Below, piece after piece: positions 1 through 64,000 of a DNA stretch of 64,000 nt. The DNA comes from a bacterium. GTDB lineage: Bacteria; Joyebacterota; Joyebacteria; Joyebacterales; Joyebacteraceae. The position numbers and the translations under genes are program-made. The first letter of the stretch is position 1; each line of letters starts with the position of its first letter. The stretch lies in assembly GCA_025774935.1 (NCBI GenBank), contig JALGZK010000001.1, positions 124,001 through 188,000 on the forward strand. Reading direction: 5' to 3'. The notes under the pieces are model-generated. The model worked only from the letters and a program-made list of their open reading frames with translations. It had not been told where the DNA came from and did not search any database.

Positions 1-2
1 TG

Positions 3-242
3 CTCGACCTGACGATGCCGAGACTCGGCGGCGAGGAGACCTACCGCGAGCTCAAGCAGATCCGCGACGACGTGTGCGTCGTCCTTTCGAGCGGGTACAG
101 CGAACTCGAGGTGGGCGAGAGGTTCGAGGGCCAGGGCATCGCCGGGTTCGTTCAGAAGCCGTATCTGGCCGTGGAACTCGTCGCTCGAGTGAGGGAGGCG
201 ATCGGCAGGGTGGACGAGAGCGGACCGGCCGGGACGGTCTAA
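3..242 (+). CDS. Response-regulator receiver domain, C-terminal fragment (5' end outside window)
   Basis: The last 79 codons of a two-component receiver domain enter the window. The reading frame begins L-D-L-T-M-P, whose Asp is the expected phosphoacceptor. It is followed by the switch serine in VLSSGY and the conserved lysine in VQKPY, then a short tail ending at TAA. The order LDLTMP, SSGY, KPY is that of receiver domains at the C-terminus of hybrid histidine kinases, but a single-domain regulator cannot be excluded because the upstream part is missing. A terminator-like hairpin follows it. Confidence 0.85.
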   Translation, partial: LDLTMPRLGGEETYRELKQIRDDVCVVLSSGYSELEVGERFEGQGIAGFVQKPYLAVELVARVREAIGRVDESGPAGTV

Positions 243-280
243 CGTCTCCGACTGCGAAGGACAGGATGGGTGTCAGCGGA

Positions 281-312
281 CGGCGGCCGCGTGGATGCGG
301 CGGCCGTTTTCT
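281..312 (+). terminator. Hairpin terminator after the receiver-domain gene
   Basis: A 10-bp stem with one mismatch (281-290 with 297-306) and a 6-nt loop GTGGAT is followed by TTTTC. It lies between the end of the receiver gene and the convergent permease gene, so it could terminate the plus-strand transcript. It is GC-rich with a short T run. Confidence 0.55.
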
Positions 313-352
313 TCGTCGAGCCGCGTCGCGCGTTGTTGCCGCTGGGGACGGA

Positions 353-1246
353 TCAGGTGAGCGTCACGAGGACGATGCCGGCGATCGCGATGCCGACGGC
401 GGCGAGCTTCCTCGGGGTGATCGGTTCCTTCAGCACGAGGGCGGCGATCGGGAGAACGAAGATCGCGCTCGTCTGATTCAGTATGGACGCGGTCGAAGCC
501 TGCGTGTATTTCATCCCAGCTATCCACACGATCATTGCGACGTACGCGCCTAGCACGGCGGCCGGGAGAGCGATCTTCCAGGAGGCTGCGGGGCGGAGCG
601 TCTTCCACACGTAGCGTCTGCGCGGGGAGACGAGGCAGAGGATGACGAGCACAGCGACTCCCGAGTAGAGACGGACTGCGGTGGACCACATGAGCGGCGA
701 GCGGTTGAGCACGGGCTTTGCAAGCGTGATGCCCGCCGCCATGAGGGCGACGGAGAGCGTCGAGAGGGCAAGCCCCTTCCTGAGACCAGCCTTCGTCACC
801 CCGGGCGGGGGAACGTGCGCCGCGGTGAGGAAGATCCCTGCGAAGATCAGGAGGGCTCCCGCGACGTCCCCGAGCGAGAGACGCTCGCCGAGAAAAGCGA
901 AGGTGAAGAGGATGACGAACGGGCTGTACGCCAGGCTCACGATCTGCGAGAGGCCGGCGCCGACGAGGTTCAAGCTCGTGAAGAAGATGGTGTCGGCGAT
1001 GGCGATGCCGAGGATGCCGCTCAAGGCCAGCAGAACGTAGTCGAGGAGAGGCGCCGCGCGGAAGAGCGACTGACCGAGGAAGAGCATGGTCACGGCGATG
1101 AGGACGGTGGCCACGATGTTCTTGAAGAAGTTGAGGGCGAGAGGCGCCAGGGCCTTCCCGCTCATTCGGAAGAGGACGACGGAGAAAGCCCAGACGAGGG
1201 CCGCCAGGACCGAGAAGTACTCTCCGAGATGGGGGATGTCAGGCAC
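353..1246 (-). CDS. EamA/DMT-family inner-membrane transporter
   Basis: Predicted permease of 297 residues, the usual length for a drug/metabolite transporter with two EamA repeats and about ten membrane segments. The hydrophobic stretches run in regular order from near the N-terminus (SVLAALVWAFSVVLF) to the C-terminal segment ending GIAIAGIVLVTLT. The second repeat carries the typical ILNQTSAIFVLPIAALVLKE pattern preceding the last helices. The GTG start at 1244-1246 has a GAGGGA ribosome binding site about 7 nt upstream on the minus strand. The frame is open much further upstream, but that part is hydrophilic and lies opposite L21, so it is excluded. The substrate is unknown; the family includes amino-acid and metabolite exporters. 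Confidence 0.85.
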   Translation of the reverse strand: MPDIPHLGEYFSVLAALVWAFSVVLFRMSGKALAPLALNFFKNIVATVLIAVTMLFLGQSLFRAAPLLDYVLLALSGILGIAIADTIFFTSLNLVGAGLSQIVSLAYSPFVILFTFAFLGERLSLGDVAGALLIFAGIFLTAAHVPPPGVTKAGLRKGLALSTLSVALMAAGITLAKPVLNRSPLMWSTAVRLYSGVAVLVILCLVSPRRRYVWKTLRPAASWKIALPAAVLGAYVAMIVWIAGMKYTQASTASILNQTSAIFVLPIAALVLKEPITPRKLAAVGIAIAGIVLVTLT

Positions 1247-1361
1247 GCGGTATCCCTCGCGGGGTCGTCTGGAGAAAGGAAAGAGAGAGCATACCACGGT
1301 CGGAGCGGGCGGCCACGGGCTAAAACGGGCCGCCGCGAGCTCTTCGGGGCTCACTTGGCGC

Positions 1362-1389
1362 TTGACAGCCCTCGGCTCCCGTCTATAGT
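1362..1389 (+). promoter_or_regulatory. Sigma-70 promoter for rplU-rpmA
   Basis: A perfect TTGACA (1362-1367) is separated by 16 nt from TATAGT (1384-1389). The rplU start lies about 60 nt downstream. Confidence 0.75.
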
Positions 1390-1447
1390 ATAGAGGTTCG
1401 TAGAAAACGGCCCCACAGGTGCGATTCGGCTGTATGCAGGAGGTAAT

Positions 1448-1762
1448 GTGGACTACGCCGTCATCAGAACCGGGGGACTCCAGTACAAAGTCTCTGAGGG
1501 CGACCTCATCCGTGTTCCGAGCCTCCAGACCGAGGTCGGAGAGAAGCTGGACATGGACGAGGTACTTGCGGTGAACCGCGGCGGCGACATGACCGTGGGG
1601 ACTCCCCTCGTCGAGGGAGCCAAGGTCTCCGCGGAGGTGGTGCGTCACGGGCGCGCCGCGAAGATCGTCGTGTACAAGAAGAAGAGAAGGAAGGGCTACC
1701 AGCGCAAGAAGGGACACCGCCAAGGGTTCACGGAACTCCGGATCAGCACGATCAGTGCGTAG
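1448..1762 (+). CDS. rplU: 50S ribosomal protein L21
   Basis: Large-subunit ribosomal protein of 104 residues, full family length, with the N-terminal YAVIRTGGLQYKV motif and the basic C-terminal KKKRRKGYQRKKGHRQ segment that contacts 23S rRNA. The GTG start at 1448 is preceded by AGGAGGT at 1438-1444, a strong ribosome binding site. It is the first gene after a consensus promoter and is followed 42 nt later by rpmA, the usual L21-L27 pair. The GTPase gene obg, which often follows this pair, is not here. Confidence 0.98.
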   Translation: MDYAVIRTGGLQYKVSEGDLIRVPSLQTEVGEKLDMDEVLAVNRGGDMTVGTPLVEGAKVSAEVVRHGRAAKIVVYKKKRRKGYQRKKGHRQGFTELRISTISA

Positions 1763-1804
1763 GCGAGCGGCGGATGGTGTTCCGGCAGGCGGAGGGGACC
1801 GAGA

Positions 1805-2053
1805 GTGGCACACAAGAAGGGCGTCGGAAGCTCCAGAAACGGCCGCGACTCGAACGCGCAGCGTTTGGGGATCAAGAGGTACGGCGGCCAGTTCGTAAGA
1901 GCCGGCACGATCATCCTGCGGCAGCGCGGGACGAAGTTCTACCCAGGCGAGAACGTGGGGAAGGGGGGCGACGACACGCTCTTCGCTCTCAAGGATGGGC
2001 AGGTGACGTTCGAGCGCTGGGGCCGCAACAGGAAGCGCGTAAGCGTCCACTAG
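1805..2053 (+). CDS. rpmA: 50S ribosomal protein L27
   Basis: Large-subunit protein of 82 residues with the conserved N-terminus [16 protein letters not shown] that reaches the peptidyl-transferase centre and the motif [13 protein letters not shown]. It starts directly with MAHKKG, so there is no N-terminal extension needing proteolytic removal as in some Firmicutes. The start is GTG at 1805 with GGAGGGG 7 nt upstream. It is co-transcribed with rplU. Confidence 0.98.
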
Positions 2054-2180
2054 ACCGGGGCTGACCCACAGGTGGTGGCCGAGGTGCGGCAGGAGCGCGG
2101 AGACCGGGTGGAAGGCGTGAGGGCGGACGGCGAGGGGAACAACCGGTCCGGCGGTGCTCATACACGAACGAGAGAATCGC

Positions 2181-2222
2181 AAGGGACATCCGGAAGGCGC
2201 GAGCCGTCCCGTGGTGTCCCTT
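2181..2222 (+). terminator. Inverted repeat between rpmA and the hydrolase gene, possible terminator
   Basis: AAGGGACA at 2181-2188 is repeated in inverse at 2215-2222 (TGTCCCTT), an 8-bp perfect stem around a 26-nt GC-rich interior. The right arm ends in TTCTCT. It may terminate the rplU-rpmA transcript or form a leader structure for the next gene. Confidence 0.35.
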
Positions 2223-2279
2223 CTCTGTAAGCGGAGACTGGCGGGCACCACACCGCCGCCATCGGAGGAACGCCGAAAG

Positions 2280-2933
2280 ATGAAGATCAAGTGGCTGGGA
2301 CACGCGACGTTCATGGTCGAAGCCAAAGACGGTACGCGGATCATCACGGACCCGTTCGAAGCCGGCTCCTATGACGGTGCGGTCGGCTACGCGCCGATCT
2401 CGGATGCCGCCGACATCGTCACGGTGAGTCACGACCACGCGGATCACAATGCGGTCGACTCGGTCGCGGGGGAGCCGGAGGTGGTGCGGGGGACCGAGAA
2501 TCGAACGGTGAAGGGTATCGCGATCCACGGAGTATCGACGTACCACGACGAGAGCAGAGGTCAGGACCGCGGCAGGAACACCGTCTTCGTCATGACCGTC
2601 GACGGCGTGAGCGTCGGACATCTTGGCGACCTGGGACACGAGCTGACGCCGGACGAGATTCGCGCCCTCGGGAAGGTCGACGTGCTCCTGACACCTGTCG
2701 GCGGGTACTACACGATCGGCCCCGAGGAAGCGAAGAAGGTGGCCGAGGGGCTCGGGGCGAAGATCATCATCCCGATGCACTTCAAGACCGACGCACTCGG
2801 GTTCCCGATCCAGCCGGTAGACGACTTCCTGAAGCTCATGGACGACGTCGAGCGGATCTCCGGCACGACCGTCGAGATCGACCCGGACGATCTGCCCGAG
2901 GCCACGAAGGTCGTAGTTCTCGATTACCAGTAG
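2280..2933 (+). CDS. Metal-dependent hydrolase, metallo-beta-lactamase fold (UPF0173/UlaG-like)
   Basis: Cytoplasmic protein of 217 residues matching the UPF0173 group of the metallo-beta-lactamase superfamily in length and motifs. It opens with KIKWLGHATF and carries the metal-binding signature SHDHADHNA, followed by the later histidines in VGHLGDLGHEL and IIPMHFKTD. The ATG at 2280 is chosen because it has GGAGGA about 10 nt upstream and starts the family's conserved first strand, although the frame is open further upstream. The substrate is not established for this family, so only hydrolase activity is inferred. It precedes kdsB by 27 nt and may share its transcript. Confidence 0.88.
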   Translation: MKIKWLGHATFMVEAKDGTRIITDPFEAGSYDGAVGYAPISDAADIVTVSHDHADHNAVDSVAGEPEVVRGTENRTVKGIAIHGVSTYHDESRGQDRGRNTVFVMTVDGVSVGHLGDLGHELTPDEIRALGKVDVLLTPVGGYYTIGPEEAKKVAEGLGAKIIIPMHFKTDALGFPIQPVDDFLKLMDDVERISGTTVEIDPDDLPEATKVVVLDYQ

Positions 2934-2960
2934 AGTCACCCCACGTGAGGTTGTGAGAGG

Positions 2961-5382
<2,422 letters not shown>

Positions 5383-5383
5383 G

Positions 5384-6220
5384 ATGGGGAGACGGGTCGT
5401 CTCGATAGGCAGAGTCGAAGTCGGCGAGGGACGGCCGCTCGCGCTCATCGCCGGGCCGTGCGCGCTCGAGAGCGAGGCGCTCGCGCTCGAGGTGGCGCAC
5501 GAGGTAGCGGCGCTCGCGATCAGGCTGGGCGTCGGCTACGTCTTCAAGTCGTCGTACCTGAAGGACAACCGGATGTCGGCCGGGTCGTACGCCGGCCCGG
5601 GGCTCGACGAAGGGCTGCGCATCCTCGAACGCGTGAAGGAGGATGTCGGCGTTCCGGTGATCTCGGACGTGCACGAGCGCGGCGAGGTGGGCCCGGCCGC
5701 CGAGGTCCTGGACGCCATCCAGGTCCCGGCCTTCCTGTGCCGGCAGACGCGTCTGATGGAGGCCGTAGCCGCGGCGGGGAAGCCGATCAACATCAAGAAG
5801 GGGCAGTTCCTCGCTCCTGAGGACATGGAGCGGGTGGCGGGGAAGGCCGCGGCGGCGGGGAACGACGAGATCCTCCTGACCGAGAGAGGCACGTCGTTCG
5901 GCTACCACAACCTTGTGGTGGACATGCGCGGGATCGAGATCATGCGCCGGAGCGGGTACCCCGTCGTGTTCGACGCGACGCACAGCGTCCAGCTCCCCGG
6001 GTCGTCGTCCGGGACCTCCGGGGGCCAGCCGGAGTTCGTGCCCGTGCTTGCGCGGGCGGCGTGCGCGGCTGGCGCGGACGCGCTCTTCGTGGAGACGCAT
6101 CCGGACCCGCCGTCGGCCGGCTCGGACGCGCAGTCGATGATCAGGCTCTCCGAGTTGGAGGGCGTTCTGGCCCCGGCCATCGCGATCGCGCAGCTCGTGC
6201 GCGATGGCGGGGGGGCCTAG
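5384..6220 (+). CDS. kdsA: 3-deoxy-8-phosphooctulonate synthase (Kdo-8-phosphate synthase)
   Basis: Condenses arabinose-5-phosphate with phosphoenolpyruvate to Kdo-8-phosphate. The 278-residue TIM-barrel protein has the DAHP-synthase-type motif LIAGPCALES near residue 25, FKSSYLKDNRMS and KPINIKKGQFLAPEDM. The ATG at 5384 immediately follows the pyrG stop, and the frame is open further back only inside pyrG. Whether it is the metal-dependent or metal-independent subtype is not decided here. Confidence 0.96.
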   Translation: MGRRVVSIGRVEVGEGRPLALIAGPCALESEALALEVAHEVAALAIRLGVGYVFKSSYLKDNRMSAGSYAGPGLDEGLRILERVKEDVGVPVISDVHERGEVGPAAEVLDAIQVPAFLCRQTRLMEAVAAAGKPINIKKGQFLAPEDMERVAGKAAAAGNDEILLTERGTSFGYHNLVVDMRGIEIMRRSGYPVVFDATHSVQLPGSSSGTSGGQPEFVPVLARAACAAGADALFVETHPDPPSAGSDAQSMIRLSELEGVLAPAIAIAQLVRDGGGA

Positions 6221-6230
6221 GGAGAGAGCC

Positions 6231-6764
6231 GTGTACACCGTCGATCCGGAAGTCGCGACCCGCATCAAGCTCCTCGTGCTCGACGTTGACGGCGTCCTCA
6301 CGAACGCGAGCCTCGTGCTTGGGCCGGCCGGGGAGGAGCTCAAGTTCTTCTCGGCACGGGACGGCATCGGCATCAAGGTCGCGCAGTACGCTGGCATCGA
6401 GGTGGCCTTCCTTTCGGCGCGGTCCTCCAAGATCGTGTCGAACCGGGCGGAGACGCTCGGAGTGAAGGAGGTGCACCAAGGCGAGCAGCAGAAACTGCAC
6501 GCGGTGAAGCGCATGGCTTCGCGGCTCGGGCTCGGACTCGAGGAGGTAGCGTACGTCGGCGACGACATCGTCGACCTGGCGCCGGTCGCGGCAGTCGGCA
6601 TGGGCGTCGCCGTAGCGGACGCTTGCGATGACCTCAAGGAAGTCGCGTCACACACGACGACGGTCCCGGGCGGGGGTGGCGCTGTGCGGGAGACGGTCGA
6701 GTCGATTCTGACGGCGCGCGGCGGCTGGAAGGACGCGGTGAAGGGTTACCTGGCGAGCATCTGA
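6231..6764 (+). CDS. kdsC: 3-deoxy-manno-octulosonate-8-phosphatase (HAD family)
   Basis: Removes the phosphate from Kdo-8-phosphate. It is a C0-type HAD phosphatase of about 177 residues with the catalytic motif LDVDGVLT, the threonine/serine motif FLSARSS, and the metal motif GDDIVDLAP. I choose GTG at 6231 because GGAGAGAG lies just upstream. An in-frame ATG at 6204 would overlap kdsA by 17 nt but has no visible ribosome binding site. It lies between kdsA and kdsD in pathway order. Confidence 0.93.
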   Translation: MYTVDPEVATRIKLLVLDVDGVLTNASLVLGPAGEELKFFSARDGIGIKVAQYAGIEVAFLSARSSKIVSNRAETLGVKEVHQGEQQKLHAVKRMASRLGLGLEEVAYVGDDIVDLAPVAAVGMGVAVADACDDLKEVASHTTTVPGGGGAVRETVESILTARGGWKDAVKGYLASI

Positions 6765-6803
6765 TCCCCGGGCCCACGACGGCCGCGGGAGGGCCGACTG
6801 AGA

Positions 6804-7817
6804 GTGACCGAAGAGAAGACACGAGCGGAGGAATCCCGGGCCGGGGACGAGGAGATCGTCGCCCTCGCGAGGGAGGTCCTCGAGGTCGAGTGCGCGTCGC
6901 TCGAGGCGCTCGCCGAACGCGTCGGCGGTGCCTTCGTCGCGGCGGCGAGAGCGATCAGCCGCACGCGGGGGACGGTCATCCTCTCCGGGGTGGGGAAGTC
7001 GGGGATCGTCGCTCGGAAGATCGCCGCGACGTTCGCGAGCACGGGGACGCCGGCGGCATTCCTGCATCCAGCGGACGCGGCGCACGGTGACATAGGGCTC
7101 GTGGCCGGAAGCGACGTTGTCGTGGCGGTCTCGAAGAGCGGGGAGGGAGACGAACTCCTCCAGATCCTCCCGATCCTGAGGGACCTCAAGGTGACCATCA
7201 TCGCGATCACCGGCAACCCCTCGTCGTCACTGGCGTCACTGTCGGACATCGTTCTCGACGCGAGCGTCGAGCGCGAGGCTTGCCCACTCGACCTCGTGCC
7301 GACGGCGAGCACGACGGCGGCCGTGGCACTGGGCGACGCGCTCGCGGTCGTCGTCATGAAGGAGAAGGAGGTCGGGCGAGAGGACTTCGCCTACTTCCAT
7401 CCCGGAGGAGCGCTCGGTCGGAGACTCCTCCTGAGGGTGCGGGACGTCATGCACACGGGCGAGGAACTCCCCGTCGTGACGGAAGACACGATCATGAGGG
7501 AGGCGATCGTCGAGATCGCCAACAAGCGCCTCGGGCTGACGACGGTCGTCGACCGGAACGGGAAGCTGGTCGGCATCCTCACCGACGGCGACCTGAAGCG
7601 CATCCTCATCGAGCGTGAGGACATCCTCGCCGCCACGGCGTCCGAGGTCATGTCGCGCAGCCCGAAGACGGTGGGGCGGGACGAACTCGTCGCCGCGGCG
7701 CTCGAGAAGATGGAGACACTCCCGCCTTCCCCAATCACGTCACTTGTCATCGTGGACGCGGAGGGACGTCCCGAGGGCGTCATTCACATCCACGACTGCC
7801 TGAAGGCGGTGCGGTAG
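6804..7817 (+). CDS. kdsD: Arabinose-5-phosphate isomerase, SIS plus two CBS domains
   Basis: Interconverts ribulose-5-phosphate and arabinose-5-phosphate, the first committed precursor of Kdo (KdsD/KpsF/GutQ family). The 337 residues hold an N-terminal SIS domain with the phosphosugar-binding motifs VILSGVGKSG and VAVSKSGEGDEL, then a tandem pair of CBS domains starting near residue 210 (VRDVMHTGEELP and ASEVMSRSP). The start is GTG at 6804. The cluster supplies every Kdo-synthesis step from arabinose-5-phosphate to CMP-Kdo. The intergenic stretch after it carries promoters for the next operon. Confidence 0.95.
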   Translation: MTEEKTRAEESRAGDEEIVALAREVLEVECASLEALAERVGGAFVAAARAISRTRGTVILSGVGKSGIVARKIAATFASTGTPAAFLHPADAAHGDIGLVAGSDVVVAVSKSGEGDELLQILPILRDLKVTIIAITGNPSSSLASLSDIVLDASVEREACPLDLVPTASTTAAVALGDALAVVVMKEKEVGREDFAYFHPGGALGRRLLLRVRDVMHTGEELPVVTEDTIMREAIVEIANKRLGLTTVVDRNGKLVGILTDGDLKRILIEREDILAATASEVMSRSPKTVGRDELVAAALEKMETLPPSPITSLVIVDAEGRPEGVIHIHDCLKAVR

Positions 7818-7910
7818 GCGACCGCCTCCCCGCAGCACCCAGGACCAGCCCCGGAACACAGAGCCGCGAGAGAGCCCGGGAGGCACTCTGCACGCTCCTC
7901 TCGCGTCCGC

Positions 7911-7939
7911 TTGACCCCAGTTGCCCCGTCTGCTACGCT
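7911..7939 (+). promoter_or_regulatory. Upstream sigma-70-like promoter for the lpt-rpoN operon
   Basis: TTGACC (7911-7916), a 17-nt spacer and TACGCT (7934-7939). It matches less well than the promoter at 8041 and may be secondary. Confidence 0.45.
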
Positions 7940-8040
7940 CCCGGCCCTGACGCTCGAGCGAGTGTCGGGATGGCCAGTGGCCGGACCGGGTGCGTGTATC
8001 GTGACACAGGAGAGGGAGTTGCGCCGGGACAACGGCCTCC

Positions 8041-8069
8041 TTGAGTGGACTCCCGCGCTCGGGTATATT
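8041..8069 (+). promoter_or_regulatory. Sigma-70 promoter for the lptC-lptB-rpoN operon
   Basis: TTGAGT (8041-8046), a 17-nt spacer and TATATT (8064-8069), about 90 nt before the lptC start. Confidence 0.65.
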
Positions 8070-8160
8070 GGGTCGCTGGCATTGATCGGCTGTGGCGACG
8101 ATTTCTGGCCCGCTGCTTGCAATACTCCCGCCTCTATCCAATACGGGGGGTCTCACGAAC

Positions 8161-8724
8161 ATGAAGGTGCTGCGCGCTCTCTTCCTGATCGGACTCGCTC
8201 TTCCGCTGGCGGCAACGCTCGCGGGATGTCAGAGCGGCCCGACCGAAGAGGAGACGGAGTCGTCTGTCCTGGCGGACCACGAGATCGACGGCTTCGAGCT
8301 CACCCAGACGCGCGACGGCGCGAGACTGTGGAAGCTCAGGGCGCAGCGCGCGCTCATCTTCGAAGATGCCGACCGGGTCGAGATGGAGAAGATCCGGATC
8401 GACTACTTCAACGAGGACGGCGAGACGCGCTCCACCCTCACTGCCCTGCACGGACTCCTCCGACGCAGAACGAACGACATGGAAGCTCGAGGCGACGTGG
8501 TGGTGACTGCCGACGACGGCACGATCCTCACGACGCAGAAACTGACGTGGAACGAGAGAACCGGCAAGATCGAGTCTGACAAGTTCGTGCGCGTGACGAA
8601 GGGAAGCGACGTCTTCACGGGAGTGGGGGTCGAGGCGGACCCGGATCTCAGGAACATGCGCGTGAAGTCGGAGTTCAAGGCGTACGTGCGAACCCCGGAG
8701 GGTGAACTTGTCGAAGAAGACTGA
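8161..8724 (+). CDS. lptC: LPS export system protein LptC, lipoprotein form
   Basis: The 187-residue protein begins with a lipoprotein signal peptide whose lipobox LAGC places the acylated cysteine at residue 23. The mature part has the LptC pattern of alternating beta strands (GFELTQTRDGARLWKLRAQRA, then ARGDVVVTADDGTIL and KLTWNERTGKIES). LptC links the LptBFG transporter to the periplasmic bridge. A lipid anchor instead of the E. coli transmembrane helix is known from other phyla. ATG at 8161 is chosen because the signal peptide starts there. It overlaps lptB, with no lptA between, unlike the common kdsD-kdsC-lptC-lptA-lptB-rpoN order. Confidence 0.85.
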   Translation: MKVLRALFLIGLALPLAATLAGCQSGPTEEETESSVLADHEIDGFELTQTRDGARLWKLRAQRALIFEDADRVEMEKIRIDYFNEDGETRSTLTALHGLLRRRTNDMEARGDVVVTADDGTILTTQKLTWNERTGKIESDKFVRVTKGSDVFTGVGVEADPDLRNMRVKSEFKAYVRTPEGELVEED

Positions 8725-9475
8725 CAGCCCTCGGGCGAACGTGGGAGGAGACCCGGGGACGCTTCGCGCTTCGGGGCTGGTGAAGCGGTACGGCCGGCGA
8801 GCCGTGGTGAACGGCGTGCAAGTCGAACTCGGACGGGGTGAGGTCGTGGGGCTCCTCGGACCGAACGGCGCCGGCAAGACGACGACGTTCCACATGATCG
8901 TCGGACTCCTCGCCCCCGATGAGGGAGCCGTCTTCCTGGATGACGTCGAGATCACGCGGGAGCCGATGTACAGGCGCGCGCGGATGGGTGTCGGTTACCT
9001 CTCTCAGGAGTCGTCGATCTTCAGGGGCCTCACGGTTCGGCAGAACGTGATGTCGATCCTGGAGATGCAGGGAGGCACGCGCGAGGAGAAGGACGCGAGG
9101 CTCGCCGAGCTCCTCGAAGAGCTCGGCATCACCGACCTCTCTCAGCAGGGGGCCGACACGCTCTCCGGTGGAGAGAGGCGAAGGGTCGAGATCACGAGGG
9201 CACTCGTGACGCGTCCCGCGTTCCTCCTCCTGGACGAGCCGTTCGTCGGCATCGACCCGATCGTGGTCCAGGACATCCAGGCGATCATCAGACGACTGAA
9301 GGAACGGAACATCGGCATCCTCATCACGGACCACAACGTGCGGGAGACATTGTCGGTGACCGACCGAGCGTATATCATGTATGAGGGAGAGATCCTCCTG
9401 TCCGGCGGCGCCCACGAGCTCGCCACGAACGAAGAGGCGAAGAAGCTCTACCTGGGCGAGCGGTTCCAGCTGTAG
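8708..9475 (+). CDS. lptB: LPS export ABC transporter ATPase LptB
   Basis: ATP-binding subunit that powers LPS extraction from the inner membrane by LptFG. The ABC motifs are complete: Walker A GPNGAGKTT, signature LSGGERRRVEITRAL, Walker B FLLLDEPF and switch histidine in ITDHNV. The TTG at 8708 is preferred because GGAGG at 8697-8701 is 6 nt upstream. A GTG at 8702 in the same frame would overlap that site. The start lies inside the end of lptC, so the two are probably coupled. The membrane partners lptF and lptG are encoded at 25-27.5 kb. Confidence 0.96.
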   Translation: MSKKTDSPRANVGGDPGTLRASGLVKRYGRRAVVNGVQVELGRGEVVGLLGPNGAGKTTTFHMIVGLLAPDEGAVFLDDVEITREPMYRRARMGVGYLSQESSIFRGLTVRQNVMSILEMQGGTREEKDARLAELLEELGITDLSQQGADTLSGGERRRVEITRALVTRPAFLLLDEPFVGIDPIVVQDIQAIIRRLKERNIGILITDHNVRETLSVTDRAYIMYEGEILLSGGAHELATNEEAKKLYLGERFQL

Positions 9476-9536
9476 GGCGGTCGAGCGAGCCGAACCGGGG
9501 CGCGGGAGAGAAGAGAGCCGGAAGAGGAAACACACC

Positions 9537-11051
9537 ATGGACATGAAGCCGAGACTGGGCCTCCGAATGTCGCAGCAGCTTGTGATGACGCCGCGGCTGC
9601 AGATGGCCCTCAAGATCCTCCAGGTGTCCACACTCGAGCTCGAGCAGTTCCTGAAGCAGGAGCTTCTGCAGAACCCGCTCCTGGAGCCGGTCGAGGACGA
9701 GGACACCGAGCTGGAGCGGACCGAGTCCGAGGAGGGCGGGGAGGAGTCGACGGACGAAGGGACCTCGGACGACAGCGCGTCCGAGGAGGCGTCCGCCGAC
9801 GATCGGACGGCCGAGGAGAAGGCGGAGGCCGCGGAAGAGGAGCCGGTCAAGGACGACTCCGGGGACAAGGACGAACCCGAGGACAACCTCGACTGGGACG
9901 ACTACTACGACGACGTCTACTCGCACGCCTACGGCCAGAACCTCGAGCGTGACGAGGACGAGCAGTACGAGCGCGTGCCGGTGGCCGTGACGACCTTCGA
10001 GGACGAGCTCAAGCAGAAGCTGCACCTCGAGTGCAACGACGACTCGTTGATCGGAATCGCCGAGTACATCATAGACGAGCTCGACCGGGACGGCCGGGTG
10101 CACGACTCGCTCGAGGAGATCGCGCGGGCGCTCCGGGTCGACGTCGACGTCGTCGAGCGGGCCCTCAAGCTCGTCCAGTCGCTGGAGCCGGCTGGCATCG
10201 GCGCGAGGACGGTCGAGGAATGCCTGATTCTGCAGCTCGAGCGGAAGGGGCTCGGAGACACGCTCGCGGTCCGCGTCGTCGAGGAGTGCTTCGAGGAGCT
10301 CAAGGCCTGCAAGTACGACCAGATCAGGCGCAGGCTGGGAACGACCACCGAGGAACTCCGCGAGGCCATCAACGAGATCTCCAAGCTTGACCCGAGGCCT
10401 CGGACGGACCCGACCGTGAAGGACCCGGGGTACATCACCCCGGACCTCGTCGTCGAGGAGATCGACGGGGAGTACGTGGTCTACCTGAACGACCAGGACG
10501 TCCCGCGGGTGCGCATCAACCCGACCTACCGGGAGATCCTCGGCACGGAGCCCGGATCGGAAGAGCGCGAGTTCATCACTAAGAAGCTGAAGGCCGCCCG
10601 CTGGATCGTACAGAGCATCGAGAACCGTCGGCGGACGATGGTGCGCGTGACGGAGAGCATCGTCCGCGCGCAGGACCAGTTCTTCGAGAAAGGCGTGTCC
10701 GCCCTGAAGCCGCTGACCCTGCAACAGATCGCGGACGACGTCAGCATGCACGAGTCGACGGTCAGCCGCGTCACGCGCGGGAAGTACGTTCAGACGCCTC
10801 GTGGGACGTTCGAGCTCAAGTACTTCTTCTCGAGTGGCATCCGGACGCGCACGGGCGAGGAGGTGGCGTCGAAGGCCGTACGCGACGCCATGAAGGAGAT
10901 CATCAGCCGGGAGGACAAGAAGAAGCCCCTCTCGGACCAGAAGATCGCCGAGGAGCTCAAGCGGAGGGGCTTCACGATCTCCCGGCGGGCGGTCGCCAAG
11001 TACCGCGACCAGATGAAGATCCTGAGGGCAGGACTCAGGAAAGAGATCTAG
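9537..11051 (+). CDS. rpoN: RNA polymerase sigma-54 factor
   Basis: Sigma factor of 504 residues for -24/-12 promoters activated by AAA+ enhancer-binding proteins. Region I is glutamine/leucine-rich (QQLVMTPRLQMALKILQ). It is followed by an acidic low-complexity region II (about residues 55-125, rich in E and D), the core-binding region, and the C-terminal DNA-binding part with the RpoN-box-like SRRAVAKYRDQM. The ATG at 9537 follows GAAGAGGA and begins the family's first motif. The order lptB-rpoN-hpf is conserved in many Gram-negatives; here a lipoyl protein and lipA are inserted before hpf. Confidence 0.97.
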   Translation: MDMKPRLGLRMSQQLVMTPRLQMALKILQVSTLELEQFLKQELLQNPLLEPVEDEDTELERTESEEGGEESTDEGTSDDSASEEASADDRTAEEKAEAAEEEPVKDDSGDKDEPEDNLDWDDYYDDVYSHAYGQNLERDEDEQYERVPVAVTTFEDELKQKLHLECNDDSLIGIAEYIIDELDRDGRVHDSLEEIARALRVDVDVVERALKLVQSLEPAGIGARTVEECLILQLERKGLGDTLAVRVVEECFEELKACKYDQIRRRLGTTTEELREAINEISKLDPRPRTDPTVKDPGYITPDLVVEEIDGEYVVYLNDQDVPRVRINPTYREILGTEPGSEEREFITKKLKAARWIVQSIENRRRTMVRVTESIVRAQDQFFEKGVSALKPLTLQQIADDVSMHESTVSRVTRGKYVQTPRGTFELKYFFSSGIRTRTGEEVASKAVRDAMKEIISREDKKKPLSDQKIAEELKRRGFTISRRAVAKYRDQMKILRAGLRKEI

Positions 11052-11078
11052 CAGACTCCTCCAGGCGGGGTCAGGGAC

Positions 11079-11324
11079 TTGCTCAAGGACGTCGTCTTCC
11101 AGCCTACAGGCGCCGACGCCTCGATGTTCGCTGTTTCCTACTGGAAGGTCGATCCCGGCGGGGGGGTGAGTGAGGGGGGCGGACTCCTCGTGGTCGAGTC
11201 CGTCGAGGAGAAGGTAGCGCTCGTCGTCCCCTCACCGTACACCGGAGTGCTCAGAGAGGTCGTCGCCCGGACGGGGCGGACGATCTCGGCGGGTGACGTG
11301 CTCGGGAGGATTGACGTTCCGTGA
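11079..11324 (+). CDS. Free-standing lipoyl/biotinyl-domain protein next to lipA
   Basis: An 81-residue protein consisting of little more than one biotinyl/lipoyl carrier domain. The segment VEEKVALVVPSPYTGVL aligns with the lipoyl-domain core (T-D-K-A-x-x-x-V-P-S-P-x-x-G), putting Lys45 at the modified position. It is followed by ARTGRTISAGDVLGRID, the second half of the fold. The start is probably TTG at 11079. Its stop overlaps the GTG of lipoyl synthase in a GTGA junction, so translation is likely coupled. By family and context it may be a lipoyl carrier or substrate for LipA; GcvH and E2 proteins are longer and differ. The role is unproven. Confidence 0.75.
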   Translation: MLKDVVFQPTGADASMFAVSYWKVDPGGGVSEGGGLLVVESVEEKVALVVPSPYTGVLREVVARTGRTISAGDVLGRIDVP

Positions 11325-12220
11325 CCGGTGATCCGAGGCTCCCATCCTGGCTCACGAAGCCGCTCGGCGACCCAGGCATGGTCGGTCGTGTCAGGAAGAC
11401 CCTCACCACCCACAACCTCAACACCGTCTGCAACGAGGCGAAGTGCCCGAACCGGGCCGACTGCTTCGGGCGTGGCACCGCCACGTTCCTGATCCTCGGC
11501 GACAGATGCACGCGGGACTGCCGGTTCTGCGCTGTCGCGCACCTCGACCCCGTTGCCCTCGACCCCTCCGAGCCGGCTGCCGTCGCGAACGCCGCGAAGG
11601 CGCTCGGACTGAACTACGTAGTCGTGACGTCCGTCACGAGAGACGACCTCCCGGACGGAGGCGCTGCGCACTTCGCGGAAACGGTCGGCGCGCTCAGACG
11701 AGAGCTCCCCGACGCGGGCATCGAGGTGCTGGTGCCGGACTTCCGGGGCGACGCGTCGGCCGTCGACACGGTTCTCGCAGCGCGGCCGGACGTCTTCGGG
11801 CACAACATCGAGACGGTCGAAAGGCTGTACGCGGACGTCCGCGCGGGGGCCGACTACTGGACCTCGCTCGGGGTCCTCTCGCGCGCCAGCGGAGAGCGGG
11901 AACTCGTGAAGTCCGCGATCATGCTGGGCGTGGGCGAGACCGACGAGGAGATTCGCGAAACGTTGATGGACCTCCGGAGCGCTGGCGTCGCCATAGTCTA
12001 CATCGGTCAGTACCTCCGCCCGACACCCGAGCACCACGGAGTGGAGCGGTACGTCACGCCTCTGGAGTTCGAGAAGTGGGAGAGAGTCTGCGTTTCGATG
12101 GGATTCGCCTGGGTCTCTTCCGGGCCGTTCGTGAGGAGTTCTTACGAGGCGGACACCGCGTTCGCGCGGGTCCGCGGGCGCTCCTGGCAGCAGGGACGAG
12201 ACGCGAGAAAGGAGCGGTGA
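11321..12220 (+). CDS. lipA: Lipoyl synthase
   Basis: Radical-SAM enzyme inserting two sulfurs into protein-bound octanoyl groups. The 299 residues carry the auxiliary cluster motif CNEAKCPNRADC (CX4CX5C), the radical-SAM motif CTRDCRFC (CX3CX2C), and the C-terminal RSSY motif in FVRSSYEAD that ligates the auxiliary cluster. GTG at 11321 overlaps the stop of the lipoyl-domain gene by 4 nt, and its TGA shares one base with the hpf ATG. No lipB or lplA is present in the window. Confidence 0.97.
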   Translation: MTGDPRLPSWLTKPLGDPGMVGRVRKTLTTHNLNTVCNEAKCPNRADCFGRGTATFLILGDRCTRDCRFCAVAHLDPVALDPSEPAAVANAAKALGLNYVVVTSVTRDDLPDGGAAHFAETVGALRRELPDAGIEVLVPDFRGDASAVDTVLAARPDVFGHNIETVERLYADVRAGADYWTSLGVLSRASGERELVKSAIMLGVGETDEEIRETLMDLRSAGVAIVYIGQYLRPTPEHHGVERYVTPLEFEKWERVCVSMGFAWVSSGPFVRSSYEADTAFARVRGRSWQQGRDARKER

Positions 12221-12741
12221 TGAAGATAAGAGTCACGGCAAGGCACACCGAGCTCGCACAGGATCTCCGGGAGCACGTGGAGGGGAAGCTCGAGAACCTC
12301 GCGCGCTACTTCGACCGGGTCGACGAGGCGCACGTGGTGTTCGGTCGCGAGGGTCCTCTTTCGTGCGCGGACGTCACGGTGCACGCGGCGCGAGTCGTGG
12401 CGTCGAGCGAGCAGACCGGTGAGGACCAGCGGACGGCCTTCGACCGCGCCCTCGAGAAGGTCGAAAGGCAGATCCGGAGACACAAGGGACGGGTGCGCGA
12501 CAGGAAGCACGGGGAACGGACGGCGGAGGCCGCCGCCCTCGCGGGGGGAATGCCGCCGGAGGAACTCGGGATCGTGCCTGAGACCCTCTCCGGGACTCCG
12601 CTGACTCCCGAAGAAGCACTCCAGCAGCTGGACGAGCTCAACGCCCGGTTCGTCGTGTTCGAGAACTCGGAGACCGGGAAGGTCAACGTCATTTACAGGC
12701 GCGACGACGGCAACTACGGTCTCGTCGAGCGGGGCGACTAG
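12220..12741 (+). CDS. hpf: Ribosome hibernation promoting factor, long form
   Basis: A 173-residue protein with an N-terminal HPF/YfiA domain (KIRVTARHTELAQDLREHV) and a C-terminal dimerization domain recognisable by TPEEALQQLDELNARFVVFENSETG followed by a YRRDDGNYGLVE-type end. This architecture is the long HPF that by itself joins 70S ribosomes into 100S dimers in stationary phase. The ATG overlaps the lipA stop (TGATG) and has GGAG 5 nt upstream. Placement after rpoN (via lipA) and before hprK resembles the rpoN-hpf-pts neighbourhood. Confidence 0.95.
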   Translation: MKIRVTARHTELAQDLREHVEGKLENLARYFDRVDEAHVVFGREGPLSCADVTVHAARVVASSEQTGEDQRTAFDRALEKVERQIRRHKGRVRDRKHGERTAEAAALAGGMPPEELGIVPETLSGTPLTPEEALQQLDELNARFVVFENSETGKVNVIYRRDDGNYGLVERGD

Positions 12742-12771
12742 CCATCCCACTTCGGAAGGAACCCGGAACCG

Positions 12772-13740
12772 ATGGACCGCGTGACCGTCACACAGCTCGC
12801 AGAACGCCTCCGCGCGACACACGACCTGGACCTGCTGACGTCGGAGGCGACGAGCGGCGCAGAGATCTCGAGGAGTGAGATCTCGCGCCCGGGGCTTCTC
12901 CTGACCGGCTTCGAGCAGGGCTTCGACCCTGAGATCGTGCAGATCCTGGCGGAACAGGAGGTGGCGTACCTCGAGTCACTGGGCGACGCCGAGAGGGAGA
13001 GCGCGCTCGAGAGGCTGTGCGCTGCTTCCGTGCCCTGCATCTTCATCGTCGATGGTCTGGCGCCCCCCTCTGGGCTGGTCGAGCGGGCGGAGGCGGCATC
13101 GACGGCCGTCGTCGCGACTGGGACGCCGCGCAGCCCGTTCGTGCGCGAGCTGGGCGCCGCGCTCGACGACCTGCTGGCTCCCGAGAAGACGGTTCACGGG
13201 ACCCTCGTCGACGTCTACGGCGTGGGCCTCCTCTTCACCGGGAAGAGCGGCATCGGCAAGAGCGAGTGCGCGCTGGACCTCGTCGAGAACGGACACCGCC
13301 TGGTGGCGGACGACGTCGTGCACGTCGTTCGCATGCGTGGAGGGCATCTGATAGGCTCCGGCCACGAGGACGTGCGTCACTTCATGGAACTCCGCGGGCT
13401 CGGCATCGTCGACGTGCAGGCGATGTTCGGAATCCGCGCGATCCGGCAGCAGAAGCGCATCGAGGTCGAGGTCAGACTCGCGACCTGGTCGGACGTCGAC
13501 GACTACGAGCGGTTGGGGTTCGACGAGACGATGACCGAGATCCTCGGTGTGGGGATTCCGGTGGTGACGCTGCCGCTAGTTCCCGGGAAGAACATCACGG
13601 TCATCTCGGAGGTCATAGCACTGAATCACCTGCTGAAGATCCGTGGCGTCCACCCCGCGAGGGAGTTCGAGAGGCGGCTCAAGGAACTCTCATCCTCAAG
13701 GCGAAGGGCGCGCGGGATCCTCGAGGGCGACACCGAATGA
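12772..13740 (+). CDS. hprK: HPr kinase/phosphorylase
   Basis: Bifunctional enzyme that phosphorylates HPr on Ser46 and removes that phosphate, linking sugar uptake to energy state. The 322 residues include an N-terminal HprK domain and a C-terminal catalytic domain with the P-loop GKSGIGKS near residues 155-162, followed by ECALDLVENGHRLVADDVV. Its substrate HPr, encoded at 18334, retains Ser46 in the GKSIMGV context. The TGA overlaps the ATG of the EIIA gene by 4 nt. HprK outside Firmicutes usually has a regulatory role; here it heads a full PTS operon. Confidence 0.96.
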   Translation: MDRVTVTQLAERLRATHDLDLLTSEATSGAEISRSEISRPGLLLTGFEQGFDPEIVQILAEQEVAYLESLGDAERESALERLCAASVPCIFIVDGLAPPSGLVERAEAASTAVVATGTPRSPFVRELGAALDDLLAPEKTVHGTLVDVYGVGLLFTGKSGIGKSECALDLVENGHRLVADDVVHVVRMRGGHLIGSGHEDVRHFMELRGLGIVDVQAMFGIRAIRQQKRIEVEVRLATWSDVDDYERLGFDETMTEILGVGIPVVTLPLVPGKNITVISEVIALNHLLKIRGVHPAREFERRLKELSSSRRRARGILEGDTE

Positions 13741-14135
13741 GCGAGGCGCGGAAGAAGATAGGCTGCGTTGTCGTTGCCCATGGCAACGTCGCGAACTGCC
13801 TCATGGATGCCGTCCAGGGCATCCTCGGCACGCAGTCGAACTGGACCGCGATCTCGAACACGGGGCTGGGGCTGAACGATCTGAACGCCGCGATCGCGGT
13901 GGCAGTCAAAGAGCTTCAGAAGACCTGTGACGTGATCGTCATGAGCGACATGCCCGGGGGGAGCTGCCACCACGCATGTCAGGAGATGGTGGGACAGGAC
14001 GCCGAGGTGAGGGCCGTGTCCGGCCTCAACCTGATGATGCTTCTCGAGTTCTTCGTGAAGCGCGACCGGCAGAACGTCGACGACCTCCTCGGACTGATCA
14101 TGGAGCGCGGCCGCGACGCGATCCGGATCCTCTAG
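13737..14135 (+). CDS. PTS EIIA component, mannose/fructose family
   Basis: A 132-residue single-domain EIIA of the Man family (PF03610 type). The N-terminal GCVVVAHGNVANCLMDAV holds the phosphohistidine, His15. The later SDMPGGSCHHAC segment corresponds to the conserved strand-loop of the domain. The ATG overlaps the hprK stop (ATGA). EIIB follows 14 nt later, and the membrane subunits EIIC and EIID come after an intervening glucanotransferase gene. The sugar specificity cannot be read from the sequence. Confidence 0.93.
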   Translation: MSEARKKIGCVVVAHGNVANCLMDAVQGILGTQSNWTAISNTGLGLNDLNAAIAVAVKELQKTCDVIVMSDMPGGSCHHACQEMVGQDAEVRAVSGLNLMMLLEFFVKRDRQNVDDLLGLIMERGRDAIRIL

Positions 14136-14149
14136 GAAGCGAGCCACGC

Positions 14150-14659
14150 ATGGCCTATGTCCTCGTCAGGATCGACGACAGACTCATCCACGGACAGGTG
14201 ACCGTCGCGTGGGGGAGCGACCTTGCGCCCGACCGAATCATCCTCGTCAACGACGAGGTAGCGGGAAACGAGTGGAGACGCAGCCTCTACGCCGAGACGG
14301 ACGCCCTGGGGGCGTCTGTCTCGGTTCTCTCGACGGACGAGTTCCTCGAGGGCGACCGGAAGGGAGACTGGGAGAGCGAGCGGGCGATGGTCCTCGTCGA
14401 ATCGCCTCGTGACTTGCTTCGCCTGATCGAGGGTGGGCTCGCGATCGATTCGGCGAACGTGGGCGGGCTCCACTTCAGCGAGGGGAAACGGGAGCTTCTG
14501 CCGTACTTCTTCGTCGACGCGGACGATCTCGCGGCGATCCGCGCGATCCTCGCCAGGGGGACGCGGCTCGAAGCCCGGGACGTCCCGCACACGAATCCGG
14601 TCGACGTGGCCTCGCTGATTGCGGGCCTCGACGACGGCGCCGGACGAGAGGAGCAGTGA
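14150..14659 (+). CDS. PTS EIIB component, mannose/fructose/sorbose family
   Basis: A 169-residue EIIB of the Man family with the hallmark RIDDRLIHGQV, whose His14 accepts the phosphate from EIIA and passes it to sugar. VAWGSDLAPDRIILVNDEVA and NVGGLHFSEGKRE follow the family pattern. The ATG at 14150 is just after the EIIA stop. It ends five nucleotides before the GTG of the GH57 gene. Confidence 0.93.
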   Translation: MAYVLVRIDDRLIHGQVTVAWGSDLAPDRIILVNDEVAGNEWRRSLYAETDALGASVSVLSTDEFLEGDRKGDWESERAMVLVESPRDLLRLIEGGLAIDSANVGGLHFSEGKRELLPYFFVDADDLAAIRAILARGTRLEARDVPHTNPVDVASLIAGLDDGAGREEQ

Positions 14660-14663
14660 CGGG

Positions 14664-16859
14664 GTGAAGGCGACGCTCATCCTCTGCATCCACAACCACC
14701 AACCCGTCGGCAACCTGCCGGGCGTCTTCGAGTTCGCCTGTCGGGACGCGTACCTCCCGTTCCTGGACGCGATCGAGAGGTTCCCCGGGATCAAGCTCGC
14801 CCTGCACAACACCGGGCCGCTTCTCGAGTGGTACGAGAAACACGAGCCCTCGTACATCGAGCGGCTGCGCGCGCTGGTCGATCGCGGCCAGGTCGAGATC
14901 CTCACCGGCGCCTTCTACGAGCCGATCCTCTGCGGGATCCCAGAGCGCGATGCGGCGGGACAGATCGCGAAGATGAGTGACTACATCGAGTCGACCTTCG
15001 GCGTCACACCGCGGGGCATGTGGCTGGCCGAGCGCGTGTGGGAGCCCCGACTCGCCAAGACGATCGCCGAGGCGGGCGTCGACTACGTGCCTCTCGACGA
15101 CTACGAGTTTCGTCTCGCGGGGATCGAGGACGAGGACCTCACCGGATACTACGTGACCGAGGAGCAGGGAGTGCCTCTGCGCATCTTCCCGATCAGCAAG
15201 CACCTCAGGTACGCCATCCCGTTCCGGGAGCCCGAGGAGACCGTCGCTCACCTTCGTGGCCTCGCCGAGAGGGGAACTGGTCTCATGGCGCTCTTCGGGG
15301 ACGACGGCGAGAAGTTCGGAGTCTGGCCGGGGACCCACAGCCACGTGTACATGGGCGGCTGGCTCGAGCGGTTCTTCGGGACGCTCGAGGAGAACTCCGA
15401 CTGGCTGACTACCTCGACGTTTGCGGAGTACGTCGACCGGGAGCCCCCGCGCGGACGCGCACACCTCCCGACGGCTTCCTACCCGGAGATGATGGAGTGG
15501 GCGCTGCCGACTCCCGCGAGGCAGAGCTACGAGGGAATGCTCGCGCGGCTCGAGAAGGAGGGCACGCTCCCGGAGTGGGGACCGTTCCTCTCCGGCGGGA
15601 TCTGGAAGGGCTTCCAGGCGAAGTACGACGAGTCGAACGTCATGGCGCGGAAGATGTACCGGGTCAGCGACAAGGTGGCGAGCCAGCAGCGGGCCAACGA
15701 CCTCCTGCGCGGCGCGGAGAGCCACCCGTCGATCCGAACGGCCGGCGGGAGAGAAGACGACCCTGTCGTCGACGTCGGCCTGGTCGCTCGGGCGAGGAAC
15801 GAGCTCTGGAAGGGGCAGTGCAACTGCGCGTACTGGCACGGTGTCTTCGGGGGGCTCTACCTTCCGCACCTCCGGTCCGCGATCTACCGGCACCTGATCA
15901 GAGCGGAGAACCTGCTTGACTCGTTCCGGGGCGAGACGTGGGACGCCGTCGAGGTCGTCGACCACGATCTGGACGGGAACGCGGAGATCGTCCTCGAGTC
16001 GCACTGGGCGAACGTCTTCATCGCGCCCGCGCGCGGAGGGACGATCTTCGAGCTGGACTCGCGCGAGGCCGAGGTGAACTTCCTCGCGACGATGTCGCGG
16101 TACGACGAGGCCTACCACCATTCGGTCGCCGAGGACTGCGGGGACGAGGACTGCGACGTCAGGACGATCCACGGCGCCGCGCGTGCGAAGGAGGACGGGC
16201 TCGAGGCGCTGGCAGGAGTCGACTCGGTTCCGAGGCGCTCGGCGGTCGATCGGTTCTACGCGCCGGGCACGACCGCGGCGGAGGTCGCGGGCGGGACGGT
16301 GGCGGACGTGGGGACGTTCGCAGACGGCCGCTGTGAGTTCGAGCTCAGAAGGGACGGTTCCGCGGTCGGCGTCGTCCTCCGACAGGACGGCTCGCTCTCT
16401 GCCGCGAACGGTCGAGCGCGCCTGAGCGTCGAGAAGCACGTGTGGCTCCTACCAGACGGCGCTGTCCGGGTCGACTACGAGCTCGCGGCAGGGGACGACG
16501 CGAACATCGTGTTCGCGCCCGAGTGGAACCTCGCGTTCCTGACGGCGTCGACCGATTACCTCCGTCTCTCGCACGAGGGGTACAGACGTAAGGACGCGGG
16601 GAAGCTCTGGGAGTTCCCGGAGTCCAGGGGGATCGCGTTCCTCGACCGTCTGAGCGGACGGGCGCTGAGATTCACGTTCGAGCCTGCGGGCGGGCTCTGG
16701 ACGTGGCCGCTCGAGACGGCCTCGCAGTCCGAAGGCGGCCTCGAGCGGGTTTTCCAGGGAGTGACGGTCGTCGCGAACTGGCCGGTCGTGCTCACGGCTG
16801 GCTCCCGAGCCAGCTGCTCGATGACGCTGGCCGTGGAGCCCCTCGAGGAGGAGGAATGA
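14664..16859 (+). CDS. GH57 4-alpha-glucanotransferase
   Basis: A 731-residue glycoside hydrolase family 57 enzyme that rearranges alpha-1,4-glucans. The N-terminal catalytic barrel has HNHQP at residues 10-14, GAFYEPIL, and GMWLAERVWEP, whose Glu123 matches the nucleophile of the Thermococcus litoralis enzyme. ALFGDDGEKFGVW places Asp214 at the acid/base position of that enzyme. That numbering supports the GTG start at 14664, which has GAGGAG 10 nt upstream. The C-terminal part fits the DUF1925/DUF1926 beta domains of this subfamily. No signal peptide is visible, so it acts in the cytoplasm on glycogen or maltodextrins. It lies between PTS EIIB and EIIC and overlaps EIIC by 4 nt. Confidence 0.92.
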   Translation: MKATLILCIHNHQPVGNLPGVFEFACRDAYLPFLDAIERFPGIKLALHNTGPLLEWYEKHEPSYIERLRALVDRGQVEILTGAFYEPILCGIPERDAAGQIAKMSDYIESTFGVTPRGMWLAERVWEPRLAKTIAEAGVDYVPLDDYEFRLAGIEDEDLTGYYVTEEQGVPLRIFPISKHLRYAIPFREPEETVAHLRGLAERGTGLMALFGDDGEKFGVWPGTHSHVYMGGWLERFFGTLEENSDWLTTSTFAEYVDREPPRGRAHLPTASYPEMMEWALPTPARQSYEGMLARLEKEGTLPEWGPFLSGGIWKGFQAKYDESNVMARKMYRVSDKVASQQRANDLLRGAESHPSIRTAGGREDDPVVDVGLVARARNELWKGQCNCAYWHGVFGGLYLPHLRSAIYRHLIRAENLLDSFRGETWDAVEVVDHDLDGNAEIVLESHWANVFIAPARGGTIFELDSREAEVNFLATMSRYDEAYHHSVAEDCGDEDCDVRTIHGAARAKEDGLEALAGVDSVPRRSAVDRFYAPGTTAAEVAGGTVADVGTFADGRCEFELRRDGSAVGVVLRQDGSLSAANGRARLSVEKHVWLLPDGAVRVDYELAAGDDANIVFAPEWNLAFLTASTDYLRLSHEGYRRKDAGKLWEFPESRGIAFLDRLSGRALRFTFEPAGGLWTWPLETASQSEGGLERVFQGVTVVANWPVVLTAGSRASCSMTLAVEPLEEEE

Positions 16860-17533
16860 CCGACCTTACGTTCCTCCTGGCTCTGGCGATCGTCGCGGGA
16901 GTGCTGTCGCTCGACGAGACCGCCGCGTTCCAGGTGATGCTATCGCAGCCCCTGGTCGCCGCCTTCGTCGCGGGGTTCATCGTGCGCGACGTTCAGCTGG
17001 GGCTCGTCGTCGGAGCGGCGCTCCAGCTCGTCTGGATCGGCGTGCTCCCCGTCGGAGCGGCTTCGTTCCCGGACGCGGCCCTCGCAGGGGTCGTCGGTGT
17101 CGGCGTTGCCTGGTTCCTCTCACCCGGCGTCGTCGGGGGATGGGGAATCGCAGCCGGAGTGCTCGCTGCGATGGCGGCAGGTGCGGTCGGCCAGCGTGCG
17201 ATCGCGTTCGTCAGGCGGCGCAACATCCGGTACGCGGACATCGCGAGGGCCGGGGCCGACCGGACGAGCGCCGGCGGGGTGTACGGGGCCGTCGCGCTCG
17301 CACTCGCAACGCGCTTTGCTGCGGGGGCCGTTCTCGCGGCCGTCTTCCTCGGGGCCGCGCTCCTCCTCAGGGCGTGGGTGTGGCCTCCGCCCGCTGCTGG
17401 GACGTTCCAGACGGGGCTCTGGGCGGCCCCGCTTGCGGCCGCCGGGGTGGCGGCCGCGGCGAGGTCGAAGGTCGAGTGGCTTCTCGCGGGCGCCGGCTTC
17501 GCGCTCGGCGCCGTCGTCACATCGGTCGGGTGA
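16856..17533 (+). CDS. PTS EIIC component, mannose family
   Basis: A 225-residue, very hydrophobic inner-membrane subunit. It shows the EIIC-Man features SLDETAAFQVMLSQPLVAAFVAG in the first segment and LGLVVGAALQLVWIGVLPVGAA, including the conserved GxxLQLxWxG motif. About six to seven membrane segments follow. The ATG is preceded by GAGGAGGAGG at the end of the GH57 gene and overlaps its stop. It forms the sugar channel with EIID. Confidence 0.92.
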   Translation: MTDLTFLLALAIVAGVLSLDETAAFQVMLSQPLVAAFVAGFIVRDVQLGLVVGAALQLVWIGVLPVGAASFPDAALAGVVGVGVAWFLSPGVVGGWGIAAGVLAAMAAGAVGQRAIAFVRRRNIRYADIARAGADRTSAGGVYGAVALALATRFAAGAVLAAVFLGAALLLRAWVWPPPAAGTFQTGLWAAPLAAAGVAAAARSKVEWLLAGAGFALGAVVTSVG

Positions 17534-17540
17534 GGTACGC

Positions 17541-18332
17541 GTGGGGAACTCGAACGAAAACGGCAGTGCGACTCGAGCGGGCGCTCCCGTCTCTCTCAGC
17601 GCGGCGGACCGGTGGAGCATCCTCTGGCGGTCGTTCCTTCTGCAGTCCGTCTGGAACGCGCGCGGCATGCAGAACGTGGGGTTCTGCTTCGCGATGCTCC
17701 CGGCGCTCAAGCGGAGCGGGCTCTCCGGGGACGCCGCGAAGCGCTTCCTGAAGCGCCACCTCGCGTTCTTTAACACGAACCCGGCGACGGCGTCGTACGT
17801 GCTGGGCGCAGCGGCCGCCGCCGAGGTTGCGGAGCCCGACGGGGCCGGCGGGTCGGTCGAGGAGATGAAGAAGGCACTGCTGGGGCCGCTCGGGATGGCC
17901 GGTGACGCGCTCCTCTGGGGCACCGTGAGGCCGCTCGCGGGGATCATGGGCGCCGGTCTAGCGCTCACGGGGCGTCCGTGGGCTCCGCTCGTGCTCCTGG
18001 CGATCTACAACGTCCCGCATCTCGCCTTGCGGGCGCGCGGCATCGCCGCGGGCGCCGCGCACGGTCCGTCGGCGGCACGGGAGGTCCTGGGCCCGCGGAT
18101 GAAGGACGTGGTGCGCGGGTTCAGGTGGACATGTGCTTTCACCGCGGGCTTCGTGGTCGCGCTCGCAGTCGCGCCGACCGGACGGTTCGAGTGGTGGCGG
18201 CTCGCGATCGCCGGAGCGTCGTTCGCTCTCGCCTTTGCGGCGGCGAAACTCAGGATCCCGGCGACGGTGGTCGCGGCGGCGGCGGCCCTCGGAGCGCTGG
18301 CGCTGATGCTTGCAAGAACGTACGGGGGGTAG
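17541..18332 (+). CDS. PTS EIID component, mannose family
   Basis: Inner-membrane partner of EIIC with 263 residues. The EIID signature is clear: WRSFLLQSVWNARGMQNVG followed by FLKRHLAFFNTNPATASYVLG, then GPLGMAGDALLWGTVRP and C-terminal membrane helices. The GTG at 17541 is chosen because GAGGT lies 4 nt upstream and the conserved domain begins shortly after; the open frame continues upstream inside EIIC. It ends just before the HPr gene. Confidence 0.93.
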   Translation: MGNSNENGSATRAGAPVSLSAADRWSILWRSFLLQSVWNARGMQNVGFCFAMLPALKRSGLSGDAAKRFLKRHLAFFNTNPATASYVLGAAAAAEVAEPDGAGGSVEEMKKALLGPLGMAGDALLWGTVRPLAGIMGAGLALTGRPWAPLVLLAIYNVPHLALRARGIAAGAAHGPSAAREVLGPRMKDVVRGFRWTCAFTAGFVVALAVAPTGRFEWWRLAIAGASFALAFAAAKLRIPATVVAAAAALGALALMLARTYGG

Positions 18333-18333
18333 A

Positions 18334-18600
18334 GTGCTCGAAAGCACCGTGATCATCGCTAACAAGGTGGGCCTGCACGCGAGGCCGGCGGCCGAGTTCG
18401 TCAAGCTGGCGAGTCGGTTCGAGTCGGACATCAAGCTCACGAAGGACGACCTGACCGTAGACGGCAAGAGCATCATGGGTGTCATGATGCTCGCTGCCGA
18501 GTGCGGGAGTGAGCTTCTCATCGCAGTCGACGGTCCCGACGAGGACGAGGCGCTGGCGTCGCTCGTGGCATTCCTCGAGAAGGACACGGAACAGGGATAG
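18334..18600 (+). CDS. ptsH: Phosphocarrier protein HPr
   Basis: An 88-residue phosphocarrier between enzyme I and EIIA-Man. His15 in NKVGLHARPAAEF is the catalytic site, and Ser46 in VDGKSIMGVM is the target of HPr kinase, encoded upstream in the same operon. Having both sites means it can act in transport and in regulation. The GTG at 18334 follows the EIID stop by 1 nt with a GGGGGG stretch upstream. Confidence 0.96.
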   Translation: MLESTVIIANKVGLHARPAAEFVKLASRFESDIKLTKDDLTVDGKSIMGVMMLAAECGSELLIAVDGPDEDEALASLVAFLEKDTEQG

Positions 18601-18607
18601 GGGCAAT

Positions 18608-20392
18608 TTGATCGAGCTCAGTGACATCGGCGAAGCGCAGATCATCGAGGGGCTCCCGGCCTCGCCGGGGATCGTCATCGGCAAGGCGTTCATCCTCGAC
18701 ACGGAGCGTCCTCACGTAGAGGAGGAGCCGATCCCTCCCGAGGACATCGAGGAGGAGATAGGGTGCTTCATATCAGCCGTGGAGGACACGAAGAACGAAC
18801 TCGTCCGGCTGCGTTCGAGTCTCGAGGAGGAGCTGGGTGAGACCCACGCGATGATCTTCGACCCCCACCTGATGATCCTCGAGGACTCGATGGTCATCGA
18901 CGGGACAGTCCGGCGGATCAAGGAGAACGGCATCAACGCCGCCTTCGCGCTCACCGAGAACATCGGCATCGTGACGAAGGCCATGAGCCGTACCCAGGAC
19001 GAGTACCTTCGCGAACGCGTCTACGACATCAAGGACATCGAGCGGCGTCTGCTCATGCGCCTCCTCGGCAGGAAGGCCAAGAGCCTCAGACACCTCGAGG
19101 ACAACGTCATCGTCATCGCGCAGGTGCTCGCGCCGACGCACACCGCGTCGATGCACCGCGAGCGCGTGATGGGCTTCGGGACGGAAGTAGGCGGAAGGAC
19201 GTCGCACGCGGCCATCATGGCGAGATCGCTGGAGATCCCGGCGGTGGTGGGGCTCCGAGACGCGACCGACATCATCCGGCAGGGCGAGACGATCATCCTC
19301 GACGGAACCGTCGGGCTCCTCGTGCACAGGTACGACAACGCTATCCTCGACTACTACCTCGACCGCAAGAGGAAGCTCGAGGAGTTCGAGCGGGAGCTCC
19401 TCACGTTCAAGGACTACCCCGCGGTGACGAAGGACGGCAGGAAGTTCGAGCTCGGAGCCAACATCGAGCTCCCCGATGAGGTGAACTCGGCTCTCTCGCA
19501 CGGCGCGGAGGGCATAGGTCTCTTCAGGACGGAGTACCTGTTCATAGCGGAGGACGAGCTGCCGACGGAGGAGGAGCAGTACGACGCCTACCGGGCCGCG
19601 GTGGAGGCCATGGCTCCCTCGTACGTCGTGATTCGCACCCTCGACGTAGGCGGCGACAAATTCGGACCTCAGGGGCCGGCGGAGAGGGAGTCGAATCCGT
19701 TCCTCGGCTGGAGGGGCATCCGGTACAGCCTCTCGAACCCGGACGTCTTCCTGAAGCAGCTCAAGGCGATCCTTCGGGCAAGCAGCCACGGGAACGTCAG
19801 GATCATGTTCCCGATGATCTCGTCGCTCCAGGAGGTCAGGGACGCGAAGCAGGTGCTGGCGGCGGCGCGGCAGGAGCTCAGGATGGAGGGGCTCGCGTTC
19901 GACGAGGACGTTCCCGTCGGGATCATGGTCGAGACTCCGGCCGCGGCGGCGATCGCGGACGTGCTCGCCGAGGAGGTCGACTTCTTCAGCATCGGGTCGA
20001 ACGACCTCGTGCAGTACACCCTGGCTGTCGATCGCGGCAACGACCGCGTCGCGTATCTCTACGACCAATACCACCCGGCCGTACTCAAGCTCATAGACGC
20101 GACCGTTCGGGCCGCGAAGCGTCACAAGAAGTGGGTCGGCATCTGCGGCGAGATGGCGGGGGACCCTCTGAGCGTCCTCATACTCATCGGCCTGGGGCTG
20201 AACGAGCTCTCGACGAGCCCGCTCATGCTACCCGAGGTGAAGAGCATCATCCGCGCGACGAGCTACAACTACGCACGCAAGGTCGCACAGCGCGCGATGA
20301 GCAAGCGCACAGGGCCGGAGGTTAGGCGCTACCTCGAGACGATCTTCCGGAAGAGATTCCCGGAGATCAGCGAAACGGAGATGATCACGTGA
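18608..20392 (+). CDS. ptsI: PTS enzyme I (phosphoenolpyruvate-protein phosphotransferase)
   Basis: Transfers phosphate from PEP to HPr. The 594 residues contain the N-terminal HPr-binding domain beginning GLPASPGIVIGKAF, the phosphohistidine motif GGRTSHAAIMARSLEIPAVVG, and the C-terminal PEP-binding barrel with FRTEYLF, MFPMIS and GSNDLVQYTLAVDRGN. The most plausible start is TTG at 18608, with GGGG at 18600-18603 upstream, because no ATG or GTG occurs before the first conserved motif. The stop overlaps the start of the next gene (GTGA). Confidence 0.96.
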   Translation: MIELSDIGEAQIIEGLPASPGIVIGKAFILDTERPHVEEEPIPPEDIEEEIGCFISAVEDTKNELVRLRSSLEEELGETHAMIFDPHLMILEDSMVIDGTVRRIKENGINAAFALTENIGIVTKAMSRTQDEYLRERVYDIKDIERRLLMRLLGRKAKSLRHLEDNVIVIAQVLAPTHTASMHRERVMGFGTEVGGRTSHAAIMARSLEIPAVVGLRDATDIIRQGETIILDGTVGLLVHRYDNAILDYYLDRKRKLEEFERELLTFKDYPAVTKDGRKFELGANIELPDEVNSALSHGAEGIGLFRTEYLFIAEDELPTEEEQYDAYRAAVEAMAPSYVVIRTLDVGGDKFGPQGPAERESNPFLGWRGIRYSLSNPDVFLKQLKAILRASSHGNVRIMFPMISSLQEVRDAKQVLAAARQELRMEGLAFDEDVPVGIMVETPAAAAIADVLAEEVDFFSIGSNDLVQYTLAVDRGNDRVAYLYDQYHPAVLKLIDATVRAAKRHKKWVGICGEMAGDPLSVLILIGLGLNELSTSPLMLPEVKSIIRATSYNYARKVAQRAMSKRTGPEVRRYLETIFRKRFPEISETEMIT

Positions 20393-21453
20393 GCGTGCTC
20401 GACGATCCCGGCGGAATGGCACGCAAGGACCCGGGCGGGATGCTCGGACATCTCGCGGGCTTCGCGGGGCAGCTTCGCGAGGCGCTCGACATCGGAAGTT
20501 CGGTGCCCCTGACGGTCTCGGGGGAGGGGATCACGTCCGTCGCCGTCCTCGGGATGGGCGGGTCCGCCATCGGTGGGGAACTGCTGTCCGGGTATCTCGC
20601 CGACGAGCTCCGCGTCTCGTTCGGCGTGGTGCGTAACTACAGGCTCCCGGGCTACGTGGGTCCGCGCACGCTCGCGATCGCGTCGAGCTACTCGGGGAAC
20701 ACCGAGGAGACACTCGCGGCCTACCGCGAGGCCACGGACAGACGTGCGCGGCTCGTCGCGATCACGACCGGCGGCGAGCTCGCCGAGCGGGCCCGCACGA
20801 ACCACCAGGACCTGGTCGCGATTCCCGCAGGGCTCCCTCCGAGAGCCGCCCTGGGGTACTCCCTCGTGTCGACGCTGGTCGTGCTGGGCCGCCTCGGACT
20901 CGTTCGCGACCGGACCAGCGACATAGAGGACGCCATCGCGGTCGCGGAGCAGGCCGCGAGCGAGCTGGGACCAGAGGTCCCAGTCGGATCGAACCTCGCG
21001 AAGGACCTGGCTCTCTGGTTCCAGGGCCGCGTGCCGGTGGTCTACGGGACGGTCCCGTGGACCTCCGTCGTAGCGGGGAGATGGTGCGGGCAGCTCTCGG
21101 AGAACTCGAAGACGATCGCTCACAGGAACGAGTTGCCTGAGATGAACCACAATGAGATAGTGGGGTGGAGCGAGGGCACGCCACTCGGAGGCGACCCGCG
21201 TGTCGTGTTTCTCAGGGACGCCGACGACCACCCGCGGGTCGCGAGGCGGATCGAGATCACGCGCGGTGAGATCGCGGCATCGGGCGTTGAGGTAAGGGAG
21301 GTCGAGAGCTTCGGCCCGTCGGCGCTAGCGAGGCTCTTCTCGCTCGTGCTCGTGGGCGACTACGTGAGCTTCTACTCGGCGATCGTCTCCGGTGTCGACC
21401 CGACGCCTGTCGCTCCGATCGACAGACTGAAGCGCGCGCTGTCGGATTCCTAG
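20389..21453 (+). CDS. SIS-domain sugar-phosphate isomerase, bifunctional PGI/PMI type
   Basis: A 354-residue member of the double-SIS family that includes archaeal and bacterial phosphoglucose/phosphomannose isomerases. Features are VLGMGGSAIGGELL (phosphosugar-binding loop), SSYSGNTEETL, and the C-terminal LPEMNHNEIVGW with catalytic Glu and His. The product would bring mannose-6-phosphate or glucose-6-phosphate from the PTS into fructose-6-phosphate, consistent with its position at the end of the PTS operon. Start GTG at 20389 overlaps the ptsI stop. Confidence 0.88.
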   Translation: MSVLDDPGGMARKDPGGMLGHLAGFAGQLREALDIGSSVPLTVSGEGITSVAVLGMGGSAIGGELLSGYLADELRVSFGVVRNYRLPGYVGPRTLAIASSYSGNTEETLAAYREATDRRARLVAITTGGELAERARTNHQDLVAIPAGLPPRAALGYSLVSTLVVLGRLGLVRDRTSDIEDAIAVAEQAASELGPEVPVGSNLAKDLALWFQGRVPVVYGTVPWTSVVAGRWCGQLSENSKTIAHRNELPEMNHNEIVGWSEGTPLGGDPRVVFLRDADDHPRVARRIEITRGEIAASGVEVREVESFGPSALARLFSLVLVGDYVSFYSAIVSGVDPTPVAPIDRLKRALSDS

Positions 21454-21516
21454 TGCGAAGTCCAGTCACCGCGGGAACGTGGACGACACTCTCGAACGGT
21501 GTTTGAAGGGAGAGCC

Positions 21517-22500
21517 ATGAGGGCCATCATCCCCGTCGCGGGCATCGGGACGCGGCTCAGGCCGCACACGCACACGATGCCGAAGGTGCTCGTCCAGGTG
21601 GCAGGGAAACCGATCCTCGGACACATCCTCGACGAGATCCTGCCGTTGGGGGTGGAGTCGGTCGTTCTCGTTACCGGGTATCTGGGAGATCGGGTGAAGC
21701 GATACGTCGAAGGGGCGTATCCCGACCTCGAGGTCTGCTACGTCGATCAGCGTGAGCGAAAGGGCCTTGGGCACGCCATCTACCTCACGCACGAGTGCGT
21801 CGGTGACTCCCCGATGCTCATCGTGCTCGGGGACACCGTTGTGACCGCGGACTTCAAGGCCCTCGTCGAGGGCGGGCGGACCCGCATAGGCGTCAAGGCC
21901 GTCGACAACCCGCAGCGGTTCGGCGTGGTCGAGGTCGACGGCGACACCGTGAGGAGCCTGGTGGAGAAGCCGGACGTTCCTCCGTCGAACCTCGCGATCG
22001 TGGGCTTGTACTACATCGTGAACACGCCGCTCCTCTTCGAGTGTCTCCACAACATCGTGGAGAACGACATCCGGACGAAGGGCGAGTATCAGCTGACCGA
22101 CGCTCTCACCTGCATGCTCGAGAAGGGTGAGAACATGGGCACGTTTCCAGTTGAGGACTGGCACGACTGCGGACGTCCCGAGACCCTGCTCGAGACGAAC
22201 CGCGTGCTGCTCGAGCGCTCGGGAGGGAACGGCAACGAGATCCCGGGCTCCATCGTCATCCCGCCCGTGTCGATCGATCCTTCCGTGGTCGTGGAGCGGT
22301 CGGTTGTCGGGCCCCACGTGTCCGTCGCGGCCGGGGCGACCATCCTCGACTCGGTCGTCCGGAACAGCATCCTGAACGCGAACGCGCGGGTCGAGAGGAG
22401 CCTGCTCGACAGCTCACTCATCGGCGAGGGTGCGGTCGTGCTCGGTCACTACCAGCGACTCAACGTGGGGGATTCGTCGGTAATCGAGATCGGCGGGTGA
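21517..22500 (+). CDS. NDP-sugar pyrophosphorylase with left-handed beta-helix tail
   Basis: A 327-residue nucleotidyltransferase: N-terminal Rossmann-like domain with the signature [24 protein letters not shown] (PF00483 type), the Asp-containing VLGDTVV, and EYQLTDAL. It is followed by hexapeptide-like repeats ([35 protein letters not shown]). This layout fits long glucose-1-phosphate thymidylyl/uridylyltransferase-like enzymes. GlmU-type acetyltransferase activity is unlikely, as the tail is short. ATG at 21517 has GGGAGAG upstream. It probably feeds nucleotide sugars into envelope glycan synthesis; the exact nucleotide and sugar are unknown. Confidence 0.85.
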
Positions 22501-22564
22501 CGGACCGCCTCCGGCGGAGCCACGGCGCCGTCGGGCAGAAGAAGCCACAGAAACGGAGGGGAAC

Positions 22565-23716
22565 TTGGAGAAACATCTGTTCACATCGGAGTCCGTGACC
22601 GAGGGGCACCCCGACAAGGTGGCCGATCAGATCTCGGACGCGATCCTGGACGGAGTCCTCTCGCAGGACTCGCGCGGCCGCGTCGCCTGCGAGACCCTGG
22701 TGACGACGGGTCTCGCGTTCGTGTCCGGGGAGATCACGACCGAGGCCTACGTCGACATCCCGACCGTCATCAGGAAGACCATCCAGGAGATCGGCTACGA
22801 CGACGCGCGATACGGGTTCGACTGCGAGACGTGCGCGGTCGTGACGGCGATCGGCGAGCAGTCCCCGGACATCTGGCGCGGCGACGAGAGCGGGCACGCG
22901 GTCAAGGAGGGTGGCGCGGGCGATCAGGGGATGATGTTCGGATACGCGACGAACGAAACCGCGGAGTACATGCCGATGCCGATCCACCTGTCCCATCTTC
23001 TGGCGATGCGCCTGGCGAAGGTGAGGAAGGACGGGGTCCTCGGGTACCTGAGACCCGACGGCAAGACCCAGGTCACGGTCGAGTACGAGGACGGTCTCCC
23101 GGCGCGTGTCGACACGGTGGTCGTCTCGGCGCAGCACGACCAGGACGTCGAGATGAACCAGCTGCGCGACGATCTCCGAGCCAAGGTGGTCGAGCCGGTC
23201 CTTCCGGCGGAACTGGTGAAGGGCGATTACACGCTCCACATCAACCCGACGGGCCGGTTCGTGAGGGGCGGTCCCCACGCCGACTGCGGGCTCACCGGCC
23301 GGAAGATCATCGTCGACACCTACGGCGGGCTCGGCAGCCACGGCGGCGGATGCTTCTCGGGGAAGGACCCGACGAAGGTCGACAGGTCGGCGTCGTACGC
23401 CGCGCGCCACGTGGCGAAGAACCTGGTCGCCGCCGGCCTCGCGGGCAGGTGCGAGATCGAGATCGCGTACGCCATCGGCGTGCCGGAACCGGTCTCCGTA
23501 ATGATCGACTCGCTCGGGACCGGCAAGGTGAAGGACGAGGAGCTCGTGGCGATCGTGCGGAAGCACTTCGACCTCAGGCCCGGCGCGATCATCGAACGCC
23601 TGGACCTCAGACGGCCGATCTACAGGAAGACCGCCGCCTACGGACACTTCGGACGTCAGGACCCGGACTTCACGTGGGAGCGGCTCGACATGGTCGACGC
23701 TCTGAAGGAGGGCTAG
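22565..23716 (+). CDS. metK: S-adenosylmethionine synthetase
   Basis: Makes S-adenosylmethionine from methionine and ATP. The 383 residues begin with [21 protein letters not shown] and include [13 protein letters not shown] and the phosphate-binding loop [16 protein letters not shown]. The start is TTG at 22565 with GGAGGGG upstream; no earlier start is needed because the family motif begins at once. The next gene is ahcY, so synthesis of SAM and removal of S-adenosylhomocysteine are paired. The 64-nt upstream gap is too short for a SAM riboswitch. Confidence 0.97.
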
Positions 23717-23733
23717 TGCCCCGAGGAGACCTG

Positions 23734-24990
23734 ATGCAGCACGACATCGCAAACGCGGACCTGGCGCGGGCGGGCCGCGACAGGACGGATTGGGCGTCCC
23801 AGAGCATGCCGGTCCTCCGGAGCATCCGGGAGCGCTTCGCGCGGGAGAGACCCCTCGAGGGCGCCGCGATCGCCGGGTGCATGCACATGACGACCGAGAC
23901 GGCCAACCTCGCTATCGCCCTCAAGGCGGGTGGCGCGCGCGTCGCTCTCTGCGCGTCGAACCCGCTCTCGACACAGGACGACGTGACGGCGCACCTCGTG
24001 GTCGACCACGGGATTCCTGTCTTCGCCGTTCGCGGAGAGGACAACGAGCGGTACTACAACCACATCCGCGCGGTCCTCGACACCGTCCCCACGATCACCC
24101 TGGACGACGGCGCCGACCTCGTGTCGACGATCCACACCGAGAAGACGGACCTCATCCCGAATCTCCTCGGCAGCATGGAGGAGACGACGACGGGCGTGAT
24201 CCGTCTCCGCGCTATGCAGAAGGACGGGGCGCTCAAGGTCCCCGTGATCGCCGTGAACGACGCGGACACGAAGCACATGTTCGACAACCGCTACGGGACC
24301 GGACAGAGCTCGATCGACGGCGTCCTGCGCGCCACGAACGCGCTCATCGCGGGGTCGACGTTCGTCGTCGCCGGCTACGGGTGGTGCGGGCGGGGGCTCG
24401 CCCACAGGGCGAGGGGCTTCGGCGCGAACGTGGTCGTGACCGAGGTAGACCCGCTCAAGGGGCTCGAGGCCGTGATGGACGGGTTCCGCGTGATGACGAT
24501 GGACGAGGCAGCTCCGCTCGGGGACGTCTTCGTCACGGTCACCGGCGACATTCGCGTCATCACCCGTCGCCACTTCGAGTCGATGAAGGACGGAGCGCTC
24601 GTGGCCAACTCCGGGCACTTCGACGTCGAGATCGACATCGAAGCGCTGACCGATCTCGCAGAAGAGGTCCTGGAGCCGCGCACGTCGGTGCGGACCTACG
24701 TCCTCCCGGGCGGGAAGAGGGTCAATCTCCTGGGCGAGGGCAGGCTTATCAACCTCTCGGCCGCCGAGGGCCATCCGGCCTCCGTGATGGACATGAGCTT
24801 CGCGAACCAGGCGCTAGCGTCCGAGTACCTCGTGAAGCTGCCGGAGCCGCTCGAGCCGCGAGTCTATCGCGTGCCGGCGGAGATCGACGAGGAGATCTCG
24901 AGGCTCAAGCTTGAGACGATGGGCGTGACGATCGACGTCCTCACGCCGGAGCAGGAGGAGTATCTGGCGTCCTGGAAGATGGGGACCTAG
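23734..24990 (+). CDS. ahcY: S-adenosylhomocysteine hydrolase
   Basis: Hydrolyses S-adenosylhomocysteine to adenosine and homocysteine. The 418-residue protein shows [58 protein letters not shown] and the NAD-binding loop [13 protein letters not shown] at 23734 is preceded by GAGGAG. An in-frame GTG at 23716 overlaps the metK stop and is a weaker alternative. A strong bidirectional hairpin follows. Confidence 0.97.
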
Positions 24991-25030
24991 GCGTCGAACG
25001 ACACCGCGGCCCCCGGTCGCGAGACAGCGA

Positions 25031-25058
25031 AGCGGACCGTCCCTCGGGACGGTCCGCT
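25031..25058. terminator. Bidirectional terminator between ahcY and lptG
   Basis: A perfect 13-bp stem, AGCGGACCGTCCC (25031-25043) against GGGACGGTCCGCT (25046-25058), lies between the convergent ends of ahcY and lptG. It is followed on the plus strand by TTCCTCTT. Confidence 0.8.
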
Positions 25059-25107
25059 TCCTCTTGCAGCGACGTTGGCGCCGGCTCCGAGGGGAGTGAC
25101 GAGCCGG

Positions 25108-26181
25108 CTACTTCGGTGCCTTGATCAGGAGCCAGACCCCTATTCCGGCGAAGACGATGTTCCCGGCCCACGCTCCCAGGACAGGCGGAAGGAACCCCTG
25201 GCTGCCGAGGACGTCCCCGACCTGAATCAGTCCGAAGTAGATGAACGAGACGGCGAGCGCGGCGGTGAACGAGATGGCGAACCCGGTCCTCCTCGTCGCG
25301 GCGGCGAGCGGGGCCCCGATGAGCGTCATGATGAGCGTCACGAAGGGGAAGGAGATCTTGAGCTGGAGCTGGACGTCGAGGTCCCGCGGATTGTTGCCGC
25401 TCGCGCGCAGCTTCTTTATGTAGCCTCGGAGCTCCGCGTACCCCATCTCCTCCGGCTCAAGACGCCTCGTGCGGAGATCGTCGGGCGACGGCTCGGTGTA
25501 GGGGAGGCGGTACTTCTCGAACGACGTCGCTTCCTCGCCGTCGGGCGTGAAGCGGCGGATTCGTCCGTTCTCGAGCACCCAGTGCCCGTCCTCCCAGCGC
25601 CCTCGCTCGGCGTCGATTCTCATGGTCGGGTTCGACTCGTCGTCGAACTCCTCGACCGTGACCTGGTCGAGCCTCTTCTTGCCGACGTTGAACCTGCGCG
25701 CGAGAAGCATGACGCCGTCCGGGCGGATGTAGATGACGTCGGTCCGCACTGCCCGGTCCGCGCGCCTCGACAGGTGCGTCTCCTTGATCTCGAGGCGGCG
25801 CCTGGTCGCGGGTGGCATGGCGACCTCGCCTATGAAGAGGGACGCCAGGCTCAGTCCGACAGCCAGGAGGAGCACGGGAGCGAGGATCCGGTAGAGCGAG
25901 ACCCCGCCGCCCTTCATCGCCATGATCTCGTTGCTCCGCGAGAGACGACCGATGGCGAGGAGGCTCGCGAGGAGCATCGCGACCGGAGCCGTGAGCACGA
26001 CGATCCACGGCATGTAGTAGAGGTAGTAGAGGAAGACGATTCCGGGGCCGACCTTGTTGTCGATGAACTTGTTCGCGTGGTCGAACAGGTCGACGAGTAT
26101 GAAGATCCCGACGAACGCGATGAAGACGAGGGCCAGCGGTCTGGCGATCTTCCGGAACATGTAGGAGTCGAGGGTGGTCAC
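25108..26181 (-). CDS. lptG: LPS export permease LptG (YjgQ)
   Basis: Inner-membrane subunit of LptBFG with 357 residues. It has two groups of three membrane helices flanking a periplasmic beta domain: N-terminal LDSYMFRKIARPLALVFIAFV, the cytoplasmic coupling segment GRLSRSNEIMAMKGGGVSLYRI, and C-terminal helices with LIGAPLAA. GTG at 26179-26181 overlaps the lptF stop by 4 nt (GTGA) and has GAGGAGG upstream. Second of two tandem YjgP/YjgQ genes; order and the Leu-Asp start suggest LptG rather than LptF. Confidence 0.92.
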   Translation of the reverse strand: MTTLDSYMFRKIARPLALVFIAFVGIFILVDLFDHANKFIDNKVGPGIVFLYYLYYMPWIVVLTAPVAMLLASLLAIGRLSRSNEIMAMKGGGVSLYRILAPVLLLAVGLSLASLFIGEVAMPPATRRRLEIKETHLSRRADRAVRTDVIYIRPDGVMLLARRFNVGKKRLDQVTVEEFDDESNPTMRIDAERGRWEDGHWVLENGRIRRFTPDGEEATSFEKYRLPYTEPSPDDLRTRRLEPEEMGYAELRGYIKKLRASGNNPRDLDVQLQLKISFPFVTLIMTLIGAPLAAATRRTGFAISFTAALAVSFIYFGLIQVGDVLGSQGFLPPVLGAWAGNIVFAGIGVWLLIKAPK

Positions 26182-27533
26182 GCGGCCTCCTCGGTTTCTG
26201 CAGGTCTCGTCGGAACCCGGAGGAGGAAGTCGAGGACGCGCGTGAGAGGCTGGACGCGCCACTCGCGGCACGTGGCCAGCGTGAGGAACAGACCGAGGCC
26301 CCCGAACAGGACGTTCGGCGCCCACATCGCGAGCGGCGGACTCACGAGTCCGCGGTCGCCGAGCTGCTCTCCCCCGATGAGGAAGAGGTAGTAGACGAGG
26401 AAGAAGAGGATCCCGATCCCGGCGCCCATCCCCACACCGCCTCGCCTGCTTCGGATCCCGAGAGGCGCGCCAAGGAGCACGAACACGATACACGAGAACG
26501 GGATCGAGAACTTCTTGTGGTACTCGACGTTCAGCTGCCGCGTCCGCTTGAGGGCTCCGCGGACCTGTCGGGCCTCGGACACGATCTCCCGGGTGACGCG
26601 TTCCCGTTCCGAGCCGACCGTCGCGCCGTCGGGGAGGCTCCCGGTGCCGTCGGCGAGGTCGAGGAGGGCCCCCACGAACCCCTGAGCGGCCTCTTTCTGT
26701 TTCTCCCTCGATGCCCCGATCTCCACCGTGTGCCGGGCGATGTCCTCCTGAAGCTCCTTCATCGACATCTCTCGGTCGCCTCGCCTGGCCCCTTCGCCCC
26801 TGACGAAGGCCCCCATCCCGGCGTCGAGGTTGATCACGTGCCTGTCGAATAGCAGTCGGTTATACCTCGTCGCATCCTCGGGATCGATCTCGTGTATCTC
26901 TCCGTCGAAGAGCTCCATTCTGAGGACGTTCTCCGTCTGGCTGCTCGAGATCACGCCACGCCTGGCAACGATGGTCTGCAGGGGCTCTCCGCCCTCGATC
27001 TTGTGGATCCTCACCTGGAAGATCTCCGACGTCCGGGGATCGAGCTGGTCGACGACGATCGTGTAGCCTCCGGGAAGCTCCGTGAGGATCCCGGGTTCGA
27101 TCGTCGCGAGCGGCCTGACCCGGTGGATGTCGACCAGGAGCGTCTTGAGCCGGAAGTTGGCGGCCGGCAGGACGTGGTTGCCGAAGTAGAAGAGCGCGGC
27201 GGTGGCGACCGCTGCGGCGACCATGACCGGGAAGACGAGCGACCAGACGTTGACCCCGTTCGCCTTCGAGGCGGTGATCTCGTTGTCCCCGGAGAGGCGT
27301 CCGAAGGCCGTCAGCACCGCGACCATGACCGCCATCGGGACCGCGAGGACGGTCATCCACGCGAGGCTCAGGAGGAAGGCTTCGAGCACGGCGATGCCCG
27401 GAACGCCCTTCGTGAGAAAGAGGTTCAGGTAGTCGACGATGAAGTCCATAGAGAGTACGAAGTAGAAGAGAGCGAGGCCGGCGAGGGCCGGCGCGATGTG
27501 GGCTTTGAGAACGTATCTCGTCAGTATTCGCAT
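26178..27533 (-). CDS. lptF: LPS export permease LptF (YjgP)
   Basis: Partner permease of 451 residues, longer than LptG because of an enlarged periplasmic part that includes a charged helical stretch (about residues 255-330, ending in the RQVRGALKRTRQLNVEYHKKF region). Motifs are RILTRYVLKAHIAPALAGLALFYF at the N-terminus, FGRLSGDNEITASKANGVN for coupling to LptB, and LLGAPLGIRSRRGG before the last helices. The ATG is the first possible start, as an in-frame stop lies four codons upstream. No Shine-Dalgarno sequence is visible because a 16-bp tandem repeat abuts the start. Confidence 0.93.
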   Translation of the reverse strand: MRILTRYVLKAHIAPALAGLALFYFVLSMDFIVDYLNLFLTKGVPGIAVLEAFLLSLAWMTVLAVPMAVMVAVLTAFGRLSGDNEITASKANGVNVWSLVFPVMVAAAVATAALFYFGNHVLPAANFRLKTLLVDIHRVRPLATIEPGILTELPGGYTIVVDQLDPRTSEIFQVRIHKIEGGEPLQTIVARRGVISSSQTENVLRMELFDGEIHEIDPEDATRYNRLLFDRHVINLDAGMGAFVRGEGARRGDREMSMKELQEDIARHTVEIGASREKQKEAAQGFVGALLDLADGTGSLPDGATVGSERERVTREIVSEARQVRGALKRTRQLNVEYHKKFSIPFSCIVFVLLGAPLGIRSRRGGVGMGAGIGILFFLVYYLFLIGGEQLGDRGLVSPPLAMWAPNVLFGGLGLFLTLATCREWRVQPLTRVLDFLLRVPTRPAETEEAA

Positions 27534-27537
27534 GGTC

Positions 27538-27577
27538 GGTGGTCAATCGGGCCGGTGGTCAATCGGGCCGGTGGTCG
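27538..27577. repeat. Tandem 16-bp repeat upstream of lptF
   Basis: The unit GGTGGTCAATCGGGCC occurs at 27538-27553 and 27554-27569, followed by a partial third copy GGTGGTC. It ends 4 nt before the lptF start codon and occupies the place where a ribosome binding site would be. Confidence 0.85.
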
Positions 27578-27703
27578 AACGGTCCAGTGGTTGAGAAGCC
27601 GACCTGGGCTCCAGTATTCACCGCTCGGGGAGAGAGAGGGCGAGCGGACCCGAGCCGAGCCCGACGGGTGAAGGCACGGGCAGACGGCGTGGCGTGAGAA
27701 CAA

Positions 27704-27733
27704 CGTATACAATCAAACCTCCGGGACCCGCAA
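27704..27733 (-). promoter_or_regulatory. Possible promoter for lptF-lptG
   Basis: On the minus strand TTGCGG (27728-27733), an 18-nt spacer and TATACG (27704-27709). The match is moderate. It would give a leader of about 165 nt before lptF. Confidence 0.35.
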
Positions 27734-27760
27734 CAGCATTGTGGGTGAGGCCGCCGCATC

Positions 27761-27789
27761 TTGACACCGCGCTCCGGCGCTGGTACATT
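27761..27789 (+). promoter_or_regulatory. Sigma-70 promoter for the SprA-like gene
   Basis: TTGACA (27761-27766), 17-nt spacer, TACATT (27784-27789). The predicted transcript starts about 180 nt before the ATG. Confidence 0.7.
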
Positions 27790-27977
27790 GCCGACGGCCG
27801 CGCCCCTTCCAGGAAGGCCAGCGGAGGGGTCCGGAGGGGTGTACAGCTCGAACCGCCGAGACGCGTCGTCCGTCGCGGCGGCCGTTCCGGATCGCCGACC
27901 GCCCCGACCCGGCCGCCTTCGAGAGACCCCCGGACTCGGGAGACGCATCACCAAACGCGCGCACGCGGAGCCGTACC

Positions 27978-30900
27978 ATGCGTGTAGATCGCACGCCGCG
28001 GACCATACTCGTCGCCGGGGCCGCCACGGTCGCGGCGCTCCTGTCCGTGGTGGCGCTGCCTCTACCGCTCCACACGCAGGAGGCCGAGGGACCGCCGGAG
28101 GGAGCACCCGCCGACACCGTGGCTGAGCAGCCGCCGACGCCCGCTGCCGAGGTCGTCGTGGAGCCACTCGCCGGGCCCGAAGGGGCCGCTCCGGACGGGC
28201 CGCCGGCGCTTCCCGACGCGACGGGGGTCGAGAGCGCCCCGCCTGAGGCAGCGGCGGGCGCGGCCGCCGACTCGCTCCACGAGTTCGCGCTGCCCAACTC
28301 GCTGGCGCTTGAGTTTGCGCCCCCCGACACCTTCATCGGCCCGCCGACCGACATGTACGAGGCCGCGCTCGGGCCCGACCTTCCTCCGGTCGATCCGTAC
28401 GCGCTCGGCGTGGCGCTTCCCCACACGGTACCCCCCTTCGTGAGACCGTGGGACCTCTCGGCCATCCGTGGCCGCAGGGGCCTCGACGTCGTGGCGCCGG
28501 AGGTGATCATGTCTCCCGTCGCCGGGACGCCATTCACCCGCGAACTCGTCGTCGACCGCGAGCGCGACTCGATCGTGCTCGTGACGCGCGCGGGCGACTC
28601 GTTCAAGCGCGTGAGCTACGCGGCCCCGCTCTCCGAGTTCATGCGCCACGGCGGGGGGGAGAGGGTCGAGGACACCTGGATCACGACGTCGCAGTACGAG
28701 CTCGGCAAGGGCGTCGAGTCCGGACCGGGGGGACTGCTCGACATCGACATCCCGATGCCCCTCGGCGCAGGAGCGAACCTGAGGGTGCGCGGGAGCGAGC
28801 GGATCACGTTCGGCGGACAGACGAGCTACGTGGTCGAGGCGCTCGACTCGGAGGGCGGCGCTCCGTCGCGGTTCCCGCAGCTCGACATGGAGCAGCAGCT
28901 CACGGTGAACCTCGAGGGGACGATCGGCAACAAGATCCACGTGTACGTCGACCACAGGAGCGGCGGCGACACGTTCGGGACCGGAAAGGCGAACGAGATC
29001 CGTGTTCACTACGAGGGCGAGGAGGACGAGATCGTCCAGAGGATCGAGCTTGGCGAGGTGAACCTGTCTCTTCCGGGGACCGAGTTCGTGAGCTACAGCG
29101 GTCACGCGCAGGGGTTGTTCGGGGCCAAGATGCTCGCGAAGCTCGGGAAGCTCGACGTGACAGCGATCGCGAGTAAGGAGGAAGGAAAGACGTCCGGCGC
29201 GAGTTTCACGGGGACGTCGCAGGCCGACTCGCTCGTGATCAAGGACATCCAGTACAAGGCCGGCACCTTCTTCGCGGTCGACAGCCCGTCGCTCAAGTAC
29301 GCCGACCGGGCCGTCGAGAACATCTCTGTCTACATCGATGACTTGAACGGCGCGAACGACGTCGAGACGGGTGCGCAGGTCGGAGTCGTGTACCTCGTTG
29401 AGGAGGAGGGCACGATCGATCCCGGCGACACGACCGCGGTGAAGCAGATCGGCCGGTTCGACGAGCTCGTGGCGCTCGAGGACTACCTCTTCGACAACCA
29501 GAGCGGAGTGCTCGAGTTCCTCTTCCCGATCCCGGACGGCCACGTTCTGGCGGTGAGTTACAATCGCTTCGACCCGTACTCCGTGGGCGGCGCCGACGGT
29601 GACACCCTGCGCCTCAAGATGATCAAGAAGGACGGCCGAGTCCTCGGGAGCCCCTGGGAGCCGACGAGGCGGTTCCAGCTCAGGCACGTGTACGACTTGG
29701 GCGCCGACAACATCCCCGAAGAGGGATTCGCGCTCACCATCCGCAAGAAGAGCGCGTCGGGAGAGGACCCGGACGTGGAGAACGGCGTCCCGTACGTCGA
29801 AATCCTCGGACTCGACACGGAGGGCGCCGGAGGCGATCCGACGCCGGACGGCGCGGTTGACCCCCAGTGGCTCGATCTGGAGAAGGGCTACCTCTACTAC
29901 CCGTACTACACACCGTACTGCCCCGGCTGGGACACAACGGGCTTCTACTACGATCCGGGGAACCCGCCGCCTCCCGAGTTCGTCGCGGAGGAACTCGAGG
30001 AGTACAACTGCGCGGTCTACAACAACGAGGTCTTCCAGGCTGGCGACGACCTCTACTACATGGTCGTCAAGTACAGCAGGCCCCAGACGACGTTCTACCT
30101 GGGACAGATCAACATCATCGAGAACAGCGAGATCGTACGGCTGAACGGCGTCCCGCTCACGCGTGGGACCGACTACACGATCTACTATCCGGCCGGGCAG
30201 CTCACGCTCCTGAACGAAGAGGCGAAGGAACCCGAGGCGAAGGTCACCGTCGAGTTCGACTACAAGCCGTTCGGGATCGCGGGGGAGAAGACGCTTCTCG
30301 GAGGCCGCGGCGTCTACCGCTGGAGCGAGAACGTCGAGCTCGGGACGACCTGGATGTACCAGAGCAAGGGGACGCCGGACGACCGTCCCCGGCTCGGCGA
30401 AGAGCCGACCAGGAACGTCGTGGGAGACGTGAACCTCTCGGCGGACTTCGCCCCGTACTGGATGACGGCGGCGGCCGACGCGGTTCCCCTCGTCGACACG
30501 GACGTGCTCTCGCGCCTCAGGATCGCCGGCGAGGCCGCCGTCAGCATCCCGGAGCCGAACACGAAGGGCTTCGTCTCGATCGACGACATGGAGGGTGTCG
30601 ATCAGACGAACATGCTCGGCGTGCAGCGCCGCCTGTGGTCGTTCGCGAGCGCACCGGAAGAGCTCGGAGTAGAGATCACGGACCGAATGCCCATCGACTG
30701 GTACAACCCGGACCGCAAGGTCCGGGAGGGCGACCTCCACCCGAACCTCCCCACGAGCGAGGCCAACGAGACGCACACGGTGCTCGAGATCGACTACGAC
30801 GCCGCGAACTCGGCCTCGTGGGCCGGACTGATGCGGCTCATCTCCAAGCTGGGAAGCGACTACTCGAGGGACACGTACTTCGAGATGTGGGTCAACGACG

Positions 30901-33900
30901 ACGGGCATCGTCAGGGCAAGATCCACATGGACCTCGGCACGATCAGCGAGGACTATTACCCGCTCGACCCCGCGATCGGTCCGAACGGAGAGCTGGACAC
31001 CGAGGACGTCGACATCCCGCCGAACGGGTACGACGCCGACGAGGACACGGGCCTCGACAACGTGTGGGGAGCCGACGGCGACAACGTGCCCGGCGACGAC
31101 GGGGACGACGACTACGCGTTCAGCTTCGGCTCGGACGACTACAGTCAGATCAACGGCACGGAGGGCAACGAGAGGTTCGACACTGAGGACCTGAACGGGA
31201 ACACGTACCTCGACGTAGAGAACCGCTACTGGGAGCTCGTCATCGATCTCTCGGACACGACGTACCTCATGCAGGACAACAGCGACCCGGATCAGGTCCC
31301 CGATCCCGAGAAGCGAACGGACTGGCGCCTGTACCGCATCCCGCTCTCCCACGCGACGTCGGTCGGGGGCGTGCTGGACTGGACAGTGATCAAGTCCGCC
31401 AGGCTCTGGGTGGAGGACCTCACGGTCGGCGCCGAGCCCCTCATGATCGGATCGCTCGACATCAAGGGCAACACGTGGGAGCGGCAGGCCGTGAGGGACG
31501 AGGAAGGGAATCCGGTTCCGGAAGAGGAGCTGGGCGATCTCGAGTTCATCGTGGGAGCGGTGAACACGAAGGAGGATCCCGAGTACGCCAACGACCCGCC
31601 GTTCCCCCCGGGGATCGACTCGGAGACGAACCTGCCGGAGCGCGAGCAGTCGCTGTCCCTGAACTTCCTGAACCTACCGGGCGAGTGGAACGTCTCCGCG
31701 AAGAACGCCTTCTTCTCCGAGGAGGACTACACGCGTTACGAGACCCTCGAGTTCTACGTGCACGGTGACGACGACGTGGCAGACGGGACGCGGTTCTTCC
31801 TGCGCCTCGGGGCGGACAGTCTGAACTTCTACGAGTACAGCCTCGAGCTTAGAGAAGGTTGGCGTCAGGACCTGGGAAGCGCGTCGAACAGACTGGCCGT
31901 CGCGTTCAAGTCGTTCACCGACCTCAAGCTCGATCCGTACGCCGACCAGGACACGGTGGCCGTCTGGGGTGACACGACGCGTGTGAAGGGCGAGCTCTTC
32001 AGGCGAGTCGGCTGGCCGTCGCTCTCGAGGATCAGCGCGCTTGCGGTCGGAGTGAGGAACGACAGCGAGGACTTCGTGGGGAACGAGATTTCCGGCTCGG
32101 TCTGGGTCGACGAGCTCCTGCTCACGGACGTGCGGAAGGAGATCGGCTGGGCGGAGCGTGTGACGATCAACTCGAAGTTCGCAGACCTCGCGGTGATCGA
32201 CTTCGACTTCAGGCACGTCGACGAGAACTTCCACACCCTGAAGCAGACGCGGGGATCCGGTTCGGACAACGTCGTCTACAACCTCACCGGCACGCTCAAC
32301 TCGGACAAGTTCGTGGGGGGCATGGGGCTCTCCGCGCCCCTGAACTTCACGTGGAAGAAGACGCAAAGTCGACCGGAGTTCTCGACTGGGTCGGACATCG
32401 TCCTTGATGCGGAAGAGAGCGAGGAGGAGAAGACCGTCTCGCGTGAGCGGACGCTCGCCGCGTCTCTCGCAAGGAGGAGACAGTCGCAGAACTTCTGGAC
32501 ACACCTGTTCATCGACGGCCTCGCGCTCAGAGCGTCCGTCTCCGACAACGTGCGGCAGTCGCCGACCAGGATCGACACGTCGAGCACGATCCGCGGCAGA
32601 ATCGCCTACAAGTACCAGCCCGAGAGGTCCCCGATCAGGCTCTTCGGCAACACGGACCTCTTCGTGAAGCCCACGAGTCTGCGGTTCCTCGTGGAGACGC
32701 ACCTGATCCACAACAAGAGCTACGACGTCGCGGCCGACGGACTGGTCACGCGCAGGGTGAACACGCACGACAACAAGCTGAACGCGGACGGGAACATCGA
32801 CTTCCAGTTCCTGGACAACCTCCGGACGACGCACGGCGTGTCCTCGAGGCGCGACCTGACTCGGCCGATCAAGGAGATCGGCGATGTCACGGTGGGACTC
32901 AACATGGGCTCGGAGACCGAGCGCCGATACGCCAACAGCCTCAACTTCAACCCGAAGTTCGGCCAGTGGTTCGCGCCGCAGTACAGCTTCTCCTCGAACT
33001 ACACGGACAGCCACGGCCCGGAGATCAGGCGGCCGGGAGATCCCGCGAAGGTGCACAACATCCGGTCGCAGACGAACCAGGAGCTGCGTGCGAGCTTCGA
33101 CCTGAAGAAGCTGCTCGGTCCCGGCCCCGCTGCGATGCCGTCGCGACCGCCTCCGCGCGAGCGGCAGCCCTCGAGGACGGGCACGAGCGGGAGCACGGGA
33201 CGCGAGAGTCCCGACTCGGGATCGGTCGGAGCGGCGGGCGGCCGCGAAGCGCCGGAAGGGACGCCCGGCGCCTCCGGGGCTCCGGAGCCCGGGAGAAGCG
33301 AGGGGACGGGAGAGGAAGATGCCGGAGAGGGCCGCCAGGGGCAGGAGGGCGCCGAGGGCCAGGAGGGCGAGGCGGGAGACCAGACGGGAGAGCAGGAGGG
33401 GGAGCAGGAAGGGGAGCAGGAGGAGCCGCCGGGTGAGGGGCCCGGACTGGGCGACGTCGTGCGTCCCATTGTCACGTTCCTGCGTGAGATGGACGCGATC
33501 GACGGGAGAATCGGTCTGAGGTGGGACTCGAGGTACGACCGCGTCCCGCACGAGGACGTTCCGGACTGGAAGTACAAGCTCGGGCTAGACAGGGGCCGCG
33601 ACGCGGACGACCGGACCGAGGAGACGACCTTCGACCTCGGAACGGGATTCAAGTTCACGAACCAGATCCGTCTGAAGGGGGACTTCAAGCGAACGCACTC
33701 GGGCAGATGGTACAAGAGCGTGGTGTCCGACACGATCTTCATCATCAGCCAGACAAAGTCGATGAACGAGACCACGAAGGGGACGTTCTCGTGGAACGCG
33801 CTCGAGAAGATCGGACCGCTTTCGGGAGTGTTCCAGAGCGTGCGCGCGCGGAGCGGGATCGAGTACCGCCGGTCTTACTCCGGACCGGTGGGGACGCCGA

Positions 33901-34391
33901 CCTCCGAGGGGAGCGCGCTCCTGTTCAACCCGATCGTCTCGGTCGACACGAAGTTCAAGAACGGCCTGAGCGCGAACCTCGCCTGGGACAGGAAACGCAC
34001 GCTGTCACACAGCCTGACGGGAGCGGGCTCCGTGACCGAGGACAAGACGTCGTCGTTGAGCCTGACGCTCAACTACAGGTTCTCAGCGCCTCAGGGACTC
34101 AAGCTCCCGTTCTTTGGCCAGAGCGTGAAGTTCACGAGCAACCTCGACACGGCACTCACGTTCCGGACGGGCTCGAAGGAGACGCGGACGGCTCAGGACG
34201 AGTCGAGTCTGTCGCAGGTCGACCCGACGTCATCGACGAGGGACATCTCCGTCGTCGCGGACGCGACTTACAGCTTCTCCCGGAACGTGTCCGGAGGACT
34301 TCAGGTCAACTTCTCGCAGAGCCGGGACGTCAAGCGGGAGCAGACCCGGCGGACAATCGGCATGCACGTGACAGCGGAGTTCAAGTTCTAA
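27978..34391 (+). CDS. SprA/Sov-family giant outer-membrane protein
   Basis: A 2137-residue protein resembling SprA, the outer-membrane translocon of the Bacteroidetes type IX secretion system. It has an N-terminal hydrophobic signal segment (about residues 8-32), a Pro/Ala-rich linker, and repeated long beta-rich regions. SprA-like motifs include LSLPGTEFVSYSGHAQGLFGAK near 360, GRGVYRWSENVELGTTWMYQS, SIDDMEGVDQTNMLG near 865, and an Asp-rich calcium-type stretch ending DTEDLNGNTYLDVENRYWEL near 995-1080. The barrel-like C-terminus ends in an aromatic strand, HVTAEFKF. A hydrophilic G/E/Q-rich insertion occupies about residues 1715-1825. Family placement rests on these motifs and size; function in secretion is inferred. 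It overlaps the following M28 gene by one base. Confidence 0.82.
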   Translation: MRVDRTPRTILVAGAATVAALLSVVALPLPLHTQEAEGPPEGAPADTVAEQPPTPAAEVVVEPLAGPEGAAPDGPPALPDATGVESAPPEAAAGAAADSLHEFALPNSLALEFAPPDTFIGPPTDMYEAALGPDLPPVDPYALGVALPHTVPPFVRPWDLSAIRGRRGLDVVAPEVIMSPVAGTPFTRELVVDRERDSIVLVTRAGDSFKRVSYAAPLSEFMRHGGGERVEDTWITTSQYELGKGVESGPGGLLDIDIPMPLGAGANLRVRGSERITFGGQTSYVVEALDSEGGAPSRFPQLDMEQQLTVNLEGTIGNKIHVYVDHRSGGDTFGTGKANEIRVHYEGEEDEIVQRIELGEVNLSLPGTEFVSYSGHAQGLFGAKMLAKLGKLDVTAIASKEEGKTSGASFTGTSQADSLVIKDIQYKAGTFFAVDSPSLKYADRAVENISVYIDDLNGANDVETGAQVGVVYLVEEEGTIDPGDTTAVKQIGRFDELVALEDYLFDNQSGVLEFLFPIPDGHVLAVSYNRFDPYSVGGADGDTLRLKMIKKDGRVLGSPWEPTRRFQLRHVYDLGADNIPEEGFALTIRKKSASGEDPDVENGVPYVEILGLDTEGAGGDPTPDGAVDPQWLDLEKGYLYYPYYTPYCPGWDTTGFYYDPGNPPPPEFVAEELEEYNCAVYNNEVFQAGDDLYYMVVKYSRPQTTFYLGQINIIENSEIVRLNGVPLTRGTDYTIYYPAGQLTLLNEEAKEPEAKVTVEFDYKPFGIAGEKTLLGGRGVYRWSENVELGTTWMYQSKGTPDDRPRLGEEPTRNVVGDVNLSADFAPYWMTAAADAVPLVDTDVLSRLRIAGEAAVSIPEPNTKGFVSIDDMEGVDQTNMLGVQRRLWSFASAPEELGVEITDRMPIDWYNPDRKVREGDLHPNLPTSEANETHTVLEIDYDAANSASWAGLMRLISKLGSDYSRDTYFEMWVNDDGHRQGKIHMDLGTISEDYYPLDPAIGPNGELDTEDVDIPPNGYDADEDTGLDNVWGADGDNVPGDDGDDDYAFSFGSDDYSQINGTEGNERFDTEDLNGNTYLDVENRYWELVIDLSDTTYLMQDNSDPDQVPDPEKRTDWRLYRIPLSHATSVGGVLDWTVIKSARLWVEDLTVGAEPLMIGSLDIKGNTWERQAVRDEEGNPVPEEELGDLEFIVGAVNTKEDPEYANDPPFPPGIDSETNLPEREQSLSLNFLNLPGEWNVSAKNAFFSEEDYTRYETLEFYVHGDDDVADGTRFFLRLGADSLNFYEYSLELREGWRQDLGSASNRLAVAFKSFTDLKLDPYADQDTVAVWGDTTRVKGELFRRVGWPSLSRISALAVGVRNDSEDFVGNEISGSVWVDELLLTDVRKEIGWAERVTINSKFADLAVIDFDFRHVDENFHTLKQTRGSGSDNVVYNLTGTLNSDKFVGGMGLSAPLNFTWKKTQSRPEFSTGSDIVLDAEESEEEKTVSRERTLAASLARRRQSQNFWTHLFIDGLALRASVSDNVRQSPTRIDTSSTIRGRIAYKYQPERSPIRLFGNTDLFVKPTSLRFLVETHLIHNKSYDVAADGLVTRRVNTHDNKLNADGNIDFQFLDNLRTTHGVSSRRDLTRPIKEIGDVTVGLNMGSETERRYANSLNFNPKFGQWFAPQYSFSSNYTDSHGPEIRRPGDPAKVHNIRSQTNQELRASFDLKKLLGPGPAAMPSRPPPRERQPSRTGTSGSTGRESPDSGSVGAAGGREAPEGTPGASGAPEPGRSEGTGEEDAGEGRQGQEGAEGQEGEAGDQTGEQEGEQEGEQEEPPGEGPGLGDVVRPIVTFLREMDAIDGRIGLRWDSRYDRVPHEDVPDWKYKLGLDRGRDADDRTEETTFDLGTGFKFTNQIRLKGDFKRTHSGRWYKSVVSDTIFIISQTKSMNETTKGTFSWNALEKIGPLSGVFQSVRARSGIEYRRSYSGPVGTPTSEGSALLFNPIVSVDTKFKNGLSANLAWDRKRTLSHSLTGAGSVTEDKTSSLSLTLNYRFSAPQGLKLPFFGQSVKFTSNLDTALTFRTGSKETRTAQDESSLSQVDPTSSTRDISVVADATYSFSRNVSGGLQVNFSQSRDVKREQTRRTIGMHVTAEFKF
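33126..33450 (+). repeat. Low-complexity coding segment inside the SprA-like gene
   Basis: About 108 codons encode Pro/Arg-rich, then Gly/Ser/Thr-rich, then Glu/Gln/Gly-rich sequence, ending with EQEGEQEGEQEE from repeats of GGAGGGGGAGCAG type. The flanks return to beta-strand-rich sequence in the same frame. Confidence 0.85.
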
Positions 34392-35293
34392 TGACGAGAC
34401 CACGCAGTTCACAAGGGACAGCACTGGCCGCCGTTCTCCTGGCCGCCGTCGCGCTCGCGGGTGCGGGATGCGGAAGGGCGGAGTTCGACGAGGAGGTTGC
34501 GTTCGCGTATCTTATTCGCCAGTGCGAGTTCGGGCCGCGGGCCCCCGGCAGCCCTGGCCACGCGGCAACGCTGGAATGGCTCACCGGGACGCTCTCGCAG
34601 TCGGCTGACCAGGTGGCCGTGCAGCGGTTCAGGAGCGAGTCGCCGGCCGGGGGCGTCGATCTCACGAACGTGATCGCATCGTTCCGTCTCGAGGAACGCG
34701 AGCGCGTGCTTCTCGCGGCGCACTGGGACACACGGATGGTGGCCGACCGCGACCCGGACCCCGAGCGGCGGTCCGAGCCGATTCTCGGGGCCAACGATGG
34801 CGCCTCCGGCGTCGCGGTTCTCGTGACGCTCGCGGAGCTCATGGCGGAGCGCGCACCGTCCGTCGGCGTCGACCTTCTGTTCTTCGACGGCGAGGACGGC
34901 GGAGGCGGGGGAGGCCTGGGCGACTGGTGCCTCGGGTCGTCGTACTACGCGGCGCACGTCGGAGGGTACGCCCCGCGGTACGCGGTCGTGATCGACATGG
35001 TCGGCGACAGCGACCTGGGCATCCCCAAGGAACCGAACTCGCTCGCGGCGCACCCGGAGGTCGTCCGCGAAGTCTGGGACGCAGCGGAGCGCGTCGGCTC
35101 GACGAGCTTCCTCGACCACGTGGGCCCCGCGATGTACGACGATCACGTCCCCCTCATCCGGTCGGGCATCCCCGCGGTGCTCGTGATCGATCCCCACTAC
35201 GAGAGCTGGCACACGACCGAAGACACCCCCGACAAGTGCAGTCCGGCGAGCCTGGGTGAGGTCGGCCGGGTCCTGGTCGAGCTCATCTACTAG
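34391..35293 (+). CDS. M28-family metallopeptidase lipoprotein (glutaminyl-cyclase-like)
   Basis: A 300-residue exported enzyme. The N-terminal hydrophobic segment ends ALAGAGC, a near-lipobox with Cys27. The M28 zinc motifs are present: LLAAHWDTR (His and Asp), GANDGASGVA (bridging Asp), FFDGEDG (catalytic and ligand acids), VIDMVGD (Asp) and SWHTTEDTPDKCS (His). The spacing and length resemble the glutaminyl-peptide cyclotransferase-like branch more than aminopeptidases, but both remain possible. It overlaps the last base of the SprA-like gene, and both likely form one transcript; QC-like enzymes modify N-terminal Gln after signal cleavage, which would fit secretion. Confidence 0.85.
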   Translation: MTRPRSSQGTALAAVLLAAVALAGAGCGRAEFDEEVAFAYLIRQCEFGPRAPGSPGHAATLEWLTGTLSQSADQVAVQRFRSESPAGGVDLTNVIASFRLEERERVLLAAHWDTRMVADRDPDPERRSEPILGANDGASGVAVLVTLAELMAERAPSVGVDLLFFDGEDGGGGGGLGDWCLGSSYYAAHVGGYAPRYAVVIDMVGDSDLGIPKEPNSLAAHPEVVREVWDAAERVGSTSFLDHVGPAMYDDHVPLIRSGIPAVLVIDPHYESWHTTEDTPDKCSPASLGEVGRVLVELIY

Positions 35294-35316
35294 GCGGGCC
35301 TGCTGCTCGGGGCCTC

Positions 35317-35343
35317 GTCCGGGCGCCCGCGGGCGCCCCGGAC
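35317..35343 (+). terminator. Hairpin after the M28 peptidase gene
   Basis: GTCCGGGCGCC pairs with GGCGCCCCGGAC across a 4-nt loop with one bulged base. It is very stable but lacks a clear T-tract. It separates the SprA/M28 transcript from the rimP promoter. Confidence 0.5.
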
Positions 35344-35414
35344 CGGTCCTCCCCGCACCCGACTCGAGTTCGGCCTCCCAGGGCCCGCTGCGAGCCCTTC
35401 GCCCAAGTTTTCGC

Positions 35415-35443
35415 TTGCGCCCCCCGGGGGCCCGTGCTACCTT
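35415..35443 (+). promoter_or_regulatory. Promoter for the rimP-nusA-infB operon
   Basis: TTGCGC (35415-35420), 17-nt spacer, TACCTT (35438-35443). Transcription would begin near 35450, just before a hairpin. Confidence 0.5.
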
Positions 35444-35453
35444 TTGTCGCGGG

Positions 35454-35474
35454 AAGTGGGCTGGGTGCCCACTT
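35454..35474 (+). promoter_or_regulatory. 5'-leader hairpin of the rimP operon
   Basis: A perfect 8-bp stem, AAGTGGGC (35454-35461) with GCCCACTT (35467-35474), loop TGGGT, followed by TCTCC. It would be at the extreme 5' end of the transcript and could stabilise or attenuate it. Confidence 0.45.
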
Positions 35475-35505
35475 TCTCCGTATACGGCCCGGAAAGGGTG
35501 CGAGC

Positions 35506-35955
35506 GTGGAACGGATCGACGAGCGTCTGTATGACCTCACGGCGGAGCTCGTGGCCGGGATGGGCTTCACGCTCGTCACGGTCGACGACGTCGTCGAGCA
35601 CGGGCGGAGGACCTTTCGATTCACCATCGACCACGAGAGAGGCATCACGGTCGAGGACTGCGCGGGCGTCAGCCGCGAGATCGCGTACCTTCTGGACGAC
35701 GAGCTTGCCCTCGAGGCGCGCTACGTTCTGGAGGTCAGCTCGCCGGGACTCGACCACGCACTCCGGAAGGAACGGGAGTACGCGCACTTCACCGGCCGGG
35801 AGGCCCGACTGGTCGTGAGGGAGCCGGTTGACGGAGAGAACGTCCTGACGGGGACGATCCTCGGAGCGGAGAAGGGCTCAGTCCGTCTGGACGTGGACGG
35901 CACGGAGATCGTCGTGCCACTTGAGAACGTCTCTCGCGCCCGACTGGTCATGTAG
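35506..35955 (+). CDS. rimP: Ribosome maturation factor RimP
   Basis: A 149-residue 30S maturation factor needed for assembly of the S12-containing region. The N-terminal domain includes GMGFTLVTVDDVVEHGRR and GITVEDCAGVSREIAYLLD. The linker has the family hallmark YVLEVSSPGLDHALR, and the C-terminal SH3-like domain ends with VPLENVSRARLV. I choose GTG at 35506 because GGAAAGG lies about 9 nt upstream and the conserved region starts directly. First gene of the conserved rimP-nusA-infB operon. Confidence 0.95.
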   Translation: MERIDERLYDLTAELVAGMGFTLVTVDDVVEHGRRTFRFTIDHERGITVEDCAGVSREIAYLLDDELALEARYVLEVSSPGLDHALRKEREYAHFTGREARLVVREPVDGENVLTGTILGAEKGSVRLDVDGTEIVVPLENVSRARLVM

Positions 35956-36016
35956 CGAAGCCCGGCGGCGGGCGAGCCCGCCCGGCCGGTCAACTCGAGT
36001 TGAGGAGACACGCAAG

Positions 36017-37699
36017 ATGAACACCGGAATCCTGGAGGCGCTCCGGAGGATCGCGCGGGAGAAGCAGCTCGACGGCGCGCTCCTCGTCGAGGCGCTCGAG
36101 GCCGGGCTGATGTCAGCGGCCCGGAAGAAGTACGGACCCGCGGCCGACATCGAGGTGCTCGTCGACGACGAGACCGACACGCTCGGGGTGTACCTGAACA
36201 AGACCGTCGTGGACGATCCCGAGGACCCGATCACGGAGATCGAGTTCGAGGAGGCGAGGGAGCTCGACGGCACGGCGGAGGACGGCGACGTTGTGAGGGT
36301 GGAGGTGCCGCTCGACGAGTTCGGGAGAAACGCGATCCAGGCGGCGAAGCAGATCGTTGTCCAGAGGGTCCGTGAGGCCGAGCGGGAGCAGATCTACGGT
36401 GAGTTCCAGGACCGGATCGGTGAGATCGTCACGGGGGACGTGCAGCAGATCGAGCGCGGCGGAATCGTCGTCAACCTCGGGCGCACCGAGGCGCTCCTTC
36501 CGACACGGGAGCAGATCAGGCGCGAGCGCTATCGCCAGGGCGACAGGGTGCGCGCGTACCTGCTTTCGGTGGAGAAGACGACGAAGGGGCCGCAGATCAT
36601 CCTCTCGAGGACTCATCCGAACTTCCTGAAGAAGTTGTTCCGGATGGAGGTCCCGGAGATCTACGACTCGGTCGTGGAGATCATGGCGATCGCGCGGGAG
36701 GCCGGCGGACGCTCGAAGGTCGCGGTCGTGTCGCACGACGAGCGGGTCGATCCCGTCGGCGCCTGCGTCGGCGTCAAGGGATCGAGGATCCAGACGATCG
36801 TGCGGGAGCTTTCCGGAGAGAAGATCGACATCGTTCCGTGGAACGTCGACCCGGCCGTCCTCGTCTCCAGGGCCCTCAACCCCGCGAAGGTATCGAGGAC
36901 GCTCGTGAACGAGGCCGAACACGCCGTGAAGGTGATCGTGCCGGACGACCAGCTGTCGCTCGCCATCGGGAAGGGCGGACAGAATGCGCGACTCGCTGCG
37001 AAGCTCACCGGTTGGAAGATCGACATCGTCGGAGAGACGGAGCACACGAGGGAGCTCGAGATCGACCTCGCGCAGCGGGTGAACGTCAGCGAGCTGCCTG
37101 GAGTCGGCGCCAAGATGGCGGAGAACCTCGCCGACGCCGGGTACCGGCACGTTCAGGACCTGGACGGAATCTCAACGGAGGACCTCCTGAACGTACCGGG
37201 CGTCGGAGCCAAGACTGCCGAGAAGATCTCTATTGCCGTCGCGGCAGTGCTCGAGGTGCTCGACGAGGAGAAGCAGGTGCTCCTGAAGGAGATCGAGGAG
37301 CAGGCGCGCGCCGAGGCGATGAGGGCGGCGGAGGCACGAGAGCAGGCGGCGCGGGAAGAGGAGGAGGGGCGGGAGGAAGAGGACGCCGAGGAGGGTGAGG
37401 AGGAGGTCGAGGAGGACTCCGAACAGGAGGCGCCTGAGGCCGAGGACACCGATCAGGGCGCCGCCGAGGATGCTGAGGAGACGGACGAGGAGGAGGTCGT
37501 CGAAGAAGTGGTGGACGAAGAAGAAGTCCCGGACGAAGACGCGCCGGAGGGCGACGAGGAAGAGGAGCCTGAGAGCGAAGAGGAAGACGAGCCTGAGGGC
37601 GACGAGGAAGACGAGACCGAGTCCGACGACGAAGCTACAGCCGACGGAGAAGACGAGTCCGACGCGGAGGAGGAACCCGCCGACGACGAGGATCGATAG
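36017..37699 (+). CDS. nusA: Transcription termination/antitermination protein NusA with long acidic tail
   Basis: A 560-residue NusA that binds RNA polymerase and RNA. Order: N-terminal polymerase-binding domain (1-125), S1 domain (GEIVTGDVQQIERGGIVVNL), KH1 and KH2 (SHDERVDPVGACVGVKGSRI; SLAIGKGGQNARLAAKLTG), then helix-hairpin-helix motifs (LPGVGAKMAENL, VPGVGAKTAEKI) instead of full AR repeats. The last 120-130 residues, from about 37330, are almost entirely Glu and Asp with few other residues, an extension not needed for the core fold. ATG at 36017 follows TGAGGAGA. Confidence 0.97.
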   Translation: MNTGILEALRRIAREKQLDGALLVEALEAGLMSAARKKYGPAADIEVLVDDETDTLGVYLNKTVVDDPEDPITEIEFEEARELDGTAEDGDVVRVEVPLDEFGRNAIQAAKQIVVQRVREAEREQIYGEFQDRIGEIVTGDVQQIERGGIVVNLGRTEALLPTREQIRRERYRQGDRVRAYLLSVEKTTKGPQIILSRTHPNFLKKLFRMEVPEIYDSVVEIMAIAREAGGRSKVAVVSHDERVDPVGACVGVKGSRIQTIVRELSGEKIDIVPWNVDPAVLVSRALNPAKVSRTLVNEAEHAVKVIVPDDQLSLAIGKGGQNARLAAKLTGWKIDIVGETEHTRELEIDLAQRVNVSELPGVGAKMAENLADAGYRHVQDLDGISTEDLLNVPGVGAKTAEKISIAVAAVLEVLDEEKQVLLKEIEEQARAEAMRAAEAREQAAREEEEGREEEDAEEGEEEVEEDSEQEAPEAEDTDQGAAEDAEETDEEEVVEEVVDEEEVPDEDAPEGDEEEEPESEEEDEPEGDEEDETESDDEATADGEDESDAEEEPADDEDR

Positions 37700-37825
37700 C
37701 GAGACTCAGCGTGAGGCTCGCAGCGCGGAGGGTCGGCGACGGCAGGGCGAGCGTCGCGACCGACGGAAGACCGACACGGTGCCGTCGGGACACGCATGCT
37801 GACAGGAGCGACACGGAGGCAACAC

Positions 37826-40234
37826 GTGGGGAAGAAGCGAGTATACCAGGTCGCGAAAGAGTTCAGGATATCGAGCGAGGCCCTTATCGGCATGCTCAAG
37901 AAGCTCGGCGCCGAGGCGACGAGCCACATGAACGCCATCGACGATGACGTGGTTGAGAAGGTGCGGGCGGAGTTCGAGAAGGAGAAGGACGCGCTCAAGA
38001 AGGAGTACGCCAAGAAGGTCAGGAAGGCGGTCCGCGAGCGCACGAAGAAGGCCGAGGAGCAGAAGGCCAAGGAGAAGAAGGCGGCGGAGAAGAAGGCCCC
38101 CGAGAAGAAGCCGAAGAAGACCGCGAAGCCCGCGGCGGCGAAGGCAGGTCGCGCGAAGGCAACGGCCGAAGCAACGGCGACGAAGCCCGCGGCGCCGACC
38201 AAGAAGCCGGCAGCGCCGGGCAGGAAGGCGGCGCCGGCGGCGAAGCCAGCTGCCGCGAAGCCTGTGGTGTCCGCAGCGAAGCCCGCGGCGCCGACCAGGG
38301 CGGAGGCAGGGCGGAAGGGGAAGAAGCGCAGGAAGCCGCGGGTCGATCAGAAGACGGTCGAGGATACCGTCAGGAGGACCCTCGCCGCGACCGGCGAACG
38401 ACGTCCGAGGCGCAAGAGGCGCAAGGTGCGGAGCGACGGCGCCATCATCGAGGAGGAGATAAAGGTCCAGATCCCGGAGTTCGCGTCGGTTGGGGAGTTC
38501 GCGGAGGCACTAGACGTGCCGCCCAACGACGTGATCAAGAAGTGCCTGGACCTGGGCCTGATGGTGACGATCAACCAGCGGCTCGATGAGGACACGATTC
38601 TGCTCCTCGCCGATGCGTTCGACGAAGAGGTCGAGTTCCTGAAGGAGTACGGCGAGGACATCCTCGAGGAGCAGCATGACGTCGCCGTAGAGGGTGCCGA
38701 GACCGTTCCCAGGTCTCCTGTCGTCGCGGTGATGGGGCACGTCGATCACGGCAAGACCCTTCTCCTGGACTACATCAGACGGACGAACGTCGTGGCTGGC
38801 GAGTCGGGCGGGATCACGCAGCACATCGGTGCGTACGAGGTCGTGCACGACGGGAAGAAGGTCACCTTCCTCGACACGCCGGGTCACGAAGCGTTCACGG
38901 CGATGCGCGCGCGCGGCGCGCAGATCACCGACATGGTGGTTCTCGTCGTGGCGGCGGACGACGGCGTGATGCCCCAGACCGTCGAGGCCATCGACCACGC
39001 GAGAGCGGCTGGGGTCCCAATCGTTGTTGCGATCAACAAGAGCGACCTCCCGACAGCGAACGCGGACAAGGTGAAGACGGAGCTGTCTCAGCAGGGTCTC
39101 ACGGTGAGCGAGTGGGGCGGAGACATCACGTCTGTAGAGACGTCCGCAAAGACGGGAGACGGTGTCACGAAGCTCCTGGAGGAGCTGCTCTTCCAGGCGG
39201 ACCTCCTCGAGCTCGAGGCGGTGGACACCGGACCGGCCCGCGGGGTCGTGGTCGAAGTGGAGAAGCAGCGTGGCCGCGGCGTCGTCGCGACGGTGCTCGT
39301 TCAGAGCGGGACGTTCAACTCCGGCGACCCGTTCGTCGTGGGGCTCGCCGACGGCAAGGCGAGAGCGCTCTACGACGAGAGGAACCGGGAGGTCATGACG
39401 GCGGGCCCGTCGAAGCCTGTTCTGGTGTCGGGACTCGCCGGCGTTCCTCAGGCAGGTGACATCCTCGCGGTGGTGAGCGACGAGAGGCTGGCGCGTGAGA
39501 TTAGCGCGAAGAGACGACAGCAGCAGTGGGAGCGTCAGACGCGGTTCCAGAACCGCGTGACCCTCGAGGATCTCCACAAGCAGATCGAGGCCGGGTCCAT
39601 CAAGGAGCTCCGGATCGTGATCAACGGCGACGTCGACGGGTCGGTCGGCGCGCTGGCGGACTCGCTCGAGAAGCTGTCGACGGCCGAGGTCAAGGTCGAG
39701 GTCATCCGGAAGGCGGTCGGCGCCGTCACCGAGACGGACGTCCTCCTGGCCGCAGCGTCGAACGCGATCATCGTCGGGTTTCACATCGGCGTGTCGGTGC
39801 ACGTCAAGGAGCTCGCGAGGCGGGAGCACGTCGAGATCCGGCTGTACAAGGTCATCTACGAGGCAGTCGAGGACATCCGCGCGGCGATGGAGGGGCTCCT
39901 GGAGCCCGAGCGCCGCGAGGTCGTCGTCGGAACCGCCGAAGTGCGCGAGATATTCCGCGTTCCCCGGCTTGGCATGATCGCCGGCTGCTATGTCCTGTCG
40001 GGCGCGGTCAGGCGCGGGGCCAAGGCGCGGCTGATTCGCGAGGAGATGCTCCTCCACGAGGGGACCATCGACTCGCTCAAGCGCTTCAAGGACGACGTAC
40101 GGGAGGTCCAGACAGGCTTCGAGTGCGGCATCGGGATCGAAGGAATGGACGACGTTCAGGCGGGCGACCTGATCGAGGTGTACGACATCGAGGAGGTGGC
40201 GCGGAAGCTGAGCGACACGGCAGCGGCCGCGTGA
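37826..40234 (+). CDS. infB: Translation initiation factor IF-2
   Basis: GTPase of 802 residues that recruits initiator tRNA to the 30S subunit. An N-terminal IF2_N domain ([24 protein letters not shown]) is followed by a Lys/Ala/Pro-rich linker of about 150 residues and a second IF2_N-type segment ([27 protein letters not shown]). The G domain has GHVDHGKT near residue 304, [15 protein letters not shown] and NKSDLP; domains II to IV complete the protein. GTG at 37826 has GGAGG 6 nt upstream and is preferred over an ATG at 37796 that lacks a clear site. Confidence 0.97.
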
Positions 40235-40259
40235 GTGACGCGCCGTCGGGAAGTGCGCT

Positions 40260-40541
40260 GTGATAGTCGGGACCCTCGAGGTAACTCTCAGGATCGGCGG
40301 AAGCCAGTCCCTCAAGTCGAGACGCAGAGTCGTCAAGAGCCTGAAGGACCGGATCAGGGCACGGTACAACGTATCGGTCGCTGACGTCGGCGACCAGAAC
40401 GTGTGGCAGAGCGCCGTGCTCGCGGTGGCCGTTGTGTCGAACGACGGCGGCTTCGCACGCGAGGTCCTGTCGAAGATCCTGCGGCTGGTCCTCTCCGACC
40501 CGCGGGTCGACGTGCTCGATCACAACGTTGACATCGTGTAG
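40260..40541 (+). CDS. DUF503 family protein (YlxP-like)
   Basis: A 93-residue protein of the DUF503/YlxP family, commonly found between infB and rbfA. The sequence has the family pattern VGTLEVTLRIGGSQSLKSRRRVVKSL and later NVSVADVGDQNVWQSAVLAVAVVS. The start is GTG at 40260. The function is unknown, but the neighbourhood suggests ribosome assembly or translation. About 85 nt separate it from rbfA. Confidence 0.9.
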   Translation: MIVGTLEVTLRIGGSQSLKSRRRVVKSLKDRIRARYNVSVADVGDQNVWQSAVLAVAVVSNDGGFAREVLSKILRLVLSDPRVDVLDHNVDIV

Positions 40542-40625
40542 CAGCACCTCCCTCCGACGCCACGCGTATCCGCACCGCCTCCACGAAGAGAGGCAGCCGC
40601 ACGAGCGGCCGCCGAAGGAAGCAGA

Positions 40626-41012
40626 TTGACGCACAAGCGCATACTCAGAGTCAGAGAGGCGGTTCGGCGCGAGCTCGGCCTCATCCTCGACCGGAAGATG
40701 AACGATCCGAGGGTCGGCATGGTGACCGTAACGAGGGTCGAGCTCTCGGACGACCTCAAGTACGCGAAGGTGTTCGTGAGCCTCTTCGGGGAACCAGAGG
40801 AGAAGGAGACGGTCCTCAGGATCCTCCGGAAGGCGAGACGTTTTCTCAGGGGAGAGCTGGCGCACACACTAACCATGCGCACTGCCCCCGAGCTGTCGTT
40901 CGTCCTCGACGATTCCTCCGAGGACTACCTCCGCATCGACGAGGTACTCAAGAAGATCCATGCCGAAAACACAGAACGAGACGGAACGGAAGAAGATCCG
41001 GAAGGCCCTTGA
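40626..41012 (+). CDS. rbfA: Ribosome-binding factor A
   Basis: A 128-residue KH-like 30S maturation factor. Family features are RVREAVRRELGLILDRKMNDPRV, VTVTRVELSDDLKYAKVFVS, and the C-terminal ELSFVLDDSSEDYLRIDEVLKKI. The start is TTG at 40626 with GGAAGCAG upstream, a weak site. Its 3' end overlaps the nrnA gene by 53 nt, so translation may be coupled. Confidence 0.95.
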   Translation: MTHKRILRVREAVRRELGLILDRKMNDPRVGMVTVTRVELSDDLKYAKVFVSLFGEPEEKETVLRILRKARRFLRGELAHTLTMRTAPELSFVLDDSSEDYLRIDEVLKKIHAENTERDGTEEDPEGP

Positions 41013-41934
41013 GGCCGGAGGTTCCTTCGTCCTTGCGGCGCACAGGAGACCGGACGGGGACGCGCTGGGCTCGATGCTCGCCCTCGCGAGGTGGATCGAG
41101 GGGAGGGGAGGCATCGCCGCCGTTGTCTGTCCCGGAGGCGTTCCCGAACCGTATGGATTCCTGCCGGGAGCGGAGTCGGTGGTTCGCGGGTTTCCGATCG
41201 CTCCGGCGCAAGCGGCCCTCATCGTGGTCGACACTCCGATGGTCTCGCGCACAGGCGCGCCCCCGGAGCTCGTCGCTCAGGCGTCTCCCGTGATCAACAT
41301 CGACCACCACCCCGATAACGAGGAGTTCGGTGACGCGAACCTCGTCGACACGAGCGCCTCAGCCGCAGCGCTGCTGGTGTACGAGATCCTGGAGCCCCTC
41401 GGCGGGCTTGCCTCCGAGATCGCGTCCCTCTTGTACGTCGGGATCTTCACCGACACTGGCGGATTCCGGTTCGGCAACACCGACGCCAGGACCCTCGCCA
41501 CGGCTGCCAGACTCGTGGAGCTTGGCGCCGACCCCGCGCTGACCGCGCGGATGGTCTACGGCGAGCAGCCGCTTGGCCGACTGAGGCTTCTCGGGCTCGT
41601 CCTGGCGTCGGCGGAGACGGTCCTGGACGGCAGGGTCGCTGTGCTCACTTTGACCGACGAGATGCGGCGCGAGACGGGATCGAGCGGAGACGAGATCGAG
41701 GGCCTCGCGGCGTACGGCCGGCACATCGAGGGCGCACAGGTCTCGGCCCTTCTGAGGGAGCTTGACGGCGCGGTGCGGGTGAGCCTGCGGTCGGCCGGAC
41801 CGGTAGACGTGAACGCAGTGGCCGCGAGCCTCGGAGGAGGTGGCCACCGCGCCGCTGCAGGAATCGTCATGGAGGGATCGCTGGAGGAAGCGCGCGGGCG
41901 CCTCATTGAAGCGATCGAGGAGTTCCTCGTCTAG
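40960..41934 (+). CDS. nrnA: DHH-family phosphoesterase, NrnA-like oligoribonuclease/pAp phosphatase
   Basis: A 324-residue DHH/DHHA1 protein. The DHH motifs are AAHRRPDGDALGS (metal site), VVDTP, and NIDHHPDN; the DHHA1 domain ends with GGGGHRAAAG. NrnA proteins degrade short RNAs and 3'-phosphoadenosine-5'-phosphate, and the gene is frequently between rbfA and truB, as here. ATG at 40960 lies inside rbfA. Confidence 0.93.
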   Translation: MPKTQNETERKKIRKALEAGGSFVLAAHRRPDGDALGSMLALARWIEGRGGIAAVVCPGGVPEPYGFLPGAESVVRGFPIAPAQAALIVVDTPMVSRTGAPPELVAQASPVINIDHHPDNEEFGDANLVDTSASAAALLVYEILEPLGGLASEIASLLYVGIFTDTGGFRFGNTDARTLATAARLVELGADPALTARMVYGEQPLGRLRLLGLVLASAETVLDGRVAVLTLTDEMRRETGSSGDEIEGLAAYGRHIEGAQVSALLRELDGAVRVSLRSAGPVDVNAVAASLGGGGHRAAAGIVMEGSLEEARGRLIEAIEEFLV

Positions 41935-41946
41935 GAACGCCCGAGG

Positions 41947-42894
41947 GTGCGGGTGCAGAAGCGGACGCGGGAGGGGAGGCAGGAACGTACCTTGGATCGA
42001 GTGCTCGTGGTCGACAAGCCTCCCGGTATGACTTCTCACGACGTAGTCCAGCGCGTGAGACGCTCCTCCCGCATCAAGAAGGTCGGCCACACTGGAACGC
42101 TCGATCCGGCCGCGACCGGCGTCCTCGTGCTCCTGACCGGAAAGGCCACGAGGCTCGCGCAGTTCTTCGTGAACGACGACAAGGCGTACCGGGGACACCT
42201 GGTCCTCGGCGTCACGACTGGCACGCAGGACGCGGACGGCGAAATCCTGGAGGAGAGGGACCCGGGCGGCGTGACGCTCCCACAGATCGAGAGCGCGCTC
42301 GCGCAGTTCGTGGGCGACATCGAACAGGTACCTCCGATGGTGTCCGCTCTGAAGCACGAGGGAACTCCGCTCTACGTCCTCGCTCGCAAGGGCGTCGTCG
42401 TGGACCGCGAGCCCAGGCGAGTCGTCGTGCAGAGACTCGAGGTCATTCGTTTCGAGCCGCCGCGGGTGGAATTCGAGATCGTGTGCTCGAGCGGAACCTA
42501 CGTACGCACGATCGCCTCCGACGTCGGCGAGCTCCTGGGATGCGGGGCGCACCTCGGAGGTCTCTCCCGGACGCGAGTGGGCGCGTTCGGGCTCGAGCAG
42601 GCTGCGTCCCTCGAAGCGATAGAAAGCGCTCGCCGCGATCTGTCGTCGTTCGGCCTGCCGATGCTGGAGGCACTGCCTCGTCTGCCACTTCTGACCGTCG
42701 ACGAGCGGGAAGAGCAGTCGATCTCGACCGGAGGCGCGATCGACGTGGCGCCGGACCGGCTGGCGGGCTCCCTCGACGGTCTCGTGCGGATCACTGCCGA
42801 CGGCGCGGAGCTGCTCGCCATCGGGCGGGAGTCGGGCGAGAGGAACGGAACCATCGTGGTCAGACCGGTGCGCGTCTTCGCGGATCAGAGGTGA
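41947..42894 (+). CDS. truB: tRNA pseudouridine-55 synthase
   Basis: Forms pseudouridine 55 in the T-loop of tRNAs. The 315-residue protein has VLVVDKPPGMTSHDVVQRVRR, the catalytic aspartate in VGHTGTLDPAATGVL, YRGHLVLGVTTGTQDADG, and SSGTYVRTIASDVGELLG. A C-terminal PUA-like region follows. The start is uncertain: GTG at 41947 is given, while GTG at 41953 and TTG at 41992 (GGAGG 12 nt upstream) are alternatives in the same frame, and conserved sequence begins after 41992. Confidence 0.95.
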   Translation: MRVQKRTREGRQERTLDRVLVVDKPPGMTSHDVVQRVRRSSRIKKVGHTGTLDPAATGVLVLLTGKATRLAQFFVNDDKAYRGHLVLGVTTGTQDADGEILEERDPGGVTLPQIESALAQFVGDIEQVPPMVSALKHEGTPLYVLARKGVVVDREPRRVVVQRLEVIRFEPPRVEFEIVCSSGTYVRTIASDVGELLGCGAHLGGLSRTRVGAFGLEQAASLEAIESARRDLSSFGLPMLEALPRLPLLTVDEREEQSISTGGAIDVAPDRLAGSLDGLVRITADGAELLAIGRESGERNGTIVVRPVRVFADQR

Positions 42895-42898
42895 ACGC

Positions 42899-43828
42899 GT
42901 GAAGCTTCTTCGAACTCCAGAGGGGATACCTGCGGACGATCCTGAGCTTCTCTCGGTGACCGTCGGGAACTTCGACGGCGTCCACCGCGGCCACGCCGCC
43001 GTCATCGAGGAGCTCGTGGAGAGCGCACGCTCACGCGGGGCGATGGCCGTGGCAGTCACCTTCGAACCGCACCCGATCGCGGTCGTCGCGCCCGAGCACG
43101 CCCCCGGACTCCTCACGACGACCGATGAAAAGGCGGAGCTCATGGCTCCGTCCGGCCTCGCCGCTCTTCTCGTCGTCGAGTTCACGCCGGAGGTCATGAA
43201 CGAGAACGCCCGCGAGTTCCTGTCGTGGCTCAAGGTCGGCCACGGCTCCCATCTCGTTCTCGGCTACGACTTCCACATGGGCAAGGGGCGCTGCTGCGAC
43301 ATCGGCCGGCTCTCCGAGCTCGGCGCCGAGATCGGGTACGGGCTGGACGTCGTGCCTCCCGTCGAGCACGATGGCCTCCCGATCTCGAGCACGCGGATCC
43401 GTGAGAGCGTGGCCGAGGGCGACGTAGAGGACGCGCAGGTCATGCTCGGGAGACCGTACTCGCTCCGAGGGAAGGTCGTCGGCGGCCAGGGAGCCGGGAA
43501 GCTCCTCCGGAGCCCGACAGCGAATCTCGAACTTCCGGAGGAGAAGCTGCTGCCGGGGGACGGTGTCTACGTCGCCTCGGCGACGAGCCTCGATGGGAGG
43601 CCGGCGGCGCTCTACGTGGGCACGCGCCCCACGTTCGGGAGGGGCGAGAGGCGGGCCGAGGTTCACATCCTCGACCTCGAGGCCGACCTCTATGGCGCGA
43701 CTCTGGCCGTCGATCTCGTTGAACGGATCCGCGGAGACGAGACGTTCGGGAGCGCCGAGGAACTGGCTGCCCGGATCGGGGAGGACCTCGAGCGGGTCAG
43801 GGAACGGGCACAGGCGCGCGGTATGTGA
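42899..43828 (+). CDS. ribF: Bifunctional riboflavin kinase/FAD synthetase
   Basis: Makes FMN and FAD from riboflavin. The N-terminal adenylyltransferase domain has VGNFDGVHRGHAAVI and LVLGYDFHMGKGR, with SSTRIRESVAEGDV before the linker. The C-terminal flavokinase domain has GKVVGGQGAGKLLRSPTANLEL and DGVYVASA. Length is 309 residues, normal for the family. GTG at 42899 is 4 nt after the truB stop. Confidence 0.96.
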   Translation: MKLLRTPEGIPADDPELLSVTVGNFDGVHRGHAAVIEELVESARSRGAMAVAVTFEPHPIAVVAPEHAPGLLTTTDEKAELMAPSGLAALLVVEFTPEVMNENAREFLSWLKVGHGSHLVLGYDFHMGKGRCCDIGRLSELGAEIGYGLDVVPPVEHDGLPISSTRIRESVAEGDVEDAQVMLGRPYSLRGKVVGGQGAGKLLRSPTANLELPEEKLLPGDGVYVASATSLDGRPAALYVGTRPTFGRGERRAEVHILDLEADLYGATLAVDLVERIRGDETFGSAEELAARIGEDLERVRERAQARGM

Positions 43829-43882
43829 GGAGCGGTTCACCGGGGGCGTCCACCAGACGGGCCTGAGAAGGGCAGTTTCTTT

Positions 43883-43911
43883 TTGACAGGGTACCGGTCT
43901 TGTGCTAGGTT
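43883..43911 (+). promoter_or_regulatory. Extended sigma-70 promoter for rpsO-pnp
   Basis: TTGACA (43883-43888), 17-nt spacer, TAGGTT (43906-43911) preceded by TGC, an extended -10 element. About 50 nt of leader precede rpsO. Confidence 0.7.
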
Positions 43912-43962
43912 GACCAAGATTCGTAAGGGCATCGCGCAGTTGCGGGACGGAGGGATTCGAGA

Positions 43963-44232
43963 GTGTCGCTAACGAAGGAAAAGAAGAGAGAGATCGTCAA
44001 GCGGTTCGAGACGCACGCTGGCGACACCGGGTCGGCGGAGGTGCAGATCGCGCTTCTGACCGAGAGGATCCAGACTCTCTCCACGCACTTCGACATGCAC
44101 AAGAAGGACAATCATTCGAGGCTCGGCCTTCTCAAGATGGTCGGCAAGCGTCGTCGCCTGCTGAACTACCTCAAGGAGCACAAGCCGGGCAGTTACAAGC
44201 AGGTCATCAAGGAACTCGGGCTTCGCAGGTAG
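43963..44232 (+). CDS. rpsO: 30S ribosomal protein S15
   Basis: Primary 16S rRNA-binding protein of 89 residues with the canonical [39 protein letters not shown] and [12 protein letters not shown] motifs. The start is GTG at 43963 with GGAGGGATTCGAGA upstream. It is followed by a hairpin and pnp, the classic rpsO-pnp arrangement, and S15 often represses its own mRNA through a leader structure. Confidence 0.98.
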
Positions 44233-44281
44233 TCGGACGCGATACGCGAGACAATCCGGCTGCACGTGCGCCCGGGAGCTG

Positions 44282-44315
44282 GCCCTCCCGCGAGCGATCG
44301 GGAGGGCTTTGTTCT
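44282..44315 (+). terminator. rpsO-pnp intergenic hairpin (attenuator or RNase III site)
   Basis: A perfect 9-bp stem, GCCCTCCCG (44282-44290) with CGGGAGGGC (44299-44307), 8-nt loop, followed by TTTGTTCTT. In E. coli the equivalent region holds a leaky terminator and a processing stem controlling pnp. Confidence 0.75.
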
Positions 44316-44343
44316 TGGCGCACGAGCTGCCGCGGAGGATGAG

Positions 44344-46554
44344 ATGCAGAACGCAGTGCTGGAGTGGGCGGGACGGGAACTGACGATCGAGACGGGCAGG
44401 CTTGCGAAGCAGGCGCCCGGCTCGGCGCTGGTCCGGTACGGGGACACGATGGTCCTCGCGACCGCCACGTATTCGAAGAGGGAGATCGACAGGGACTTCC
44501 TGCCGCTTTTCGTGGAGTACCGGGAGAAGTTCTACGCCGCCGGGAAGATCCCCGGCGGGTTCTTCAAGCGCGAGGGACGTCCGCAGACCAAAGAGGTTCT
44601 GAGCTCGCGGCTCATCGACCGGCCGGTGCGGCCGCTCCTGCCGGAACACATGCGGAACGAGGTCCAGGTCGTGGTGAACGTTCTCTCCGCGGACGGGGAG
44701 AACGATTCGGACACCCTGGGGATCATCGGCGCGAGCACCGCGCTCATGCTGTCAGGCGTGCCGTTCGACGGGCCGATCGGTGCGGTCAGGATCGGATTGG
44801 TCGAGGGCGAGCTCCTCGTCAACCCGACGTTCGACCAGCTCGAAGCGAGCACGCTCAACCTCGTCGTGGCAGGAACCGACGAGGCGGTCGTCATGACCGA
44901 AGGCGGAGCGCTCGAGCTCTCGGAGGACGACATGCAGCGCGCGCTCGATCTGGCGCACTCCGAGATCCGGAAGGTGGTCGCCGCGCAGAAGGAGCTCATC
45001 TCGCGATGTGAGGTCACGCGGTTCGACGTCCCGCCGAAGACGTACCCGGAGGGTCTCGAGGAGCGCGTGCACTCGATGGTCATCGACAGGATCAAGGAAG
45101 CGATTCTGCCGGGATCGAAGGACGATCGCTACGCGACGATGGACGCCCTCAAGGAAGAGACGAGAGAGGCGCTCGCCGAGGAGTTCCCCGAGTGCGAGGG
45201 AGCGATCGGCGACGTGATCAAGGCGATCGAGAAGCACGAGATGCGGAGCCGCATCCTCGACGAGGGCGTCAGGTCTGACGGGCGCGGTCTCGACGACGTG
45301 CGGCCCATCACGTGCGAGACGTCGGTCCTGCCGCGCACGCACGGCTCGGCCGTGTTCACGCGCGGCCAGACGCAGGCTCTCGCGGTCACGACTCTGGGCT
45401 CGAGCAGCGACGAGCAGAAGATCGACGCCCTGGAGGGGGAGACGTGGAAGAGCTACATGCTCCACTACAACTTCCCGCCCTTCTCGGTCGGAGAGGTGAG
45501 GCCGATCAGAGGTCCCGGGCGGCGCGAGATCGGGCACGGCGCCCTCGCGGAGCGTTCGATCCAGCCCGTCATCCCGACGGAGGACGTCTTCCCGTACACG
45601 ATCAGAATCGTGTCTGACATCCTCGAGTCGAACGGCTCGTCGAGCATGGCGACCGTGTGCGCAGGCTCTCTGGCGCTCATGGACGCCGGCGCGCCCATCA
45701 AGTCCGCGGTGGCGGGAGTGGCGATGGGGCTCGTGAAGGAGGGCGACCGCTATGCCGTCCTGACCGACATCCTCGGGGTCGAGGACCATCTCGGCGACAT
45801 GGACTTCAAGCTGGCCGGGACGAAGAACGGCATCACGGCGTTCCAGCTCGACTCGAAGATCGGCGCCATCCCGACCCAGCTCCTCTCCGAGGCGCTCGCC
45901 AAGGCGAAGGCCGCCCGGCTGCACATCCTCGGTGAGATGGACAGGGCGCTCTCGACGCACCGGGAGCAGCTCTCGGTCTATGCGCCGAAGATCGTCATGA
46001 TCCGGATCCCGACGGAGAAGATCGGCGAGATCATCGGCCCAGGCGGGCGCGTGATCCGGAAGCTCCAGGAGGAGACCGACACGAAGCTCGACGTCGACGA
46101 CGAGGGCATCGTCAAGATCTCCGGCCAGTCGCAGGAGGGAGTCGACAGGGCACGCGAGACGATCGAACTCATGACGAAGGAGCCGGAGATTGGCGAGGTC
46201 TTCGAGGGCGCGGTGAAGAGCATCACGGACTTCGGCGCGTTCATCGAGTTCCTCCCGAACCGGGACGGCCTAGTGCACATCTCCGAGCTCGAGTACCACC
46301 GTGTTCAGAAGGTCGAGGACGTTCTGAAGATGGGGGAGATCGTCAAGGTCAAGGTCATCGGCATCGACGACAACGGCAAGGTCCGCCTCTCCAGGCGCGC
46401 GCTCATGCCGAAGCCCGAGGGCTGGGTGGAGGAGCGCAGGCCCGACCGCGGTTCGCGCGGACCACGTCGTGACGGAAGACCCCGCGGGCGCCCCGGCGGA
46501 CGTTCGGGCGGACGCTCGGACAGCAAGTCGACCGACCGCGCAAGACGGAAGTAG
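44344..46554 (+). CDS. pnp: Polyribonucleotide nucleotidyltransferase (PNPase)
   Basis: Phosphorolytic 3'-to-5' exoribonuclease of 736 residues. Two RNase PH domains are visible: one with RLAKQAPGSALVRYGDTMVLAT and GKIPGGFFKREGRP, the second with SDGRGLDDVRPI and the catalytic DILGVEDHLGDMDFKLAGT. They are followed by a KH domain (IPTEKIGEIIGPGGRVIRKL) and an S1 domain (GAVKSITDFGAFIEFLPNRDGLVHISE). A basic Arg/Gly-rich tail of about 45 residues ends the protein. ATG at 44344 has GGAGG 5 nt upstream; in-frame codons before it have no site. Confidence 0.97.
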   Translation: MQNAVLEWAGRELTIETGRLAKQAPGSALVRYGDTMVLATATYSKREIDRDFLPLFVEYREKFYAAGKIPGGFFKREGRPQTKEVLSSRLIDRPVRPLLPEHMRNEVQVVVNVLSADGENDSDTLGIIGASTALMLSGVPFDGPIGAVRIGLVEGELLVNPTFDQLEASTLNLVVAGTDEAVVMTEGGALELSEDDMQRALDLAHSEIRKVVAAQKELISRCEVTRFDVPPKTYPEGLEERVHSMVIDRIKEAILPGSKDDRYATMDALKEETREALAEEFPECEGAIGDVIKAIEKHEMRSRILDEGVRSDGRGLDDVRPITCETSVLPRTHGSAVFTRGQTQALAVTTLGSSSDEQKIDALEGETWKSYMLHYNFPPFSVGEVRPIRGPGRREIGHGALAERSIQPVIPTEDVFPYTIRIVSDILESNGSSSMATVCAGSLALMDAGAPIKSAVAGVAMGLVKEGDRYAVLTDILGVEDHLGDMDFKLAGTKNGITAFQLDSKIGAIPTQLLSEALAKAKAARLHILGEMDRALSTHREQLSVYAPKIVMIRIPTEKIGEIIGPGGRVIRKLQEETDTKLDVDDEGIVKISGQSQEGVDRARETIELMTKEPEIGEVFEGAVKSITDFGAFIEFLPNRDGLVHISELEYHRVQKVEDVLKMGEIVKVKVIGIDDNGKVRLSRRALMPKPEGWVEERRPDRGSRGPRRDGRPRGRPGGRSGGRSDSKSTDRARRK

Positions 46555-46628
46555 GACCGGAAGGCGCGTAGCGACCGCCCTCCTTCGACGCGACGGACCG
46601 TCCTCAGAGACCCTCCGGGGAGCGCGGG

Positions 46629-47123
46629 ATGGATCGAGTCGAGATCGAGATCAGCAGACTGCCGGGAGCGGAGGACATCCCGCTCCCGCGTTACATGAGC
46701 GACGGGGCGTCAGGCATGGACCTGTGCGCCGCAGTCGAGTCGCCGACCGTCGTCGAGCCGGGCCGGATCGGGCTCGTGCCGACGGGGCTCACGATCGCCG
46801 TACCCGAGGGCTTCGAAGCCCAGGTCCGCTCCAGGAGCGGACTTGCCCTCCGGTGCGGCGTCTTCGTGCTCAACAGCCCCGGTACCATCGACTCCGACTA
46901 CCGCGGCGAGGTGCGTGTCATCCTCGCGAACCTGGGGAGCGAGCCCTTCCGCATCGAGCGCGGCGACCGGATCGCGCAGCTCGTAGTAGCCCGGGTGTCG
47001 CGGGTCGAATGGGCGGAGGCTGAGGTCCTTGCGACGACCGACCGCCAGGCCGGCGGATTCGGCCACACCGGCGGCCACAGCGGTGGCGGGGGCGGTAGCG
47101 GCGGCGACGGCGCCGGGCACTGA
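46629..47123 (+). CDS. dut: Deoxyuridine 5'-triphosphate nucleotidohydrolase (dUTPase)
   Basis: Homotrimeric dUTPase of 164 residues that removes dUTP. All five motifs are present: SDGASGMDLCA, RSRSGLALR, GTIDSDYRGEV, ERGDRIAQLVV, and the C-terminal GGFGHTGG that closes over the active site. After motif V the sequence continues with about 20 residues of Gly, Ser, His and Asp, absent from typical members. ATG at 46629 is 74 nt after pnp; the M16 peptidase often found between them is not here. Confidence 0.96.
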   Translation: MDRVEIEISRLPGAEDIPLPRYMSDGASGMDLCAAVESPTVVEPGRIGLVPTGLTIAVPEGFEAQVRSRSGLALRCGVFVLNSPGTIDSDYRGEVRVILANLGSEPFRIERGDRIAQLVVARVSRVEWAEAEVLATTDRQAGGFGHTGGHSGGGGGSGGDGAGH

Positions 47124-47136
47124 CCGGGGAGCGGCC

Positions 47137-48093
47137 ATGACGAACCCAGGGGCCCCGCAGTCGAGGCTTCGGCCCTTCGACTTCGTGTTCGTGCTGCGCC
47201 CAGCCACGATCGTCCCGCTCTGGATCTTCTTCGTCGCGGGAACGCGCCTGGCGGCCGCGAGATCGGGAGTAGAGCTCCCGCTGCTTTACCCACCCCGTGA
47301 CGTGGTCCTCGGACTCCTCTCGATGACGGCCCTCCTCGCAGGGGGCTACCTCCTCAATCAGATCCGCGACATCGAGACCGACCGGAGGAACAAGAAGCTC
47401 TTCTTCCTCCCGCGGGGCCTCATCTCATTGCGAGCCGCGTGGACCGAGCTCGCGGTTCTCTGGCTCCTGGCAGTGCTTCTCGCGGTCCCGCTCGCGCCCG
47501 AGTTCGGGTGGGCGCTCGGGGCCGCGTTCCTTCTCGCGCTGACCTACTCCGCGCCGCCGGTCTCGGCCAAGGCGCGCACTCCGCTCGACCTCATCTGGAA
47601 CGGGCTCGGGTTCGGAGCGGTCGCCGTCGTGGCGGGCTGGGCGACGGTGGCGCCCCTCTCGGGCGAGGTGGCTCTCCCGGCGCTCTCGTACACCCTGGCG
47701 GTCGCCGGGATCACCGCCTCGACCACGATCCCGGACATCCCGGGAGACGCGGCGCTCGGGCTCAGGACCACGGGAGCGGTCCTCGGAGTGGGGAGGACGA
47801 GCCTCCTGGGGGTGGTCCTGCTCGCCGCGGCCGCGCTCGCGGGGGCGATCGCCAAGGACCTCCTTGGCCTCTTCGGTCCGGTTGTGTCGCTCCCGCTCCT
47901 CCTGCGGGCGCACCGGACAGGCAGCCGCGCGCACAGGGTGGCCGCCAACCAGATCGCGGTCGCCGTCTTCGGACTCATCGTAGGGGCTCGCGCACCGTAC
48001 CTCCTCGTGCTCGTCGCGGCCGTCGTGCTCCTCTCAAGGGCGTATTACCTAGCACGGTTCGGTATTACCTACCCGGGCCCCGGAACTCCCTGA
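47137..48093 (+). CDS. UbiA-family membrane prenyltransferase
   Basis: A 318-residue inner-membrane protein with about eight or nine helices. The first Asp-rich motif is LLNQIRDIETDRRNKKL and the second TIPDIPGDAALGLRT, which bind Mg-prenyl diphosphate in UbiA enzymes. The aromatic acceptor is unknown: candidates are quinone, heme O or other lipid pathways, and no pathway neighbour is present. ATG at 47137 has GGGGAGC upstream and follows dut by 13 nt. Confidence 0.88.
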   Translation: MTNPGAPQSRLRPFDFVFVLRPATIVPLWIFFVAGTRLAAARSGVELPLLYPPRDVVLGLLSMTALLAGGYLLNQIRDIETDRRNKKLFFLPRGLISLRAAWTELAVLWLLAVLLAVPLAPEFGWALGAAFLLALTYSAPPVSAKARTPLDLIWNGLGFGAVAVVAGWATVAPLSGEVALPALSYTLAVAGITASTTIPDIPGDAALGLRTTGAVLGVGRTSLLGVVLLAAAALAGAIAKDLLGLFGPVVSLPLLLRAHRTGSRAHRVAANQIAVAVFGLIVGARAPYLLVLVAAVVLLSRAYYLARFGITYPGPGTP

Positions 48094-48152
48094 AACGGCC
48101 TCAGAACGCCGAAACACCCCAGGCACACCGCTTGCTGATTCCGGCTTTTCCG

Positions 48153-48181
48153 TTGACAGGCGTCGAGAGGCGTCCTTATCC
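48153..48181 (+). promoter_or_regulatory. Promoter for the K+ uptake genes
   Basis: TTGACA (48153-48158), 17-nt spacer, TTATCC (48176-48181), followed by about 95 nt before the trkH start. Confidence 0.55.
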
Positions 48182-48277
48182 TCGCGGCAACGTCGACCGC
48201 CCGGGTAGGGGACGCGGGCCGACCCGCCCTCCTGAGAGTCCCCGAGCGGTCGACCCGCTTGATGGCGGAGGAGTTGG

Positions 48278-50029
48278 ATGGACAGAGAGAGGATCCTCGC
48301 CTGGTTGTCGAGAGCTATGTTCGGGGTCGCCGCGGTCGCCGTGGCCTCGCTCGTGCTCGAGTACGGCTTCTACCTCACGCCGGCCCAGGAGAGGCTCGTT
48401 CACCTGATCGACCTGGTCGTCGTGGTCGTCTTCGTCCTCGACGGGCTCATCCGCTTCGGGCTCTCCCGGAAGCGGCTCGCCTACGTGCGCGCCAGGTGGC
48501 CCGGGCTCGTGATCCTGGGGCTCATCCTGGTGCAGCTCTTCCTCGTGGCTCACCTCTCGGGCCGCGGCTGGCTCCCGGCGTTCCTCGAGTCCCGGAGCGT
48601 CCTGTCGCTCACGAAGGGCTACATCATCGTCCTCCAGGTCTACCTGGTCGTCCTCATCCTTGGGCAGGCGGTCAAGGCGAACCGGCGCGTGGCGTCCTTC
48701 CGGATCCACCCCGCCCGGACGGTCATGTTCTCGTTCCTGCTCATCATCTTCGCCGGCTTCCTGCTCCTCCTGACGCCCAAGGCGACGGCGGGCGGGGACA
48801 TCGACGTGGTCGACGCGCTCTTCTCGGCGACCTCTGCGGTCTGCGTCACGGGCCTCGTCGTGGTCGACACAGGGAGGTACTTCACGGCCTTCGGACAGGG
48901 GATCATCCTCACGCTGATCCAGATCGGTGGCCTCGGGCTCATCACGCTCACGGCCTTCTTCGCGCTCATGATCAGGCGCGGCCTCGGAGTGAGGGAGAGC
49001 CTGGTGCTGCGCGGGGTCATGACGTTCGAGACAGTGGGCCGCCTTGGGCGGACGCTCGGGTACATGATCGGCTTCACGTTCGCGATGGAAGCGCTGGGGG
49101 CACTCCTGCTCTTCACGCAGACGCGCCTCGACTTCGCACGGGCCGGAGAGGCCGTGTGGAAGTCCGTCTTCCACGCGATCTCCGCCTACTGCAACGCTGG
49201 GTTCTCGCTCTACTCGACGAGCTTCGAGCGATACTCGTCACACGTCCCGGTGAACCTCATCATGACGTCGCTGATAGTGATAGGCGGCCTCGGCTTCCCG
49301 GTCATCATGAACGTCCTCGGGAGACGCGTGCTCGTAGCGCGACCGGGGGCCGCAGTGTCCCGCTGGTCGCTTCACTCGAAGCTGGTGCTGACGACGACCG
49401 TCGCGCTCCTCGTGGTCGGGACGATAGCGTTCCTGGGCCTGGAGTGGGACGGCATCCTCGCGGGGAAGCCGTTGGGCGACAAGGTCATGACGTCCTACTT
49501 CGCCTCAGTCACGGCGAGGACGGCCGGGTTCAACACTGTCCGGACTTCGGCGCTCGCGCTGCCGACGCTCTTCCTGCTCGCCGCCATGATGTTCATCGGG
49601 GGTTCTCCCGGCGGGACGGCCGGGGGTGTGAAGACGTCGACCTTCGCGCTGGTGCTGATGTCGATCCGCTCGATGATAGGCAGGGTGGGCCGCGTCGAGC
49701 TCTTCGGTCGGCGCGTGCCCCGGTGGATAGTGGCCGAAGCGCTCCTCGTCGTCTCGATGGGAATCCTCGTCGTGAGCGCGGGTATCTTCGTGCTCCTCAT
49801 CGTCGAGGATTTGTCTATGAGCGACGTTCTGTTTGAGGTAACCTCGGCGTTCGGGACGGTCGGGCTCTCTACCGGCATCACGGCGACGCTGTCGCCGGTG
49901 GGGAAGATCGTCCTCATGATTATCATGCTCACGGGACGAATCGGTCCGCTGACACTTGCGCTCGCGCTCGGCCAGCGACCCGAGCCGCCCGACTACGATT
50001 ACCCGGAGGAGAGGGTGGTCATCGGGTAG
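48278..50029 (+). CDS. trkH: TrkH/KtrB-family potassium transporter with extra N-terminal membrane domain
   Basis: A 583-residue K+ channel-like subunit. The four pore loops of the family are visible: SATSAVCVTGLVV, HAISAYCNAGFSL, ASVTARTAGFNTV and EVTSAFGTVGLSTG. About 150 residues precede the first pore unit and add several membrane helices, including LIDLVVVVVFVLDGLIRFGLSRKRLAYVRARW, which resembles an ion-channel voltage-sensor-like helix pair. The ATG has GGAGGAG upstream. It pairs with the TrkA-type gating subunit encoded 62 nt downstream. Confidence 0.93.
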   Translation: MDRERILAWLSRAMFGVAAVAVASLVLEYGFYLTPAQERLVHLIDLVVVVVFVLDGLIRFGLSRKRLAYVRARWPGLVILGLILVQLFLVAHLSGRGWLPAFLESRSVLSLTKGYIIVLQVYLVVLILGQAVKANRRVASFRIHPARTVMFSFLLIIFAGFLLLLTPKATAGGDIDVVDALFSATSAVCVTGLVVVDTGRYFTAFGQGIILTLIQIGGLGLITLTAFFALMIRRGLGVRESLVLRGVMTFETVGRLGRTLGYMIGFTFAMEALGALLLFTQTRLDFARAGEAVWKSVFHAISAYCNAGFSLYSTSFERYSSHVPVNLIMTSLIVIGGLGFPVIMNVLGRRVLVARPGAAVSRWSLHSKLVLTTTVALLVVGTIAFLGLEWDGILAGKPLGDKVMTSYFASVTARTAGFNTVRTSALALPTLFLLAAMMFIGGSPGGTAGGVKTSTFALVLMSIRSMIGRVGRVELFGRRVPRWIVAEALLVVSMGILVVSAGIFVLLIVEDLSMSDVLFEVTSAFGTVGLSTGITATLSPVGKIVLMIIMLTGRIGPLTLALALGQRPEPPDYDYPEERVVIG

Positions 50030-50091
50030 CGGTCCCAGGGAAGGCGAACGTGGCCGGTGCGGGTCACGCCGACGCCTGACGGAGGTCTTCC

Positions 50092-50766
50092 ATGAAGCGG
50101 TTCGCAGTGGTCGGTCTGGGACGCCTGGGCCGCACGGTGGCCCGCGAGCTGGCGGGCAGGGGCTTCGAGGTGATCGCCATCGACGTCGACCAGGGGCTGG
50201 TTCAGTCGATCGCGGAGGAGGTCGCGCTGGCGATAAGGCTCGACTCCACGAACCGCGAAGCTCTCCTGAAGCAGGGCGTGGACAAGGTGGACGCCGCGCT
50301 CGTGGCGATCGGGGAGAACTTCCAGGCGGCAGTGCTGACGACCTCCATCCTCAAGGAGTTCGGGATCCCGCGAGTGATCTCGCGAGCGGTCACCGAGGAG
50401 GAGGCGAGAGTCCTCAAGCTCGTCCACGCGGACGAGGTGATCCTCGTCGAGGAGATGGTCGCCAAACGGCTGGCCCAGCAGATGATGACCCCGAGCCTCG
50501 TCGACATCGTCGAGCTCTCGCCAGGGATGAGTCTCGCCCGGATTGAGACATCCGAAGAGATGTGGGGGAAGACCCTGGCGTCGATCAAGTTCCGCCAGCG
50601 GTACGGGCTGAACGTCGTGGCGGTGATCAAGCCCGAGTGTGAGACGCGGTCGTGTCCGGCGACGCTTCTGCCCGACCCCGAGGCAGTCCTCGAGGAGGGC
50701 GACGTCCTGCTCGTCGACGGACCGGACGAGGCGATCGAGCGACTGGCCGCCTCAGAGGAGGCGTGA
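50092..50766 (+). CDS. ktrA: TrkA/KtrA-type potassium channel regulatory subunit
   Basis: A 224-residue cytoplasmic protein with an N-terminal RCK nucleotide-binding domain ([17 protein letters not shown]) and a C-terminal RCK_C domain ([21 protein letters not shown]). A single RCK unit with RCK_C corresponds to KtrA rather than the duplicated E. coli TrkA. It gates the adjacent TrkH-type channel in response to nucleotides. Confidence 0.93.
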
Positions 50767-50803
50767 GGGACCCGGAGCGCCCTTCGTGGCGTCGGAGGCG
50801 GAA

Positions 50804-52099
50804 TTGAGGGAACGCTACTACATCGAGGAGATCGGCCGGCACGTCGATCGTGAGGTCACCCTCGAGGGATGGCTCGCCGGGAAGCGCTCGAGCGGGAAGA
50901 TCCTCTTCCTGCAGCTGCGCGACGGCACAGGGTTCATCCAGTGCGTCGCGAGCCGTGCCGACGTCGGCGACGAGACCTTCGCCGCGGCGGACGAGCTCTC
51001 GATCGAGTCCTCGCTCCGCGTGACGGGGACGGTGCACGCCGACGCCCGAGCCCCGAGCGGGTACGAGCTGTCCGTCGCGGGCATCGAGATCGTCCACGCC
51101 GCGGACGAGTACCCGATCTCTCGGAAGGAGCACGGGACGGCGTTCCTCATGGACAACCGGCACCTGTGGATCCGTTCCTCGCGCCAGTTCGCCATCCTCC
51201 GCATTCGCGCCGCGGTCATCGTGGCCGCCCGACGCTACTTCGACTCGCGCGGATACACGCTCGTCGACACGCCGATACTGACGCCGAATGCCGTCGAGGG
51301 GACGACCACGCTCTTCGAGACGAAGTACTTCGACGAGAGCGCGTATCTCACGCAGAGCGGTCAGCTCTACAACGAGGCGACGGCGATGGCGCTCGGGAAG
51401 GTCTACTGCTTCGGTCCCGCACTCCGCGCCGAGAAGAGCAAGACCCGGCGTCATCTGATCGAGTTCTGGCAGATCGAGCCCGAGATCGCGTACGCCGATC
51501 TGGAAGACATCATGGACATTCAGGAGGAGCTCGTCGCCGAGCTCATTCGCCACGTGCTTGAGACGCGTGCTCCCGAGCTCGCGATCCTCGAGCGCGACAC
51601 CGAGGCGCTCGCGAAGGCCGCGCCGCCGTTCCCGCGGCTCTCGTACACGGAAGCCGTCAAGCGCCTGAACGAGGCCGGTCACGCGTTCGAGTGGGGCGAG
51701 GACTTCGGGGCCGAGGACGAGACGGTCCTGTCGAAGCTGTTCGAGACACCGATCCTCGTGCACCGCTACCCCAGGATGGTGAAGCCGTTCTACATGGAAG
51801 ACGACCCGGACGACGAGTCCGTCACGCTGTCGGTCGACATGCTAGCGCCCGAGGGCTACGGCGAGATCGTCGGCGGCGGACAGCGAGCGATGGACGCGGA
51901 GCGGCTCGAGAGAAGGATGCGGGAAGAGGGAATGCCGGTCGACGAGTACCAGTGGTACCTCGACCTCAGACGGTTCGGCTCCGTGCCGCACGGCGGGTTC
52001 GGCATGGGCATCGAGAGGTTCGTCACGTGGGTGTGCGGCCTTCCGCACATCCGGGAGACGATCGCCTTTCCGAGGATGCTGTCGAGGCTCCGGCCCTGA
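50804..52099 (+). CDS. asnS: Asparaginyl-tRNA synthetase
   Basis: Class IIb aminoacyl-tRNA synthetase of 431 residues. It has an N-terminal OB anticodon-binding domain ([31 protein letters not shown]), class II motif 2 ([26 protein letters not shown]) and motif 3 ([17 protein letters not shown]). The AEKS-RHLIEFW pattern distinguishes it from AspRS. I choose TTG at 50804 because GGAGG is 6 nt upstream. GTG at 50786, with GGAG 9 nt upstream, is an alternative adding 6 residues. Confidence 0.92.
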
Positions 52100-52149
52100 C
52101 AACCGGTCCCGCCGGTCGAGGCGGTTCTAGGGACGACAGGCACAGAGAC

Positions 52150-52175
52150 AGCGCCCCGACTCCGGCCGGGGCGCT
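52150..52175. terminator. Terminator between asnS and glnA (convergent)
   Basis: A 9-bp stem AGCGCCCCG/CGGGGCGCT with an 8-nt loop, between the convergent ends of the two genes, followed by TCGTGTT on the plus strand. Confidence 0.7.
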
Positions 52176-52208
52176 TCGTGTTGTACCGGGGTCGCTCGCG
52201 CCGCGGGA

Positions 52209-53669
52209 TCAGCAGTCGAAGTAGAGCGCGTACTCCGTCGGGTGCGGCCGGCCGGCGACGATCTCGGCCTCGCGGGTCTTCAGCCGGACCCAGGTCTCGA
52301 CGAACTCCGCCGGGAAGATACCGGAGTCGGAGAGGAAAGCCCCGCCCTTCCGGAGCTCGTGAAGCGCCTCGTCGAGCGAAGCCGGGAGGGGGATGAGCTT
52401 CCTGCCCGGGTCGCGTTCGTCGAGGTTGCCCTCGAAGGGTCCGAAGCCTTCGTCCCTCGGGTCGATGCCGCGCTCCATGCCGTCGAGCCCGGCCGCGATG
52501 AGCGCCGACATCACGAGGTAGGGATTGCAGGTGGCGTCGGCAGGCCTGAACTCGGCGGACTTCATCTCGGGCTCCGTCGCGTACTTGGGGATACGAATCG
52601 CGGCGCTCCTGTCCCCGGCGGAGAACGAGAGCGCGACCGGCGCCTCGTACCCGGGCCTGAGGCGCCGGTACGAGTTCGTGCTGGGCGAGGTGACGGCGGC
52701 GAGCGCCCGTCCGTGGGACAGGATGCCGCCCAGGAACGAGAGAGCCTTACAGGAGAGCCCCGCGCAGCCGTCGTCTCCGTGGAGGAGCGGCTGGCCGTCC
52801 TTGACGAGCCGGATGTGTAGGTGGAGGCCACTTCCGGCCTGGTCAGCGATAGGCTTGGGCATGAAGGTGGCGGCGACGCCCCACTCGGCGGCCGTGTTCC
52901 TCACGATGTACTTCCCGAGCATCAGGTGGTCCGCCGCGAGCAGGAGCGGCTCGGGGTGGACCTCGATCTCCTGCTGTCCCGGTCGTCCGTTCTCGTGGTG
53001 GTGGTACTTCACGGGGATCCCCGCTTCGAGCATGCGCGTCGAGATCTCGTTCCTCAGATCGAAGTAGCGGTCCGACGGCGGGACTGCCTGATAGCCCCCC
53101 TCGGGGCGGATCCTGTAGGCGAGCTCCTCGTCCCGCTCCTCGGTCGCCGGCCAGCCCGCCTCGTGCGACGCGACGTCGTAGAACGACCCGCTCGGCGTGT
53201 CGTCGTAGTCGACGGCGGCGAAGATGTAGAACTCCAGCTCCGGGCTCCAGAGACTGACGTCTGCGTGCCCCGAAGAGCTGAGGACCGCCTCCGCGTTCCG
53301 GGCGATCGTCCTGGGATCGAGGCGGAAGAGCTCCTTGGTGTCGGCCTCGCCCGCGGAGGCGATCAGCGAGACGACGGTGTGATCTCCGTAGTCGTCTACG
53401 AGCGCGGTAGTCGGGTCGGGGAGAAGCACCATGTCGCCCCTCTCGACCGACTTGAAACCTGAGACGCTGGAGCCGTCGAAGCCGACCCCGCTCTCGAAGA
53501 GCCTCGCGTGGAACGCGGTCGCCGGGATCGTAACGTGGTGCCACCTGCCGAGCAGGTCGGCGAACCTGAGGTTGATGAAGTCGACTTCGGCGTCGAGCGC
53601 GATCGCGACGAACTCGTCACCGGTTGCCGTCTCGCGGAGCCTCGTCGAGAGTTCGAGGTGCTGATGCAT
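52209..53669 (-). CDS. glnA: Glutamine synthetase type I
   Basis: Joins ammonia and glutamate with ATP. The 486 residues show the GSI pattern: GVGFDGSSVSGF, SPELEFYIF, EGGYQAVPPSDRYFDLRNE, VKYHHHENGRPGQQEIEV, ATFMPKPIADQAGSGLHLHI and RRLRPGYEAPV. The site that carries the adenylylated tyrosine in GSI-beta (NLY...) reads EGNLDERDPG here, so that tyrosine is absent. ATG at 53667-53669 has GGAGGA upstream on the minus strand; the frame is open further upstream without conservation. The gene stands alone, without glnB, nifA or ntr genes nearby. Confidence 0.96.
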   Translation of the reverse strand: MHQHLELSTRLRETATGDEFVAIALDAEVDFINLRFADLLGRWHHVTIPATAFHARLFESGVGFDGSSVSGFKSVERGDMVLLPDPTTALVDDYGDHTVVSLIASAGEADTKELFRLDPRTIARNAEAVLSSSGHADVSLWSPELEFYIFAAVDYDDTPSGSFYDVASHEAGWPATEERDEELAYRIRPEGGYQAVPPSDRYFDLRNEISTRMLEAGIPVKYHHHENGRPGQQEIEVHPEPLLLAADHLMLGKYIVRNTAAEWGVAATFMPKPIADQAGSGLHLHIRLVKDGQPLLHGDDGCAGLSCKALSFLGGILSHGRALAAVTSPSTNSYRRLRPGYEAPVALSFSAGDRSAAIRIPKYATEPEMKSAEFRPADATCNPYLVMSALIAAGLDGMERGIDPRDEGFGPFEGNLDERDPGRKLIPLPASLDEALHELRKGGAFLSDSGIFPAEFVETWVRLKTREAEIVAGRPHPTEYALYFDC

Positions 53670-53792
53670 CCGTTGGTCCTCCGTGGGATCGTGTGAGTCT
53701 CGGGAGAAAAAGGGCGTGACCCGTCCGGTCCCGCCCTCGATGCGTCGGCCGACATGGGCTCCCGTGCCCTCGTCCGCGATTCCGTCACGTCG

Positions 53793-53821
53793 ATTGTAGC
53801 GTCCGGACGGTCCCCGGTCAA
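53793..53821 (-). promoter_or_regulatory. Sigma-70 promoter for glnA
   Basis: On the minus strand TTGACC (53816-53821), 17-nt spacer, TACAAT (53793-53798), about 120 nt before the start codon. No sigma-54 GG...GC element was seen in the region. Confidence 0.65.
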
Positions 53822-53861
53822 TCGGTCGGTCCGCACAAGGCCGGTCCGGCACCACGTGCGA

Positions 53862-53891
53862 GGGGGCCCGGGACGTCTGTCCCGGGCCCCC
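53862..53891 (-). terminator. Terminator downstream of the selenoprotein gene
   Basis: A perfect 13-bp stem GGGGGCCCGGGAC/GTCCCGGGCCCCC with loop GTCT lies 35 nt beyond the stop codon of the minus-strand gene at 53927. Confidence 0.75.
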
Positions 53892-53926
53892 TTCTCAGGC
53901 GGAAGCGCCTGGCTCTTCGTACTACG

Positions 53927-55933
53927 CTACTTCAGGAGCGTCATCTTCGTGAACGCGCTCTCGCTGCCGGCACTCACCTTGGCGAAGTAGACACCGCTCG
54001 CGAGACGGTGCCCGTCGTCGTCCTTCCCGTCCCAGACGGCGAGCGCGGGCCCCGGAGGGAGCGTCTCGTCGACGAGCGAGCGCACCACGCGTCCGCTAAG
54101 GTCGAGGATCGTGAGCTCGACGCGCTCGGCGCCGGACGGCACGGTGTACGCGATCTTCGTCACGGGATTGAACGGGTTCGGGAAGTTCTGTGAGATCGCG
54201 AGCCTGTGCATCTCGCCTTCCTCGACACCCACCGCCGGTGCGAACCAGTCCAGGATCCTCCCGAGGAGCGTCGTCCGGTTGCTCGGAGTCGGATCGTCCA
54301 TGCTCACGGACTCGAACGCGAACGTCGTGAAGACGATCTTGTGTCCGTTCTCGGCTACCTTGAGTCCCTGGATCCCGGAGGTGCTCGTGAAGATGGTCTC
54401 GGACGGCGAGTCGATCACGATGGCCTCGGCGTTGTTCCCGAGAGGGTACCAGAGCTCGTCCAACACCATCCCGTCCGAGATCACATCGCCGTCGACGCCC
54501 ACGACCGTGTACTGCCCGACTGCGTTTATCCACGACGTGATGTGCATGTAGTCCGTGGTCATCGTCGTCGAGCCGGGGAGACTCGAGAGGTAGTTCATGC
54601 TCGAGAGATAGAGGTTCCCGCCGCCGTCCAGGTACGACATCAGGACGTCCTCGTCATCGCCGAGGTCCGTCGCGAAGCCGGAGCCGGTCGTCCACAGAAC
54701 CGTGGAGTACGACGAGAGCAGATCCAGCTCGGGTCGTCCGCGGTCGTCGGCGATCCAGACCGTCGCGCCGAGCCCCAGGTTCGAGAGAGGCTCCTCCCAC
54801 CACGCGTGCCAGCCCCATCCGTCGTCGTCCGCGACGAGGAGGAGGGAGGGCACCTCGACGAACGTCGAGAAGGAGACCTGGTCGCTGGCGGCCCTACTGC
54901 CACCGCTCACGGCCGACAGGGTCGTCACGGCCATGCCCTCAGCCGTCCCGATGTTGTCGACGACGCGTACCTCGAGGTCGAGATCCTCGCCGACACCGAG
55001 GGCGAACTCCGTCGGCTCGGTGTACCAGGTGCCTCCGACCTCCCGGAAGCTCGCCTCCCAGTCCGCCGGCCCGACTCCGTCGGGCAGCACGTCCTGGTTG
55101 ACGCTCACGGTGACGACGTTCGCCGCGAGCCCGATGTTCGAGAGCGTCGCCGTGTACGTGGCGGTTCCGAGGTAGCCGATCTCCTTCGCGTAGTCGGTCG
55201 TCGCCATCTGGACGGAGTAGAGATCGGGTACGACCTGCGCGTTGTACACCACGTGTGGCGACATGTCCTCGATGAAGACCACCACATCGAGCGCGCCGAC
55301 GAGCGGCCAAGGGGTGTCGGTGATCGTGAACTCCCTGTGGACCACGACGGAGTCGCCGGGAGCCGTCAGGACCACATCCTCGTGGGGCAGATGGTCCCGC
55401 ATGGTCCAGTTGTAGTGTTCGCCGGTCTTCTCGATCACGACGAACTGGGCCCTGAGAACCCCTGCGCTCACCGGGTCGACGACCTTGAACGTCGCGTCGA
55501 CCCAGCCGCCCGTCTCGTCGAAGACTCCGTTCGTGCGAATCGTGATCGGGGTGGGAACGGGGAGCCGCTGGTTTATCCGGTCTCTGTACGCCGAGTAGAC
55601 GCCGCTCCCGCCGCCGGTATACGTGAGAACCGCGTCGAACTTGCACGTGGGGTGCGCACTGATGTCCGGGTAGAGGAGCTGCCGGTTGCGGGCCTCGCTC
55701 GTGTAGTAGTTGCCGCCAATCCTGCTGTGCCAGTAGATGATGACGAGCTCTTCTTCACTGAAGGTCCCGTCTCCTCTGAGATTCTCGAGCGCCAACTGCG
55801 CATCGGGGCAGAAACTTCAGTTGGTGCCCCCGAAGAGCTCTGCGAGCACCGCTCGCTGCGCGGCAAATGCCGGCGTGGCCGCGCCACAGAGGATCAGGGC
55901 AGAGAGCCCCAGGATCGCCAATCTTCTCGACAT
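53927..55933 (-). CDS. Secreted thioredoxin-like selenoprotein with UxxC motif and FlgD-like C-terminal domain
   Basis: A 668-residue reading frame interrupted once by TGA at codon 39. Residues 1-25 are a signal peptide ending ATPAFAA. Residues 26-50 read RAVLAELFGGTN-U-SFCPDAQLA, matching the Omp28/thioredoxin-like pattern (EFTxTWCxxCP) with TGA at the first Cys. The thioredoxin-type strand ELVIIYWHS follows. Beta-rich Ig/CARDB-like segments fill the middle, and residues 576-668 form a FlgD-like domain beginning QNFPNPFNPVTKIAY, a tail used for type IX-type sorting or surface anchoring. The ATG at 55931-55933 has AGGAG 6 nt upstream. The frame after the TGA is open for 629 codons and retains conserved features, arguing against decay. 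Other genes here use TGA as a normal stop. The selenocysteine reading is inference supported by the adjacent SECIS-like hairpin. Confidence 0.85.
55786..55805 (-). promoter_or_regulatory. Bacterial SECIS-like element
   Basis: On the minus strand, starting 11 nt after the in-frame TGA: CGA, a bulged T, GCGC, loop AGTTG, GCGC, TCG. The 3-bp lower stem, single bulged U, 4-bp upper stem and GU in the apical loop are the features recognised by SelB in the E. coli fdhF element, which is also placed 11 nt after its UGA. Confidence 0.8.
55817..55819 (-). other. In-frame TGA codon, predicted selenocysteine (Sec39)
   Basis: Codon 39 of the minus-strand gene starting at 55933. It is followed by AGT TTC TGC (Ser-Phe-Cys), so the motif is U-x-x-C. 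Confidence 0.82.
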
Positions 55934-56097
55934 CCATCACTCCTTTCGCGGCAGCGCCGCTCCGCTCTCCGGGAATCCCACCCGCGGGGTCTCGCGAAAG
56001 GCAGGATTCCCTCGTGTCCAACAGCCTCCAGCCATGTGCGTGGGACGCGCTTCACCGTTCGGGGCGCCGCGTGCAACGCCCCCATGCCACACTACAC

Positions 56098-56126
56098 ATT
56101 CTACCGCATCCGGGCGAGAGATTCAA
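56098..56126 (-). promoter_or_regulatory. Sigma-70 promoter for the selenoprotein gene
   Basis: On the minus strand TTGAAT (56121-56126), 17-nt spacer, TAGAAT (56098-56103). It gives a leader of about 155 nt. Confidence 0.65.
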
Positions 56127-56176
56127 TGGCTCGCTTGGGCAGACAGGCCTCCCGAGGGGTCCAGGGGCCAAAAGGC

Positions 56177-56205
56177 TTGACACCCCGAACTCGCGCCGGT
56201 TAGAT
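56177..56205 (+). promoter_or_regulatory. Sigma-70 promoter for the cyclophilin-TPR operon
   Basis: TTGACA (56177-56182), 17-nt spacer and TTAGAT (56200-56205); TAGATT one base later is an alternative -10. Confidence 0.65.
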
Positions 56206-56258
56206 TATTCTGACAGGATGCAGTGAAGTTCACGAACCCGCAGGTCAAGGAGGACACC

Positions 56259-57032
56259 ATGCGCGGGAAGGTGACGATCGTGGTGGCAGTCGTTGCGGTG
56301 CTTCTGATGGCCCTCGTCGCGTCTGTCCACGCCCAGGAGGGCGGCATGTCGAGCAAGCGGCCGGAGGCGACGGAGGCCGACAAGAGCGCCGCGGAGACCG
56401 CGGCGGACGAGGCCGTGGCAGAGACGGCAGAGGCCACAGAGGAGGCGGCGACGGTGATGGCGACCCTCACGTACTTCGAAGGCGGCAAGGGCGAGAAGGG
56501 CGCGAAGAAGTCGATGGAGGTGCAGTATCTTCCCGAGGGCAGGAAGGTTGCGACCCTCGAGACTTCGAAGGGCGTCGTTAAGATCGAGCTCTGGGAGGAC
56601 CTCGCTCCGAACACCGTTGTGAACTTCGTCTACCTGGCCAACAGCGGGCGTTACGATGGCGTCGAGTTCCACAGGGTCATCGGCGGCTTCATGGCCCAGA
56701 CGGGCGACGTGGAGAAGAAGGGCGGCTACGGAGGTCCCGGCTACACGATCCCAGCCGAGTTCAGCGCCGATCTCCATCACACCGAGGGCGTCGTCTCCAT
56801 GGCGCGGTCGTCCGACCCCGACTCCGCGGGAAGCCAGTTCTTCATCATGCTCGCGAGCGCGACGCACCTGGACGGGAGCTACGCGGCGTTCGGCGAGGTC
56901 GTCGAGGGAATGGACGTCATTCACAACATCAAGAAGGGTCCCAAGGAGAAGAACGGAGCCGTCGAGGACCCGGACACCATCGTGAAGGTGAGAGTCGAGA
57001 CCGTCCCGGCGGAGGTCGCACCGGAGGAGTAG
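56259..57032 (+). CDS. Exported cyclophilin-type peptidyl-prolyl isomerase
   Basis: A 257-residue protein with a signal peptide (MRGKVTIVVAVVAVLLMALV...VHAQEGG), an Ala/Glu/Thr-rich linker to about residue 75, and a cyclophilin domain. Domain motifs are LWEDLAPNTVVNFVYLANSG, VEFHRVIGGFMAQTGD, GPGYTIPAEFS, AGSQFFIM and FGEVVEGMDVI. The catalytic Arg in FHRV is present. ATG at 56259 is chosen because AAGGAGG is 5 nt upstream and the signal peptide begins there; a GTG at 56223 is the earliest in-frame alternative. Likely periplasmic folding of exported proteins. Confidence 0.92.
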   Translation: MRGKVTIVVAVVAVLLMALVASVHAQEGGMSSKRPEATEADKSAAETAADEAVAETAEATEEAATVMATLTYFEGGKGEKGAKKSMEVQYLPEGRKVATLETSKGVVKIELWEDLAPNTVVNFVYLANSGRYDGVEFHRVIGGFMAQTGDVEKKGGYGGPGYTIPAEFSADLHHTEGVVSMARSSDPDSAGSQFFIMLASATHLDGSYAAFGEVVEGMDVIHNIKKGPKEKNGAVEDPDTIVKVRVETVPAEVAPEE

Positions 57033-57076
57033 TCGTGCTTCCGGCGTCCGCCTGAACGTCAAGCGGAGGTAGCGGA

Positions 57077-57712
57077 TTGAATCACCTGAAGAACCAGGCG
57101 ATCGGAGTGGCGTGCGTCGCGGCGCTGATCGCGGGGCTGGCGTTCCCGGCCGTGTCCCAGGAGGAAGGCGAGACCGCTGAGGAGACGGTGGCCCAGATCG
57201 AGGAGCTGCGGTCTAGGCTCGAAGAGACACCGGACTCCGCGGATCTCTGGCTGGAGCTGGGAAACGTCTACTACGAGAGCAACCTCCTGGACGACGCCCT
57301 GAACGCATACCTCGCGGCCGTGGAGCTCGCTCCCGACCACGCGGGGGCGCGCCTGAACCTGGGCTCGCTGTATGCCGACCGCGCTGACTTCGTGTCTGCC
57401 GTCTCGGAGCTCGAGAAGGCGATGGAGCTGGCTCCGCAGAACGCGATGGTCTACACGAACCTGGGCAGCACCTACTACGCGCAGATGAAGTACGCCGACG
57501 CCGTGGAGATGTACAGGACGGCGCTCGAGATGGACCCGAACAACATCGAGGCGCACTTCAACATGGCGGTCGCGTTCGCCGACGCGCAGCTCTTCGACGA
57601 AGCGATAAGGGAGTGGCAGAAGGTCATCGAGATCGCTCCCGAGGCTCCGGCGGCCCAGGTGTGTCGAGAGAACATCCAGATGATCGAGGAGTTCAGGGCG
57701 CAGTTCAAGTAG
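57077..57712 (+). CDS. Exported TPR-repeat protein
   Basis: A 211-residue protein with a signal peptide (QAIGVACVAALIAGLAFPAVSQ) and at least four tetratricopeptide repeats, such as ADLWLELGNVYYESNLLDDALNAY and AMVYTNLGSTYYAQMKYADAVEMY. TPR proteins act as scaffolds; no enzymatic motif is present. The start is TTG at 57077 with GGAGG 8 nt upstream. It is 44 nt after the cyclophilin gene and probably in its operon. Confidence 0.88.
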   Translation: MNHLKNQAIGVACVAALIAGLAFPAVSQEEGETAEETVAQIEELRSRLEETPDSADLWLELGNVYYESNLLDDALNAYLAAVELAPDHAGARLNLGSLYADRADFVSAVSELEKAMELAPQNAMVYTNLGSTYYAQMKYADAVEMYRTALEMDPNNIEAHFNMAVAFADAQLFDEAIREWQKVIEIAPEAPAAQVCRENIQMIEEFRAQFK

Positions 57713-57799
57713 CCGGCGAGCCGGCGAGGACACGGGAAGACCAACATGGAGGGGGTGACCGACGACCCTCTCCGCGAGCAGGGAGAAGAGAGGGGCAGC

Positions 57800-59014
57800 A
57801 TGTTGAGATCCAGATCGGGACTGGCGTGGACGCTGGCGGCCGTTGTCGCGTTCGCCGCATTGCTGGGCGGCTGCACGGGAACGATGCCCGAGGAGGAAGA
57901 ACCGACAATCACCATCGTCGGGCACGAGGACGCGGGGGAACAGAGGGATATCTCCCCGGCCGAGAGGGCCGCGAACAGCGCGGCCGAGTTCCTTCGGGTG
58001 CGTGAGATCGGGAAGGCGATCGAGAACTACGAGCGTGCGATCACCCTCGACCCGACTTACGTCGAGCCCTACTACGGGCTCGGGCGCATCTACCTCGTGG
58101 AGACGCAGGAGTTCGAGAAGTCGCTCGAGATGTACCAAAGGGCGGTCGAGCTCGCGCCTGACGATCCCTACTCGCACACCTCGCTGGCGTACGCGCACTT
58201 CCTCACGGGGGACTACCAGTCCTCGGTGGAGGCGTACGTCGACGCGGTTCAGCTCGACCCGGAGAACGCGGACGCGTACCTGAACCTCGGCTACGCCTAC
58301 GAGAAGATGGAGATGGACCTCGCCGCGCTCGGCGCGTACCGCAGGGCCCAGGAGCTGGCCCCGACCGACTCTCGCGCCACGCAGTCGCTCGCGGGGCTGT
58401 ACTACCGGGCGCAGATGTACGATCAGGCGATCGCTTCGTACGAGCGGGTAAGGAACTTCGGGAACGCGAGCACCTACTCCCTCTCGACGCTCGGGTTCCT
58501 CTACATGAAAGTCGGCGGGCTCGGCGAGGCCGAGACGCTCTTCCGCACTGTACTGCAGCAGAGCCCCGAAGACATCAGCGCGCGGGCCAACCTCGCAACG
58601 GTCTACAGGAAGCAGGGTCGGTACGAAGAGGCCGTCGCTCAGCTTGAGGCTCTCGTCGCCAGCCAGCCTAACAACGCGGACTACGTCGGGGCGCTCGCGG
58701 ACGCGTACAACGACATGGGACGCTACGACTCGGCGATCAACTCGGCCCGCCAACTTCTGCAGATCTCCCCCGGAGACGGCGGGGCGTACTTGACCTGGGC
58801 CAAGTCGCTCGAGCGCCATGGCAACGCGCTGGAGAGGCAGAGCCAGTTCGACGCCGCGATGGACAAGTACCGGGAGGCGATCTCGAAGCTCCAGCTGGCG
58901 ACGAACGACCCGAAGTGGCGGTCGCACGCGAACAGGGAGATCGAGAGGCAGGAACAGCTCATCGAGATCGCGGAGCAGCGGAAGCTGCGCGGGATCTGGG
59001 ACGAAGGCGAGTAG
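57800..59014 (+). CDS. TPR-repeat lipoprotein
   Basis: A 404-residue lipoprotein with lipobox LGGC (Cys25) and about eight tetratricopeptide repeats, including KAIENYERAITLDPTYVEPYYGLGRI and ADAYLNLGYAYEKMEMDLAALGAYRRA. A charged C-terminal helix follows the repeats. ATG at 57800 fits the start of the signal peptide and has GAGAGGGG upstream. The gene resembles its upstream neighbour in repeat type. Function unknown; assembly of envelope complexes is a common role. Confidence 0.87.
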   Translation: MLRSRSGLAWTLAAVVAFAALLGGCTGTMPEEEEPTITIVGHEDAGEQRDISPAERAANSAAEFLRVREIGKAIENYERAITLDPTYVEPYYGLGRIYLVETQEFEKSLEMYQRAVELAPDDPYSHTSLAYAHFLTGDYQSSVEAYVDAVQLDPENADAYLNLGYAYEKMEMDLAALGAYRRAQELAPTDSRATQSLAGLYYRAQMYDQAIASYERVRNFGNASTYSLSTLGFLYMKVGGLGEAETLFRTVLQQSPEDISARANLATVYRKQGRYEEAVAQLEALVASQPNNADYVGALADAYNDMGRYDSAINSARQLLQISPGDGGAYLTWAKSLERHGNALERQSQFDAAMDKYREAISKLQLATNDPKWRSHANREIERQEQLIEIAEQRKLRGIWDEGE

Positions 59015-59138
59015 CGCCGCCCGCCCGCGATCGGCGGCCCTGTCAGACGGACCGCCGACGGGGGCGCGGGCGTGATGATCATCCGACGGGCGGCCGGCTA
59101 TCCTCAAACGAGGGCCGGCCGCGCGCTCAAGGGGTACC

Positions 59139-60332
59139 GTGACCATGGCGACGCCTGAGGACCGCACGACCTACATGGACCACAACGCCACGACGCCGAC
59201 CGACCCCCGCGTCGTCGAGGCAATGCTCCCGTTCTTCAGCGAAGCGTACGGCAACCCATCGAGTCCGTACGCGCTGGCACAGGAGACGAGACAGGCCGTC
59301 GAGTGGGCGCGCGGCACCGTGGCGGACGCGCTGAGTTGCGACCCTGCCGAGGTCGTCTTCACGAGCGGCGGCTCGGAGTCCGACAACATCGCGATCAAGG
59401 GCGTCGCGCTGTCGAAGCTCGAGGGGCGCGGCCACATCGTCACCAGCTCGGTCGAGCACCACGCCGTGCTCCACACGTGCGAGTACCTGCGCGACAAACT
59501 CGGCTTCGACGTCACGTTCCTCCCCGTGAGCCCCGGGGGCCTCGTCGATCCGGTCGACGTATCGCGCGCTCTCAGGGACGACACGATACTCATCTCGATC
59601 ATGTACGCGAACAACGAGACCGGCACGGTCCAGCCGCTCGAAGAGATCGGCCGTATCGCCCGCGAGAGGGACGTCCCTTTCCACACGGACGCCGTGCAGG
59701 CGATCGGCAAGATCCCGGTCGACGTGCAAACGCTCGGCGCGACGTTCCTGGCGGCATCCGCCCACAAGTTCTACGGACCGAAGGGAGTCGGGGTGCTCTA
59801 CGTCAGGAAGGGAGCGCGGTTCCACCCGCTCTCGCACGGAGGGAACCACGAGCGGGGGGTGCGGCCGGGGACGGAGAACGTGGCCGGGATCGTGGGCCTC
59901 GCGAAGGCCCTGGAACTGGCCGTGGACGACATGCCGCGGGAATCGGAGCGCCTGTCGAAGCTCACCCAGCGGCTGGTGTCCGGCGTTGTCGACGGCATCC
60001 CTGACGTGTCGCTGAACGGAGACCCGGCGAGCGGCATACCGGGGACGGCCAACATCGCCTTCCACTACGTCGAAGGCGAGAGTGTTGTGCTGGCGCTCGA
60101 CATGGAGGGATTCGCTGTCTCGACCGGCTCGGCGTGCACGACCGACTCGGCGGACCCGTCGCACGTGCTCTCCGCGATGGGGGTCGCGCCGAACGTCGCG
60201 CAGGGCTCTGTCAGGTTCGGCCTCGGAAGATCGAACACCGAGGAAGACGTGGAGAGGTTGCTCTCGGTGCTCCCGGGGATCGTCGAGAGGCTGAGGGCGA
60301 TGTCGCCGCTGACTCCACGGAAGGACTCGTAG
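59139..60332 (+). CDS. Cysteine desulfurase, NifS/IscS type
   Basis: PLP enzyme that releases sulfur (or selenium from selenocysteine) from cysteine. The 397 residues show YMDHNATTPTDPRV, SSVEHHAVLH, NNETGTVQPL, the PLP lysine in SAHKFYGPKG, and the active-site cysteine in VSTGSACTTDSADPSHVL. This is the group I IscS/NifS pattern. Start: GTG at 59139 or ATG at 59145, both after AAGGGG. No iscU, iscA or fdx is adjacent, so the acceptor is unknown; supply of sulfur to tRNA, Fe-S proteins or selenophosphate is possible. Confidence 0.93.
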   Translation: MTMATPEDRTTYMDHNATTPTDPRVVEAMLPFFSEAYGNPSSPYALAQETRQAVEWARGTVADALSCDPAEVVFTSGGSESDNIAIKGVALSKLEGRGHIVTSSVEHHAVLHTCEYLRDKLGFDVTFLPVSPGGLVDPVDVSRALRDDTILISIMYANNETGTVQPLEEIGRIARERDVPFHTDAVQAIGKIPVDVQTLGATFLAASAHKFYGPKGVGVLYVRKGARFHPLSHGGNHERGVRPGTENVAGIVGLAKALELAVDDMPRESERLSKLTQRLVSGVVDGIPDVSLNGDPASGIPGTANIAFHYVEGESVVLALDMEGFAVSTGSACTTDSADPSHVLSAMGVAPNVAQGSVRFGLGRSNTEEDVERLLSVLPGIVERLRAMSPLTPRKDS

Positions 60333-60347
60333 GAGGACTCGACGGTC

Positions 60348-61334
60348 ATGAGGCTCTCTCGGGACCGGAGGGTGATGGTGAGGGGGGCGGCGACCGCCCT
60401 CCTTCTTCTTTGCCTCGCGGCGTCGCTCCCGACCGCGCTTGAGACCGCGGCCGCCGGGACCGCGGGCTGGCACGAGACCTCGCGGGACGGGATCACCGTC
60501 ACGTTCCGGGAAGAGGACGGCCGCGCGGCGGAACTCATCCTCGAGATGGCGGTTGAGCGCGGCCCCGCGCTCGCGGAGGCCGTCTCCCTGGGGACGGTCG
60601 TGCCCGTCCGGATAGTGGTGGCACCCACTCACGAGGACTTCGAGCAGAGGACGATGGGCGGCGCGCCGGACTGGTGGGTCGGGTGCGCGTTCCCGTCGCG
60701 CGGCCTCGTCGTCATGAAGAGCCCGAGGATCGTGACGTACCCGCTCCACATGGAGGAGGTGCTCGTCCACGAGCTGGCGCACGTGGCCGCCGGGCGAGTG
60801 CTGGGGGAGGTGTGGGCGCCCCGGTGGTTCCACGAGGGCGTGGCGATGTCGATCGCGGGGGAATGGCGCCTGTCGCAGGTCCCGTCACTCACCGCGGCCG
60901 CGCGGAGCGGAACGCTGATCCCGCTCAGGGACCTGGAGACGAGGTTCCCGGACTCGTCAGCCGGCGCAGCGCTCGCGTACGCAGAGAGCTTTCGGGCCGT
61001 CGCATTCCTGATGGAGAGAGCCGGGCTCTCGCGCGCCGAAGAGCTTGTGCTCGCCGTGCGGGAGGCGGGCGGTTTCGATGCCGCCCTCGAGGTCCTTTAC
61101 GGGGGCGACCGCGACGACTTCGGACGTGACGCCATCGCGCACTTCGGAGAGCGCTACTCGTGGGGTCTGCTCTTCACCAGGTGGGACTTCTTCCTGGTCG
61201 CGGCGACAGTCCTCTTCCTCGTGGCCCTCGTGGTGCGCGTCGGCCGAGCGAGGAGGCGGATGCGCGAGTGGGACGAGGAGGAGAGACAGGAGTCGGCACG
61301 AAGAAACCGGCCGTCAGGCTCGTCGTGGCAGTAG
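60348..61334 (+). CDS. Membrane-anchored gluzincin-type metallopeptidase (peptidase MA-like)
   Basis: A 328-residue protein with an N-terminal signal segment, a zinc-binding HELAHVAAG near residue 141 and the downstream WFHEGVAMSIAG glutamate about 20 residues later, the HExxH...E arrangement of gluzincins. A single membrane helix (FFLVAATVLFLVALVVRVG) and a basic tail end the protein, so the catalytic part lies outside the cytoplasmic membrane. The substrate is unknown. ATG at 60348; it follows the desulfurase by 15 nt. Confidence 0.85.
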   Translation: MRLSRDRRVMVRGAATALLLLCLAASLPTALETAAAGTAGWHETSRDGITVTFREEDGRAAELILEMAVERGPALAEAVSLGTVVPVRIVVAPTHEDFEQRTMGGAPDWWVGCAFPSRGLVVMKSPRIVTYPLHMEEVLVHELAHVAAGRVLGEVWAPRWFHEGVAMSIAGEWRLSQVPSLTAAARSGTLIPLRDLETRFPDSSAGAALAYAESFRAVAFLMERAGLSRAEELVLAVREAGGFDAALEVLYGGDRDDFGRDAIAHFGERYSWGLLFTRWDFFLVAATVLFLVALVVRVGRARRRMREWDEEERQESARRNRPSGSSWQ

Positions 61335-61348
61335 CGGAGGGCTTTCGG

Positions 61349-61378
61349 TTTGACACCCCCTGGAGCGGTTGCTATACT
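61349..61378 (+). promoter_or_regulatory. Promoter for the tRNA cluster
   Basis: TTGACA (61349-61354), 18-nt spacer, TATACT (61373-61378), 14 nt before tRNA-Ser(TGA). Confidence 0.7.
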
Positions 61379-61392
61379 GCCCCCGGAGGCGT

Positions 61393-61479
61393 GGAGGGCT
61401 AGACCTAACTGGTAAGGCAGCGGTCTTGAAAACCGCCGGGCGCAAGCCCTTGGGGGTTCGAGTCCCTCGCCCTCCGCCA
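61393..61479 (+). tRNA. tRNA-Ser (anticodon TGA)
   Basis: Acceptor GGAGGGC pairs with GCCCTCC, with encoded GCCA. The anticodon loop CTTGAAA gives TGA, which reads UCA. A long variable arm with stem GGGC-GCAA-GCCC confirms the class II serine type. The D stem is short. It is not tRNA-Sec: that needs anticodon TCA and an 8-bp acceptor stem. Confidence 0.93.
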
Positions 61480-61514
61480 GTATCGGAGCATGCCAGAGGG
61501 GACACGCAGGGCCG

Positions 61515-61538
61515 GCGCGCGGAGCGGACTCCGCGCGC
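61515..61538 (+). other. Hairpin between the two serine tRNAs
   Basis: A perfect 10-bp stem GCGCGCGGAG/CTCCGCGCGC with loop CGGA and no T-tract. It may be a processing signal. Confidence 0.5.
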
Positions 61539-61557
61539 GTCAGGCATCGAGGACACC

Positions 61558-61647
<90 letters not shown>

Positions 61648-61657
61648 GAAGACGACC

Positions 61658-61734
<77 letters not shown>

Positions 61735-61821
61735 CATCCGCGACCCGCTGAAACAGCCGTTCTGCGAGGTCTTGGTCGACGGACTCGGTATCAATGTCGG
61801 TTTGGCCACGGAGGGGAAGCG

Positions 61822-62367
61822 ATGCTGAAGGAGATCAACAGAGGACTGAGGATCGTCACCGGGCTCGTGGCGGTGGCGGCGCTCGCGTTGCTCGCCGGGT
61901 GTGCCGGGTCCGATCTCAAGATCGAGACGACCTTCGACGACGCGATCGACTTCTCGTCGCTGCGCACGTTCGGCTATCAGACCGGAGCCTTCACCACGCC
62001 CGACGGCGTCGCCGTCGACCCCGCCGTCGTCGACCGGATCGAAGACGCCGTCGTCGGCACGCTCGAGTCGAAAGGGCTGGAGTTCGTTCAGTCGGGGGAC
62101 CAGGACTTCGTGACCGTTGTCCGAGGCGGCAGGTTCCGTACAATCGTCTCGAAGTACCAGGATAACTGGTACGTCCCGGCGGAGGACTGGGTCGCCGACA
62201 CCAAGTACTACGACGAGGGTGCGCTGGTCATCGGCATGAGGGTGGGCGGGGACCCAGAAGAAGTCTGGCTCGGGGTCGGGACGGTACGGCTCGGAACCGA
62301 ACCGGCCACCCAGGAGTTCCTCAACGAACTGGCGGCGAAGATCCTCGAGGACTTCCCGCCGAAGTAG
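61822..62367 (+). CDS. DUF4136-type lipoprotein
   Basis: A 181-residue lipoprotein with lipobox LAGC (Cys27). The mature part has the pattern TTFDDAIDFSSLRTFGYQ followed by a helix and two strands, as in DUF4136 proteins, which are small envelope lipoproteins of unknown function. ATG at 61822 has GAGGGG upstream. It follows the tRNA genes by 87 nt. Confidence 0.8.
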   Translation: MLKEINRGLRIVTGLVAVAALALLAGCAGSDLKIETTFDDAIDFSSLRTFGYQTGAFTTPDGVAVDPAVVDRIEDAVVGTLESKGLEFVQSGDQDFVTVVRGGRFRTIVSKYQDNWYVPAEDWVADTKYYDEGALVIGMRVGGDPEEVWLGVGTVRLGTEPATQEFLNELAAKILEDFPPK

Positions 62368-62389
62368 CCGACGTCCAGTGAGTCGAAGG

Positions 62390-62424
62390 ACGCTCCGCCG
62401 CATCGGCGGGGTGTCTTCCATTTT
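62390..62424 (+). terminator. Hairpin after the DUF4136 gene
   Basis: CCGCCG pairs with CGGCGG over the loop CAT, extended by G-U pairs to about 11 bp, followed by CTTCCATTTT. Confidence 0.5.
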
Positions 62425-62427
62425 GGG

Positions 62428-62456
62428 TTGACACGTCAAGAATCCGGGCATACTGT
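62428..62456 (+). promoter_or_regulatory. Promoter for the lipoprotein gene at 62539
   Basis: TTGACA (62428-62433), 17-nt spacer, TACTGT (62451-62456). Confidence 0.6.
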
Positions 62457-62538
62457 TGGCGCGTTGGGTGGTTCCGGCTCAAGAAACCGATCCCGGGCGG
62501 GGAGAACGCCCGGCCAGGAAGCGGAGGAGGAGGACGGA

Positions 62539-63792
62539 ATGAAGAGGACTCGTTTGCTGCTGCTCAGCCTCGTGGCCGTCGGCACGGTGCTGTTCTTCGT
62601 CGGTTGTGACCTTCTCGAAGAGGATGAGATCCCCGTCAGCGCTGATCTTCTGTTCGCGAGCGGCATGAACGATCTTCAGGGAGAGCTGACCGAGCTGAAC
62701 CTCGAGAACCCGATCTGGGACTGGGATGTGAACGTCTCCGGTCCCCTCAGCGACTTCGAGGACGCGCTCGATGCCGACCCCGAGCACTGCGGGGCCCTCC
62801 TGATGGCGGGCCTGACGAGGCTCATCGAGGTAGTGACGGATCCCGACCTCGCGGACATCCTCGAGGACATCTTCGGCGGCGATGTCCGGGCATCGCACAA
62901 GTTCCCGCTCATGTGGTACGTGGACGTTCCCGGCGCCGTCGATGCGAAGCGGGTGCTCCAGTCGCTCGACCACAGGCGCCAGGACCCGTTCGAGATCTCA
63001 CTCCTTCAGGAGTACATCGAGGACGAGGTCATTCCGGCGCTCGAGTACACCGAAGGCAACCTGATGGACTTCCAGGACCTCGACTGCGAGGTCAACCTGG
63101 AGATCCCGATCGAGGACGCCTCGCGCGACACCATGTGGATGCTCGTGGATCTCGACGCGACCGACGTGGCCTTTGCGATGGCCCCGCTGCACGCGATCAT
63201 GGGCGCCCTGGAGATGATCGTCGCGTACAACATGGACGTGACTCAGGGCCAGACGCTCGAGGAGCTCCTCACGACGGATCCGGACTTCCTGAGTCTCAGG
63301 GCCGGAAGCCACATGCCGACCGCCTTCGGCTACTTCAGCGACATTCACGACGACCTGAGCGACGCGTGCACGATGCTCCAGAACGAGACGGGCGATCAGA
63401 CGTTCGACCTCATCACGGAGCTCTACTGGGACGGGGGGATGTACATCGTCCTCGAGGACATGTTCGGACCGGCGCCGTGTGACACGATCCGGGCGTACGC
63501 GGACCTGATCTACGACGCGCTGAACGAGCCGATCGTCATCAACCCGTCCGACGAGGAGCCGGGAGCTCCGGACATCGACATCACGATCGACGTCTCGCAG
63601 TTCTTCAACGATCCCCTCGATCCGCTGACCGACTACTTCCCGGAGTTCGTACCGGTCTGGCCGGACCCGAACGACCTGGACGGTGCGTTCGTCGAGCCGG
63701 TGAACTTCCCGGACCCGACGTTCGAGGGAATCCTCCCGGGCATGTCGAACGCCGAATGGCAGGAGATCATCGACTGGCTGGACGAGACGTAG
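62539..63792 (+). CDS. Acidic predicted lipoprotein of unknown function
   Basis: A 417-residue protein not recognised. It starts with a hydrophobic segment ending FFVGC (Cys23), consistent with a lipoprotein. The mature protein is strongly acidic. The region ALDADPEHCGALLMAGLTRLIEVVTDPDLADILEDIFGG looks like a TPR-like helical pair, and further helical stretches follow, with a Pro/Asp-rich C-terminus (DPLDPLTDYFPEFVPVWPDPNDLDG). ATG at 62539 with GGAGGAGG upstream. It has its own promoter and is bounded by a terminator, so it is monocistronic. Confidence 0.8.
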   Translation: MKRTRLLLLSLVAVGTVLFFVGCDLLEEDEIPVSADLLFASGMNDLQGELTELNLENPIWDWDVNVSGPLSDFEDALDADPEHCGALLMAGLTRLIEVVTDPDLADILEDIFGGDVRASHKFPLMWYVDVPGAVDAKRVLQSLDHRRQDPFEISLLQEYIEDEVIPALEYTEGNLMDFQDLDCEVNLEIPIEDASRDTMWMLVDLDATDVAFAMAPLHAIMGALEMIVAYNMDVTQGQTLEELLTTDPDFLSLRAGSHMPTAFGYFSDIHDDLSDACTMLQNETGDQTFDLITELYWDGGMYIVLEDMFGPAPCDTIRAYADLIYDALNEPIVINPSDEEPGAPDIDITIDVSQFFNDPLDPLTDYFPEFVPVWPDPNDLDGAFVEPVNFPDPTFEGILPGMSNAEWQEIIDWLDET

Positions 63793-63863
63793 CCCAGCCG
63801 CCGCGCTCTGTCCGATCGAGCGAGAGGCCGGACCGCCGGGGGAAACTTACGGCAGCAGTTGCA

Positions 63864-63893
63864 GACGCGGGCATCGACGACGGTGCCCGCGTC
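63864..63893 (+). terminator. Terminator after the acidic lipoprotein gene
   Basis: A 10-bp stem GACGCGGGCA/TGCCCGCGTC with a 10-nt loop, followed by GTCCGTT. Confidence 0.55.
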
Positions 63894-63940
63894 GTCCGTT
63901 CCGGGAGTGCAATGTTACGGTCCTCGGGCACGAGGTGTGC

Positions 63941-63969
63941 TTGACTTGGAGGACGCGCGCACATAGGAT
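63941..63969 (+). promoter_or_regulatory. Promoter reading out of the window
   Basis: TTGACT (63941-63946), 17-nt spacer, TAGGAT (63964-63969). It would drive a gene beyond position 64000. Confidence 0.55.
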
Positions 63970-64000
63970 TTCAGACGAAAGCGCACTGCCCTCCCGGAGG

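Follow-up and report, generated by a model that had tools for sequence, protein, structure and literature searches.

The Omp28-related selenoproteins of family NF045500 were named 'hypothetical protein GOS_C' when they were found in marine metagenomes (PMC2398784), and GOS_C is listed with the motif UxxC in a 2026 review (PMC13188914). HBP35 of Porphyromonas gingivalis is a protein whose thioredoxin activity depends on two active-site cysteines (PMC2907840) and which reaches the cell surface via type IX secretion (PMC3120885); the type IX secretion system (T9SS) was described in a 2023 review as restricted to Bacteroidota (PMC10202324). The literature searches turned up no selenoprotein carrying a type-IX-like sorting domain, no paper treating selenoproteins together with Omp28 or selenocysteine together with Eisenbacteria, and no experiment on the protein described here or its selenocysteine (Sec)-containing relatives. 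Candidatus Effluviviaceae belongs to Ca. Effluviviacota (PMC11323493), and the paper on that phylum contains no word beginning with 'selen'.

The gene lies on the minus strand of a 64,000-nucleotide stretch of bacterial DNA, here called the window. Its frame runs from an ATG at 55933 to a stop at 53927 and has a single internal stop, a TGA at codon 39 (55817..55819, minus strand), which is followed by 629 open codons. Read through, the frame is a complete predicted selenoprotein of 668 amino acids with Sec at position 39 (53927..55933, minus strand), and full-length homologs have one TGA at the same codon. A ribosome binding site, AAAGGAG, is located 6 nt 5' of the ATG (55940..55946, minus strand), with near-identical CCGCGAAAGGAG leaders in several homologs. 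Codons 1 to 24 (MSRRLAILGLSALILCGAATPAFA; 55862..55933, minus strand) read as a signal peptide, as judged from the sequence and from signal-like N termini in aligned homologs, with the cleavage site placed by inspection only. The motif around the TGA is T-N-U-S-F-C-P, in which Cys42 (55808..55810, minus strand), the putative resolving cysteine of UxxC, is invariant in alignments A1 and A4. Mechanical ORF calling placed the start at a TTG at 55795 (codon 47), losing the first 46 codons. The preliminary description of this DNA had reported the open frame with its 629 intact codons, the good ribosome binding site, the signal peptide, and the start at codon 47 in standard calling, and re-reading gave the same picture on each point. 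Exported redox genes of this sort are easy to overlook in uncultured sediment bacteria, because standard gene calling drops both the signal peptide and the active site. We consider that the TGA at codon 39 encodes Sec at the active site of a thioredoxin-like protein, with a probability of about 0.95; this figure covers the Sec reading alone, and surface export is graded separately.

A search of 61 genomes identified full-length homologs with one TGA or none. Codon 39 was TGA in 15 and Cys in 11 of the 26 that were aligned, which share 29 to 62% identity with the window protein, and at least five changes between the two states were found on a tree built without the TGA/Cys column. The TGA had been placed by the preliminary description on the first Cys of an expected CxxC, and relatives bear this out, as TGA or Cys occupies exactly that codon and the two alternate there, and the TGA forms retain the SECIS features. 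Using a profile of the N-terminal domain over 290 genomes, about 61 one-TGA genes were counted by hand among the matches listed, from the same family and more than 15 other families, and no TAA or TAG was found in the domain among those matches. All 20 sampled outlier genes, drawn mostly from other families, carried the TGA within a UxxC motif.

A pseudogene would offer another explanation: a Cys codon would have turned into TGA by one nonsense mutation, and any real product would begin at the TTG of codon 47. A single base separates TGA from TGC and TGT, and the nearest ortholog, from the same genus (G002; 80 to 87% identical), has a frameshifting deletion of approximately 52 nt near residues 437 to 454 (L017 and L110, G002 contig 294). 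Disrupted copies in close strains, which the preliminary description had named as a sign of a pseudogene, were therefore seen once, but this deletion is far downstream of the TGA; the G002 contig ends before the TGA position, and the deletion is possibly an assembly fault. Against a pseudogene, the same TGA is present in the 15 homologs and across other phyla, and the reading frame is under purifying selection on both sides of the TGA, with dN/dS against the G001 homolog of 0.28 over the 38 codons before it and 0.45 after it (rough values, the synonymous sites being strongly diverged). The complete Sec machinery described below also argues against decay, and we regard a pseudogene as very improbable. 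Because the TGA recurs at the same codon and UxxC motif in homologs, with six copies in one genome, a random nonsense mutation is effectively excluded as its source.

The source genome is a 3.24-Mb draft that is 96% complete. All four genes that the preliminary description had proposed to look for (selA, selB, selC, and selD) are present above curated cut-offs. The selC product, tRNA-Sec, scored 71.5 bits and was called tRNA-SeC with anticodon tca by ARAGORN, while selB, selA, and selD scored 344.6, 533.2, and 371 bits, respectively; selD adjoins selC and has one in-frame TGA of its own. Matches to tRNA-Sec of at least 68 bits were identified in all 13 family genomes searched, and selA was found in most of the 20 genomes searched; it was not found in G005 and G015, both of which are drafts that carry TGA forms. 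The G001 draft has two high-scoring tRNA-Sec genes (G001:C97:3294-3388 and G001:C30:94415-94509; 72.3 and 72.1 bits). With the machinery present, TGA and Cys alternating, and the SECIS kept in TGA forms, the earlier preference for Sec over a simple nonsense mutation holds. Were UGA instead translated as a different amino acid (Trp or Gly, for instance) through a suppressor or a reassigned code, a single gene with a frame open across TGA would look no different. TGA also serves as a stop here, however, and as 4 of the 14 clear window genes end in it, general reassignment of UGA can be ruled out; aligned homologs that do not have TGA have Cys at this position, and tRNA-Sec and its partner genes are present. 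Decoding as another amino acid is thus the least credible of the alternatives weighed. A codon-usage scan of the window for TGA-interrupted genes returned none and also missed the target gene itself, so it carries no weight either way.

In the published model of the bacterial SECIS, the loop is 3 to 9 nt and the stem 4 to 16 bp, a G is present in the first two loop positions, the spacing is 16 to 37 nt, and the folding energy is at most -7.5 kcal/mol (PMC13188914). The candidate hairpin in the window (55786..55805, minus strand) consists of CGA, a bulged U18, GCGC, the loop AGUUG, GCGC, and UCG, giving a 4-bp upper stem and a 5-nt loop that contains GU and begins 19 nt downstream of the UGA, with a local energy of -10.1 kcal/mol. 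It fits this model, as do 29% of random coding positions (87 of 300), and its folding energy does not stand out given its composition (z of -0.58). Taken singly, the hairpin is weak evidence, and it becomes convincing only through conservation across homologs: the model was fitted by 15 of 15 TGA homologs versus 6 of 12 Cys homologs. The statement of the preliminary description that a SECIS-like hairpin favors Sec was therefore too strong for the hairpin alone, but stands for its retention in all 15 TGA homologs. The GU of the apical loop comes from an Arg codon, which was CGT in all 11 TGA homologs with Arg at this site, although these copies are related and do not represent 11 independent events. 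In nine window genes CGT accounts for 3% of Arg codons, and in these homologs for 13%; the loop CGT column ranked first of 407 for synonymous conservation. A second subfamily has other residues at the loop site, yet at an equal distance it retains a hairpin, whose loop is GGUC or AGUUA. A single genus supplies four of the six Cys homologs that fit, and there the hairpin looks like a relic. These genus g3 homologs (L023, L024, L025, and L046) keep the SECIS-like hairpin, and two of them have TGT (Cys) in place of the loop Arg codon CGT, a substitution to be expected after a recent Sec-to-Cys change. Covariation was set aside as proof of a SECIS: as the hairpin overlaps sequence under protein constraint, RNAalifold returned only four pairs, with a covariation term close to nil, and the codon-choice test and the random-position control were used in its place. 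Per-sequence folding z-scores were likewise set aside, as most were not significant.

The window protein does not stand alone: its genome encodes six paralogs with a TGA, of which contigs 14 (in tandem) and 30 carry two each and contig 21 carries one, in addition to the window copy. The pair on contig 30 (L099:1470-4099), also in tandem, belongs to a second UxxC subfamily (UAFCPSAV / UVFCPSAV) and has GGUC or AGUUA SECIS loops. On G005 contig 102, an intact CxxC homolog is directly preceded by the decayed N-terminal remnant of a UxxC gene (L043:977-1416), which suggests that a Cys copy has replaced one with Sec. In nine loci, the gene directly preceding the UxxC gene, or the CxxC gene in its place, encodes a CxxC-motif protein of Ig-plus-Omp28-like type (L039:1-1734 on contig 14 of the source genome and the same place in L016, L020, L021, L025, L026, L041, L043, and L045); this neighbor is a possible redox partner of the UxxC protein. 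Six TGA paralogs in one genome, together with repeated Sec/Cys switching in close relatives, provide good material on when selenium is kept or dropped.

AlphaFold confidently modeled the whole protein with a pLDDT of 83.6 and the N-terminal 230 amino acids alone with a pLDDT of 89.6. The latter contains a predicted thioredoxin-fold domain at residues 24 to 126 (55556..55864, minus strand), which VIA-align aligned with HBP35 and thioredoxins, followed by a predicted beta-sandwich domain as in HBP35 at residues 130 to 235 (55229..55546, minus strand), HBP35 aligning over model residues 24 to 230. In the model, Sec39 is in the loop that leads into helix 42-54, where thioredoxins usually have their active site. 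The best solved structural match was HBP35 (Foldseek E value of 5.2e-8; VIA-align Z of 20.4 over 198 residues at 2.5 A, with 15% identity). The preliminary assignment to Omp28/thioredoxin-like proteins was thus right in kind, with HBP35 as the closest solved structure. A Foldseek search with the whole 668-residue model had returned Ig-domain proteins at low TM-score, and the N-terminal domain was then predicted alone.

A feature absent from the preliminary description is a C-terminal FlgD_ig / T9SS type-A-like sorting domain at residues 584 to 664 (53942..54184, minus strand), and the protein ends in KMTLLK. The domain scored 45.8 bits with PF13860 (cut-off 27); of the type-A sorting-domain models, TIGR04183 barely passed its cut-off (23.5 bits against 23) and PF18962 remained under it (22.5 bits against 27). 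A homolog of the T9SS outer-membrane translocon SprA/Sov, representing a possible export route, is encoded at 27978..34391 on the plus strand (TIGR04189, 529.3 bits; cut-off 200). This homolog lies outside Bacteroidota, contrary to the restriction stated in the 2023 review. From these sequence features, export to the surface by an SprA-type, T9SS-like route seems somewhat more probable than retention in the cell envelope. Under the latter explanation the protein would still be a selenoprotein, but a periplasmic or outer-membrane-retained one in which the FlgD-like domain is a structural Ig domain and no type IX signal. The strongest match of the tail to FlgD_ig, the failure of PF18962, the description of T9SS as confined to Bacteroidota, and the reliance of the T9SS gene evidence here on SprA alone would all agree with retention. 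It is, however, harder to reconcile with the narrow passing of the TIGR04183 cut-off, with tail scores of 30 to 37 bits in some relatives, with SprA matches in 12 of the 13 family genomes searched, and with T9SS export of the solved relative HBP35 (PMC3120885), and we hold retention to be the less likely of the two, though a serious contender.

If Sec is inserted and the protein exported, SelB and Sec-tRNA-Sec, guided by the hairpin about 15 to 34 nt from the UGA, would decode UGA 39 as Sec, and the 668-residue precursor with its signal peptide would cross the inner membrane. The N-terminal module, predicted to join a thioredoxin fold to a beta-sandwich in the manner of HBP35, would act as a UxxC thiol-disulfide oxidoreductase in which Sec39 is the nucleophile and Cys42 the resolving residue, and the C-terminal FlgD/type-IX-like domain would most likely direct the protein outside through an SprA-type translocon. 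The gene has many counterparts, mostly unannotated, that encode similar, predicted exported selenoproteins in several little-known bacterial phyla. On a wider reading, these would amount to a large, largely unannotated superfamily of Sec thioredoxins that bacteria of the Ca. Effluviviacota type, as well as several other phyla, send to the cell surface through type-IX-like secretion, a single genome encoding as many as six; we rate the odds of this as even. If so, selenium-based extracellular thiol chemistry would be a regular trait of these organisms.

The Omp28 family shows weak N-terminal similarity to nearly all members (NF033782 matches 21 of 22), but the window protein scored only 29.1 bits against the NF033782 cut-off of 150, and PF11551 (gathering score of 34.9 bits) had no match in it at an E value of 1 or less. 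With NF045500/GOS_C it shares a Trx-like fold, UxxC with Sec first, Sec/Cys interchange, and a SECIS after the TGA; unlike that family, it has extra beta domains and a C-terminal sorting domain, and it scored 22.8 bits (whole protein) and 25.6 bits (N terminus) against a cut-off of 200. No gene in the 61 related genomes passed this cut-off, and ten further TGA genes also failed it. The window protein is thus best placed as kin of NF045500, the nearest catalogued family, but no member by the curated test, and the curated model is too restrictive to recover these proteins. HBP35 (PDB 5y1a) differs in having two active-site cysteines, a much shorter chain, and 15% identity, but has the same combination of a thioredoxin and a beta domain with a C-terminal domain of type IX type.
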